Of a stretch of DNA of 36,906 bases, positions 1 to 36,906 are shown one piece after another. Below the pieces are notes generated by a model, which saw only the letters and a program-made list of their open reading frames with translations, was not told the DNA's origin and did no database searches. How positions within the stretch are numbered: position 1 is the stretch's first letter; the number at the start of each line of letters is the position of its first letter. Source of the DNA: Haloquadratum sp. Its GTDB lineage: Archaea > Halobacteriota > Halobacteria > Halobacteriales > Haloferacaceae. Made by a program: the position numbers and the translations under genes. The DNA is taken from positions 1-36,906 of the forward strand of contig JAQCNF010000031.1 in the NCBI GenBank assembly GCA_028275165.1. Direction: 5' to 3'.

Positions 1-360
1 CGTCAAATCGGACAAACTGTGGTGCGTACGCAAACACTCGTGCCCTGCGGGTTCGAGATGGATAGAGATACGAGCGCTGCAATCAACGTTTTATCGCGTG
101 GGTTTGAAAAGCGAAGACTGGGACGCTCCGAAGGGATGTCCTCAGAATCTCAGGGCGATTCTGATGTGCGAGCGAGAGCTTCGGTCTCGTTCACGCCTGT
201 TGAGACTGGGCTCGGTCTGTTCACATCGTCGGGTGCTTCCGATGTTGTGGATGGAAAGCGTGTTCGCCAGACTGCGTCTAGCGGGCTGTCAGACACGTCT
301 GACACCGTCGTCGAAACAGGAAGCCCCACTCTCAAGGAGTCTGTGACAGCAGGCGAGTAG
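1..360 (+). pseudogene. C-terminal remnant of an IS200/IS605-type TnpB (cut by window edge)
   Basis: The frame is open from the window edge to a TAG at 358-360 and is the tail of a haloarchaeal TnpB (IS1341-type RNA-guided nuclease). The visible zinc-knuckle half is PCGFEMDRDTSAAINVLSRG, followed by a variable tail ending VETGSPTLKE, which is typical of these proteins. In intact relatives the knuckle reads C-P-x-C-G; here the first cysteine appears to be replaced (LVPCG), so the finger is probably broken. No tnpA and no obvious right-end hairpin follow in the next 400 bases. Seen: the motif and tail. Inferred: a decayed copy. The upstream part lies outside the window. Confidence 0.7.
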
Positions 361-762
361 GTGGGATAGTTGACCAGTGTTCGGTATGTGGTTCGAGAGT
401 GATGACGACCAGTCTTGATGTCCGGTATATTCACACATATCGCGCTGACCTGAGCACTTCTGAGTACATCGCATAATGGAAAGAAGACGCATGTGCGGTC
501 TACGCCTCGGGCGAGTCCCGAAGCTCCAGCTAAAACTGTCGTTTAAACCCGAGCTCAGGGAACCGCCTAACCTGCAGATCCACTTCGTGAGCCGCCTTGT
601 GGTCAAGCTGTTTGAGAGATGAACCCAAGGTCATCGCAGAAATCTTTGATTTCCAATTGGGGAACGACTCTTGCTCATCTGTAGATTCCCACGTTTGAGG
701 GGCAGGGATCTAAATAAAGCAAGACACAAGACCTATCGGTAAATGTTGAATCCATTGTAATA
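361..762. other. 402-bp gap with no recognisable gene
   Basis: Only short overlapping open frames occur here, and none has a motif I recognise. The left part probably still belongs to the decayed TnpB region. An A/T-rich patch around 709-717 (taaataaag) is a possible TATA element for hisI, but its distance of about 50 bases from the hisI start is long for a leaderless haloarchaeal promoter. Confidence 0.4.
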
Positions 763-1137
763 ATGACAGCCGACCATATTTCATCAGTCAATTTTAATGA
801 AAATGGCTTGGTTCCAGCGATTGCACAAGATGCAGAGTCTGGGGAGGTTCTCATGCTCGCTTATGTCTCCGCAGAAGCACTCGATCGAACAAGAGAAACA
901 GGGCGCGCACATTATTACTCGCGCAGTCAAGAAGCGCTCTGGGAGAAAGGCGCAACCAGTGGACACACACAGCGAATCGAAGAAATTCGTGTGGATTGTG
1001 ATCGCGATGCGATTTTATATCTTGTCGAGCAGACAGGTGGAGCATGTCATACTGGATATCATTCCTGTTTTTTTCGCCGAATCGACGACGAAACAGTCGG
1101 AGAGAAAGTATTTGACCCAGAGACAGTCTATGACTGA
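763..1137 (+). CDS. hisI: Phosphoribosyl-AMP cyclohydrolase
   Basis: Cytoplasmic enzyme of histidine synthesis that opens the adenine ring of phosphoribosyl-AMP to give ProFAR. The 124-residue length is the standalone HisI size, with no fused HisE domain. The metal-binding cysteines are visible as C79 in VDCDRDA and as C95 and C102 in [12 protein letters not shown], and the N-terminal substrate strand [14 protein letters not shown] is intact. The ATG at 763 gives the correct N-terminus. The next gene starts five bases after the stop, so the two probably form an operon. HisA and HisB lie 3 kb away on the same strand; other his genes are not in the window. Confidence 0.95.
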
Positions 1138-1142
1138 GACAG

Positions 1143-2297
1143 ATGGCTCCGGACTTAACTGATGTTCCACCAGATATCGACTCGCTTGAGTCTACGACTG
1201 AGCGTGCCCTGAACAATCTTGAGGCGGCTCGTGAGCAAAAACAGGCTGTCGATGGGGAGATTGCATCTGTTGGAGAATCAATGGTTATCGCCGCTGCTGA
1301 CGAGTATGAGCGAGCGATACAACTGTTGGACTCATATCAAGATTCAGCAACAGGGACGGGTAATTTTCAAGCATACGTTGAATTTCAAGACCGCTTTATT
1401 GGACTCGTCGAGGAACTTCCAAAGTCAATCCCTGAGCGTGAAGCGTTTGAGATAGCTGCGGACCGACTTGATCAACGCCGACTGAATAAGTCTGATTTTG
1501 AAGCCGCCCGTAAGGATCTCGCACCGGTAGCTACCTATCGTGAACTGCTGAATCAACGTCAGGAAGCAGCTGATGCGTTAGCCAGTGCAGAGCGCGAAGT
1601 ATCACAGGCACGGCAAGCCGTCACTGAAGCCATTGAGTACTATAAACTGCTCTGCAGCTATTCTGATGTCGACTTTTCTGTTTCAACGACCGCGTTGTCA
1701 GGGCCCATCTCAGAGTATAATGACTCGGTTCATCAAGATTTCACCGAATTCTATGAGACCGCAAGCATTAGTGCCGTAATTTCGTTCCTTGAGCGAACAG
1801 AATCTTTTCCACTCATTTCGTATCAGGCACCTCCTCAAGATCTGTCTCAGTTTATCCGACAGAGTCCTGACGCGGGTGACTCAATTCCGACACTACTTGA
1901 GTATGCAGATTTCTCGGGTTCAAAACTCGACCACTATGCAGCTGATCCGGCACTGCTTCAGACGACAGTCGGAGTGCATCGAACATATCTTGAGCGACTC
2001 TCTGCCGAGCCACTATCTATTTCGATACCCCCGCCAGCAGCCGGTAGACTCCAATTTTTTACTTCAGAAGCAATTTCAGTACTCGGCCGTTTCGCACGTG
2101 AGGAAACGATTGCAGCCATCCGAACGGTTCGCGATATCACGTTCGAACCAGTCTATAACAAATACCGCCTGGCGTTAGCCGCAGAGGTTAATTTATCGGA
2201 CGCAGCTCGTCAGTTGCTCAAAAACAAGAGGGCTGAGGCAGGAAAAAAGGAATTGCTATCTTTACAGGAAACCATCGACTCTGCACTCAACACATGA
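1143..2297 (+). CDS. Conserved haloarchaeal coiled-coil protein, function unknown
   Basis: A 384-residue acidic protein with no signal peptide or membrane segment. Residues about 15-60 and 130-165 are rich in Ala, Glu, Arg and Gln in heptad-like runs (for example ALNNLEAAREQKQAVDGEIA), which suggests coiled coils. The C-terminal third is mixed. I recall uncharacterised haloarchaeal proteins of this kind next to hisI, but I recognise no catalytic motif. It starts five bases after hisI, so it is probably cotranscribed, and it meets the convergent glmM gene about 20 bases after its stop. A role as a structural or scaffolding protein is only a guess. Confidence 0.8.
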   Translation: MAPDLTDVPPDIDSLESTTERALNNLEAAREQKQAVDGEIASVGESMVIAAADEYERAIQLLDSYQDSATGTGNFQAYVEFQDRFIGLVEELPKSIPEREAFEIAADRLDQRRLNKSDFEAARKDLAPVATYRELLNQRQEAADALASAEREVSQARQAVTEAIEYYKLLCSYSDVDFSVSTTALSGPISEYNDSVHQDFTEFYETASISAVISFLERTESFPLISYQAPPQDLSQFIRQSPDAGDSIPTLLEYADFSGSKLDHYAADPALLQTTVGVHRTYLERLSAEPLSISIPPPAAGRLQFFTSEAISVLGRFAREETIAAIRTVRDITFEPVYNKYRLALAAEVNLSDAARQLLKNKRAEAGKKELLSLQETIDSALNT

Positions 2298-2319
2298 CGG
2301 TGTATATTCAATTATGGAT

Positions 2320-3666
2320 TTAATTAATGTGGGTCGCTACGGCATTAGCGAGCGTCTCTGCGCGTTTTTCAGTCTTTGCCTCGGCATAAACGCGTATCTT
2401 TGACTCTGTCCCTGATGGACGGATCAAGACCCACCCATCATCATAATCAAGCCGATACCCATCGGTCGTATCAAGAGCTGCATCCGCCTGCTCAACATAC
2501 TCCATGGCGTTATTGAGCAACTCCGCTTTTTCGTTATCGTCGGTATACTCAATATTAATGCGGACACTTGTGTATGCACTATATTCGCTGGTCAGTTCAC
2601 TTGCTGGTTTCTCGGCGATTTGCTCAAGAAACCTTGCAGCGACGTACGCACCATCGCGAACAAGCCGATACTCTGGAAAAAAAATCCCGCCATTACCCTC
2701 TCCAGCAATCGGAACGGTTTGACCAGCAGATTGAAGCTCTTGAACTCGCGATGTAATTTTTGATGACCCTACCGGTGTCAGTTCCAATTGTGCTCCCACC
2801 GCCTTACAGACATCGACCAGTCGCTGTGAGACATTAACCGCTGCAACAGTTGCATCGCCTTCGGAGAGGACGGCCGCTGAAAGGATAGCGAGCGACGTTT
2901 CTCCCGGTATGTATTCTCCTGTCTCGTCGATAAAAATCGCTCTGTCTGCATCTCCATCATGTGCGATTCCAACATCGGCATCAACCGCACTGACGAGATT
3001 TTTGAGATCACCAAGATTGGATTCAACCGGCTCTGGTACCCGGCCGGGAAAGTGCCCATCAGGAGTACTATTAATAGTGTGAACGGTACAACCTAACCGT
3101 TGAAAAAATGAAGGACTCGTTAGTGCGCCTGCACCATGACCTGGGTCGAGAGCAACAGTGAATTTTTGTCGTGCAATTTGCTCACGGTCAACGGCGTCAA
3201 GCAACTCATCCACATAACCCCCGTTTGCCGTCTCAATCTCTCGCACCTGTCCAACGGCATCCCAAGATACGTGATTGTATTTCTCATCCGACACGCAGGC
3301 TTCGATCTCTTCTAGCTCACTCTCCCCAAGTTCAATGCCCTGTGCATTCATCAGCTTCATACCATTGTATTCAGGTGGATTGTGTGAGGCAGTAATAATG
3401 ATTACCGGTAGCCTGTTTTGAGCACCGTAGTGGGATGCACTTGGTGTTGGCGTTTCTCCGAGAACGTCAACATCAACGCCGATGCTCGTCAGGCCGCTTA
3501 TTGCCGCACTGACGAACAGGTCCCCGCTCGTGCGCGTATCCTGTGCGACGACTACGCGATCATCATCCCATACAGTCCCGGCTGCTTTGGCCACCTGTAT
3601 CACAAATTCTGGGGTTAATCCCTCACCCACCACCCCCCGAGTTCCACTTGAGCCGAATAATTGCAT
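2320..3666 (-). CDS. glmM: Phosphoglucosamine mutase / phosphomannomutase family (GlmM-type)
   Basis: Alpha-D-phosphohexomutase of 448 residues that moves phosphate between C6 and C1 of a sugar phosphate. Domains in order are: domain 1 with the phosphoserine loop ITASHNPPEYNG (catalytic Ser about residue 94); domain 2 with the metal loop HDGDADRA (about residue 240); domain 3 with the sugar-binding GEGNGG; domain 4 with the phosphate-binding RPSGTESKIRVYAE. The start MQLFGSSGTRG is the family N-terminus. Archaeal members are annotated as GlmM or as phosphomannomutase, and sequence alone does not settle the substrate. It is divergent from hisA and convergent with the coiled-coil gene. Confidence 0.9.
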   Translation of the reverse strand: MQLFGSSGTRGVVGEGLTPEFVIQVAKAAGTVWDDDRVVVAQDTRTSGDLFVSAAISGLTSIGVDVDVLGETPTPSASHYGAQNRLPVIIITASHNPPEYNGMKLMNAQGIELGESELEEIEACVSDEKYNHVSWDAVGQVREIETANGGYVDELLDAVDREQIARQKFTVALDPGHGAGALTSPSFFQRLGCTVHTINSTPDGHFPGRVPEPVESNLGDLKNLVSAVDADVGIAHDGDADRAIFIDETGEYIPGETSLAILSAAVLSEGDATVAAVNVSQRLVDVCKAVGAQLELTPVGSSKITSRVQELQSAGQTVPIAGEGNGGIFFPEYRLVRDGAYVAARFLEQIAEKPASELTSEYSAYTSVRINIEYTDDNEKAELLNNAMEYVEQADAALDTTDGYRLDYDDGWVLIRPSGTESKIRVYAEAKTEKRAETLANAVATHIN

Positions 3667-3830
3667 CCAACAAACTCTCCCATATCATTGCTGAAAGCGG
3701 TTGCGAAGCATCTGCACCCGGACATGTTGTGTCAATGTCTGACAATTGAATCATACTCTGGACTGGCTGCCCATGTGTTATCTCACTCACTCATGCAGAA
3801 GCAATTCTGCCTCCTGTGATCGTCCGAGGC

Positions 3831-3836
3831 GTTTAG
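3831..3836 (+). promoter_or_regulatory. TATA-like box of hisA
   Basis: The hexamer gtttag lies 25-30 bases before the hisA ATG. This is the spacing of a leaderless haloarchaeal transcript, in which transcription starts at or next to the start codon. There is no Shine-Dalgarno sequence before hisA, which agrees with leaderless translation. Assigned by position only. Confidence 0.45.
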
Positions 3837-3860
3837 GTTCGCCCAGTCACCAACGAAGCT

Positions 3861-4586
3861 ATGAGCGACATCTTTGATTCGTTTGAGGTTATCCCGGCTA
3901 TCGATATCCAAGATCAGAAAGTTGTCCAACTCGTCCAAGGCGAGACTGGTACCGAGACAACATATGGCGACCCAGTTACCGTCGCGAAGCGCTGGGCAGA
4001 TGAGGGCGCTGAATCGCTTCACATAGTCGATCTTGACGGTGCTTTCAGTGGTGGACGAAAGAACGCAGAGGCGGTCTCAGCAATCCGTGGTGCGGTCGAT
4101 ATTCCACTTCAGTTAGGTGGAGGTATTAGACATGTCGACGATGCCATAAACCTACTAAATGGTGGTATCTCCCGAGTCGTTTTAGGGACAGCTGCGGTTG
4201 AGAATCCATCAATCATTCGCGATATTTCAACAACTCATCCGATGGGAGCGGTCGTCAGTCTCGATGCAAAAGATGGTGAAGTTGTCGTTGAGGGCTGGAC
4301 AGAGTCGACTGGTCTTAACCCTGCAACCGCAGCCGAACGATTTGAAGCCGCTGGTGCTGCAGCTATTTTGTTCACAGATATCGATGTCGAAGGGACACTT
4401 GATGGCGTGCAGACAACGGTGACGGAGCGAGTTGCCACTTCTGTTGATATTCCGGTGATTGCCTCTGGAGGCGTCTCAACTGTGGCAGATATCCGCCAGC
4501 TACGTTCAGTCGGTGCCTCTGCAGTTATTGTCGGCACTGCGCTTTATGAGGATAAATTTAGCTTGGCAGAGGCACTCTCACTTTGA
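3861..4586 (+). CDS. hisA: ProFAR isomerase (HisA)
   Basis: A 241-residue (beta/alpha)8 barrel that isomerises ProFAR to PRFAR in histidine synthesis. The two catalytic aspartates are visible: D15 in EVIPAIDIQDQKVVQLVQGE, and the Asp in LFTDIDVEGTLDG in the second half-barrel. Phosphate-binding loops are seen as QLGGGIRH and IASGGVST. The ATG at 3861 gives the canonical N-terminus. HisB follows about 100 bases downstream on the same strand with a stem-loop between them, so the two may share a transcript. Confidence 0.95.
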   Translation: MSDIFDSFEVIPAIDIQDQKVVQLVQGETGTETTYGDPVTVAKRWADEGAESLHIVDLDGAFSGGRKNAEAVSAIRGAVDIPLQLGGGIRHVDDAINLLNGGISRVVLGTAAVENPSIIRDISTTHPMGAVVSLDAKDGEVVVEGWTESTGLNPATAAERFEAAGAAAILFTDIDVEGTLDGVQTTVTERVATSVDIPVIASGGVSTVADIRQLRSVGASAVIVGTALYEDKFSLAEALSL

Positions 4587-4616
4587 TGATCAGAAATGAG
4601 AATCTGAGCTGAGTAG

Positions 4617-4651
4617 CTCGCCAAGAACTCTCAAAATGAGATCACGGCGAG
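4617..4651 (+). other. Nested stem-loop between hisA and hisB
   Basis: CTCGCC (4617-4622) pairs with GGCGAG (4646-4651), and inside the loop TCTC pairs with GAGA around AAAAT. It lies in the 103-base gap between hisA and hisB and has no T-run after it, so it is not a classical terminator. It could be a processing or attenuation element, or chance. Confidence 0.35.
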
Positions 4652-4689
4652 TCGGAACGGTGATATTCCGACAGTATTGATATTATCTT

Positions 4690-5304
4690 ATGTCAGACGA
4701 TATCTCAGAGAGCACAACAGGTGATCGGGTAGCCAAAATTTCTCGTGAAACGGCAGAAACAACGATTGAAGTTACACTCACCATCGATGGCGAGGGGAAA
4801 GCAACCGTCGATACAGGAGTTGGATTTTTCGATCATATGTTAGAGGCTTTTGCCAAACATGGCTTGTTCGACCTCACCGTTTCTTGTGCTGGTGATCTCG
4901 AAATCGATGATCACCATACCGTCGAAGATATCGGTATCGTCATTGGTGATGCATTAGCATCTGCATTGGGAGATAAGCAGGGAGTTGTTCGGTTTGCTGA
5001 TTGCTCGGTGCCGCTTGATGAGTCACTGGCCACGGTCGTCGTTGATCTCAGTGGTCGACCACATTTTGAGTTTGAGGGCTCGTTTTCTCAACCAACAATC
5101 GGCGCGTTCACGAGTGATATGGCACGGCACTTTTTCCTCTCGTTATCAATGCACTCAGACATCACGGTACATGCGAGCGTCAAGGGATCGAACGCGCATC
5201 ACGAAGTTGAGGCACTATTTAAGGCATCAGCACGTGCACTCGATGCTGCAACCCAGCTAGACCCACGCCGCAGCGATACCCCGAGCACAAAGCAAGTATT
5301 GTGA
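4690..5304 (+). CDS. hisB: Imidazoleglycerol-phosphate dehydratase
   Basis: A 204-residue monofunctional HisB that dehydrates imidazole glycerol phosphate. The metal-binding histidine motifs are all present: [45 protein letters not shown] and [11 protein letters not shown], in family order and spacing. There is no fused HAD phosphatase domain, so histidinol phosphatase must be separate. The N-terminal dozen residues ([12 protein letters not shown]) are an acidic haloarchaeal extension. It lies downstream of hisA, and its 3' side borders the right end of a decayed IS200/IS605 element that begins at about 5354. Confidence 0.95.
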
Positions 5305-5353
5305 TATTTCAGGAGTTTGTTTTGGCCGTTTGATACGAAGTCGTGGTCTCCTG

Positions 5354-5947
5354 CTACTCGGTACTGACATCCTCCCACGGCTCAAGCCGTGGGGTTCCCC
5401 CACTGAGGGTTGAACCCACGGATATGGAGAGGTTCACAGGTTCGTCGTCGCGTGGGACGATGACCTGGTTTCGGGCTGTGCCAGTACAGCCCCCGCCTCG
5501 GATAGCGGTTTCGAGAACTTGCCCAAGGCTCGTTTGCCGATGTTGAGCGCACTGTTCTTGTCGGCGTTGTCGTCAAGCCCACACTCGGGACACTCAAAGC
5601 GTGTTCGTCCTTGTGCGGAACGTGGGCGGGGCACCAGATGGAGTTACCCCGTCCACGCTCAGGGTCGTAGACGGGGACTTTGACCCACCACGATGAGAGA
5701 ACAGTGTCCTCGTCGTAGGCCACATCGAACACGTCGTTGCGGAGAACGACAGGCTGTTCGGTGCCGGGGTTCGGGTCTTTTTGGCGTTGGACTTTCGACG
5801 CCTGCTGGTCGGTTGCGGAGAGAGGTGAGCGTTTCCGCCGTGTACCTCGGTCTGGAACGCCTCGTACTCACGGGCGAGCAGGTCGGCTTTCCTGTTGGTC
5901 AGCGAGTGGAGTTTGACCCGCACCGTGGTCGAGACGTTTCGTTGCAT
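5354..5947 (-). pseudogene. tnpB: Truncated, frameshifted TnpB of an IS200/IS605 element
   Basis: Three reading frames must be joined to recover a haloarchaeal TnpB. The N-terminus MQRNVSTTVRVKLHSL starts at 5947. A dinucleotide slip in the GAGAGAG tract near 5817-5825 moves the reading into the stretch containing DVFDVAYDEDT and VYDPERGRGNSIWCP. A second shift gives the zinc-finger end TRFECPECGLDDNADKN, and a third gives DDEPVNLSISVGS and LEPWEDVSTE, ending at 5354. The total is about 200 codons against some 400 in an intact TnpB, so the RuvC-like catalytic core is missing. It follows tnpA by two bases. The 3' end keeps the hairpin region that in intact elements forms the right end and guide-RNA scaffold. 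Confidence 0.85.
5375..5395 (-). repeat. Right-end hairpin of the IS200/IS605 element
   Basis: On the plus strand CCCACGGCTtaAGCCGTGGGG-type arms form a near-perfect hairpin, followed by a second short GGTTCCCCCACTG fold. Subterminal hairpins like this are what TnpA (Y1 transposase) recognises at IS200/IS605 ends, and in active elements this strand also forms the 3' end of the TnpB guide RNA. Position at the 3' end of tnpB supports the call. Confidence 0.6.
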
Positions 5948-5949
5948 CG

Positions 5950-6390
5950 TTATTCACCTGCTTGGGCGTCAATGTACTCCTCGATGACTTCGCTGGATAC
6001 GTCGCCCGTAGTTGAGACGAAGTACGAGCGCGTCCACAGCGACGGCAAGCCGAAGTCAAACTCGTCGCGGAGGTGGCACGAGGAGTAGCCCTTGACCTGC
6101 TGCATTATTTTGTTCGGAGCGAGTGTCGGGTCGCGCGTGATGAACAGGTGTACGTGGTCGAGGCGAATCGCCAACTCCAGTATCTCTAACCCGAGTTCGT
6201 CGGCTTTCTCCTTGATGAGTTCTTTGAGACGGTCGCGTACCTCGCCCTCAAGTACCGATTTGCGGTACTAAGCGGAGCAAAGCTCCGCGAGGTCCGCAGG
6301 ACCGCGGGTCCTGCGAGACTTCGGACACCAGATGAACTGATACTGGAGTTTGTGGACGCTAATACGCTCTCTGTCGAACCCACGAAGCAT
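5950..6390 (-). pseudogene. tnpA: IS200-type Y1 transposase TnpA, interrupted by a 51-bp insert
   Basis: Reading from the ATG at 6390, the protein begins MLRGFDRERISVHKLQYQFI, then WCPK. After 17 extra codons ending in TAG it resumes YRKSVLEGEVRDRL and continues through the HUH motif (DHVHLFI), KGYSSCHLRDEF and the catalytic-tyrosine region WTRSYFVSTTG to the stop at 5950. Removing the insert restores WCPKYRKSVLEG, the expected sequence, so the insertion and its TAG inactivated the gene. The downstream part alone could only be expressed by re-initiation and lacks the N-terminus. tnpB follows two bases later in the same direction. Confidence 0.85.
6270..6320. repeat. 51-bp double-hairpin insertion inside tnpA
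   Basis: Two perfect hairpins lie back to back: GCGGAGC-AAA-GCTCCGC (6272-6288) and CGCAGGACC-GCG-GGTCCTGCG (6295-6315). The segment is absent from the expected TnpA sequence, is exactly 17 codons long, and is flanked by a possible 3-base duplication ACT (6267-6269 and 6318-6320). It looks like a miniature palindromic mobile unit; its family is unknown to me. Confidence 0.6.
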
Positions 6391-6804
6391 CACCAGTATA
6401 TAGAAACCACCCACGTAGAGATATTACGCAAGCATCCAACCCCAACCGTGGCTATGAGCGTGGAGAGATTCCCAGTTGTCGGCTTCATCCCAACGCGTTC
6501 GCGGGTGGGCTTTCGCCTCGCTACCGCTGTAACTCCGCGTTTGGGCAATAACAACTCAGCTACTGTGGTTTGTGTTGGTTATTGTCGACTTCATCTAAGC
6601 GGTCAAATAGTTTGACACGCAAAGTGTCTCATCATCACGGAAATATCCGATTTCGGAACGACCTCGTGGCATTCGGCTTATGCCAACTGTAAAACTCAAA
6701 CAAGACGTATTTTATCGGTTCAACTGAGTTGGAAAACGATTGAGAGATCTGATTTGCAGAGATGTGTGCCTCTGCTTACTCAAGCTGAGAACACCCCAGT
6801 AATG
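6391..6804. other. 414-bp gap, probable IS left-end flank
   Basis: No gene is supported. The first 150 bases upstream of tnpA should hold the element's left end; I cannot set its exact limit. A small hairpin GACAC-GCAAA-GTGTC lies at 6614-6628, and another (CCGA-TT-TCGG) near 6648. The rest is A/T-rich and has no recognisable motif. Confidence 0.35.
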
Positions 6805-7350
6805 TTAGTCTGGTGAGCCTGGAGATGATGTTTGTCGGTCCGAGACTGGTCGTTTTAACATGTCCTTCTCTTCAACCAGTACGCCTCGATCGATTGCATG
6901 TTCTATTATTGTGTTTACTTGCGATGCGTTAACATCGTATGCACCTGACGATATGTCAACGATTTCGCTCTTTTCTACGGGAAAGTTTCGATTCGCAAGC
7001 AACCGCATCACTGTTCGAAATTGCTCTGGCTCATCTGGATGTGAACCCTTGTGCTCTGAATACATTGCTGACTCCTTTTTTTCATCTACCGCGGCCTGCA
7101 CACCGGTTTCTGTCTGTTCAGACGGAGTCTCACGCTTCACTGACACTGTCGATACCCTCTTAGACTCAGTTCGTGATTGGTCATTTGTCTCATCCATTGG
7201 TGATAAGATTGATTCAAGCAAATGCTGACACTTCTCACAGAGGGCAACCCGCTGCTGAATTGTCCCTGGAGCGACAACTGAGGATGGCAGTGCCTCGTAT
7301 ACTCCTATTGCTTCGCTGTCACAGAAATCACATGAGTGCAATTCACGCAT
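6805..7350 (-). CDS. Haloarchaeal zinc-finger protein with possible winged-helix C-terminus
   Basis: A 181-residue acidic protein. The N-terminus has two Cys pairs, CDFC (residues about 8-11) and CEKC (about 38-41), spaced like a treble-clef or zinc-ribbon finger. Residues about 50-105 are a low-complexity, hydrophilic linker. The last 75 residues (FRTVMRLLANRNFPVEKSEI onward) alternate helices in a way that resembles a small winged-helix domain. A DNA- or RNA-binding role is an inference. It stands alone between the IS remnant and the ACT-domain gene. A TATA-like atttatc lies about 28 bases upstream of the ATG at 7350, which supports that start. Confidence 0.75.
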   Translation of the reverse strand: MRELHSCDFCDSEAIGVYEALPSSVVAPGTIQQRVALCEKCQHLLESILSPMDETNDQSRTESKRVSTVSVKRETPSEQTETGVQAAVDEKKESAMYSEHKGSHPDEPEQFRTVMRLLANRNFPVEKSEIVDISSGAYDVNASQVNTIIEHAIDRGVLVEEKDMLKRPVSDRQTSSPGSPD

Positions 7351-7812
7351 ACACCACTCTCCAATAGGAATCAGATAAATTCTTCCGATTGAATTATTTA
7401 TGGATGAGGCAGTCAGACTCAGTGTGAACTTCCGCTCTGCCCTTCAGTCAATGCGGAGGGTTCAAGACAGTCCATCAGATTCAATATCCCGCTGGTCAAG
7501 CGCACGTCCAAGGTAGCCTTCCTTATCTCTGGTTTGGTGACGATACAGATATCTTAGGCGCACGTTCTCTGCGAAATCATCGCGCTCGCCCCCGTTCTAC
7601 ATCTTACCGCGGTGGGGAACTCGCGCTGTTTTCTCGTTGAGATACCTCGGAGAGTAGGACGAATGTTTGCTCGTGGACAGTCTCAGTCAACGACTGACCC
7701 ATCCAACCGCTGAACGAATTGATTTCTCCTACATTTCGATAATGCAGGAAACCTCTCGGGCAGGTCTCAGAGATGATATGGATACTTTGCTGTGGCTCAC
7801 AGACTGGTCGGT
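7351..7812. other. 462-bp gap with hairpin and a possible gene relic
   Basis: Apart from the promoter of the upstream zinc-finger gene, this stretch holds an imperfect hairpin (TCCGC ... GCGGA, about 7430-7457) like the ends of haloarchaeal IS200/IS605 elements. On the minus strand, 7462-7596 is an open frame described separately. The start of the ACT-domain gene at 7813 closes the gap. Confidence 0.35.
7462..7596 (-). pseudogene. Possible relic of an unidentified gene
   Basis: On the minus strand a 44-codon open stretch encodes a protein-like sequence (contains FAENVRLRYLYRHQTRDKEG and ends DIESDGLS before TGA at 7464-7462). A TAG at 7599-7597 separates it from a further open stretch of about 25 codons upstream (RYLNEKTARVPHRGK). 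The composition looks like a real haloarchaeal protein tail, but there is no start codon, and I recognise no family. It is as likely a chance frame as a relic. Confidence 0.25.
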
Positions 7813-8316
7813 ATGTTTGATGAGATCATGCAGAAATTCGAAGGGAGTCCAAGTCAGCAGGCGGTAATTAAACTGTTGTTAGAACGGGGATTTTCGGTCA
7901 ATGATGAGGGGCGGGTCGTCTCCGGGGGAATTGAAATTCCGAATACGGGCATTGCTCGTGAGATCGACGTTGACCGCCGCGTGGTTGACTCGACAACATC
8001 AACCATTCTAAGTGATGAGAAACTCAGACGAATCTTTCAGAACATTTCCTCGATTCCCAGTCTTATGGACCTCGCTCCAGTTCTCGACTTATCAGCAATT
8101 ACTGTTGAAGTAAATGAGGCAGACAATCCTGGAATCGTAGCTGAAATATCGGCTCGATTAGCAGATAGAGATATTACGATTCGACAAGCAATCACTGAAG
8201 ACCCCGAATTCACTGACGATCCACGCCTCTATATCGTAGTAGACGATCCGTTACCTGGTGAACTATTGAATGAGCTTTCGACGCTCTCATTTGTTCATCG
8301 TGTTACTATCGCTTAA
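7813..8316 (+). CDS. ACT-domain protein, predicted amino-acid metabolism regulator
   Basis: A 167-residue protein. The N-terminal half (FEGSPSQQAVIKLLLERGFSV, then VSGGIEIPNTGIAREIDVDRR) resembles a small helix-turn-helix followed by a linker. The C-terminal 75 residues (ITVEVNEADNPGIVAEISARL to FVHRVTIA) are a clear ACT domain, the fold that senses amino acids. This architecture matches the archaeal family described as predicted regulator of amino acid metabolism. I chose the ATG at 7813 (MFDEIMQKFEG) over an upstream in-frame start at 7792 because MFDEIM is the natural beginning. The IMPACT gene follows 44 bases later. The ligand and targets are unknown. Confidence 0.8.
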   Translation: MFDEIMQKFEGSPSQQAVIKLLLERGFSVNDEGRVVSGGIEIPNTGIAREIDVDRRVVDSTTSTILSDEKLRRIFQNISSIPSLMDLAPVLDLSAITVEVNEADNPGIVAEISARLADRDITIRQAITEDPEFTDDPRLYIVVDDPLPGELLNELSTLSFVHRVTIA

Positions 8317-8360
8317 TACGCGGCGGCAACGAGCAGATAGTCAGGTTAAGAGTGGTCAAG

Positions 8361-8981
8361 ATGAGTCAAGACAATACATTTGAAACTGTCAGTGGTCGTG
8401 GTGTTGGGACATATGTTGACCGAGGCTCAGAGTTTATCGCTATCATAGATCGCGCGTCAAATGTTGCGGCTGCAAAGCAGTTCATTGATGATGTTCGCCG
8501 CGAGCATAACGATGCGTCTCATATCGTGCCGGCCTACCGGGTTCCAGCCCGTGGTACGGATAATCTTCTTCGCGAGTATGCTGGCGATGATGGCGAACCA
8601 ACGAACAGCGCCGGGAAACCAGTACTCAACGTACTCGTACAGCGTGATTTACAGCATGTCGCGACAGCAACCGTTCGCTACTATGGCGGAACAAATCTCG
8701 GTATCGGTGGGCTTGCTCGTGCATATGCCAAAGCTGTTTCAACAGCAATATCCGATGCGGGTACTCGGAATGCCGTTCCTCGCACACAGTTCACGGCAAC
8801 TGTCGACTACAACGATTCGGGGACAATTCACAGTATTCTTAATAGTGAACGTATCAGTTTCGAGGCTAGTTACGATGCACAGGTAGAATTCAAGATTGAG
8901 GTACCCGAGGAGCTACGTTCGGATCTTACTGAACGGCTTCTGAGCGCCACGCATGGACGAGTTACCTTGTCTACATCATAA
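8361..8981 (+). CDS. YigZ/IMPACT (UPF0029) family protein
   Basis: A 206-residue, two-domain protein. Domain 1 has the family signature VRYYGGTNLGIGGLARAYAKA (given in part) preceded by SHIVPAYRV. Domain 2 (from about residue 135, TQFTATVDYNDSGTIHSILN) is the ferredoxin-like DUF1949 domain. Bacterial YigZ and eukaryotic IMPACT share domain 1, and IMPACT modulates GCN2 in amino-acid starvation; the archaeal function is not established. ATG at 8361 (MSQDNTFETVSGRG) is preferred over the GTG at 8352. Its location just after an ACT-domain regulator is a weak contextual hint of a link to amino-acid status. Confidence 0.88.
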   Translation: MSQDNTFETVSGRGVGTYVDRGSEFIAIIDRASNVAAAKQFIDDVRREHNDASHIVPAYRVPARGTDNLLREYAGDDGEPTNSAGKPVLNVLVQRDLQHVATATVRYYGGTNLGIGGLARAYAKAVSTAISDAGTRNAVPRTQFTATVDYNDSGTIHSILNSERISFEASYDAQVEFKIEVPEELRSDLTERLLSATHGRVTLSTS

Positions 8982-9739
8982 TAAATGAGGTAATGTGAAT
9001 AGTTGACATAATATATGTTAGGAGACATGGTGAGTATATACTGAGACGATTCATTTCCAGTTAAATCGAATCACAGCGAGGGGATTCGAGGCGAAATAAG
9101 GGGGTTCAGGCGTCGAGAGATAGTCAACTCAGGTGATATACATGTCACTGTCACGATCGGCTTATCACTCGTCGAAAACATGGTTATTCTATTCAGTAGT
9201 ACTCCCCGAGTTTTAAGATGAATCAGACACCCTGTAGAGCGAAAGGAATGTCCAAAATATTATAATATTTTGTTAGTTGGGCCTGTAGAGACATAGAGAA
9301 TGATCGTCAAAAGGTCAATATGGAAAAATACCCATTCGGCGTTCTATTTCAAACGAGTGTGGGTTCGGATACAGTGGTCATATCACCAACTACTGTTATA
9401 GCGGAATACAGCTGCAAGACCCACAGCTTTCGCCGTGCGCCGTCAGCTTGGGTAAGCAACTGACCATCGTGAGTTTCGCGCGTGGAAACCTGGCAGTTGA
9501 CTCAGTGTCTGCTGCGGCGAAATCCGGTACCAAACAAGTGAGCCGACCGATCTAAAACAAGGTAAAAACCCCGAGGACGAGCACTGGCTTCGTGATGGAG
9601 CCAGCGCCGTCGGTGGTAAAGCTTCGATTCCCAACCGTCAGGAGTAATATGCCCGGCCAACGTTAGTAGCGAGCCCACGACTCGCGCGAGCACATCACGT
9701 TCTTTTAAATACTGCGAATATTTTTTGAGTTAGGAATGC
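8982..9739. other. 758-bp gene-poor stretch with a perfect 20-bp A/T palindrome
   Basis: No coding region is convincing. The longest frames (minus strand, 9443-9693) are about 60 codons and rich in Arg, Ser and His, unlike the acidic proteins around them. The only clear element is a perfect 20-base palindrome at 9253-9272. The right end, about 9690-9735, is A/T-rich (ttcttttaaatactg) and lies downstream of the minus-strand upp gene, where it may help end transcription. Confidence 0.5.
9253..9272. repeat. Perfect 20-bp palindrome
   Basis: CAAAATATTATAATATTTTG reads the same on both strands. It sits in the middle of a gene-poor interval, with no gene start within 250 bases. It may be a protein-binding site or a site prone to cruciform extrusion; the A/T-only core makes chance more likely than for a mixed palindrome. 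Confidence 0.5.
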
Positions 9740-10420
9740 TCAGGTCGTTCGGAAAGCTCGATCTCCCGCGTCACCTAATCCTGGAATTATATACCCGTCT
9801 TCGTCAAGACGGTCGTCAATCGACACGGTGAGCAATGATGCTTCAGGCACGGTTTCGCTAATTCGCAGCAGCCCTGGAGGTGCTGAGACGGCTGAGAGAA
9901 CAAGAAGGTCATTAGGATCGCTCGTCGCTGCTTTGAGAACCTCCTGTAAAACAGCAGACATGGTTGACCCAGTAGCAAGCATCGGATCCGCAACTATCAC
10001 TGTATCATTGCTCGTTATCTCTGGAAGCTTCACATAATCAATCGAAATCTCGAATAATCCTTCATTATCCATCCCGCCTGACTCATCACGACCAGCACTG
10101 ATGACTCCCTGTTTTGCATGTGGAAAAGCCTTGAGCAATCCCTCGACAAATGGAGTAGCCGCCCGTAGTACGTTGATAATAACAACATTGTCTAGTTCCC
10201 GAACACGCTCACCGGTAGTTTCTGTCAGCGGCGTCTCAACACGAACATATTTTGTCTGCATTACTCCATCTATAATCTCGTATCCGCAGATTCGGCCCAA
10301 TTTCACCAGGCCCTTTCGGAAAGCCACCTGAGCGGTTTCATTGCTTCGAAGTTGAGTGAGAGTATCTTTCGCCAGTGCGTGTGAAATAACATAAGCATCA
10401 TCTCGATCCTCAATCGTCAT
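9740..10420 (-). CDS. upp: Uracil phosphoribosyltransferase
   Basis: Pyrimidine-salvage enzyme joining uracil to PRPP to give UMP. The 226-residue length is normal for archaeal Upp. The PRPP loop [14 protein letters not shown], the [12 protein letters not shown] strand and the uracil-binding C-terminus [14 protein letters not shown] are all present. The ATG at 10420 ([19 protein letters not shown]) matches haloarchaeal family members. A small membrane-protein gene starts upstream on the same strand, ending 60 bases before upp, so they may be cotranscribed. Confidence 0.95.
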
Positions 10421-10480
10421 CGTTACACAGACCAGATGAACGAATCATCATAATTCCATGGATTAAATATCTCCTGACAA

Positions 10481-10666
10481 TCATTGGTTGATAACAATCC
10501 AAGTAAGTCCCACCAAGATAGCAGCGGCTGACACGACATTGACTGGAGTGAATGCAACAATCTCAGCAAACTCAAGTCCCCAGACAAGCACGGTCGCAAA
10601 CACCAATGATAACATGATATTAAGTATCATAAGAACCCGTGGGTCTCCCGGCGATGTGGTGTCCAT
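10481..10666 (-). CDS. Small two-helix membrane protein
   Basis: A 61-residue protein with two hydrophobic helices: about residues 11-30 (VLMILNIMLSLVFATVLVWG) and 38-58 (FTPVNVVSAAAILVGLTWIV). The short N-terminus MDTTSPGDPR is charged. It is a plausible real gene because of its clean membrane topology and its position directly upstream of upp in the same direction. No function can be inferred. It is divergent from the next membrane-protein gene at 10756. Confidence 0.65.
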   Translation of the reverse strand: MDTTSPGDPRVLMILNIMLSLVFATVLVWGLEFAEIVAFTPVNVVSAAAILVGLTWIVINQ

Positions 10667-10755
10667 AGGTAATGATTGTTCATTTACCGCATTGAATCAA
10701 AAAACACCCGGAGTGGAGACACACCATTCTTTGATTCTGATAACCAACATGCCAT

Positions 10756-11100
10756 GTGCGTTGTCGTAATCACGACGGTGAACCTGTTGATCCAATCCCG
10801 TTTGTAGTCATCAGCGGCTGTGCATGGACTCTCTGTCTCTCATTTGTGCCATTATATCTCGATTTGTTTGCAGTGAGCGACTCTATCCGTATTTTACTCT
10901 CAATCGCCCTTGGAGTTGCACTCACCGGCTGGGCGTTCTATCAATATCTCTGGACAACAGATCCACAGGTGCGTAAGTCACTTTCACCAGGCATTCGATT
11001 TGAGAGTATTTTGCGTGGGGGGATAGTATTTACACTGGCTCTGATTGTACTTGCAATCTTAGCGGTCGCAATACTTCATCGCCGTGGAATGGTTGTGTGA
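10756..11100 (+). CDS. Small membrane protein, unknown function
   Basis: A 114-residue protein with three hydrophobic segments, about residues 18-40 (PFVVISGCAWTLCLSFVPLY), 46-66 (IRILLSIALGVALTGWAFYQ) and 86-107 (ILRGGIVFTLALIVLAILAV). The only usable start is the GTG at 10756, because an in-frame TAA lies at 10741. It is divergent from the two-helix membrane protein, with about 90 bases between them. I do not recognise the family. Confidence 0.65.
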   Translation: MRCRNHDGEPVDPIPFVVISGCAWTLCLSFVPLYLDLFAVSDSIRILLSIALGVALTGWAFYQYLWTTDPQVRKSLSPGIRFESILRGGIVFTLALIVLAILAVAILHRRGMVV

Positions 11101-11128
11101 TCAGTGTACGTAGCCGCAATGTATTCTT

Positions 11129-11135
11129 GTTATAT
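11129..11135 (+). promoter_or_regulatory. TATA-like box of the small zinc-finger gene
   Basis: The sequence ttatata lies about 20-25 bases before the ATG at 11153, consistent with a leaderless transcript and favouring that start over the ATGs at 11144 and 11147. Confidence 0.4.
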
Positions 11136-11152
11136 AATTAAAAATGATGTGT

Positions 11153-11371
11153 ATGGGCTTAGCTGATACATTAGTTAACATGCTGGCTGCGTCAACAGAA
11201 TCGCCACAGCGGGGTGATGAGGGAACGCTCGTTGGGAGTTTCTGGTGTCATGACTGTAACGAGCGTATTCCCGTAAGTGATGAACGGCCCGATGACGCTC
11301 CACGATGTCCGAACTGTGATGCCGCGATGGAGTTCGAGCGCTCACCAAGCACGACAGGGTGTGCGTGCTAA
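11153..11371 (+). CDS. Small haloarchaeal zinc-finger protein
   Basis: A 72-residue protein with two zinc knuckles, CHDC and CPNC, about 17 residues apart (WCHDCNERIPVS ... RCPNCDAAMEFER), followed by a Cys-rich end (TTGCAC). Haloarchaea encode many such one-domain zinc-finger proteins, often with regulatory roles, but this one has no assigned function. Starts at 11144 and 11147 are possible; 11153 fits the TATA position best. Its stop codon overlaps the stop of the convergent CobW-type gene by two bases, so the two transcripts must overlap at their 3' ends. Confidence 0.75.
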   Translation: MGLADTLVNMLAASTESPQRGDEGTLVGSFWCHDCNERIPVSDERPDDAPRCPNCDAAMEFERSPSTTGCAC

Positions 11372-12591
11372 TCAGACAGACAGTTTTCAGACAATACGAC
11401 GCGTGATTCGGGCTCTGTAGGGAATTGTTCTCCCTTTAGAGATGTACTCCAAGAGGAGTCCGAGAATTCCTCATCAGTGAGAAGTGCTGCATCAAGTCGG
11501 GTCGTGAGAGCGTTCTCGTCAAACTGTGTTCCGATGAATACGATTCCTGTCCGTCGATCTCCCCACTTTTCGTCCCACTCAAATGAGAGATCCTGGCGGT
11601 TATTCCGATAAAGTGTCTGGTCAACCTCTGGGAGGCTTGCAATCCACGGTCCCACAGATTTGACCGTTGCTGTTCTCCCGGCTTGGTTGTAGAGTATCTG
11701 GGTCTCGTTTCGGCTGGCAACCCATAAGTACCCTTTTGATCGGACGATATCTGAGGGTAGCGAAGTAAGTACATCAGTGAGTCGGGTAGGATGAAATGGC
11801 CGACGCCGTCGATACATTGATGAGTTCAGATTGATGGCATCAGTTCGATGCTCATGATTATGCTCTCGCTGTGTGTGTGACTCAATCGCGTCCGTCCATG
11901 CTGGCTTCCCCTGAGTCTGCGTGATATTTAGCACTTGATCAGGTTTAACAGCACCATACTGTGTCATGATTTGTGACGCTTCTGGGTGGAGGTGGGTCAA
12001 GAGTTCTTGCAGTCGCTCAATTGACTGTTGATCAAGCAAATCTGTTTTATTCAATATGATCACATCGGCAGACTCCACCTGCTCAATGAGTACCTGTGTT
12101 AGTGGCCGATCACCTTTCTCTCGCTGAGTGACATGTGATGTCGATGTATCAGTATCTAAGTACATCTCTGCAAATCGAGCGGTATCGATTACCGTGACAA
12201 CGCCTGATAACGAATAACGTGCTGCAGCGGGTGATCCACCAGTAAATAGCTTCGCGACGGGCATAGGTTCACTAATTCCAGACGGCTCAACCATCAAATA
12301 CTCGAAACTGTGCTCGCGCGCTAATTTAATTACAGCTGTTTCCAAATCATCACGTAACTCACAGCAGATACATCCGTTTGAGAGCTCAGTCACCTCACCC
12401 GCAGCTGCAGATAGCCCATCTTGATCACGAAGAAGATCTGCATCAACATTGAGTGCTCCCATGTCGTTTACAAGAACCGCAATCTCGCGTGCTTCGGCAC
12501 TGGTAAGCAAGTGATTCAAAACTGTTGTCTTTCCTGCACCAAGCCCCCCGCTGAGAATTGTCACGGCGGTCTGCGCTGAGTCGTTAGTCAT
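11368..12591 (-). CDS. CobW/COG0523-type G3E GTPase (metal chaperone family)
   Basis: A 407-residue GTPase. The N-terminal domain has the P-loop GGLGAGKTT (residues 15-23), the metal-site motif CICC (C74, C76, C77), the Glu-bearing VEPSGISEP and the NKTD base-recognition motif. The C-terminal CobW_C domain (from about residue 275) includes LPSDIVRSKGYLWVASR. Family members insert or store Zn, Co or Ni in target proteins; which metal is used here cannot be told. A linker near residue 260 contains several histidines (SHTQREHNHEHRTD), which may bind metal. An upstream in-frame ATG at 12699 would add 36 unrelated residues; MTNDSAQTAVTILSGG is the better start. Confidence 0.88.
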   Translation of the reverse strand: MTNDSAQTAVTILSGGLGAGKTTVLNHLLTSAEAREIAVLVNDMGALNVDADLLRDQDGLSAAAGEVTELSNGCICCELRDDLETAVIKLAREHSFEYLMVEPSGISEPMPVAKLFTGGSPAAARYSLSGVVTVIDTARFAEMYLDTDTSTSHVTQREKGDRPLTQVLIEQVESADVIILNKTDLLDQQSIERLQELLTHLHPEASQIMTQYGAVKPDQVLNITQTQGKPAWTDAIESHTQREHNHEHRTDAINLNSSMYRRRRPFHPTRLTDVLTSLPSDIVRSKGYLWVASRNETQILYNQAGRTATVKSVGPWIASLPEVDQTLYRNNRQDLSFEWDEKWGDRRTGIVFIGTQFDENALTTRLDAALLTDEEFSDSSWSTSLKGEQFPTEPESRVVLSENCLSD

Positions 12592-12683
12592 GCTCACATT
12601 CTGTGGGTATAAACACTTGAATCCACAACAATTTCTCAGTATTAACCCTGAGGTACTTGTTGACTGAGCGTTGCACTTGTGAT

Positions 12684-12980
12684 ATGGATCTCTCGACACG
12701 TATCGAACGCTATCGGACAGAGCTTGAACGATGGCTTCGTGGATTGTACCATGGGCTCATTACACATCCAGCGTACGAAAAGATAGAAAAAGAGGCAGAA
12801 GACACTGAGGATGTTTTTATGTTAGCGTGCTTTCCCGAGGTATTTGGCATTCCTTCCCCCGTATCATATTACACCGCCGAATTATTACCGTATCTTGAGG
12901 ACGAGTTTGAAGCGTGGGAGCGGCGAATGTGGAATCGACAGTCCCTACTTGAACGAAAGGGCCAACAGTATCACTTCTAA
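12684..12980 (+). CDS. Conserved haloarchaeal protein upstream of an ArsA-type ATPase
   Basis: A 98-residue, mostly helical, acidic protein with many Tyr, Trp and Glu residues (ERYRTELERWLRGLYHG; YLEDEFEAWERRMWN). It has no membrane segment or cysteine pair. Its stop ends one base before the ATG of the ArsA-type gene, so the two are almost certainly translated from one mRNA. That coupling suggests a partner or regulator of the ATPase, but this is inference. The ATG at 12684 (MDLSTRIERY) is preferred to an upstream alternative start at 12657. Confidence 0.8.
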   Translation: MDLSTRIERYRTELERWLRGLYHGLITHPAYEKIEKEAEDTEDVFMLACFPEVFGIPSPVSYYTAELLPYLEDEFEAWERRMWNRQSLLERKGQQYHF

Positions 12981-12981
12981 C

Positions 12982-13956
12982 ATGCGCAAGTTCGTCTTTT
13001 TCGGTGGAAAGGGTGGCGTCGGAAAGACCACTGTATCATCGGCTTATGCAGAGCGGTGCGCTTCTGCTGGTGTTGAAACACTCATTGTTTCGACAGACCC
13101 TGCACACAGTACTTCTGATGTATTTGATCAGTCTTTTGATAATACACCGCAGTCAGTTGATGGAAGGCCGTCACTTGACGCGATGGAAATCGACCCAGAA
13201 TCCGAAACTGAGCGCCATCTCATGGAGACGAAACGTGCGCTTACTGACCAGGTAAGTGCAGGCATGGTTAATGAAATCGACCGGCAGATAGAGATGGCAC
13301 ATCAGACGCCAGGTGCATACGAAGCGGCCCTGATGGACCGGTTTATCAGTGTGATGAAGCAAGCTGAAGAGTACGACCGGGTCGTGTTTGATACATCTCC
13401 GACTGGCGGAACCCTTCGGTTGCTCTCGTTACCAGAGATGCTTGAGGGGTGGATCGAACGGCTTGCTCACAAGCGTGAGCAGTCGATCGACCTGTACGAA
13501 CGAGCAGCCGTCGGTAATGCAGAGCCCCGACGAATAATGGATGGAGACCCAATTCTTGACCGCTTACAAACACGGAAGGAGCGATTTGAGTATGCTGGCC
13601 GCACTCTTCGGCAGAATGCAGCGTTTTTTCTCGTGGTCAATCCGGATGAACTCTCGCTCAGAGAAACTGAGCGGGCTATTTCAGATCTTGACTCGTACGG
13701 GCTTGATGTGCGTGGATTAGCGGTTAATCGTCTCACGCCAGCTCCTGACTCAGATGAAAATGGCCGAGGGGCTCAATTTCTCCGTGATCGTATCGAGACT
13801 GAGCAGAATCATCTGCAGACACTACACCAGGATTTTTCACCACCTATCGTCGCAAAAATTGAAACCCGCGTCACTGAGATTAAGGGTGATTTCTTGAGTG
13901 AACTGGCCAGCGAACTTGATATTGAGGTGGCTGCGCCAGCGTCTGCTCACGCCTAA
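12982..13956 (+). CDS. ArsA/Get3-type transport ATPase (single domain)
   Basis: A 324-residue P-loop ATPase of the ArsA/TRC40/Get3 family. It shows the deviant Walker A GGKGGVGKTT (residues 8-17), the switch I region STDPAHSTSD (37-46) and the DTSPTGGTLRLLSLPE signature (137-152). Only one cysteine is present (C26), so it lacks both the CxxC zinc-dimer motif of eukaryotic Get3 and the As/Sb-binding cysteines of bacterial ArsA. Arsenite export is therefore unlikely; delivery of tail-anchored proteins or another chaperone task is more plausible. It follows the 98-residue gene with one base between stop and start. The start MRKFVFFGGKGG is the family N-terminus. Confidence 0.88.
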   Translation: MRKFVFFGGKGGVGKTTVSSAYAERCASAGVETLIVSTDPAHSTSDVFDQSFDNTPQSVDGRPSLDAMEIDPESETERHLMETKRALTDQVSAGMVNEIDRQIEMAHQTPGAYEAALMDRFISVMKQAEEYDRVVFDTSPTGGTLRLLSLPEMLEGWIERLAHKREQSIDLYERAAVGNAEPRRIMDGDPILDRLQTRKERFEYAGRTLRQNAAFFLVVNPDELSLRETERAISDLDSYGLDVRGLAVNRLTPAPDSDENGRGAQFLRDRIETEQNHLQTLHQDFSPPIVAKIETRVTEIKGDFLSELASELDIEVAAPASAHA

Positions 13957-13957
13957 G

Positions 13958-13993
13958 CGATTATTCGATTGCCGGCAATACGATGAATAATCG
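13958..13993 (+). terminator. Long inverted repeat between arsA-type gene and cstA
   Basis: CGATTATTC (13958-13966) pairs with GAATAATCG (13985-13993), a perfect 9-bp stem, and the loop holds the palindrome TTGCCGGCAA (13969-13978). A T-run follows at 14017-14024. It may terminate the ArsA-type transcript; the inner palindrome may also be a regulator site for cstA, because a second copy of TGCCGGCA lies at 14003-14010. Confidence 0.5.
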
Positions 13994-14041
13994 TTAGCAT
14001 TATGCCGGCAGATTTCTTTTTTTTACTCAGGAGTTTTAGAC

Positions 14042-15847
14042 ATGGTTCAGGTCATTTGGCTTGTGGCGGCATCGCTGATAACGTTTACACTTGGATATAT
14101 CGGGTACTCAAAATATCTCGCCCAGTTCGTTGATCTTGACGACAAGCGCGAGACCCCAGCACACAAATATGAAGATGGACAAGAGTATGTCCCCTCTGCG
14201 AAGCCGGTGCTACTCGGACATCACTACTCAAGTATTGCCGGCGGAGCACCGATTGTGGGACCAATCACCGCCGGTGTCCTGTGGGGGTGGGTACCTGCAC
14301 TGGCTTGGATTGCGATAGGCAATCCACTTATGGGGAGTGTTCACGACTTTGTCTCACTCTCAGCCAGCCTCAGACATGAAGGAAAGTCAATTGGATCGAT
14401 TATTGGGGAGTACGTCGGCGAGCGGGGAAAGAAAATGCTATTGTGGTTTGCATTCCTCACGATTATTCTCGTCGTTGCTGTGTTTGCTTTGGTTGTTAGT
14501 ATCGTATTTAATGCCTTCCCGCAAGCTGCAACAGCAAGTCTGATTTATATCGGATTGGCACTGTTGTTCGGCCTTTGGCTATATCAGCTTGACCTCCCGT
14601 TCTTGATTGGAACTGGTATTTTTGTCTCACTCATGTTTGCCGGTGTATGGGTTGGAATTCAGTATCCACTGGCTATCGTCCCTGGAGAGTATCCTGCCCA
14701 GACAATCGTCTTAACCAGTAGCTCACTTGGATGGCTCCCGGGCGCAAGCGCCTTTGGCGCAAACACTGTTGCGTGGATTCCAGTTATTTTGATATACGCA
14801 GCAATCGCCAGCGCACTTCCAGTCTGGACGCTCTTACAGCCTCGTGATTATCTCTCATCATTCCTGCTGTACACAGGCGTGGGTGGGGCACTGTTAGCTG
14901 TGATTGTTGGGACATTGTTCACTTCAACAAGTCAGCCACTGACGACGTCTCTGCAACCGTTCTATGGTTTCATCGGTCGGAACGGTGCTCCACTGTTCCC
15001 ACTACTATTTATTACAATCGCCTGTGGAACAATCAGTGGGTTCCATTCACTGGTCTCGTCAGGCACCACCGCTAAGCAACTCGATCAGGAAACCGACGCA
15101 CGAACAATCGGATACGGTGGTATGCTCGGTGAGGGGCTCCTCGCAACGACTGCTCTCATCACAGTCGCACTTATCGGGCCCGAGGTTGGTGGTGGAATTG
15201 GTCTGGCGCTTCCGACCTTCGCAGATGGCGGCGCAGTTCTTCTCACCAGCTTTGGAATCCCAACCTCATTCGGCGGTCCATTCATGGCGCTCGTGCTCGT
15301 GAGCTTCCTTCTTACATCGACAGATACAGCTGTTCGACTCGGTCGATATATGATGGAAGAAATAGTCGGGACGCCAGAGAACTCTGCACAATCCTTTGCG
15401 GCCGACCGCTATGGCAATGCACTTCTTCAGATAGTTCCAGCTTATGTTCTCATCGGAAGTGGTTCATGGGCAACGCTTTGGCAACTATTTGGAGGCGCAA
15501 ACCAACTGCTGGCTGCCTTGGCCCTTCTTACAGCGACAGTCTGGTTAGCGAACTGGGATGATTCAAAACAGCTTATGAGCACAGGTGCACCAATGGCGCT
15601 GATGGTTGGTATTACTGTCTCAGGGCTCTTGTGGCTTGCATTTTACAGTAACATATATCAAAAGTTCTTAGACCCCAGCTGGATGAGCGACGCGGGTGCA
15701 GTTGAAATGATATCGGCTGTTACTCAAATTGGGATTGCCTTAGCACTGATATATCTCGGACTGTCTCTTGTGAAGATGGGATATGAAAACATCCAGAATG
15801 TCCGAGAACGCGACGAGGCAGGGGGGTTCACATTAGGCGACGATTGA
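14042..15847 (+). CDS. cstA: CstA-family peptide/pyruvate transporter (carbon starvation protein)
   Basis: A 601-residue polytopic membrane protein with about 16 hydrophobic segments. The CstA signature lies near the N-terminus (LGHHYSSIAGGAPIVGPITA, residues about 59-78), followed by WVPALAWIAIGNPLMGSVHDF; the Gly-rich QLFGGANQLLAALALL near residue 485 is also typical. Bacterial CstA/YjiY proteins import peptides or pyruvate; the substrate of haloarchaeal copies is not proven. An aggag sequence lies about 9 bases before the ATG, a possible Shine-Dalgarno site. The gene stands alone, with a T-rich stretch (cttttcgttttt) after the stop. Confidence 0.9.
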   Translation: MVQVIWLVAASLITFTLGYIGYSKYLAQFVDLDDKRETPAHKYEDGQEYVPSAKPVLLGHHYSSIAGGAPIVGPITAGVLWGWVPALAWIAIGNPLMGSVHDFVSLSASLRHEGKSIGSIIGEYVGERGKKMLLWFAFLTIILVVAVFALVVSIVFNAFPQAATASLIYIGLALLFGLWLYQLDLPFLIGTGIFVSLMFAGVWVGIQYPLAIVPGEYPAQTIVLTSSSLGWLPGASAFGANTVAWIPVILIYAAIASALPVWTLLQPRDYLSSFLLYTGVGGALLAVIVGTLFTSTSQPLTTSLQPFYGFIGRNGAPLFPLLFITIACGTISGFHSLVSSGTTAKQLDQETDARTIGYGGMLGEGLLATTALITVALIGPEVGGGIGLALPTFADGGAVLLTSFGIPTSFGGPFMALVLVSFLLTSTDTAVRLGRYMMEEIVGTPENSAQSFAADRYGNALLQIVPAYVLIGSGSWATLWQLFGGANQLLAALALLTATVWLANWDDSKQLMSTGAPMALMVGITVSGLLWLAFYSNIYQKFLDPSWMSDAGAVEMISAVTQIGIALALIYLGLSLVKMGYENIQNVRERDEAGGFTLGDD

Positions 15848-15996
15848 GCTAACTTTTCGTTTTTGTCGCAAGAAATATGAGATGTGAGAAAATGACGGCC
15901 GGCAATACTCAGTAGTGGAAATTGTTGATACCAGGGTCGGTATGAAATCCCATCTCAAGATTGAGACGTATTACACATTGCCAGAGAGAAATCGGA

Positions 15997-16635
15997 TCAA
16001 ATTCCGAGTTGTGACCGAACACGCGAAAGAATTCCATCTGAGTTCTGTCCGTCCATATCTCTCCAGAGTGCGAACGCTGCAACGGACTCAGCTTTTTTAC
16101 TGGCTGTTGCTATTTCATCATCTGGAGCAACGACGATGAGGTTTATTTCATAATGTCCGTAATATCCAAACTTGAGTAGCGTCCGGTCACGAAAGTCACC
16201 TACAAACTCGTCGACTGCATTCTCAATTAAGTTTGCAATCACGACAAAGGTGAAGTCAGTTCCAAAATGTTCCTCATCTGGGTCAAGGTATTCTTGTTTG
16301 TCTGCTAACTCATGTCCCAGTTCAACCAGTCGTTTGAGATATGCGACTGAGGGGGCTTGATGTTGCTGGACGAAAATATACTCATGTGCTTCGTGATTCG
16401 CGTATCGGAGAGATGGGTGGAAAAAGTGCTTTTTACTCTCAATTCGCATCTCAGCAGTCAGATTAAACGTATGTCCTTCAACGTGAGTATCCTGCTGTAA
16501 GTCATAATTAAACATTAACCGGTTGGCTACTCTGTCAAGGTATGCATTCTCCCACGTTGGAATAGTTGATGGGTCAATATTAGCCCTCTCAGCTAACGCT
16601 TCAATATCAACATCGCTGTTATGTTCATCTGACAT
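15997..16635 (-). CDS. Conserved haloarchaeal protein, unknown function
   Basis: A 212-residue acidic soluble protein. It contains a central helical section (HEAHEYIFVQQHQAPSVAYL; LVELGHELADKQEYLDPDEE) and a C-terminal beta-rich section (FGYYGHYEINLIVVAPDDE). There are no cysteines and no membrane segment, and I see no catalytic motif. The ATG at 16635 gives MSDEHNSDVDIEAL, a normal acidic haloarchaeal start. It is convergent with cstA and divergent from the gene at 16812. Confidence 0.75.
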   Translation of the reverse strand: MSDEHNSDVDIEALAERANIDPSTIPTWENAYLDRVANRLMFNYDLQQDTHVEGHTFNLTAEMRIESKKHFFHPSLRYANHEAHEYIFVQQHQAPSVAYLKRLVELGHELADKQEYLDPDEEHFGTDFTFVVIANLIENAVDEFVGDFRDRTLLKFGYYGHYEINLIVVAPDDEIATASKKAESVAAFALWRDMDGQNSDGILSRVRSQLGI

Positions 16636-16811
16636 TTATCGCTCCTCCCGTTGTGTAGTTAATCAGACGACTATCTATTAAGAGATCGTCGTTGTTGAGT
16701 GTTTGATGTACCTGTATTGCCGAGCCATCAAGATAGGATTGTTTCTCCTTGTTCGTAGAGTCACATAGGGTGACGATTCATTAATAATGATGGATTGACT
16801 ATATTAGCTTG

Positions 16812-17018
16812 ATGAACGATAGTGAAAACACTGAGGCGTGTGGGCGGTGTTCAATGTCTACGGTTGTTGATGCGACTGAAACGGATAAGAACCCTTTTAG
16901 TGAGGAGCGAATCGAGATTGCTGAGCACAAGTTACGATGGGTATCTCCGAGCGCATGGTTAACAGGCATACGAAACCGTCTTGATCACTGGGCTTGGCGT
17001 CTCATGAGCGACAACTGA
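16812..17018 (+). CDS. Small haloarchaeal protein with one CxxC pair
   Basis: A 68-residue protein. CGRC near residue 10 is a single zinc-knuckle half; the rest (ERIEIAEHKLRWVSPSAWLT, then GIRNRLDHWAWRLMSDN) is amphipathic and Trp-rich. The ATG at 16812 follows a TTG at 16809; ATG is preferred. It is followed 167 bases later by the DUF5828-type gene. Function is unknown, and it could bind metal only as part of a dimer. Confidence 0.6.
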   Translation: MNDSENTEACGRCSMSTVVDATETDKNPFSEERIEIAEHKLRWVSPSAWLTGIRNRLDHWAWRLMSDN

Positions 17019-17185
17019 TAAACAAGTCAGTAAATCGCCTCTGACTCAACTAAGAGAAGATGAACTCGGAATCATCACACAGACGAAACAAAAACTGATA
17101 AGTTCCGTTTGACCCCGACACATTCGTCCTGTTGCGCTGTAGAATACAGAGATTTATATCTACAGAGCATAGTTGATATCGAACG

Positions 17186-17872
17186 ATGCAAGAGAGTGTC
17201 TCCGGTTTCAAAATTCGGGGATCTTGGGGTGACGTAGTCGAACACGGTGAACGTATCACGCGCGCGCTCCGCGATGTTGATATTGATGGTGAAGCGTTTG
17301 AAGAATGGGATGAGTGGCGCCCGAAGTCGCATGAACGATTGAGTGAGGACGTCTCGAAGAAAACCGCCGCTCAGGCTAGCGTGAGCGAGGGAAAGGGCGA
17401 ACAGGCTGGGAAAGGCCCAGATGAGGACCTTCAGACAGCCGGTGAGTTGTTATCAGAATCATATGAACACGTAGGCAATGGTGAGTCAACCTCAGCCGTC
17501 AAGCGCTGGTCAGACTCACTCGGGTATGTCAAACGCGCGGCTGACTCTGCAGGTCGCCGTGCATTACGTCGTGTTGAAGACACTGTATATCAACGCGTTA
17601 TGACGCAGATTGCACCGTATTATTTCGACAATGAGCTGATCAGCGCAAATATTCAGAAATCATCACATGGTGAGGAAAATATTGCATTTATTTTCGAGGT
17701 AAATATTAACGATGATCGACTCAAAACAGATATAAGCACACAGTTGGGCAAATATGATGAGGAGGTAAGTCGATGGCATGTTGATACAGAAAAGGCAACT
17801 GAGACCGCTGAAGCAGCAGAGGGCGTTGAGGAGCCAAACTCCGAACAATCACTCAGTCCGACGACAAATTGA
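17186..17872 (+). CDS. DUF5828-like haloarchaeal protein
   Basis: A 228-residue protein with an N-terminal conserved block (FKIRGSWGDVVEHGERITRA), a charged low-complexity middle (residues about 55-95), and a second block (RWSDSLGYVKRAADSAGRRA, then MTQIAPYYFDNELISANIQK). The Glu/Ala-rich end is probably disordered. I recall this protein as haloarchaeal DUF5828, from memory and not from a search. A TATA-like tttatat lies about 30 bases before the ATG. No enzymatic motif is visible; the paired RGSWGD and YFDNE blocks suggest a nucleic-acid or protein-binding role, but nothing proves it. Confidence 0.75.
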   Translation: MQESVSGFKIRGSWGDVVEHGERITRALRDVDIDGEAFEEWDEWRPKSHERLSEDVSKKTAAQASVSEGKGEQAGKGPDEDLQTAGELLSESYEHVGNGESTSAVKRWSDSLGYVKRAADSAGRRALRRVEDTVYQRVMTQIAPYYFDNELISANIQKSSHGEENIAFIFEVNINDDRLKTDISTQLGKYDEEVSRWHVDTEKATETAEAAEGVEEPNSEQSLSPTTN

Positions 17873-17896
17873 GCAAAATACACCCCCTGTTTGGAG

Positions 17897-18136
17897 ATGA
17901 CTGAGCTTCTTCATATTGAGTCTGGCGAGCTCACGACTGCAGAGATCATGTCTGCTATCGAGTCGGGGAGCCGCGTTGTAGTTAGTGCAGCTATGTTAGG
18001 CGGGTCTCATACTGTTTCGCTTCGACACGATGGTGAAGTATACTACTGTGATACGCCAACGACGCTGCACAAGCACACAAACCCAGACGAAATGCGTGAG
18101 TGTATCGAGAAGATGGGATACAGCAGCTCATCTTGA
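17897..18136 (+). CDS. Small conserved haloarchaeal protein
   Basis: A 79-residue soluble protein with a compact alpha/beta pattern (TAEIMSAIESGSRVVVSAAM, then SHTVSLRHDGEVYYCDTPTT, then a helix with MRECIEKMGY). It starts 24 bases after the stop of the DUF5828-like gene, so they probably share a transcript. The ATG at 17897 is preferred to the TTG at 17891. No family function is recognised. Confidence 0.7.
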   Translation: MTELLHIESGELTTAEIMSAIESGSRVVVSAAMLGGSHTVSLRHDGEVYYCDTPTTLHKHTNPDEMRECIEKMGYSSSS

Positions 18137-18152
18137 GGACATATTCTCTAAA

Positions 18153-18173
18153 ATAGCATGGTACTTTTGCTAT
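18153..18173. promoter_or_regulatory. Inverted repeat upstream of the HTH gene, candidate operator
   Basis: ATAGCA (18153-18158) and TGCTAT (18168-18173) form a perfect dyad with a 9-base spacer. It lies 21-41 bases before the ATG of the HTH regulator, over the expected TATA and transcription-start zone. A winged-helix dimer bound here would block the promoter, so autoregulation is plausible. Confidence 0.45.
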
Positions 18174-18193
18174 CGTAGCTCCCAGTTACGTAC

Positions 18194-18589
18194 ATGAGCG
18201 AGTCACCTGCTTTCAATCAACTCTTAGACACAGAAAACCCAAGCTTCCAGCAAGTTCTCGGGTGTGTCTTCGGTATTCAAAAACACGAAAGTGAGACGTA
18301 TTTATTGCTGCTTGAACACCCTGGCAGCACAGTCGCTGAGTTAGCCGAACGTGCTGACCGTGACCGCAGTAATGTCAACCGATCACTCTCGACGTTGATG
18401 GATAAAGGCTTGGCTGATCGAAACCGGCGATTGCTTGATCCTGGTGGATACGTGTATCAATATACCGCAACGGAGCTCCCAGAAGCCAAATCAAGACTCC
18501 ACTCAGCGCTTGATGCGTGGGCCGACTCGGTTCACAATTGTATCGATACGTATGGAATCGATGAGGTCCCCTCAAGCGAGCCCACATGA
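18194..18589 (+). CDS. Winged-helix HTH transcriptional regulator (TrmB/MarR-like)
   Basis: A 131-residue protein. After a variable N-terminus, residues about 25-90 form a winged helix: helix (FGIQKHESETYLLLLEHPG), turn helix (TVAELAERADRDRSNVNRSL), wing (GLADRNRRLLDPGGYVYQYT). The final helical part (residues 95-120) may form the dimer interface. The SNVNRSLSTLMDKG recognition helix resembles the haloarchaeal TrmB-like family. No ligand domain is present. It lies 99 bases upstream of thrC on the same strand; a role in its control is a guess from position. The start ATG at 18194 is preceded by a dyad. Confidence 0.82.
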   Translation: MSESPAFNQLLDTENPSFQQVLGCVFGIQKHESETYLLLLEHPGSTVAELAERADRDRSNVNRSLSTLMDKGLADRNRRLLDPGGYVYQYTATELPEAKSRLHSALDAWADSVHNCIDTYGIDEVPSSEPT

Positions 18590-18658
18590 TTTATTCACAG
18601 AGAGAACACTGAGTTCGTTTCAGACAATAACCGTCGCAGCTCAATCAAACCGCCCTCC

Positions 18659-18664
18659 TTTTTA
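18659..18664 (+). promoter_or_regulatory. TATA-like box of thrC
   Basis: ttttta lies 25-30 bases before the thrC ATG at 18689, the spacing of a leaderless transcript. It also argues for the ATG over the upstream TTG at 18677, which would lie inside the promoter. Confidence 0.5.
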
Positions 18665-18688
18665 CGCCGGGCAGCGTTGCACTGTTCA

Positions 18689-19954
18689 ATGAGCCTCAAA
18701 CTCAGCGCCGCTGCCCCAACCGTGCCCGCCGAGGCCCAAAACGGCGTCTGGCTTGCGGACATTGAGACCGGCGAGACTTATGCACCATTCGACGAAATCC
18801 GGTATACCGGTGAAGACGGTAACCTCTTAGAGGTTCGTTACGCGGAACTACCGACATTTGCCGATTTTAAAGGTCAGGGGCGAGGTGTCTGGCGATATCA
18901 CGCTGCACTCCCGTTTAGAACAGGCGTAACACTTCCAGAGGGCGATACTCCCCTACACAAAGCCCCTCGTATTCGCGATGAGATTGGTATCAATTCACTT
19001 CGCGTCAAGCATGAGGGGATGAACCCGACGGGGTCGTTCAAAGACCGGGGCATGACTGTTGGTGTTCGAGTAGCCAAGGAACTTGGTGTTGACCGGCTTG
19101 CTTGTGCCTCGACTGGTAATACATCGGCTGCTCTTGCAGCGTATGGCGCTCGCGGTGGCATGGAAACACTTGTTTTGTTACCCGCCGGGAAAGTTGCATC
19201 AGGGAAGATTGCTCAAGCGGCGCTTCATGATGCTCGGATTCTTGAGGTCGATGGTAACTTCGATAACTGTTTAGATATCGTCCAGGACCTGGCACAAAAA
19301 GGAGAAGTGTATCTACTCAACTCGCTGAATCCGTTTCGGCTTGAGGGGCAGAAAACGATTGGTATAGAAATACTCGAACGATTCATGGCCGAAGAAGGGG
19401 TGTTCCCTGATCGGATTGTCCTTCCAGTTGGTAATGCAGGAAACACATCTGCGCTATACAAAGCATTTCGCGAACTCGTCCAGTCGGGAGCGCTCGATCC
19501 AACAGAAGTTCCCCGGTTGACGGGAGTCCAAGCTGCTGGTGCAGCCCCAATGGTGGAGGCTGTTGAGCATGGGTGGGATGGTATTCAACGGTGGGAGTCA
19601 GTTGAGACACGAGCGACGGCGATTCGAATCGGAAATCCAGTGAATGCGCCGAAAGCACTCCCAGGCATCCGAGAAACGGGCGGGACAGCAGTCGATGTCT
19701 CTGACGATGAGATTACAGATGCTCAGCAAAGCCTTGCAAAAGAGGGGATTGGCGTCGAGCCTGCGTCGGCAGCCTCTATTGCAGGCCTTCGCAAACTCAG
19801 AGATCGTGGTGTCGTCGATTCAACCGAAAATGTGGTCTGTCTCACTACTGGACATCTGCTCAAAGACACAGACGAAGCGTTCAAAGCTGGGGGCGACCCC
19901 GAACCAGTTGCTAATGACACTGATGCTGTTCTTCAGCATATCGGTGCGAAGTGA
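18689..19954 (+). CDS. thrC: Threonine synthase
   Basis: PLP enzyme that converts O-phosphohomoserine to threonine; 421 residues. The PLP lysine is in NPTGSFKDRGMT (residues about 110-121), the phosphate-binding strand is CASTGNTSAALAAYGA, and GNAGNTSALYKAF lies in the second half; VGVEPASAASIAGL-like (here IGVEPASAASIAGL) closes the PLP site. Residues 1-90 hold the N-terminal threonine-synthase domain; there is no Cys4 zinc ribbon in it. Alternative calls in the same fold type (threonine dehydratase) are less likely because of this N-terminal domain. IS relics follow about 100 bases after the stop. Confidence 0.93.
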   Translation: MSLKLSAAAPTVPAEAQNGVWLADIETGETYAPFDEIRYTGEDGNLLEVRYAELPTFADFKGQGRGVWRYHAALPFRTGVTLPEGDTPLHKAPRIRDEIGINSLRVKHEGMNPTGSFKDRGMTVGVRVAKELGVDRLACASTGNTSAALAAYGARGGMETLVLLPAGKVASGKIAQAALHDARILEVDGNFDNCLDIVQDLAQKGEVYLLNSLNPFRLEGQKTIGIEILERFMAEEGVFPDRIVLPVGNAGNTSALYKAFRELVQSGALDPTEVPRLTGVQAAGAAPMVEAVEHGWDGIQRWESVETRATAIRIGNPVNAPKALPGIRETGGTAVDVSDDEITDAQQSLAKEGIGVEPASAASIAGLRKLRDRGVVDSTENVVCLTTGHLLKDTDEAFKAGGDPEPVANDTDAVLQHIGAK

Positions 19955-20055
19955 TATGCCCACCCTGAAGCAGCTTCCACTCCGAGTGGAATTCCGACAA
20001 AATCGCTGAATTGGGATTTCAACTTATGTTCGCGCCACTGTTCTTTTACTCTGTC

Positions 20056-20565
20056 TTACTGTTGACATCCTCCCGCGCCTGAATACGCGGGAATCCCACG
20101 GTACCGCACCGCTGAGTTGGGATATGACGGTTCGCGGTTCACGACCTGTTCTCGCGGGGCAAAACTGCCCTCGCTGCGGTCGAACAGGCGAACCCCTAAT
20201 TGTGCCAACCAGCCGTTATCCCTCTCCCATCCGTGGCGAGACTCGGGAGTAGCTTTTATCGGACGTTCTCCGTACCATTCACATCAGCGTTCGCCACCAT
20301 ATTGCACACGTACAGTCCACGCTCCACACGCTGGTTATCGTCCGTATGACCACATGCTGAACACGACTTCGATGTATCGCGCTCCGACATCAACTCCACG
20401 TCGATGCCCTCGGCTTCCGGCTTGTAGTTGAGGAGCGTCGTGAACCGATTGAACGCCCACCCGTGTAAGTCATGCCGTGGCCGCCCCAATTTCGAGACTC
20501 ACCAGTCTCGTTGTCTTCTCGGATTCCACTGAGGTCGCCAACGACAAGCGTACCTGAGAACCGAG
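20056..20565 (-). pseudogene. C-terminal TnpB remnant with nonsense and frameshift changes
   Basis: On the minus strand the remnant begins at about 20565 (SGTLVVGDLSGIREDNETGE) in the RuvC-like part. After a frameshift near 20485 it continues GRPRHDLHGWAFNRFTTLLN and the zinc finger KSCSACGHTDDN ... GLYVCNM, where the second C-x-x-C has lost one cysteine. After NGTENVR a CAA-type codon has become TAA (20258-20256). A further frameshift then restores NGWLAQLGVRLFDRSEGSF and APREQV, which are typical tails. The N-terminal half is missing. In intact relatives the element's right end follows directly, and its hairpin is still here. Confidence 0.8.
20072..20091 (-). repeat. Right-end hairpin of the TnpB remnant
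   Basis: CCCGCG-CCTGAATA-CGCGGG forms a perfect 6-bp stem after TTGACATCCT. The same TGACATCCTCCC lead-in precedes the right-end hairpin of the other element at 5366-5377, so both are ends of related IS200/IS605 elements. Confidence 0.65.
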
Positions 20566-20569
20566 GAAA

Positions 20570-20640
20570 CGCGCACCCTGCATATCCCCTTCGGGAAATC
20601 CCCGCCTACGGTGGGGAGGACGTCAAAGCAAGCGGCTCTT
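20570..20640 (+). mobile_element. Right-end fragment of a second, oppositely oriented IS200/IS605 element
   Basis: Read on the minus strand the segment gives TTTGACGTCCTCCCC followed by a CC/GG-rich hairpin (plus-strand 20600-20616), the same lead-in as the right ends at 5366 and 20062, but facing the other way. No coding part of this element remains; it abuts the 5' break of the minus-strand TnpB remnant at about 20565. Decayed and immobile. Confidence 0.45.
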
Positions 20641-20779
20641 ACATCCTCATCTCAAGGATAAGAGACGGCTGATTGGCGTAGCTCACACGAATTCATGTCG
20701 AATTTGTATAAATGATAATGTTCTCAATTCAGCGGTAATGATGCTGTTCGATTCCCGGGTATTCAGGCGCAGCAGGATG

Positions 20780-22375
20780 TCAAGAGGGGTCCTCGCCGTT
20801 TAGGGTCAGATATTTTACGTTGATCATTCGCTCGTCATCAAGAATTGTTTCAACGACATCATCAGGCACTGGATCATCAAGATTGTATATTGTCAGTGCC
20901 TCTCCCCCGGCTTCGTCACGGCGCGCATTGAACATGCCAGCAATGTTGATATCATGCTCTCCTAAGACCGATCCAATAAATCCGATGACACCCGGCTTGT
21001 CATCGTTTCGAGCTACGAGCATCTTTCCATGCGGGACAGCATCGACCCGGTATTTGTTAATACGGACGATACGCTGCTCGTTTCCAGTAAAGAGCGTTCC
21101 GCTAATTTCAACCGATTCGTGGTCATCCCCTACTTTCACACTAATAAGACTCTGAAAGTCATCAGATTGCATCCGCTTTGATTCAGTGACATCGATACCA
21201 CGGTCCTCAGCTATCTGTGGTGCGTTCACTGCATTAACCTGCCATTCAAGTGGGTCAAACACGCCTTTCAATGCCGATGCGGTCACTAATTCAATGTCCT
21301 CTTGGGCGATGTTCCCTTCATATGTGACTTCGACGCCTGATATGCGGCCATCAAGCAGTTGCGCGGCCACTTTACCTGCTGTCTCAGCGAGGTCAACATA
21401 AGGCCGGATCCGTGGAAAGACACTTTCATCAACTGACGGTGCGTTCAGTGCGTTCACGACTGGTTCACCATTGAACGCTGCCTGAACTTGATTTGCGACC
21501 GAAATAGCAACACTTTCTTGAGCTGCCTCAGTTGAGGCACCAAGATGCGGTGTCACCACGACATTCTCGACGTCCAGTAGTGGATGACTGGCCGGAATTG
21601 GTTCATTAGCGAACACATCAACGGCTGCCCCAGCAAGTGTCCCTTCATCAACGGCCGCTGCGAGTGCCGTCTCATCAACGACGCCTCCTCGTGCACAGTT
21701 AATCAGATACCCGCCCTCAAGCATCTCAAGCTCATCTTCAGCAATCATTCCTTCAGTTTCCGGAGTAAGTGGCGTATGGACTGTTAAGAAATCTGCTTGG
21801 TTCAGACAGGCCTCAAACCCAACCATTTCGGCACCAAGGCGGTCAGCACGCTCCTCGCTAATATAGGGGTCGTAAGCAACGAGGTTCATTCCGAGTCCGT
21901 CCAGTCGCTTGGCTACTTCCTGTCCAACCCGACCGAGTCCGACGATACCGAGCGTTTTGCCATTTAATTCGGTTCCAAGATAGTCCCCCTTTGCCCATTC
22001 GCCTGATTTCAGCCGCTGATGTGCCTGTGGAATTGAGCGTGCCTCAGCAAAGGCCATAGCCACTGAGTGTTCAGCAGCGGCCCGGACGTTTCCATCTGGT
22101 GCATTCGCGACAATGACTCCGTGGTCAGTTGCTGCATCAATATCAATATTGTCAACACCAATCCCAGCTCGCCCAACGATGACTAAATCAGAGGCAGCAT
22201 CAAACACAGCGTCAGTGACTTCTGTTCCAGATCTGACAATAAGTGCACTGCTGTCACTTACTGCCCTGAGGAGTGGCTCACCACTGATATCATATGCTGT
22301 TTCCACGACATGACCTGCCTCACGTAACTGGTTAATACCAGCATCATCTATTGGATCGGTAACCAGCACTTTCAT
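20780..22375 (-). CDS. serA: D-3-phosphoglycerate dehydrogenase
   Basis: First enzyme of serine synthesis, oxidising 3-phosphoglycerate with NAD; 531 residues, the long archaeal/Bacillus type. Domains: substrate-binding N-terminus; Rossmann domain with GIVGLGRVGQEVAKRL (residues about 144-159) and the catalytic RGGVVDE, Glu and HLGAST; an intervening domain (about 320-450); and a C-terminal ACT domain (about 455-531, NDDKPGVIGFIGSVLGEHDI) that can bind serine for feedback control. It is divergent from serB, the third step, across 134 bases, so both ends of the pathway share one control region. SerC is not in the window. Confidence 0.95.
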   Translation of the reverse strand: MKVLVTDPIDDAGINQLREAGHVVETAYDISGEPLLRAVSDSSALIVRSGTEVTDAVFDAASDLVIVGRAGIGVDNIDIDAATDHGVIVANAPDGNVRAAAEHSVAMAFAEARSIPQAHQRLKSGEWAKGDYLGTELNGKTLGIVGLGRVGQEVAKRLDGLGMNLVAYDPYISEERADRLGAEMVGFEACLNQADFLTVHTPLTPETEGMIAEDELEMLEGGYLINCARGGVVDETALAAAVDEGTLAGAAVDVFANEPIPASHPLLDVENVVVTPHLGASTEAAQESVAISVANQVQAAFNGEPVVNALNAPSVDESVFPRIRPYVDLAETAGKVAAQLLDGRISGVEVTYEGNIAQEDIELVTASALKGVFDPLEWQVNAVNAPQIAEDRGIDVTESKRMQSDDFQSLISVKVGDDHESVEISGTLFTGNEQRIVRINKYRVDAVPHGKMLVARNDDKPGVIGFIGSVLGEHDINIAGMFNARRDEAGGEALTIYNLDDPVPDDVVETILDDERMINVKYLTLNGEDPS

Positions 22376-22509
22376 ACGCGTATCTGCTTTCGGTTTGTGA
22401 ATAAGTGTTTCTTCATCGGTATCTGAGTCTATCTATGCTGCACGGTTGATTAATATAGCTAAGACTCAAAGAGTACAAAATTTAAATCAAGTTCAGCCGT
22501 GAATTAAAT
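22376..22509. promoter_or_regulatory. Shared serA-serB divergent promoter region
   Basis: For serB, tttaaat at 22481-22487 lies 23-29 bases before the ATG, a good leaderless TATA box. For serA, on the minus strand, cttattca lies about 28 bases before its ATG. The spacing leaves about 70 bases in which a regulator could act on both genes; I see no strong dyad. Confidence 0.5.
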
Positions 22510-23160
22510 ATGAGCCTCGTGGCATTCGACTTTGACGGGACACTCTCCGACTCGGAAATGACAGTTTTGTTAGCGAAGGAGCAAGGCGTCGCTGATCAGG
22601 TCGAAGATATCACCACACGAGCCATGAATGATGAGATCTCGTATGCAGAAAGTCTCAGAACCCGCGTCGAATTATTGGCTGGACTCACTCCAACACAGAT
22701 TAAGACTGCCTTTGAATCGGTGACACTTCGCACGCATGCAGCAGATCTTCTCATCCAACTCCGCGAGGCAGGTCACACGGTTGTGATTCTTACTGGTGGA
22801 TTTGAGCGCGGGGTTCAGACAGCCCTTCGAAATGAAAGCGGGTATGTAGATGAAATTGTCGCAAACCGCCTGCAGACCGATGAAGGGGTCCTAACAGGCG
22901 ATGTGAGTGGCCCACTGATTGAAGATACTAAAGATGAAGTGCTCTACTCACTCGCCCACAGCAAGAGCTACGATGTTGATGAGACAGTGGCGATTGGCGA
23001 CGGAGCAAACGATCTTCCGATGTTGCAGGTCGCCGATCACGCGATTGGGTTTAATCCAAAACCAGCGGTCAGTAGTGCCTGTGACATCACCGTTGAGTCG
23101 ATGTTAGCGTTAGGTGAAGCGTTCGCCAATTACGGCCTGCTTGATTCTGCACTGCGCTGA
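22510..23160 (+). CDS. serB: Phosphoserine phosphatase
   Basis: HAD-superfamily phosphatase that completes serine synthesis; 216 residues, the ordinary archaeal size without an ACT domain. Motif I is AFDFDGTLSDSE with nucleophile D7 and acid/base D9; motif II is VVILTGGFERGV; motif III Lys and motif IV are in the GPLIEDTKDEVL and VAIGDGANDLPML stretches. The GGFERG and GDGANDLPM forms are characteristic of SerB and not of other HAD enzymes. It converges with the helicase gene, whose stop lies five bases after the serB stop. Context with serA strongly supports the function. Confidence 0.92.
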   Translation: MSLVAFDFDGTLSDSEMTVLLAKEQGVADQVEDITTRAMNDEISYAESLRTRVELLAGLTPTQIKTAFESVTLRTHAADLLIQLREAGHTVVILTGGFERGVQTALRNESGYVDEIVANRLQTDEGVLTGDVSGPLIEDTKDEVLYSLAHSKSYDVDETVAIGDGANDLPMLQVADHAIGFNPKPAVSSACDITVESMLALGEAFANYGLLDSALR

Positions 23161-23164
23161 GTCA

Positions 23165-25501
23165 TCAGTCGACAGTGACTTGCTTTTGAGCTTGAATCGG
23201 TGTCAGCGGGAGTGTCGGAAAAGAGATCTCAGCGATATAATTCAACTTTGCAGTTTCAGCGCCGAAGACACCGACTGGCACTGTCATCGAGTTCTTCAGA
23301 TATCCATCGTGTGTGAGCATCTCAACATCATTTACTGTCACCCGGACAGCGACGGGCGCACCACCCCCACAATTTTTGATTGTGACTTTAGACATCTGGT
23401 TCTCACCGCGGGTAATCATATCTGGCATCGTATCCCAGCTTACCGTAACCCGCGGAAACTCTCTGGCGTTTTTAATAATTTGGTCTGCTACCCCCTCTGA
23501 CAGCCCAGCGCGAACAAGTTCACCAGCCCCAGCTTCGATGATATCTACAGGAGTCTTCAGTCCCCCGTTGGCAAGTGTTTCGGCTCGTGTTGCCCCTATT
23601 CCATCCACGGCAGTGAGCGCGACTGCATCTCGTGAGACTCCATGCTCAACACGCGCCTCAACACGACAGGCCAAGTTAGCTGTGCGCGGTCCACTGAACT
23701 CAGCAACAAACTCCCTCAGTGCTGAAAGCAGTCGAAGCCCATTCTGCTTGATAATCCACGCATCCGACCGCAGATCAGACGGAAGTTTATTATTTATTCC
23801 CGCGTGCAAAATCGCCAATACCTTTCGAGATCCACCCTCCAGATCGGTCGAAACGCGGTCTAACACAGCGGCAATTGCATCGGTTTCATTTTGCCGAGCA
23901 GACACAGAATTAAATTCGTCAGCGTTCGCGACAGTCTCTAAGATCATATCGCTGGTAATCGTTGGCTGCTGACTGAGCTCGTAGAACTGCTCAGCCGTGT
24001 GAAGTCGAAGATAGTACTTTGATGCTAGCTGGCCGAGCTTTGTTGTCGTGACGCTCAAATCATCACCCATCTCAACAAAACCCCGCTCAACCAATGAGTC
24101 AAGTGTTGTTCGGAGCTGCTCTTTGAGCGTTTCAAACCCATATGTCGCTGGACGGGACTGTGCGCGCTGATAAAAGAAAGTGGTCTGTAACCAGCTAAAC
24201 ACATCTTCAAGATCGCGTATCGTTCCCATCGCAATTTCAGCGTTGAGATGTGAATCGAGATCTTCTTCGAGTTGAGATTCGATCGCTTTGCCTTCCTTTA
24301 ACAACTCCTGATATCGATGTTCATCTGATTGATCGCAAATCACCCACCCATAGCCGATATCATCATAGCCAGGTCGACCTGCTCGACCAAGCATCTGTAG
24401 AATATCGAGCGGCGAGATATCTACTTCACCCTCCAAGGGATCGTGATACTTCGTATCTCGAATAACGACACATCTGGCTGGTAGGTTGACTCCCCACGCA
24501 AGTGTCGATGTTGAGAAGAGGAGTTGGATCCTACCTGATTTGAACCACGACTCAACCCGGTCACGATCATCCTTAGCCAGTCCCGCATGGTGGAATCCAA
24601 TACCATCTGGAGCAACAGACGCCAACGTTTCATTGCTCAGATTGGTGAGTTGTTCATGAAAGCTAAGCTCATTGCGCTCTTGACCCTGAGTACTAATGTC
24701 AATCTCCTCAGCAGCCTTCTTGGCTGCTTGAACAGCATCTTGCCGCGATGAGACAAAGACAAGCCCCTGTCCATCTTCGCTAAGATGTGGCTTGACAATA
24801 TCAAGTGTTCGATAAAGACGCCGGTATTTATCAGCGAAACTATTCTCACCGTGTGTGTATGTTTGAACGTTAGCGTACAGGTCGACTGGTCTGTACTCTT
24901 CATCGAACTGGAATGTTGTCTCATCAGGTGCATCCAGCCAAGCGGCGACATCATCAATATTTGGCATTGTCGCAGAGAGAGCAATGATCCGAGGATCGCA
25001 GAGGCGTCGTAATCGCGAGACAGTTACCTCAAGAACACCGCCGCGGGCAGCCGAGTCTAATAGATGTACTTCGTCAATCACACAGCAGTCAATATCCGTC
25101 ACAAATGCATATCGCGCTGACTGGTGCTTGCGGGTTGCTGAGTCAGTCTTCTCAGGCGTCATCACCAGAATGTCCGCTCGCTCTGCCCGACGTGGATTTA
25201 ATTCTCGTTCGCCAGTGACGACATATACGGAGTACCCAAGTGATTCAAATCGCTCCCACTCGGCCTCTTTCTCATTTGTTAGCGCACGAAGCGGTGCGAT
25301 AAAAAGTGCAGTGCCATCATTCGCAAGTGTCCGACAAATAGCCAACTCTGCGAGCGCTGTTTTGCCACTTGCTGTCGGTGCTGCAGTTACGATGTTCTCC
25401 GTATTGTCAATTATCGCCGGTGCTGCTTCTTTTTGCATTTGATTAAATTCATCAAAATCAAATGCATCCGCGAACTCGGGGACGACGTCTGTTACCTTCA
25501 C
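23165..25501 (-). CDS. Ski2/Hel308-like DNA or RNA helicase with C-terminal beta domain
   Basis: A 778-residue SF2 helicase. Walker A is APTASGKTALAE (about residues 41-52), Walker B is VIDEVHLL (141-148), motif III is ALSATMPN, and motif VI is QMLGRAGRPGYD. A winged helix and ratchet follow, then a helix-hairpin-helix (LTAVDGIGATRAETLANGG). The last 85 residues (VSWDTMPDMITRGENQMSKV to the end) look like an Ig/FN3-type beta domain, as in the Sec63/Brr2 tail. I chose the GTG at 25501 (VKVTDVVPEFADAF) over the ATG at 25618, which would add 39 residues rich in Arg, Gly and Pro that do not look native. It is divergent from endA; the true Hel308 orthologue may be elsewhere. Confidence 0.88.
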   Translation of the reverse strand: MKVTDVVPEFADAFDFDEFNQMQKEAAPAIIDNTENIVTAAPTASGKTALAELAICRTLANDGTALFIAPLRALTNEKEAEWERFESLGYSVYVVTGERELNPRRAERADILVMTPEKTDSATRKHQSARYAFVTDIDCCVIDEVHLLDSAARGGVLEVTVSRLRRLCDPRIIALSATMPNIDDVAAWLDAPDETTFQFDEEYRPVDLYANVQTYTHGENSFADKYRRLYRTLDIVKPHLSEDGQGLVFVSSRQDAVQAAKKAAEEIDISTQGQERNELSFHEQLTNLSNETLASVAPDGIGFHHAGLAKDDRDRVESWFKSGRIQLLFSTSTLAWGVNLPARCVVIRDTKYHDPLEGEVDISPLDILQMLGRAGRPGYDDIGYGWVICDQSDEHRYQELLKEGKAIESQLEEDLDSHLNAEIAMGTIRDLEDVFSWLQTTFFYQRAQSRPATYGFETLKEQLRTTLDSLVERGFVEMGDDLSVTTTKLGQLASKYYLRLHTAEQFYELSQQPTITSDMILETVANADEFNSVSARQNETDAIAAVLDRVSTDLEGGSRKVLAILHAGINNKLPSDLRSDAWIIKQNGLRLLSALREFVAEFSGPRTANLACRVEARVEHGVSRDAVALTAVDGIGATRAETLANGGLKTPVDIIEAGAGELVRAGLSEGVADQIIKNAREFPRVTVSWDTMPDMITRGENQMSKVTIKNCGGGAPVAVRVTVNDVEMLTHDGYLKNSMTVPVGVFGAETAKLNYIAEISFPTLPLTPIQAQKQVTVD

Positions 25502-25645
25502 CGTCGGCCCCCCTGGCTGATTTTCCCGTTTGGCACGACGGTTCGGAGCTTCACACACAAAACCTGGTCTCTGGAAGCAAAGACGTTTCTCTCCTTTCGA
25601 CACTGTATCGACGTCCATTTGCCCTCTGCGGTATCACTATCATAT

Positions 25646-26734
25646 ATGCAGGGGGTACTCGTTGATGAGCGTGTACGTGTCGGAGGCGATGCTAAACAGC
25701 AATTCCATGATTCCCGTGCATATGGTCGGGTCATAAATGGGACAGAAATTGAACTTTCCCCTACCGAAGCAGCACATCTTCTCGCTCGAGGGGACATTGA
25801 TGCAATTGTACAACCTGATAGCACTACTACGCTCGGACTCAGAGGCTTTCTTCAAAAAACAGGCATCACATTACAGTTCGGTGTATATAAAGACCTTCGT
25901 GATAGAGGATTTTACCTCTCACCTGCAGCTGTAGCATGGCCTGGTGTCGATGTATCGACCGCTGATAGTGATATTGACTTTGTCGTTTTCCCACGCGGAT
26001 CTGGCCCTGATGATGGTTCGATTGCATATCGCATTCGTGTCGCCAGCGAACGTGACTCCTTACAGTTGAGGCGGCTTAGTGACACAGTAACCGCTGTCGT
26101 TGACGAAGATGGAGAGATCACTTATTTTGAGGCCGTCACAGGCCTACCAGAAACGGAATCAAAAGACACGGCGGCTCACACCGATTCCTCATCAGATTTG
26201 AGTCTCTCGGCGACACCACTCACTGCTGCACTTCAATCAGACCGTGTGATCTGTGATCCAGGAGACGGACAGTTGTATCAAAAGTACTTCTTTGGACAAC
26301 GACTTTTCGGCCGCAACGCAAATGAAGGCCCTCTCCAGCTATCACTACTTGAGGGGCTCTATTTAGCTACTCGTGGAGCGATTACGGTTGATCCAGCTGA
26401 TATCCGTGACCGCGGGCGATCAATTGAAGCTGCTGATGAAATGTTTACGCGGCGGTATGCTGTGTACCACTATCTACGCAGTCACGATATCGTCCCAAAA
26501 AGTGGATATAAATTCGGTGCTGACTTTCGCATTTACCCGGATTTTTCCGATGTGTCCTCTCTTGAGCACTCAGCAGCACTCATTCGAGTTCACTCGCCAG
26601 AAACAACATTATCGCCGCGGGAGCTCTCACTCGATGTGCGACTTGCTGGCGGGGTACGGAAACGAATGTCTTTTGCGCTCACCGAAGTCAACGGCGATAT
26701 AGACTGGTTGACAGTCGCCCGACTTACTCCATGA
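25646..26734 (+). CDS. endA: tRNA-intron endonuclease (fused two-repeat archaeal form)
   Basis: Cuts the bulge-helix-bulge at tRNA exon-intron junctions. 362 residues is about twice the basic unit, the haloarchaeal form in which two repeats are fused and the protein pairs as a dimer. The N-terminal repeat (to about residue 180) appears to be the structural one. The C-terminal repeat has the catalytic triad Y288 (SGYKFGADF), H308 (EHSAALIRVH) and K339 (GVRKRMSFAL). An upstream in-frame start at 25433 would overlap the helicase N-terminus; the ATG at 25646 (MQGVLVDERVRVGG) is better. Its last four bases overlap the trpS start (ATGA), which indicates translational coupling. Confidence 0.93.
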   Translation: MQGVLVDERVRVGGDAKQQFHDSRAYGRVINGTEIELSPTEAAHLLARGDIDAIVQPDSTTTLGLRGFLQKTGITLQFGVYKDLRDRGFYLSPAAVAWPGVDVSTADSDIDFVVFPRGSGPDDGSIAYRIRVASERDSLQLRRLSDTVTAVVDEDGEITYFEAVTGLPETESKDTAAHTDSSSDLSLSATPLTAALQSDRVICDPGDGQLYQKYFFGQRLFGRNANEGPLQLSLLEGLYLATRGAITVDPADIRDRGRSIEAADEMFTRRYAVYHYLRSHDIVPKSGYKFGADFRIYPDFSDVSSLEHSAALIRVHSPETTLSPRELSLDVRLAGGVRKRMSFALTEVNGDIDWLTVARLTP

Positions 26735-28353
26735 CCCGAGACTCTGATACTTCACAATCTGATGCGACCGATAGTTCGCTCGCCGCTAGTGATACACCTC
26801 GTGCCGATGGCGGCGCAGCAGATGCTGCTGGTGCTGATTCGGTGACACTGGATCCGTGGGGCTCCTCAACGATTTCCGATTATCAAAAACTGTTCAACAA
26901 GTTCGGCATCGAAACGTTCGATAACTTGTTAGATGACGTTGCACATCCACATTATCTCATGCGACGTGGCGTCATTTTCGGACACCGCGACTATGGACCT
27001 GTTGCGGAAGCGCTCCGAAATGATGAGGACGCAGCTGTGCTCTCGGGATTTATGCCAACTGGTGATCCGCATATTGGACACAAGCTTGTCTTTGATGAGA
27101 TAATCTGGCATCAGGAGCAGGGAGCAGACGCTTTCGCACTAATCGCAGACTTGGAGGCACACTCAGCCCGTGGTATGAGTTGGGGCGATATTGATACGCA
27201 TGCTCGCGATTATCTTCTCAGTCTACTAGCACTCGGGTTTGATCCCGAGTCCGGTGAATTATATCGACAATCAGAGAATCGTAGACTGCAAGACTTAGCA
27301 TTTGAACTCGGTGAAAAGGCAAATTTCTCTGAACTTGCAAATATCTATGGGTTCGATAACGAAACGAACGTCTCGTATATGCAATCAGTCATTACACAGA
27401 TGGCTGATATTCTTTATCCACAGATCGAGGACCCGAAACCAACTATCATTCCTGTCGGACCCGATCAAGACCCCCACGTTCGGTTAGCACGCGACCTTGC
27501 TGCACGGATGCGATTTTTCAAAGTCACCTCTGCATATGCCAGCTTTGAGGTGACCGATGCTGAGCGTCGACTACTGTCAGATGCATACGACGAGCGCGAG
27601 GTGTATGCTGAAAACCCAACCCGCCCACGATGTGAGGAAGCAAGCGAATGGATTGCAGCCTCGGAGATTGATGCACCAACTCAGGTAGTGACTGGACTTC
27701 AAAAGAAGCTCACGAACGCTGGAATGGAACCTCTCCGTCCCCGCGTGCGATTCTTAAACGCTAACGCGACTGACGAGGCATTCGATGCACTTATCGAGGC
27801 AATTGAGGGCGAAAAACGACGCTACGATGAGCATATTGATGCTTTCCAGCTCGGTCTTGATACTGCTGCTAAGCTAGCGCGCGAAATAGAGGTTGAGCAT
27901 GGTGGCTACGGATTCGTCGCCCCGTCGTCAACCTATCATCGGTTCATGACCGGTTTGACCGGTGGCAAAATGTCCTCCTCAGTTCCGGCATCTCATATTT
28001 CGTTACTGGACGACCCTGAAACAGGATATGAAAAAGTGAAAGCTGCGACTACCGGTGGTCGGGATACAGCCGAAAAACAACGGGAACTTGGTGGGGAAGC
28101 AGACGAATGTCCGGTGTATGAACTCTACGCATATCTCCTTGCTGAAGGTGATGATGAGTTCGCAACGACAGTGTATGACGAATGTGTTTCTGGTGAGCGA
28201 CTGTGTGGTGGGTGTAAAGAACAGGCTGCAACGATGATGGCCGAATTCTTAGAGACACACCAAGAGAAACGTCAGGAGATGCAGTCGAAGCTTGATGAAT
28301 TGGATATTTCATTGACTTCCTCGCGTCGAGACACACCATCTGGTGACGAATAG
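26731..28353 (+). CDS. trpS: Tryptophanyl-tRNA synthetase
   Basis: Class I aminoacyl-tRNA synthetase charging tRNA-Trp; 540 residues. The HIGH motif is seen as MPTGDPHIGHK (about residues 109-119) and the KMSKS loop as TGGKMSSSVPAS (about 410-421), both in the archaeal/eukaryotic form. Residues 1-45 are an acidic, low-complexity haloarchaeal extension (rich in Asp, Ser and Ala). The start overlaps the endA stop by four bases (ATGA). Haloarchaeal tRNA-Trp contains an intron cut by EndA, so pairing of endA and trpS makes functional sense. A stem-loop follows the stop. Confidence 0.95.
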   Translation: MTRDSDTSQSDATDSSLAASDTPRADGGAADAAGADSVTLDPWGSSTISDYQKLFNKFGIETFDNLLDDVAHPHYLMRRGVIFGHRDYGPVAEALRNDEDAAVLSGFMPTGDPHIGHKLVFDEIIWHQEQGADAFALIADLEAHSARGMSWGDIDTHARDYLLSLLALGFDPESGELYRQSENRRLQDLAFELGEKANFSELANIYGFDNETNVSYMQSVITQMADILYPQIEDPKPTIIPVGPDQDPHVRLARDLAARMRFFKVTSAYASFEVTDAERRLLSDAYDEREVYAENPTRPRCEEASEWIAASEIDAPTQVVTGLQKKLTNAGMEPLRPRVRFLNANATDEAFDALIEAIEGEKRRYDEHIDAFQLGLDTAAKLAREIEVEHGGYGFVAPSSTYHRFMTGLTGGKMSSSVPASHISLLDDPETGYEKVKAATTGGRDTAEKQRELGGEADECPVYELYAYLLAEGDDEFATTVYDECVSGERLCGGCKEQAATMMAEFLETHQEKRQEMQSKLDELDISLTSSRRDTPSGDE

Positions 28354-28361
28354 AGGCTATC

Positions 28362-28387
28362 TTAGCAGTGGCCTTCGGAACTGCTAA
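28362..28387 (+). terminator. Hairpin with UUCG loop between trpS and pheS
   Basis: TTAGCAGT (28362-28369) pairs with ACTGCTAA (28380-28387), a perfect 8-bp stem, and the ten-base loop contains a UUCG element (GGCCTTCGGA). It begins nine bases after the trpS stop and lies upstream of the A/T-rich pheS promoter zone (ctatatgtatac, about 28392-28405). No long T-run follows, so termination is uncertain; a leader or processing role is equally possible. Confidence 0.5.
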
Positions 28388-28440
28388 TTAATCGCTATAT
28401 GTATACGGAATCATACCATCTTGTATAGAACTATGGACTT

Positions 28441-29949
28441 ATGAGCACGCAACTGCCTGAATCGCACGTCGCAGTATTGACTGCGGCAAGTGCAACTGAC
28501 GCGGATCCGATTGAGAGCCTCGCGAGGTCAGCTGAAGTGAGCCCCGAAACTGCATCTCAAGCAGCGTTTGAGCTCGCAAACGAAGGCTTCGTTGAGTTGA
28601 CTGAAGAGCACACTGTTGAGTATGGAATAACTGATGAGGGACACACATATATTGACAGAGGGCTCCCTGAGCGCCGGTTGTATGACACTGCCGTCGAACT
28701 TGGCCAAGACGATATCCCCCTCGGTGATGTGATAGAGCATACCGAACTGAGCGGGCAGGAAGTCGATATTGCCTTGGCTAACTTCACGCGGAAAGAGCTG
28801 GGTGAAATTGAGTCGGGGAATCTCCATCCGAACTCCGATGCTCCTTCTCCTGACCCAGAGCAAGAAGCATTAGCAGCGGTTGCTCACGAGCGCCCACTTG
28901 CTGAGTTCGATACAGAAACGCTTGAGCGCCTGTTAGAGCGCAATCTACTCGAAGCAACCGAACAGACGACGAGGAAGATAACGCTGACTGATGCCGGCGT
29001 CACTACCCTTATGGAAGGTGTTGAAGTAGCTGACACTGTCGACCGAATTACACCCGAGATGCTCACTTCTGGTGAGTGGCGTGACGTTGAGTTTAGTGAG
29101 TATAATGTCGAAGCCGATGCTCCATCAATCACGGCTGGTAAACCACATGTCCTCAGACACACCGCCGAGCGAGTCAAAGATGTATTAGTTGGGATGGGAT
29201 TTACAGAAATGACTGGGCCGCACGCCGACGCAGATTTCTGGATTAATGACTGTCTATTCATGCCACAGGATCACCCTGCTCGGACCCACTGGGATCGGTT
29301 CGCCCTTGATGTTGATCCAATGGATGAAATTCCAACAGACCTCTTGGAGCGCGTAGAAAACGCACACCGAGAGGGGGTTGGGTCAGATGGTGATGGCTAT
29401 CATTCGCCGTGGTCAGGTGACTTTGCCCGTGCGGTCGCTCTGCGCGGCCACACCACTTCACTATCCATGCGATATCTCTCAGGTATAGAAGTCGGGAGAC
29501 TTTCACCACCGCAGCGGTATTTCTCAGTCGAGAAAGTCTATCGTAACGATACGCTTGATTCGACACATCTTCTCGAATTCTTCCAAATCGAGGGGTGGGT
29601 AATGGCTGAAGACCTCTCTGTCCGTGATCTCATGGGAACGTTTGTCGAGTTCTACGAACAGTTTGGCATTACAGATATACAGTTCAAACCACACTATAAT
29701 CCATATACAGAGCCTTCGTTTGAGCTCTTCGGCCGTCATCCAACGACTGACGAACTCATTGAGATTGGGAACTCAGGAATGTTTCGTGAGGAAGTGCTTA
29801 CCCCACTTGGCGTTGAATGCGATGTAATGGCCTGGGGACTCGCACTTGAACGACTTGCTATGTTGACAACCGGCGCGGAGGATATTCGAGATCTCCATGG
29901 GACATTAGCGGATATTCAATTCCTGCGAGACGCCGAGGTGAGCTACTAA
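28441..29949 (+). CDS. pheS: Phenylalanyl-tRNA synthetase alpha subunit
   Basis: Catalytic class II subunit, 502 residues, the long archaeal/eukaryotic cytosolic form. Residues 1-200 hold tandem winged-helix domains (SARSAEVSPETASQAAFEL-like stretches). The catalytic core includes motif 2 (RYFSVEKVYRNDTLDSTHL) and motif 3 (GLALERLAML), and DADFWINDCLFMPQDHPART is typical. The ATG at 28441 gives MSTQLPESHVAVL. Its stop overlaps the pheT start by one base (TAATG), so the subunits are coupled in translation and assemble as alpha2-beta2. Confidence 0.95.
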   Translation: MSTQLPESHVAVLTAASATDADPIESLARSAEVSPETASQAAFELANEGFVELTEEHTVEYGITDEGHTYIDRGLPERRLYDTAVELGQDDIPLGDVIEHTELSGQEVDIALANFTRKELGEIESGNLHPNSDAPSPDPEQEALAAVAHERPLAEFDTETLERLLERNLLEATEQTTRKITLTDAGVTTLMEGVEVADTVDRITPEMLTSGEWRDVEFSEYNVEADAPSITAGKPHVLRHTAERVKDVLVGMGFTEMTGPHADADFWINDCLFMPQDHPARTHWDRFALDVDPMDEIPTDLLERVENAHREGVGSDGDGYHSPWSGDFARAVALRGHTTSLSMRYLSGIEVGRLSPPQRYFSVEKVYRNDTLDSTHLLEFFQIEGWVMAEDLSVRDLMGTFVEFYEQFGITDIQFKPHYNPYTEPSFELFGRHPTTDELIEIGNSGMFREEVLTPLGVECDVMAWGLALERLAMLTTGAEDIRDLHGTLADIQFLRDAEVSY

Positions 29950-31673
29950 TGCCTGTCGTTGACATTGATATTGAGCAGCTCCGGTCACTCACTGGTCGTG
30001 CCGACCAATCAGTCGAAACGTTCAAAACCGATCTGTTTGAGCTTGGACTGGAATTCGAAGGTAAAACTGAACAGGGTAAGTTACAATTTGAGTTTGGCCC
30101 CGACAGGCTTGACAGACTCTCAGTTGAGGGAGTGGCCCGCTCGCTCCGATATCATTATGGACTTGACCGCGGTGTCGAAGTATTGTCAACCAACGATGCA
30201 GAGTTCACTATCGAGGTAACAGATACCGTTCCGAGTGACCGTCCATACGTGACTGCGGCCATCGCAAGGGGTGTCAGGTTGGATAGGAATATCTTAGACT
30301 CACTTATTCAGCTACAAGAAAAACTACATGCCACAATCGGTCGACAACGAGCGAAAGGAGCGATTGGCATTCACGACTTGACGATGCTGAAGGGGCATCG
30401 AGTCAGCGAAGACGCCACTGGTCCTTCGATTACCTATACTGGTGTTGACCCAAGCGAGGATCGCTTTGTCCCTTTAGATGCTGACCGCGAGTTAACGCCA
30501 CAAGAAGTGCTGGATGAGCACCCGACTGGTAGGAAATACGCTGAATTAGTAAGTGAGTACGACTGCTATCCCGCTATCTATGACGAACTGGGCCTGTTTT
30601 CATTCCCGCCAGTTATCAATGGCCGGCGAACGGAGGTTTCGACTAATTCTCGTGACCTCCTTATCGAACTCACTGGTACCGACCAGTGGACGATTGACCG
30701 TATGGGAACGATCCTTTGCTACGCACTCTCTGCGCGGGGAGCAAGTATTGAGTCGGTTCAGATTGATTATGATGATCGTCAACTAATCCGTCCAGATCTT
30801 TCTGTCGAAACAAAACAGATTTCCCATGAGCGAATCGAGACTGTCCTCGGGGTTACATTCAGCTCTGAAGAACTCATCTCATTGTTTGAGCGTGCAGGAT
30901 TGGATGCACACCCAGCAGACAGATCGACTGAAGACGACATCAATTACACTGTCTCTATTCCTCCATACCGTGTTGATGTACTCCATCCCTTGGACCTCGT
31001 TGATGATGTCGGGCGAGCGTATGGATTCGCTAATCTCTCTCCGCGATATCCCGACGTTGGGACCGTTGGTAGCCGCCACGAACGCTCTCGCTTGGAAGCG
31101 GCGGTGCGAACGCTCCTCACTGGACTCGGATTTGAAGACCTGTTAAACTTCCATATGACAAATGAAACTCGTGTGTTTGACCAGATGTCTCTGCTCCCCT
31201 CTGACGATGCATTCGGTGCTAAAACACCCGTCCAAATTACTGAGCCATACAGCGAAGAGTATGAAATCCTCCGCCCATGGCTCCTCCCTTCATTAATAAC
31301 GGTACTTGAGAATAATACACATCGACCATATCCACAAAATCTTGCAGAGGTCGGCTTCGTGGCTCACAATGATCCGTCGTCGAATACACGTGTTGAAGAG
31401 AAGCGACACGTCGGAGCAGTCTTAGCCAGACATGACGCCACTTACGAAGATGCAAAGGCACATCTTCAACTGCTCTGTGAAAATGTGGGCGTCTCGTTGC
31501 GCACTCCTGCTACCTCACACCCTTCATTCATAGATGGGCGTACTGCTGCGTGTGAAATTGACGGCGAACAGACAGGCGTGGTTGGTGAGATTCACCCGTC
31601 TGTTCTTGTTGAGCATAATCTGGAACTTCCTGTCGTTGGATTCGAGTTCGAATTGAATTCGTTTCGCGAGTAG
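29949..31673 (+). CDS. pheT: Phenylalanyl-tRNA synthetase beta subunit
   Basis: 574 residues, the shorter archaeal/eukaryotic beta subunit without the bacterial tRNA-binding OB extensions. Domains B1/B3/B4 lie in the first 250 residues (ITYTGVDPSEDRFVPL and LFSFPPVINGRRTEV). The B5 DNA-binding-like domain is around 270-360 (IPPYRVDVLHPLDLVDDVGR), and the class II-like core with GFEDLLNFHMTNET lies in the C-terminal third. It starts with the ATG overlapping the pheS stop by one base. valS follows 55 bases later with its own upstream A/T-rich patch, so it may be read from a separate promoter. Confidence 0.95.
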   Translation: MPVVDIDIEQLRSLTGRADQSVETFKTDLFELGLEFEGKTEQGKLQFEFGPDRLDRLSVEGVARSLRYHYGLDRGVEVLSTNDAEFTIEVTDTVPSDRPYVTAAIARGVRLDRNILDSLIQLQEKLHATIGRQRAKGAIGIHDLTMLKGHRVSEDATGPSITYTGVDPSEDRFVPLDADRELTPQEVLDEHPTGRKYAELVSEYDCYPAIYDELGLFSFPPVINGRRTEVSTNSRDLLIELTGTDQWTIDRMGTILCYALSARGASIESVQIDYDDRQLIRPDLSVETKQISHERIETVLGVTFSSEELISLFERAGLDAHPADRSTEDDINYTVSIPPYRVDVLHPLDLVDDVGRAYGFANLSPRYPDVGTVGSRHERSRLEAAVRTLLTGLGFEDLLNFHMTNETRVFDQMSLLPSDDAFGAKTPVQITEPYSEEYEILRPWLLPSLITVLENNTHRPYPQNLAEVGFVAHNDPSSNTRVEEKRHVGAVLARHDATYEDAKAHLQLLCENVGVSLRTPATSHPSFIDGRTAACEIDGEQTGVVGEIHPSVLVEHNLELPVVGFEFELNSFRE

Positions 31674-31728
31674 ACACAGCTATAACCGAGTATCTTAACA
31701 CCGTTGCCGGTGGAAATTTTGTTTACGA

Positions 31729-34362
31729 ATGCCGAGCGGAGAATACGACCCCAGTACTATCGAACCGAAATGGCAAGACCAGTGGGTCGAGAACGGAACA
31801 TACCAATACGCTGAAGATATAGATAACCCAGACACGGCGTTTTCTATCGATTCACCCCCGCCGACAGTCTCTGGAGATCTACACTGGGGACATGTTTATG
31901 GGTTCACACTTCAGGACTTCGTTGCTCGATTCAACCGCATGCGCGGTCAAAATGTCTTCTTCCCGTTTGGATATGATGATAACGGTATTGCATCAGAACG
32001 TCTCACTGAAGATGAACTTAATATCCGCCATCAGGACTACGAACGGCGTGAGTTTCAAAAATACACCCGTGAAATATGCCAGGAGTATGAAACACGATTT
32101 ACAGAGAAGATGCAGCGACTTGGCATCTCTATTGATTGGGAGCAAACATATCAAACAATCTCGCCAACAGTTACACGCACCTCTCAGCTGTCTTTCATTG
32201 ACCTTTACGAGCAGGGCCGCGAATACCGACAACAAGCACCCACAATTTGGTGTCCAGAGTGTGAAACGGCAATTTCACAAGTCGAAACAGAAGATGCTGA
32301 GCACCCAAGTCATTTTCACGATATTGAATTTGATGTCGTTGACCCCAACTCAGAGGCCTCATCATCGTTTGTGATCTCAACAACCCGTCCAGAACTTCTT
32401 CCTGCCTGCGTTGCTGTTTTCATCCACCCAGATGATGCTGAAAATGAGCATCTCGTCGGTGAGCGCGCACGAATCCCGCTCTTCGAGCATGAAGTCCCAA
32501 TCATGGCAGATGACCGTGTCGATATGGAAACCGGATCCGGAATCGTAATGTGTTGCACATTTGGTGATCAAACTGACATTGAATGGTACCAGGCACATGA
32601 TCTTGAACTTCGCATCGCTATCGATGAATCAGGAACGCTCACTGACGTTGCCGAAGAATATAGTGGGCTTTCCTCTGAAGCGGCTACGACTGCTATTGTT
32701 GACGATTTGAGAGACTCCGGGGCGTTACAGGATCGTCGTCGTATCACCCACACCGTGAACGTTCACGAACGCTGTGGCACCGGTATTGAGTTCCTCGTCA
32801 AAGAACAGTGGTACTGTAGACTCCTTGATAAAACCGATGAGTATCTCCAGGCTGGACGTGAGATGGAGTGGTACCCTCAGAAAATGTTCACTCGATATAA
32901 AAACTGGATTGAGGGGCTTGAATGGGACTGGGCGATCTCCCGACAACGCTCATCTGGTATTCCGTTTCCCGTGTGGTATTGTATGAACTGTGACGAAGTG
33001 ATCATCGCTGAACGCGAGGACTTGCCAGTTGATCCACTTAGTGATGAGCCACCTGTGACAGACTGTCCTGCCTGTGGTCATGGGAACTTCCGTCCGGAAA
33101 ATGATGTTTTTGACACCTGGGCAACGTCCTCACTCACACCACTCATCAACGCTGGTTGGGGCTGGAACAGTGACAATCAGACATTTGAACTTGACTCCCC
33201 AGAGTTGTATCCTTTTGACCTCCGACCACAAGGACATGACATTATCTCCTTCTGGCTCTTCCATACTGTCGTTAAGTGTTATGAACATACAGGATCTGTC
33301 CCATTTGATAGCGTAATGATCAATGGAATGGTCTTGGATGAAAATCGTGAAAAAATGTCGAAATCGAAAGGGAATGTAATAGCACCTGACTCCGTCATTG
33401 ATGCATATCCTGTTGATGCTGCACGCTACTGGTCGGCTGGATCTGCAGTCGGTGATGACCTCCCATACTCTGAGAAGGGATTGCGCGCAGGTGAAAAGCT
33501 CATTCGGAAACTCTGGAATGCTTCAATACTTGTTGAATCGCTCACCGAAGATGCTCCGGACTCATATTCACTTGCCAACTTACGCCCACTTGATAGATGG
33601 CTACTAGCCACACTTGATAGGGAAATCTCGGAAGTCACGAGTTATCTTGATGGACGTGAGTTCTCGAAGGCCCGAGACAGTCTTCGAAGTACTTTTTGGC
33701 ACACCTTCTGTGATGACTATCTTGAAGTTGCCAAGCAACGTATTCGAGAGAATAACGACCAATCAGCCAAGTACACACTAAACGTTGCACTTGAACGGTT
33801 TCTTAGATTGTTTGCGCCAATCTTGGCCCACATTACTGAAGAACTGTATCAACAACTGTATGCGAGGGAGAGTGACTCAAGCGTTCATCAAACTGAGTGG
33901 CCAACACCATTAGGAATTGATGCAGATATTGAGGCCGGGAAAACAGCAATGGAAGTCGTCGGTGCACTTCGCAAGTACAAAACTACTCGCCAACTTTCGA
34001 TGAATGCTCGTCTCGATCACGTTGCAGTGTGGGGTGATATTGGTGCATTTCAAACAGACATTGCTTCAGTAATGCATATCGACGATCTTGAACTACTCAC
34101 AGATCCCCCAGAGATCAAACAAGTTGTCACTGGGATTGATCTGGATTACTCACAAGTTGGCCCTGCATTCGGTGATATGGTACCAAATATTGACGCAGGC
34201 ATTGAGGCAGACGAATTCCAAATCAAAGATGGGCAACTACACGTTGCAGGTGTGACGCTTGATGAATCGATGTTTGAGGTGATACGTCAACGCCAATACT
34301 CCGGTGCTGGTGAGATGCTCGATACTGGCGATGCCATTCTCATCGTCCGAACTGAAGAGTGA
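31729..34362 (+). CDS. valS: Valyl-tRNA synthetase
   Basis: Class I synthetase with editing domain, 877 residues, charging tRNA-Val. The HIGH element is PPPTVSGDLHWGHVYG (about residues 45-60), the editing (CP1) domain lies in about 190-350 with STTRPELLPACVAVF, and EKMSKSKGNVIAPDS at about 540-554 is the KMSKS loop. Zinc-type knuckles occur (WCPECETA; YCMNCDEV; CPACGHG). The anticodon-binding domain follows, with QTEWPTP. Length and motifs match archaeal ValS; IleS and LeuS are longer. It is the last gene of the synthetase run and faces the convergent pyrD gene. Confidence 0.95.
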   Translation: MPSGEYDPSTIEPKWQDQWVENGTYQYAEDIDNPDTAFSIDSPPPTVSGDLHWGHVYGFTLQDFVARFNRMRGQNVFFPFGYDDNGIASERLTEDELNIRHQDYERREFQKYTREICQEYETRFTEKMQRLGISIDWEQTYQTISPTVTRTSQLSFIDLYEQGREYRQQAPTIWCPECETAISQVETEDAEHPSHFHDIEFDVVDPNSEASSSFVISTTRPELLPACVAVFIHPDDAENEHLVGERARIPLFEHEVPIMADDRVDMETGSGIVMCCTFGDQTDIEWYQAHDLELRIAIDESGTLTDVAEEYSGLSSEAATTAIVDDLRDSGALQDRRRITHTVNVHERCGTGIEFLVKEQWYCRLLDKTDEYLQAGREMEWYPQKMFTRYKNWIEGLEWDWAISRQRSSGIPFPVWYCMNCDEVIIAEREDLPVDPLSDEPPVTDCPACGHGNFRPENDVFDTWATSSLTPLINAGWGWNSDNQTFELDSPELYPFDLRPQGHDIISFWLFHTVVKCYEHTGSVPFDSVMINGMVLDENREKMSKSKGNVIAPDSVIDAYPVDAARYWSAGSAVGDDLPYSEKGLRAGEKLIRKLWNASILVESLTEDAPDSYSLANLRPLDRWLLATLDREISEVTSYLDGREFSKARDSLRSTFWHTFCDDYLEVAKQRIRENNDQSAKYTLNVALERFLRLFAPILAHITEELYQQLYARESDSSVHQTEWPTPLGIDADIEAGKTAMEVVGALRKYKTTRQLSMNARLDHVAVWGDIGAFQTDIASVMHIDDLELLTDPPEIKQVVTGIDLDYSQVGPAFGDMVPNIDAGIEADEFQIKDGQLHVAGVTLDESMFEVIRQRQYSGAGEMLDTGDAILIVRTEE

Positions 34363-34429
34363 ACCACAGCTACATGTGCCCTGAGTGGATCCCTTTTACT
34401 GACTGGTTATTGATATCTCAGCTGTGAGC

Positions 34430-34495
34430 CATGCACGGGCGGTTTGGGGCACGTGCCTCAGGGGTGGTACCTGAGCGGTTCGCAATACATATTCA
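34430..34495. other. GC-rich structured gap between valS and pyrD
   Basis: Three hairpins or dyads lie in 50 bases: GCACG/CGTGC (34433-34437 and 34452-34456) containing the 10-bp palindrome GGCACGTGCC (34448-34457); CTCAGG-GGTGGTA-CCTGAG (34457-34475); and GCG-GTT-CGC (34475-34483). The block is clearly more G/C-rich than its flanks and lies between two convergent genes. A two-way terminator or a small RNA are both possible; I could not fold it as a tRNA, H/ACA or C/D RNA. Confidence 0.45.
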
Positions 34496-34511
34496 TCAAA
34501 GATTGTTTCAA

Positions 34512-35573
34512 CTATTGGTCTGCCCCAACTGCTTCACTAACCGAACTATACCCGTCTTGGGCCAGCAACCGCGATAGCTCTTTGTTGATATCATGAGCAA
34601 CTGTCGGACCATTGTACACTAACCCAGTGTACAACTGTACTAATGTTGCCCCTGCCTTGATTTTCTCATACGCTCCTGCTGCATCTGAGACACCTCCAAC
34701 ACCAATTATTGGAACGTCACTCTGACCGGCAACGAACTTGATCAGCGACGTGGCTCGTGCCTCGATTGGTGACCCCGAGAGACCACCAGGAGCTCCTTGA
34801 GCAGGTGAACCCATACCTGAAGGTCGACTTACCGTCGTATTTGTCGCAATAACTCCATCCACATCGTATGTTTCAATTATCTCAATCGTGTCTTCGAGTG
34901 CTGACATAGAGAGATCCGGTGAGAGCTTCAGCACAAGTGGTACCTTCGCAACATCCGTAACTGCCTCCACGATTGCCTCAATCGAGTCCCGACTCTGCAA
35001 CTGTCGTGCCGAGTCAGTGTTCGGACAAGACACATTAATTGCCACGTATGCTACTCGGTCTGCAACCGCCCGATATGTCTCAACGTACTCTTGTGGTGCC
35101 TCTACGACAGGAGTCGCTTCAGATAACGCAATATTCACACCAACTGGCACAGCAAGTCTATCATATGCGTTCAGTCGCGAACCAATCGTTGCTGCACCAT
35201 CGTTATTCAGTCCCATCCGATTAATGATTGCTTCGTCTTCAACGAGACGGTGCATCCGTGGCCGATCATTTCCCGCTTGTGGACGTTTGGTTACCCCACC
35301 CACTTCCACGTGACCGAATCCAAGCGCCGCCAGAGCGTTTGGAATCGTCGCGTTCTTATCAAACCCCGCAGCAACCCCGACAGGATTTGCAAACGTTTCA
35401 CCGAAACACTCGACCTCTAAACGCGTGTCTGGTACACTGAATTGTTCAGTCAATATCCGTTCAATCGATGTCCCCTGTGTATATTCCAAGCCTGTGTGGA
35501 CGAATCGATGTGCTGTCTCTGGCGGTAATAAAAACAACAGTGGCCTGAGTGCATCGTACACCTTACTGATCAT
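34512..35573 (-). CDS. pyrD: Dihydroorotate dehydrogenase, class 2-like
   Basis: FMN enzyme oxidising dihydroorotate to orotate in pyrimidine synthesis; 353 residues. The N-terminal helix (SKVYDALRPLLFLLPPETAH) resembles the membrane-associated, quinone-tunnel helix of class 2 enzymes. FMN-binding GVAAGFDKNATIPNAL, GVNIALSE, LKLSPDLS, ATNTTVSRP and GVGGVSDAAGAYEKIKAGAT follow in order. At the catalytic-base position the sequence is NVSCPNTD, that is Cys where class 2 enzymes usually have Ser. The ATG at 35573 is preferred: the longer start at 35633 adds 20 residues that look non-native. It lies 43 bases after the AbrB-like gene on the same strand. Confidence 0.92.
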   Translation of the reverse strand: MISKVYDALRPLLFLLPPETAHRFVHTGLEYTQGTSIERILTEQFSVPDTRLEVECFGETFANPVGVAAGFDKNATIPNALAALGFGHVEVGGVTKRPQAGNDRPRMHRLVEDEAIINRMGLNNDGAATIGSRLNAYDRLAVPVGVNIALSEATPVVEAPQEYVETYRAVADRVAYVAINVSCPNTDSARQLQSRDSIEAIVEAVTDVAKVPLVLKLSPDLSMSALEDTIEIIETYDVDGVIATNTTVSRPSGMGSPAQGAPGGLSGSPIEARATSLIKFVAGQSDVPIIGVGGVSDAAGAYEKIKAGATLVQLYTGLVYNGPTVAHDINKELSRLLAQDGYSSVSEAVGADQ

Positions 35574-35616
35574 CGCGTTCTTTGATCCTCTAAAGTCATC
35601 CTGGCTTGACGCCGCT

Positions 35617-35814
35617 TCAAAAATCGTGTTCAACAGTATCTTGATCCGCTTTTTGAATAATTATCTTTCCGTCACGCACCCGCACGAACACTTCGTCGCC
35701 AATCTCCATCCCTGCAACTGCGAGTTCGTCTTCGTGTAAGTTAACATGGACGTTGTGATACTCGCCCTCATCATCTTTCGCACCACTCGGACTAAGCTTT
35801 TTTTTCCGAACCAT
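35617..35814 (-). CDS. AbrB/SpoVT-like small DNA-binding protein
   Basis: A 65-residue protein. A basic N-terminus (MVRKKKLSPSG) precedes a swapped-hairpin-like beta fold: HNVHVNLHEDELAVAGMEIG, then DEVFVRVRDGKIIIQKADQD. This is the haloarchaeal variant of the AbrB/antitoxin fold, which binds DNA as a dimer. No toxin gene is next to it; the neighbour 43 bases downstream is pyrD, so it may be cotranscribed with pyrD. A perfect dyad overlaps its own start codon, which suggests autoregulation. It is not large enough for any additional domain. Confidence 0.75.
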   Translation of the reverse strand: MVRKKKLSPSGAKDDEGEYHNVHVNLHEDELAVAGMEIGDEVFVRVRDGKIIIQKADQDTVEHDF

Positions 35815-35832
35815 CGCGGGTATATACGCGAT
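35813..35832. promoter_or_regulatory. Perfect dyad over the AbrB-like gene start, candidate operator
   Basis: ATCGCG-GGTATATA-CGCGAT (arms 35813-35818 and 35827-35832) overlaps the start codon at 35814-35812. A second dyad ATGAT-TC-ATCAT adjoins it at 35831-35842. On the minus strand the TATA-like TATATA at 35854-35849 would place the transcription start near 35825, inside the first dyad. An AbrB-like dimer could bind here and repress its own gene. Confidence 0.5.
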
Positions 35833-35848
35833 GATTCATCATAGCGCA

Positions 35849-35854
35849 TATATA
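35849..35854 (-). promoter_or_regulatory. TATA-like box of the AbrB-like gene
   Basis: TATATA within CTTATATATGC on the minus strand, about 35-40 bases before the start codon. With the usual 25-base spacing the leader would be roughly 10 bases long. Confidence 0.5.
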
Positions 35855-35916
35855 AGTGTTGTTTACTGTATGTTATAATTCGTTTAAAAGTTGGAAGCTG
35901 CTTCGTGAGGACAAGG

Positions 35917-35989
35917 TGTCGCGCGGTCGGAGGTCGACCGGTCATCCTCCGCTGTGTGCGGCTAGTCCCGGTCGGATGATCTCCGCGCG
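35917..35989 (-). ncRNA. Candidate H/ACA-type pseudouridylation guide RNA with kink-turn
   Basis: Read 5' to 3' on the minus strand: lower stem CGCGCGG (35989-35983); pocket strand AGATCATC (35982-35975); upper stem CGACCGG (35974-35968); GA; C-stem CU plus CCGC closed over an ACACA loop by GCGG and AG; three-base bulge GAU; GA; upper stem CCGGTCG (35941-35935); pocket strand ACCTCCGA (35934-35927); lower stem CCGCGCG (35926-35920); ACA (35919-35917). All stems are perfect except a two-base bulge. The bulge ending in U next to tandem G-A pairs is a kink-turn for L7Ae. The distance from upper stem to ACA is 15 nt, within the 14-16 rule. The target is not identified. It lies 48 bases past the MC1 stop, perhaps processed from that 3' UTR. 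Confidence 0.7.
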
Positions 35990-36037
35990 TTCTCTACTTT
36001 TTTCCACTTCACTCAAAGAAGCATCGAAACGATTAGT

Positions 36038-36367
36038 TCAGGACTCGAGATGTTCAATTCCCTGCTTTGAGACATTCCCTCTCGTGATCGAAGATACCTC
36101 GTCTTCCATCCACTCGGGTTTGTTATCTGGGGCGTCGTCCACCCATGCCCATGCATTGTACACGTGTACACGATCCGTCCCACGTTCTAAAAGCCGAATC
36201 TCTGTTGGGTCCGCTTTCGCTTCGTTCTCTGAATCATACCGCTCATATCCATCCAATCGGCGCGCAGCTTTTAGTGCGGCTTGTCGCGGCATACGGCCTG
36301 TGAATTGCGCTGTTCGCTCACCGTCTTCCATTTTGACAAAGTTTCGTTTGCCGTCCTCACGTACCAT
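36038..36367 (-). CDS. MC1-family non-histone chromosomal protein
   Basis: A 109-residue DNA-bending chromatin protein. Family blocks are RNFVKMEDGERTAQFTGRMP, RQAALKAARRLDG, EIRLLERGTDRVHVYNAWAW, and DAPDNKPEWMEDEVSSITRG, in the same order as in Methanosarcina MC1 (about 93 residues); the haloarchaeal copy has a longer loop (YERYDSENEAKADP) and more acidic residues. The Trp, Arg and Lys of the DNA face are largely kept. The ATG at 36367 gives MVREDGKRNF. On the minus strand a TATA-like tatattta lies about 40 bases upstream and an aggag 10 bases upstream of the start. The 3' side leads into the candidate H/ACA RNA. Confidence 0.93.
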   Translation of the reverse strand: MVREDGKRNFVKMEDGERTAQFTGRMPRQAALKAARRLDGYERYDSENEAKADPTEIRLLERGTDRVHVYNAWAWVDDAPDNKPEWMEDEVSSITRGNVSKQGIEHLES

Positions 36368-36649
36368 TGCTCAAACTCCTGTATCAATCAAATCCTCAAT
36401 CTATCATAAATATATCGCCCACTCCTCGCGCAGTCAGTCGGTTTACGCCTCGACAAACTCAAACATACAACACTATTGCTTTACAACTAGCCAGTAACAA
36501 TCCCATGTATTACACCACTACTCTTGACGTGAAACCACACGACGCGACGGGGTCAGTTCGACGAGTTTTTATGTTACCCACCATTCTGTTGTAATACGAA
36601 GAAATCATTTGCCTCTAAGCAGGGGGACAGAGTTCGAATATATGCCAAC
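36368..36649. other. MC1 upstream region, no further gene seen
   Basis: 282 bases between the MC1 start and the next TnpB tail. It holds the MC1 promoter (about 36400-36412 on the minus strand) and otherwise A/T-rich sequence with short frames lacking any recognisable motif. Confidence 0.4.
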
Positions 36650-36906
36650 TTAACGTTGGCCTTGAACTCTCTCTGTATTGGGGTACATTGATTCTCTCAG
36701 TGGTCTGAAAGACGGAGGGTTTATACCTCCCAATACAATATTTTCAGATCCGAAAGAAATGAGGATTTCACCCCTCCGGTCCTTCCGGACAGATGAAATC
36801 TGATGTTCGCCTTGACGATTCGGTGACTCCTGTCTGGTGTCACCTGAATCATTTGGACCATGCAATGCCAACTTGGTGACCAACTCTTTTCGTTGGTCCC
36901 GCCACC
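36650..36906 (-). pseudogene. Probable C-terminal tail of a TnpB / IS200-IS605 end (cut by window edge)
   Basis: The minus-strand frame is open from the window edge to a stop at 36650 (QGEHQISSVRKDRRGEILIS, then SENIVLGGINPPS). I associate this kind of variable tail with haloarchaeal TnpB proteins, but the zinc finger lies beyond the edge, so the call rests on memory of tails only. Short hairpins GGAGG-gtttata-CCTCC (about 36715-36731) and TCCGG-tcct-TCCGGA (about 36776-36790) fit a degraded element end. Whether the upstream part is intact cannot be seen. Confidence 0.45.

Follow-up and report, generated by a model that had tools for sequence, protein, structure and literature searches.

A conserved hairpin beside the MC1 gene and the rRNA operon of haloarchaea is a probable single-hairpin H/ACA guide for a uridine of 23S rRNA

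The hairpin behind the MC1 gene

The window, by which we mean the whole stretch of 36,906 nucleotides of Haloquadratum sp. that was analysed (contig JAQCNF010000031.1), carries the gene for the MC1 chromosomal protein on the minus strand near its right end (36038..36367; Pfam PF05854, E 6.4e-39, and synteny). Downstream of this gene, on the same strand, lies a hairpin followed by an ACA box, about 73 nt in all (35917..35989), within a match to our covariance model at 35907-35995 (E 1.5e-15). A sequence-only reading of the window had placed an H/ACA guide RNA candidate in the 3' region of the MC1 gene; the position is right, but the RNA lies entirely past the MC1 stop codon (36038). To the right of the MC1 gene, the plus strand carries a pre-16S rRNA leader (36721..36867), identified by blastn to the regions upstream of 16S in four other loci (L020, L018, L043 and L171). 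To the left, a dihydroorotate dehydrogenase gene is separated from the guide RNA by a 65-aa open reading frame with a sub-threshold MazE antitoxin-like match (35617-35814, minus strand).

The anatomy that had been described for the minus strand, with two 7-bp stems, an ACA directly after the lower stem, tandem G-A pairs, a GAU bulge and an apical stem, is present in the sequence. The lower stem is formed by CGCGCGG (35983..35989) and CCGCGCG (35920..35926) and the upper stem by CGACCGG (35968..35974) and CCGGUCG (35935..35941), all on the minus strand; both stems are seen in the sequence and in alignments of 22 and 94 copies. Above them, the kink-turn has the GA of the tandem G-A pairs on its 5' strand (35966..35967) and, on its 3' strand (35942..35946), a GAU bulge (35946-35944) followed by GA (35943-35942), and it is topped by an apical stem and loop (35947..35965). 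The pocket between the stems was first read as two strands of eight nucleotides, AGAUCAUC (35982-35975) and ACCUCCGA (35934-35927) on the minus strand, with a spacing of 15 to the ACA. This is true of the letters of the window, where C35975 faces A35934; in the relatives, however, these two positions mostly form a standard pair that closes the pocket, which makes it one position shorter on each side and puts the ACA box (35917..35919) 14 nt past the closing position. What remains of the pocket holds two guide sequences with predicted partners in 23S: UCAU on the 5' side (35976..35979) for the GUGA immediately 3' of UC, and CCUCC on the 3' side (35929..35933) for the GGAGG immediately 5' of the target U. 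The end of the transcript is probably a few nucleotides past the ACA box.

RNA folding of a 96-nt stretch gave -35.5 kcal/mol for the minus strand (z -2.50), with a value at least as good in 5 of 200 shuffles, and a different fold for the plus strand (z -1.40). Taken alone, the hairpin fold is only modestly unusual. No Rfam 15 family reached its gathering cut-off in the window, and a permissive Rfam scan of 301 bases returned only RydC, on the other strand and at chance level (E 1.6).

Conservation of the family and its genomic setting

A nucleotide search of 60 genomes gave matches with E <= 0.1 in 38 of them, many of the weak ones resembling coding sequence, and the whole hairpin was visible in about twenty of these matches. 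A search of related haloarchaeal genomes with a covariance model, which the sequence-only reading had suggested as a check, detected the RNA in 285 of 392 genomes of the order Halobacteriales and in 79 of 95 genera, nearly always as a single copy; among the good-quality genomes of the order, 260 of 344 were positive. Genome G159, of genus g36 (Halorussus by one 16S comparison), has two equal-scoring copies about 4 kb apart (C3:437749-437837 and 441967-442055).

In a plain MAFFT alignment of 22 copies, 90.5% of the cells are paired, 9 of the 21 pairs are changed on both sides, and the covariation score is 0.232, compared with 0.142 (sd 0.013) for shuffled and at most 0.073 for slid controls. 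A larger alignment holds 94 copies, a chosen subset of the 285 positive genomes with duplicates omitted; here 18 of the 21 pairs are changed on both sides, a figure biased towards the model because the alignment was fitted to it. Compensatory changes of the kind that had been anticipated for relatives are thus present in both alignments, and stem pairing, kink-turn and ACA are kept in close relatives. It is this conservation across the order, together with a covariation above all 500 shuffles and all slid controls, that sets the hairpin beyond chance. The alignment of the 94 relatives also bears out the minus strand as the coding strand, with its kink-turn and ACA, and supports the H/ACA guide architecture.

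In 91 of the 94 copies the upper stem is followed after exactly 14 nt by an ANA box (ACA in 65, AUA in 26), the other three reading otherwise. The position that closes the pocket is a standard pair in 21 of the 22 copies (C-G in 16, U-A in 3, G-C in 2) and in 76 of the 94, with C-A in 10. The kink-turn, judged by eye in the alignments, comprises two mostly canonical pairs, a 3-nt bulge and tandem G-A pairs, with exceptions such as L005 and L162, which have CA instead of GA. Pocket counts, which use all 94 copies, show a 3' guide that is mostly Y-Y-U-Y-Y and a 5' guide Y-A-Y; C and U replace each other opposite a predicted G, which accepts either, and the two positions opposite A and U are nearly fixed. 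With regard to the 10/5/9 rules, the 3' guide of 5 nt and the 14 nt to the ANA box fit, and the GA stem counts 10 on its 3' strand; departures are a mismatch or a bulge within this stem in many copies, pair 28-103 being unpaired in 40 of the 94, and an unpaired innermost lower-stem pair in 58. One member, L141:1501-1620 (plus strand), has about 30 additional nucleotides in the apical stem-loop, outside the functional core.

An exact-pattern scan put names to 39 contigs, all 39 of which match the model; the scan needs the exact pattern, so the absence of a name is uninformative. Eight named carriers are Haloferax (gibbonsii, mucosum, massiliensis, marinum, marisrubri, sulfurifontis, denitrificans and sp. 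Q22); the others include Haloquadratum walsbyi J07HQW2, Halobellus, Halococcus, Halogeometricum and Halonotius.

Of 96 loci, 84 have the MC1 gene upstream of the hairpin in the same orientation, and six of the remaining twelve offer fewer than 650 bases of upstream sequence; the distance between the two varies from 41 to 308 nt. The 16S gene is visible in 59 loci and in 57 of them lies downstream on the strand of the hairpin; in the other two, L018 and L020 (the latter from H. walsbyi J07HQW2), MC1 and the guide are inverted relative to 16S. Judged from its right end, which matches the pre-16S leader of such loci, the window is of this inverted type, and its rRNA operon presumably runs off the right end of the contig, divergent from MC1 and the guide. 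The right end of the window is probably an assembly break at the rRNA operon.

A profile of the 50 bases before the hairpin, built from the 94 copies, shows preferences for C-G-A-n-A at -36 to -32, T at -27 to -25 in 67-72% and A at -9 in 76%. By extension from this profile, 36014..36030 (minus strand) in the window is a putative promoter, with a BRE-like and a T-rich element about 26 nt before the hairpin. A TATA-like box at this distance would place the transcript start at the hairpin. From these upstream sequences, the guide RNA is probably its own transcription unit rather than part of the MC1 mRNA.

There was no model match in 107 genomes, 60 of which were searched again with laxer filters, 40 of these being picked by elimination from a list. 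The best matches of this laxer search were L084 (E 0.0016) and L260 (E 0.013). By eye, L260 is a diverged true copy of the guide RNA. L084:1501-1590 (plus strand, genome G024) is a different H/ACA-like hairpin with AACCC in its 3' pocket, a kink-turn and an ACA, and it is perhaps the known guide of site 2621. Genus g38 is Haloarcula, the 16S of eight genomes being up to 93-99% identical to that of H. sinaiiensis; whole-genome model searches gave no match better than E 0.16 in 13 of its genomes and a 14th genome gave none at the 0.01 level. Of nine weak loci in Haloarcula (E 0.16-3.8), the three inspected (L264, L267 and L280) do not form the family hairpin, and a motif scan of seven Haloarcula 16S loci gave a single chance-like match (L296). 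In genus g13, which is Halorubrum (the 16S of G028 is 98.2% identical to that of Halorubrum sp. BOL3-1), no match better than E 0.088 was found in 15 genomes. Since the RNA is a single copy at one operon, the plasmid-borne rRNA stretches of two Haloarcula, one Halorubrum and one Halomicrobium are uninformative.

A predicted partner in domain V of 23S rRNA

The pocket of the family, with CCUCC on its 3' side and YAY on its 5' side, predicts a target of the form GGAGG-UN-GUG. The sequence-only reading had also predicted a target from the pocket but could not place it, because the pocket had been read one pair too long; a scan of rRNA with the 8+8 pocket gave no consistent site and was dropped once the relatives showed the closing pair, whereas the shortened pocket leads to one 23S site. 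We scanned the 23S, the 16S and 46 tRNA segments of one genome (G014), the tRNAs being oriented by their T-arm motif and not by annotation. The site in this 23S, AAAGGAGG-UC-GUGAGCUGGGUUUAGACC, is fully paired by 88 of the 94 guides, and each other of the 1823 uridines by none; six guides lack full pairing at the site. The target U lies 14 nt before pseudouridine 2621 (E. coli 2586), which by our own count makes it U2607 of H. marismortui, 2572 of E. coli and U2591 in H. volcanii numbering. The site is in the peptidyl-transferase region of domain V.

When the two informative pocket columns were placed in all 56 ways, only the real placement had any site paired by at least 80 guides, the best of the others getting to 22. 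When the columns were permuted, 2% of permutations gave 88 or more, a figure close to the share of permutations that are equivalent to the real order (1/56). Where the pocket departs from its consensus, the pairing with 23S is kept in 54 of 62 cases. The guide of the window would form 5 + 4 bp with the site, the target sequence being that of relatives, as the assembly of the window has no 23S match. The 5' guide side of the haloarchaeal RNAs forms only 3-4 bp (-0.2 to -0.8 kcal/mol). The 23S site is unchanged in 10 genomes without the RNA, so that co-loss of guide and target lends no support to the pairing.

Searching 148 genomes of the phylum with the model gave 17 matching genomes, of which only G413 (E 6.3e-5) falls outside the order. 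Another outsider, G422, belongs to the family of G413; it was missed under strict filters and matches with E 6.5e-10 over 29 kb, upstream of an rRNA operon. In both genomes the RNA ends 184-251 nt before the 16S gene and is on its strand. A further 39 stretches upstream of rRNA operons of other methanogens, chosen by hand (36 from other genomes and three from other operons of the two positive genomes), held no convincing RNA, the best value being E 0.12. Outside the haloarchaea, the loci seen have a 23S site of GGAGA or GGGGA (AGGGA in L366) before an unchanged UC-GUGAGC. The guides of the two outsiders, UCUAA and GCUCAU, face a site GGAGA-UC-GUGAGC with a pairing of 3+6: opposite the changed A stands the guide U that adjoins the target, and the 5' guide has a longer duplex, of six pairs, with GUGAGC. 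In the 3' guide the two outermost positions are unpaired, which leaves only 3 bp there (+0.6 kcal/mol).

Of 200000 shuffled guides tested at this site, which had been fixed beforehand, 19 match or exceed the 3+6 pairing and 145 arrive at a total of 9. When one outgroup rRNA set was scanned openly, the site shared second place among 1039, and 683 of 2000 shuffled guides scored 9 or more at some position. The ranking of targets in a single outgroup genome is not decisive, while the test at the pre-set site is.

Known guides and the interpretation of the family

Haloarchaea are held to have very few pseudouridines in their rRNA; in H. volcanii they reportedly lie only at 1940, 1942 and 2605, and we take the HP1/HP2 guide of this species to be the RNA named sR-h45. 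According to PMC2584109, haloarchaea have two H/ACA hairpins (HP1/HP2), for sites 1956/1958 and 2621; H. marismortui 23S has three pseudouridines, at 1956, 1958 and 2621; and for H. salinarum one extra site is cited, 2606 (2580), not 2572. This "2606 (2580)" misfits the offset of 35 of the other sites in the same text, which gives 2571. A comparison with pseudouridine maps had been proposed by the sequence-only reading; the site is not known to be on the published haloarchaeal lists, which speaks against it.

The H. volcanii HP1/HP2 hairpins (Hvo1, Hvo2a/b in PMC4652768) resemble the new family as haloarchaeal H/ACA motifs with a kink-turn; their fold is of the 10/5/9 type, to which the family conforms in part. 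The same paper gives 14-15 nt to the ANA box and a 10/5/9 or 10/6/9 fold for productive guides. Hvo1 acts close to the new site, in domain V, site 2621 being 14 nt downstream of it. HP1/HP2 guide 1956/1958 and 2621, whereas none of the 94 guides of the new family pairs fully at these positions. Pyrococcus Pab91, Pab35, Pab40 and Pab105 (Rfam HgcE/F/G) share the architecture with the new family and follow the 10/5/9 rules, which the family fits in part, but the targets named for Pyrococcus in the text consulted (L1932, L2016, L2672 and L2685) differ from the equivalent of the new site, about L2689 by offset. In G505, which we take to be Archaeoglobus fulgidus, the equivalent of the new site is near 2624 and that of E. 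coli 2586 near 2638, in a numbering whose 23S start was estimated from a conserved motif. These positions rule out that the A. fulgidus targets L2601 or L2639 are the new site renumbered; L2601 and L2639, with S1004 and S1167, are the targets cited for Af46, Af4 and Af190, whose ANA box, kink-turn and guide-target logic, as presented in PMC4652768, are common with the new family.

The literature searched, with most subscription papers outside its reach, held no earlier description of this guide RNA. PMC5496347 reports that the H. walsbyi transcriptome yielded no H/ACA RNAs, most features below 150 bp being unmappable there, and PMC4652768 mentions 106 new descriptor matches in H. volcanii intergenic regions, described as less than 30% conserved (data not shown). 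The guide family may or may not be among these 106.

We propose that the family is a single-hairpin archaeal H/ACA RNA, with a probable promoter of its own, that sits beside MC1 and the rRNA operon and guides the pseudouridylation of the U in 23S GGAGG-UC-GUG, and we consider this reading as a whole likely. Its parts differ in strength: the H/ACA identity of the RNA is nearly certain, the 23S site is very likely the partner of the guide, and a stoichiometric pseudouridine at the site is somewhat less likely than the pairing itself. The conserved structure, ANA box, kink-turn, pocket, unique rRNA match, re-pairing in the outgroup, synteny and promoter-like element were all computed here, and transcription of the guide, protein binding and 23S modification are what they suggest. 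According to this reading, the guide RNA would be transcribed from its own promoter just behind MC1, beside the rRNA operon. L7Ae would join at the kink-turn and Cbf5, Nop10 and Gar1 would complete the particle. The guide would hold 23S rRNA through the CCUCC:GGAGG and YAY:GUG duplexes, presenting the U of GGAGG-UC-GUG to Cbf5 for conversion to pseudouridine.

Several observations sit poorly with a modification guide: Haloferax species other than H. volcanii carry the RNA, yet the sites reported for H. volcanii do not include this one; H. salinarum is cited with a different extra site; each lineage has one side of the duplex that pairs weakly; and the 23S target is identical in the haloarchaea examined that lack the RNA. 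On the side of the guide reading, the ANA box at 14 nt has the spacing of the productive 10/5/9 fold (PMC4652768), and Haloarcula, in which no copy was found, is the genus of H. marismortui, whose list in PMC2584109 lacks the site.

With these points in mind, the RNA could be a genuine H/ACA particle that pairs at the 23S site mainly as an assembly chaperone, or that makes pseudouridine partially or conditionally, in the manner of snR30. RNAs of the snR30 type are needed for processing and not for modification, and such a role would suit pseudouridine lists on which the site is not known to appear, the short half of the duplex, and the rRNA operon as the gene's neighbour in 57 of 59 visible cases. 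The catalytic geometry is nevertheless retained, with the ANA box at 14 nt in 91 of 94 copies, the kink-turn and an unpaired UN, and the most complete map cited, that of H. marismortui, comes from a genus in which no copy was found; we judge this alternative unlikely. The target might instead be GGAGG-UN-GUG in another RNA, such as a tRNA outside our set, an mRNA, SRP RNA, RNase P RNA or another non-coding RNA, as the scan was limited to 23S, 16S and 46 tRNA segments of one genome. Against this stand the 23S site as the sole full match among the RNAs scanned and the outgroup guide, which follows the outgroup 23S where it differs beside the U and adds three pairs on the opposite flank, and a different target seems to us highly improbable. 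Still less credible is that the hairpin is no guide at all but a structured 3' UTR or terminator of the MC1 mRNA, or a DNA element of the rRNA promoter region. Its place behind MC1, in the same orientation, in 84 of 96 loci would fit, but the distance to MC1 ranges over 41-308 nt with a promoter-like element within the gap, the covariation is of the RNA-helix type, the pocket tracks 23S rRNA, and the hairpin stays with MC1 where both are inverted relative to 16S (L018 and L020).

Should the guide reading be true, haloarchaea, Haloferax included, would have a further pseudouridine near the catalytic centre, beyond those of HP1/HP2, and the guide-target pair would be open to test by the deletion of one gene. 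The conserved order of MC1, guide and rRNA connects the gene of a chromatin protein with ribosome biogenesis. Haloarcula and Halorubrum, apparently without the RNA and with the target unchanged, offer a natural contrast. There is a small chance that the guide, tied as it is to MC1 and the rRNA operon, is mainly an assembly factor or a conditional modification switch, in which case carriers and non-carriers such as Haloarcula and Halorubrum would differ in ribosome maturation at an otherwise invariant site.

As a separate observation, locus L340, from a genome of the order (G045, family f11) with no model match, has the 23S site GGGCG-UC-GUG instead of GGAGG-UC-GUG.
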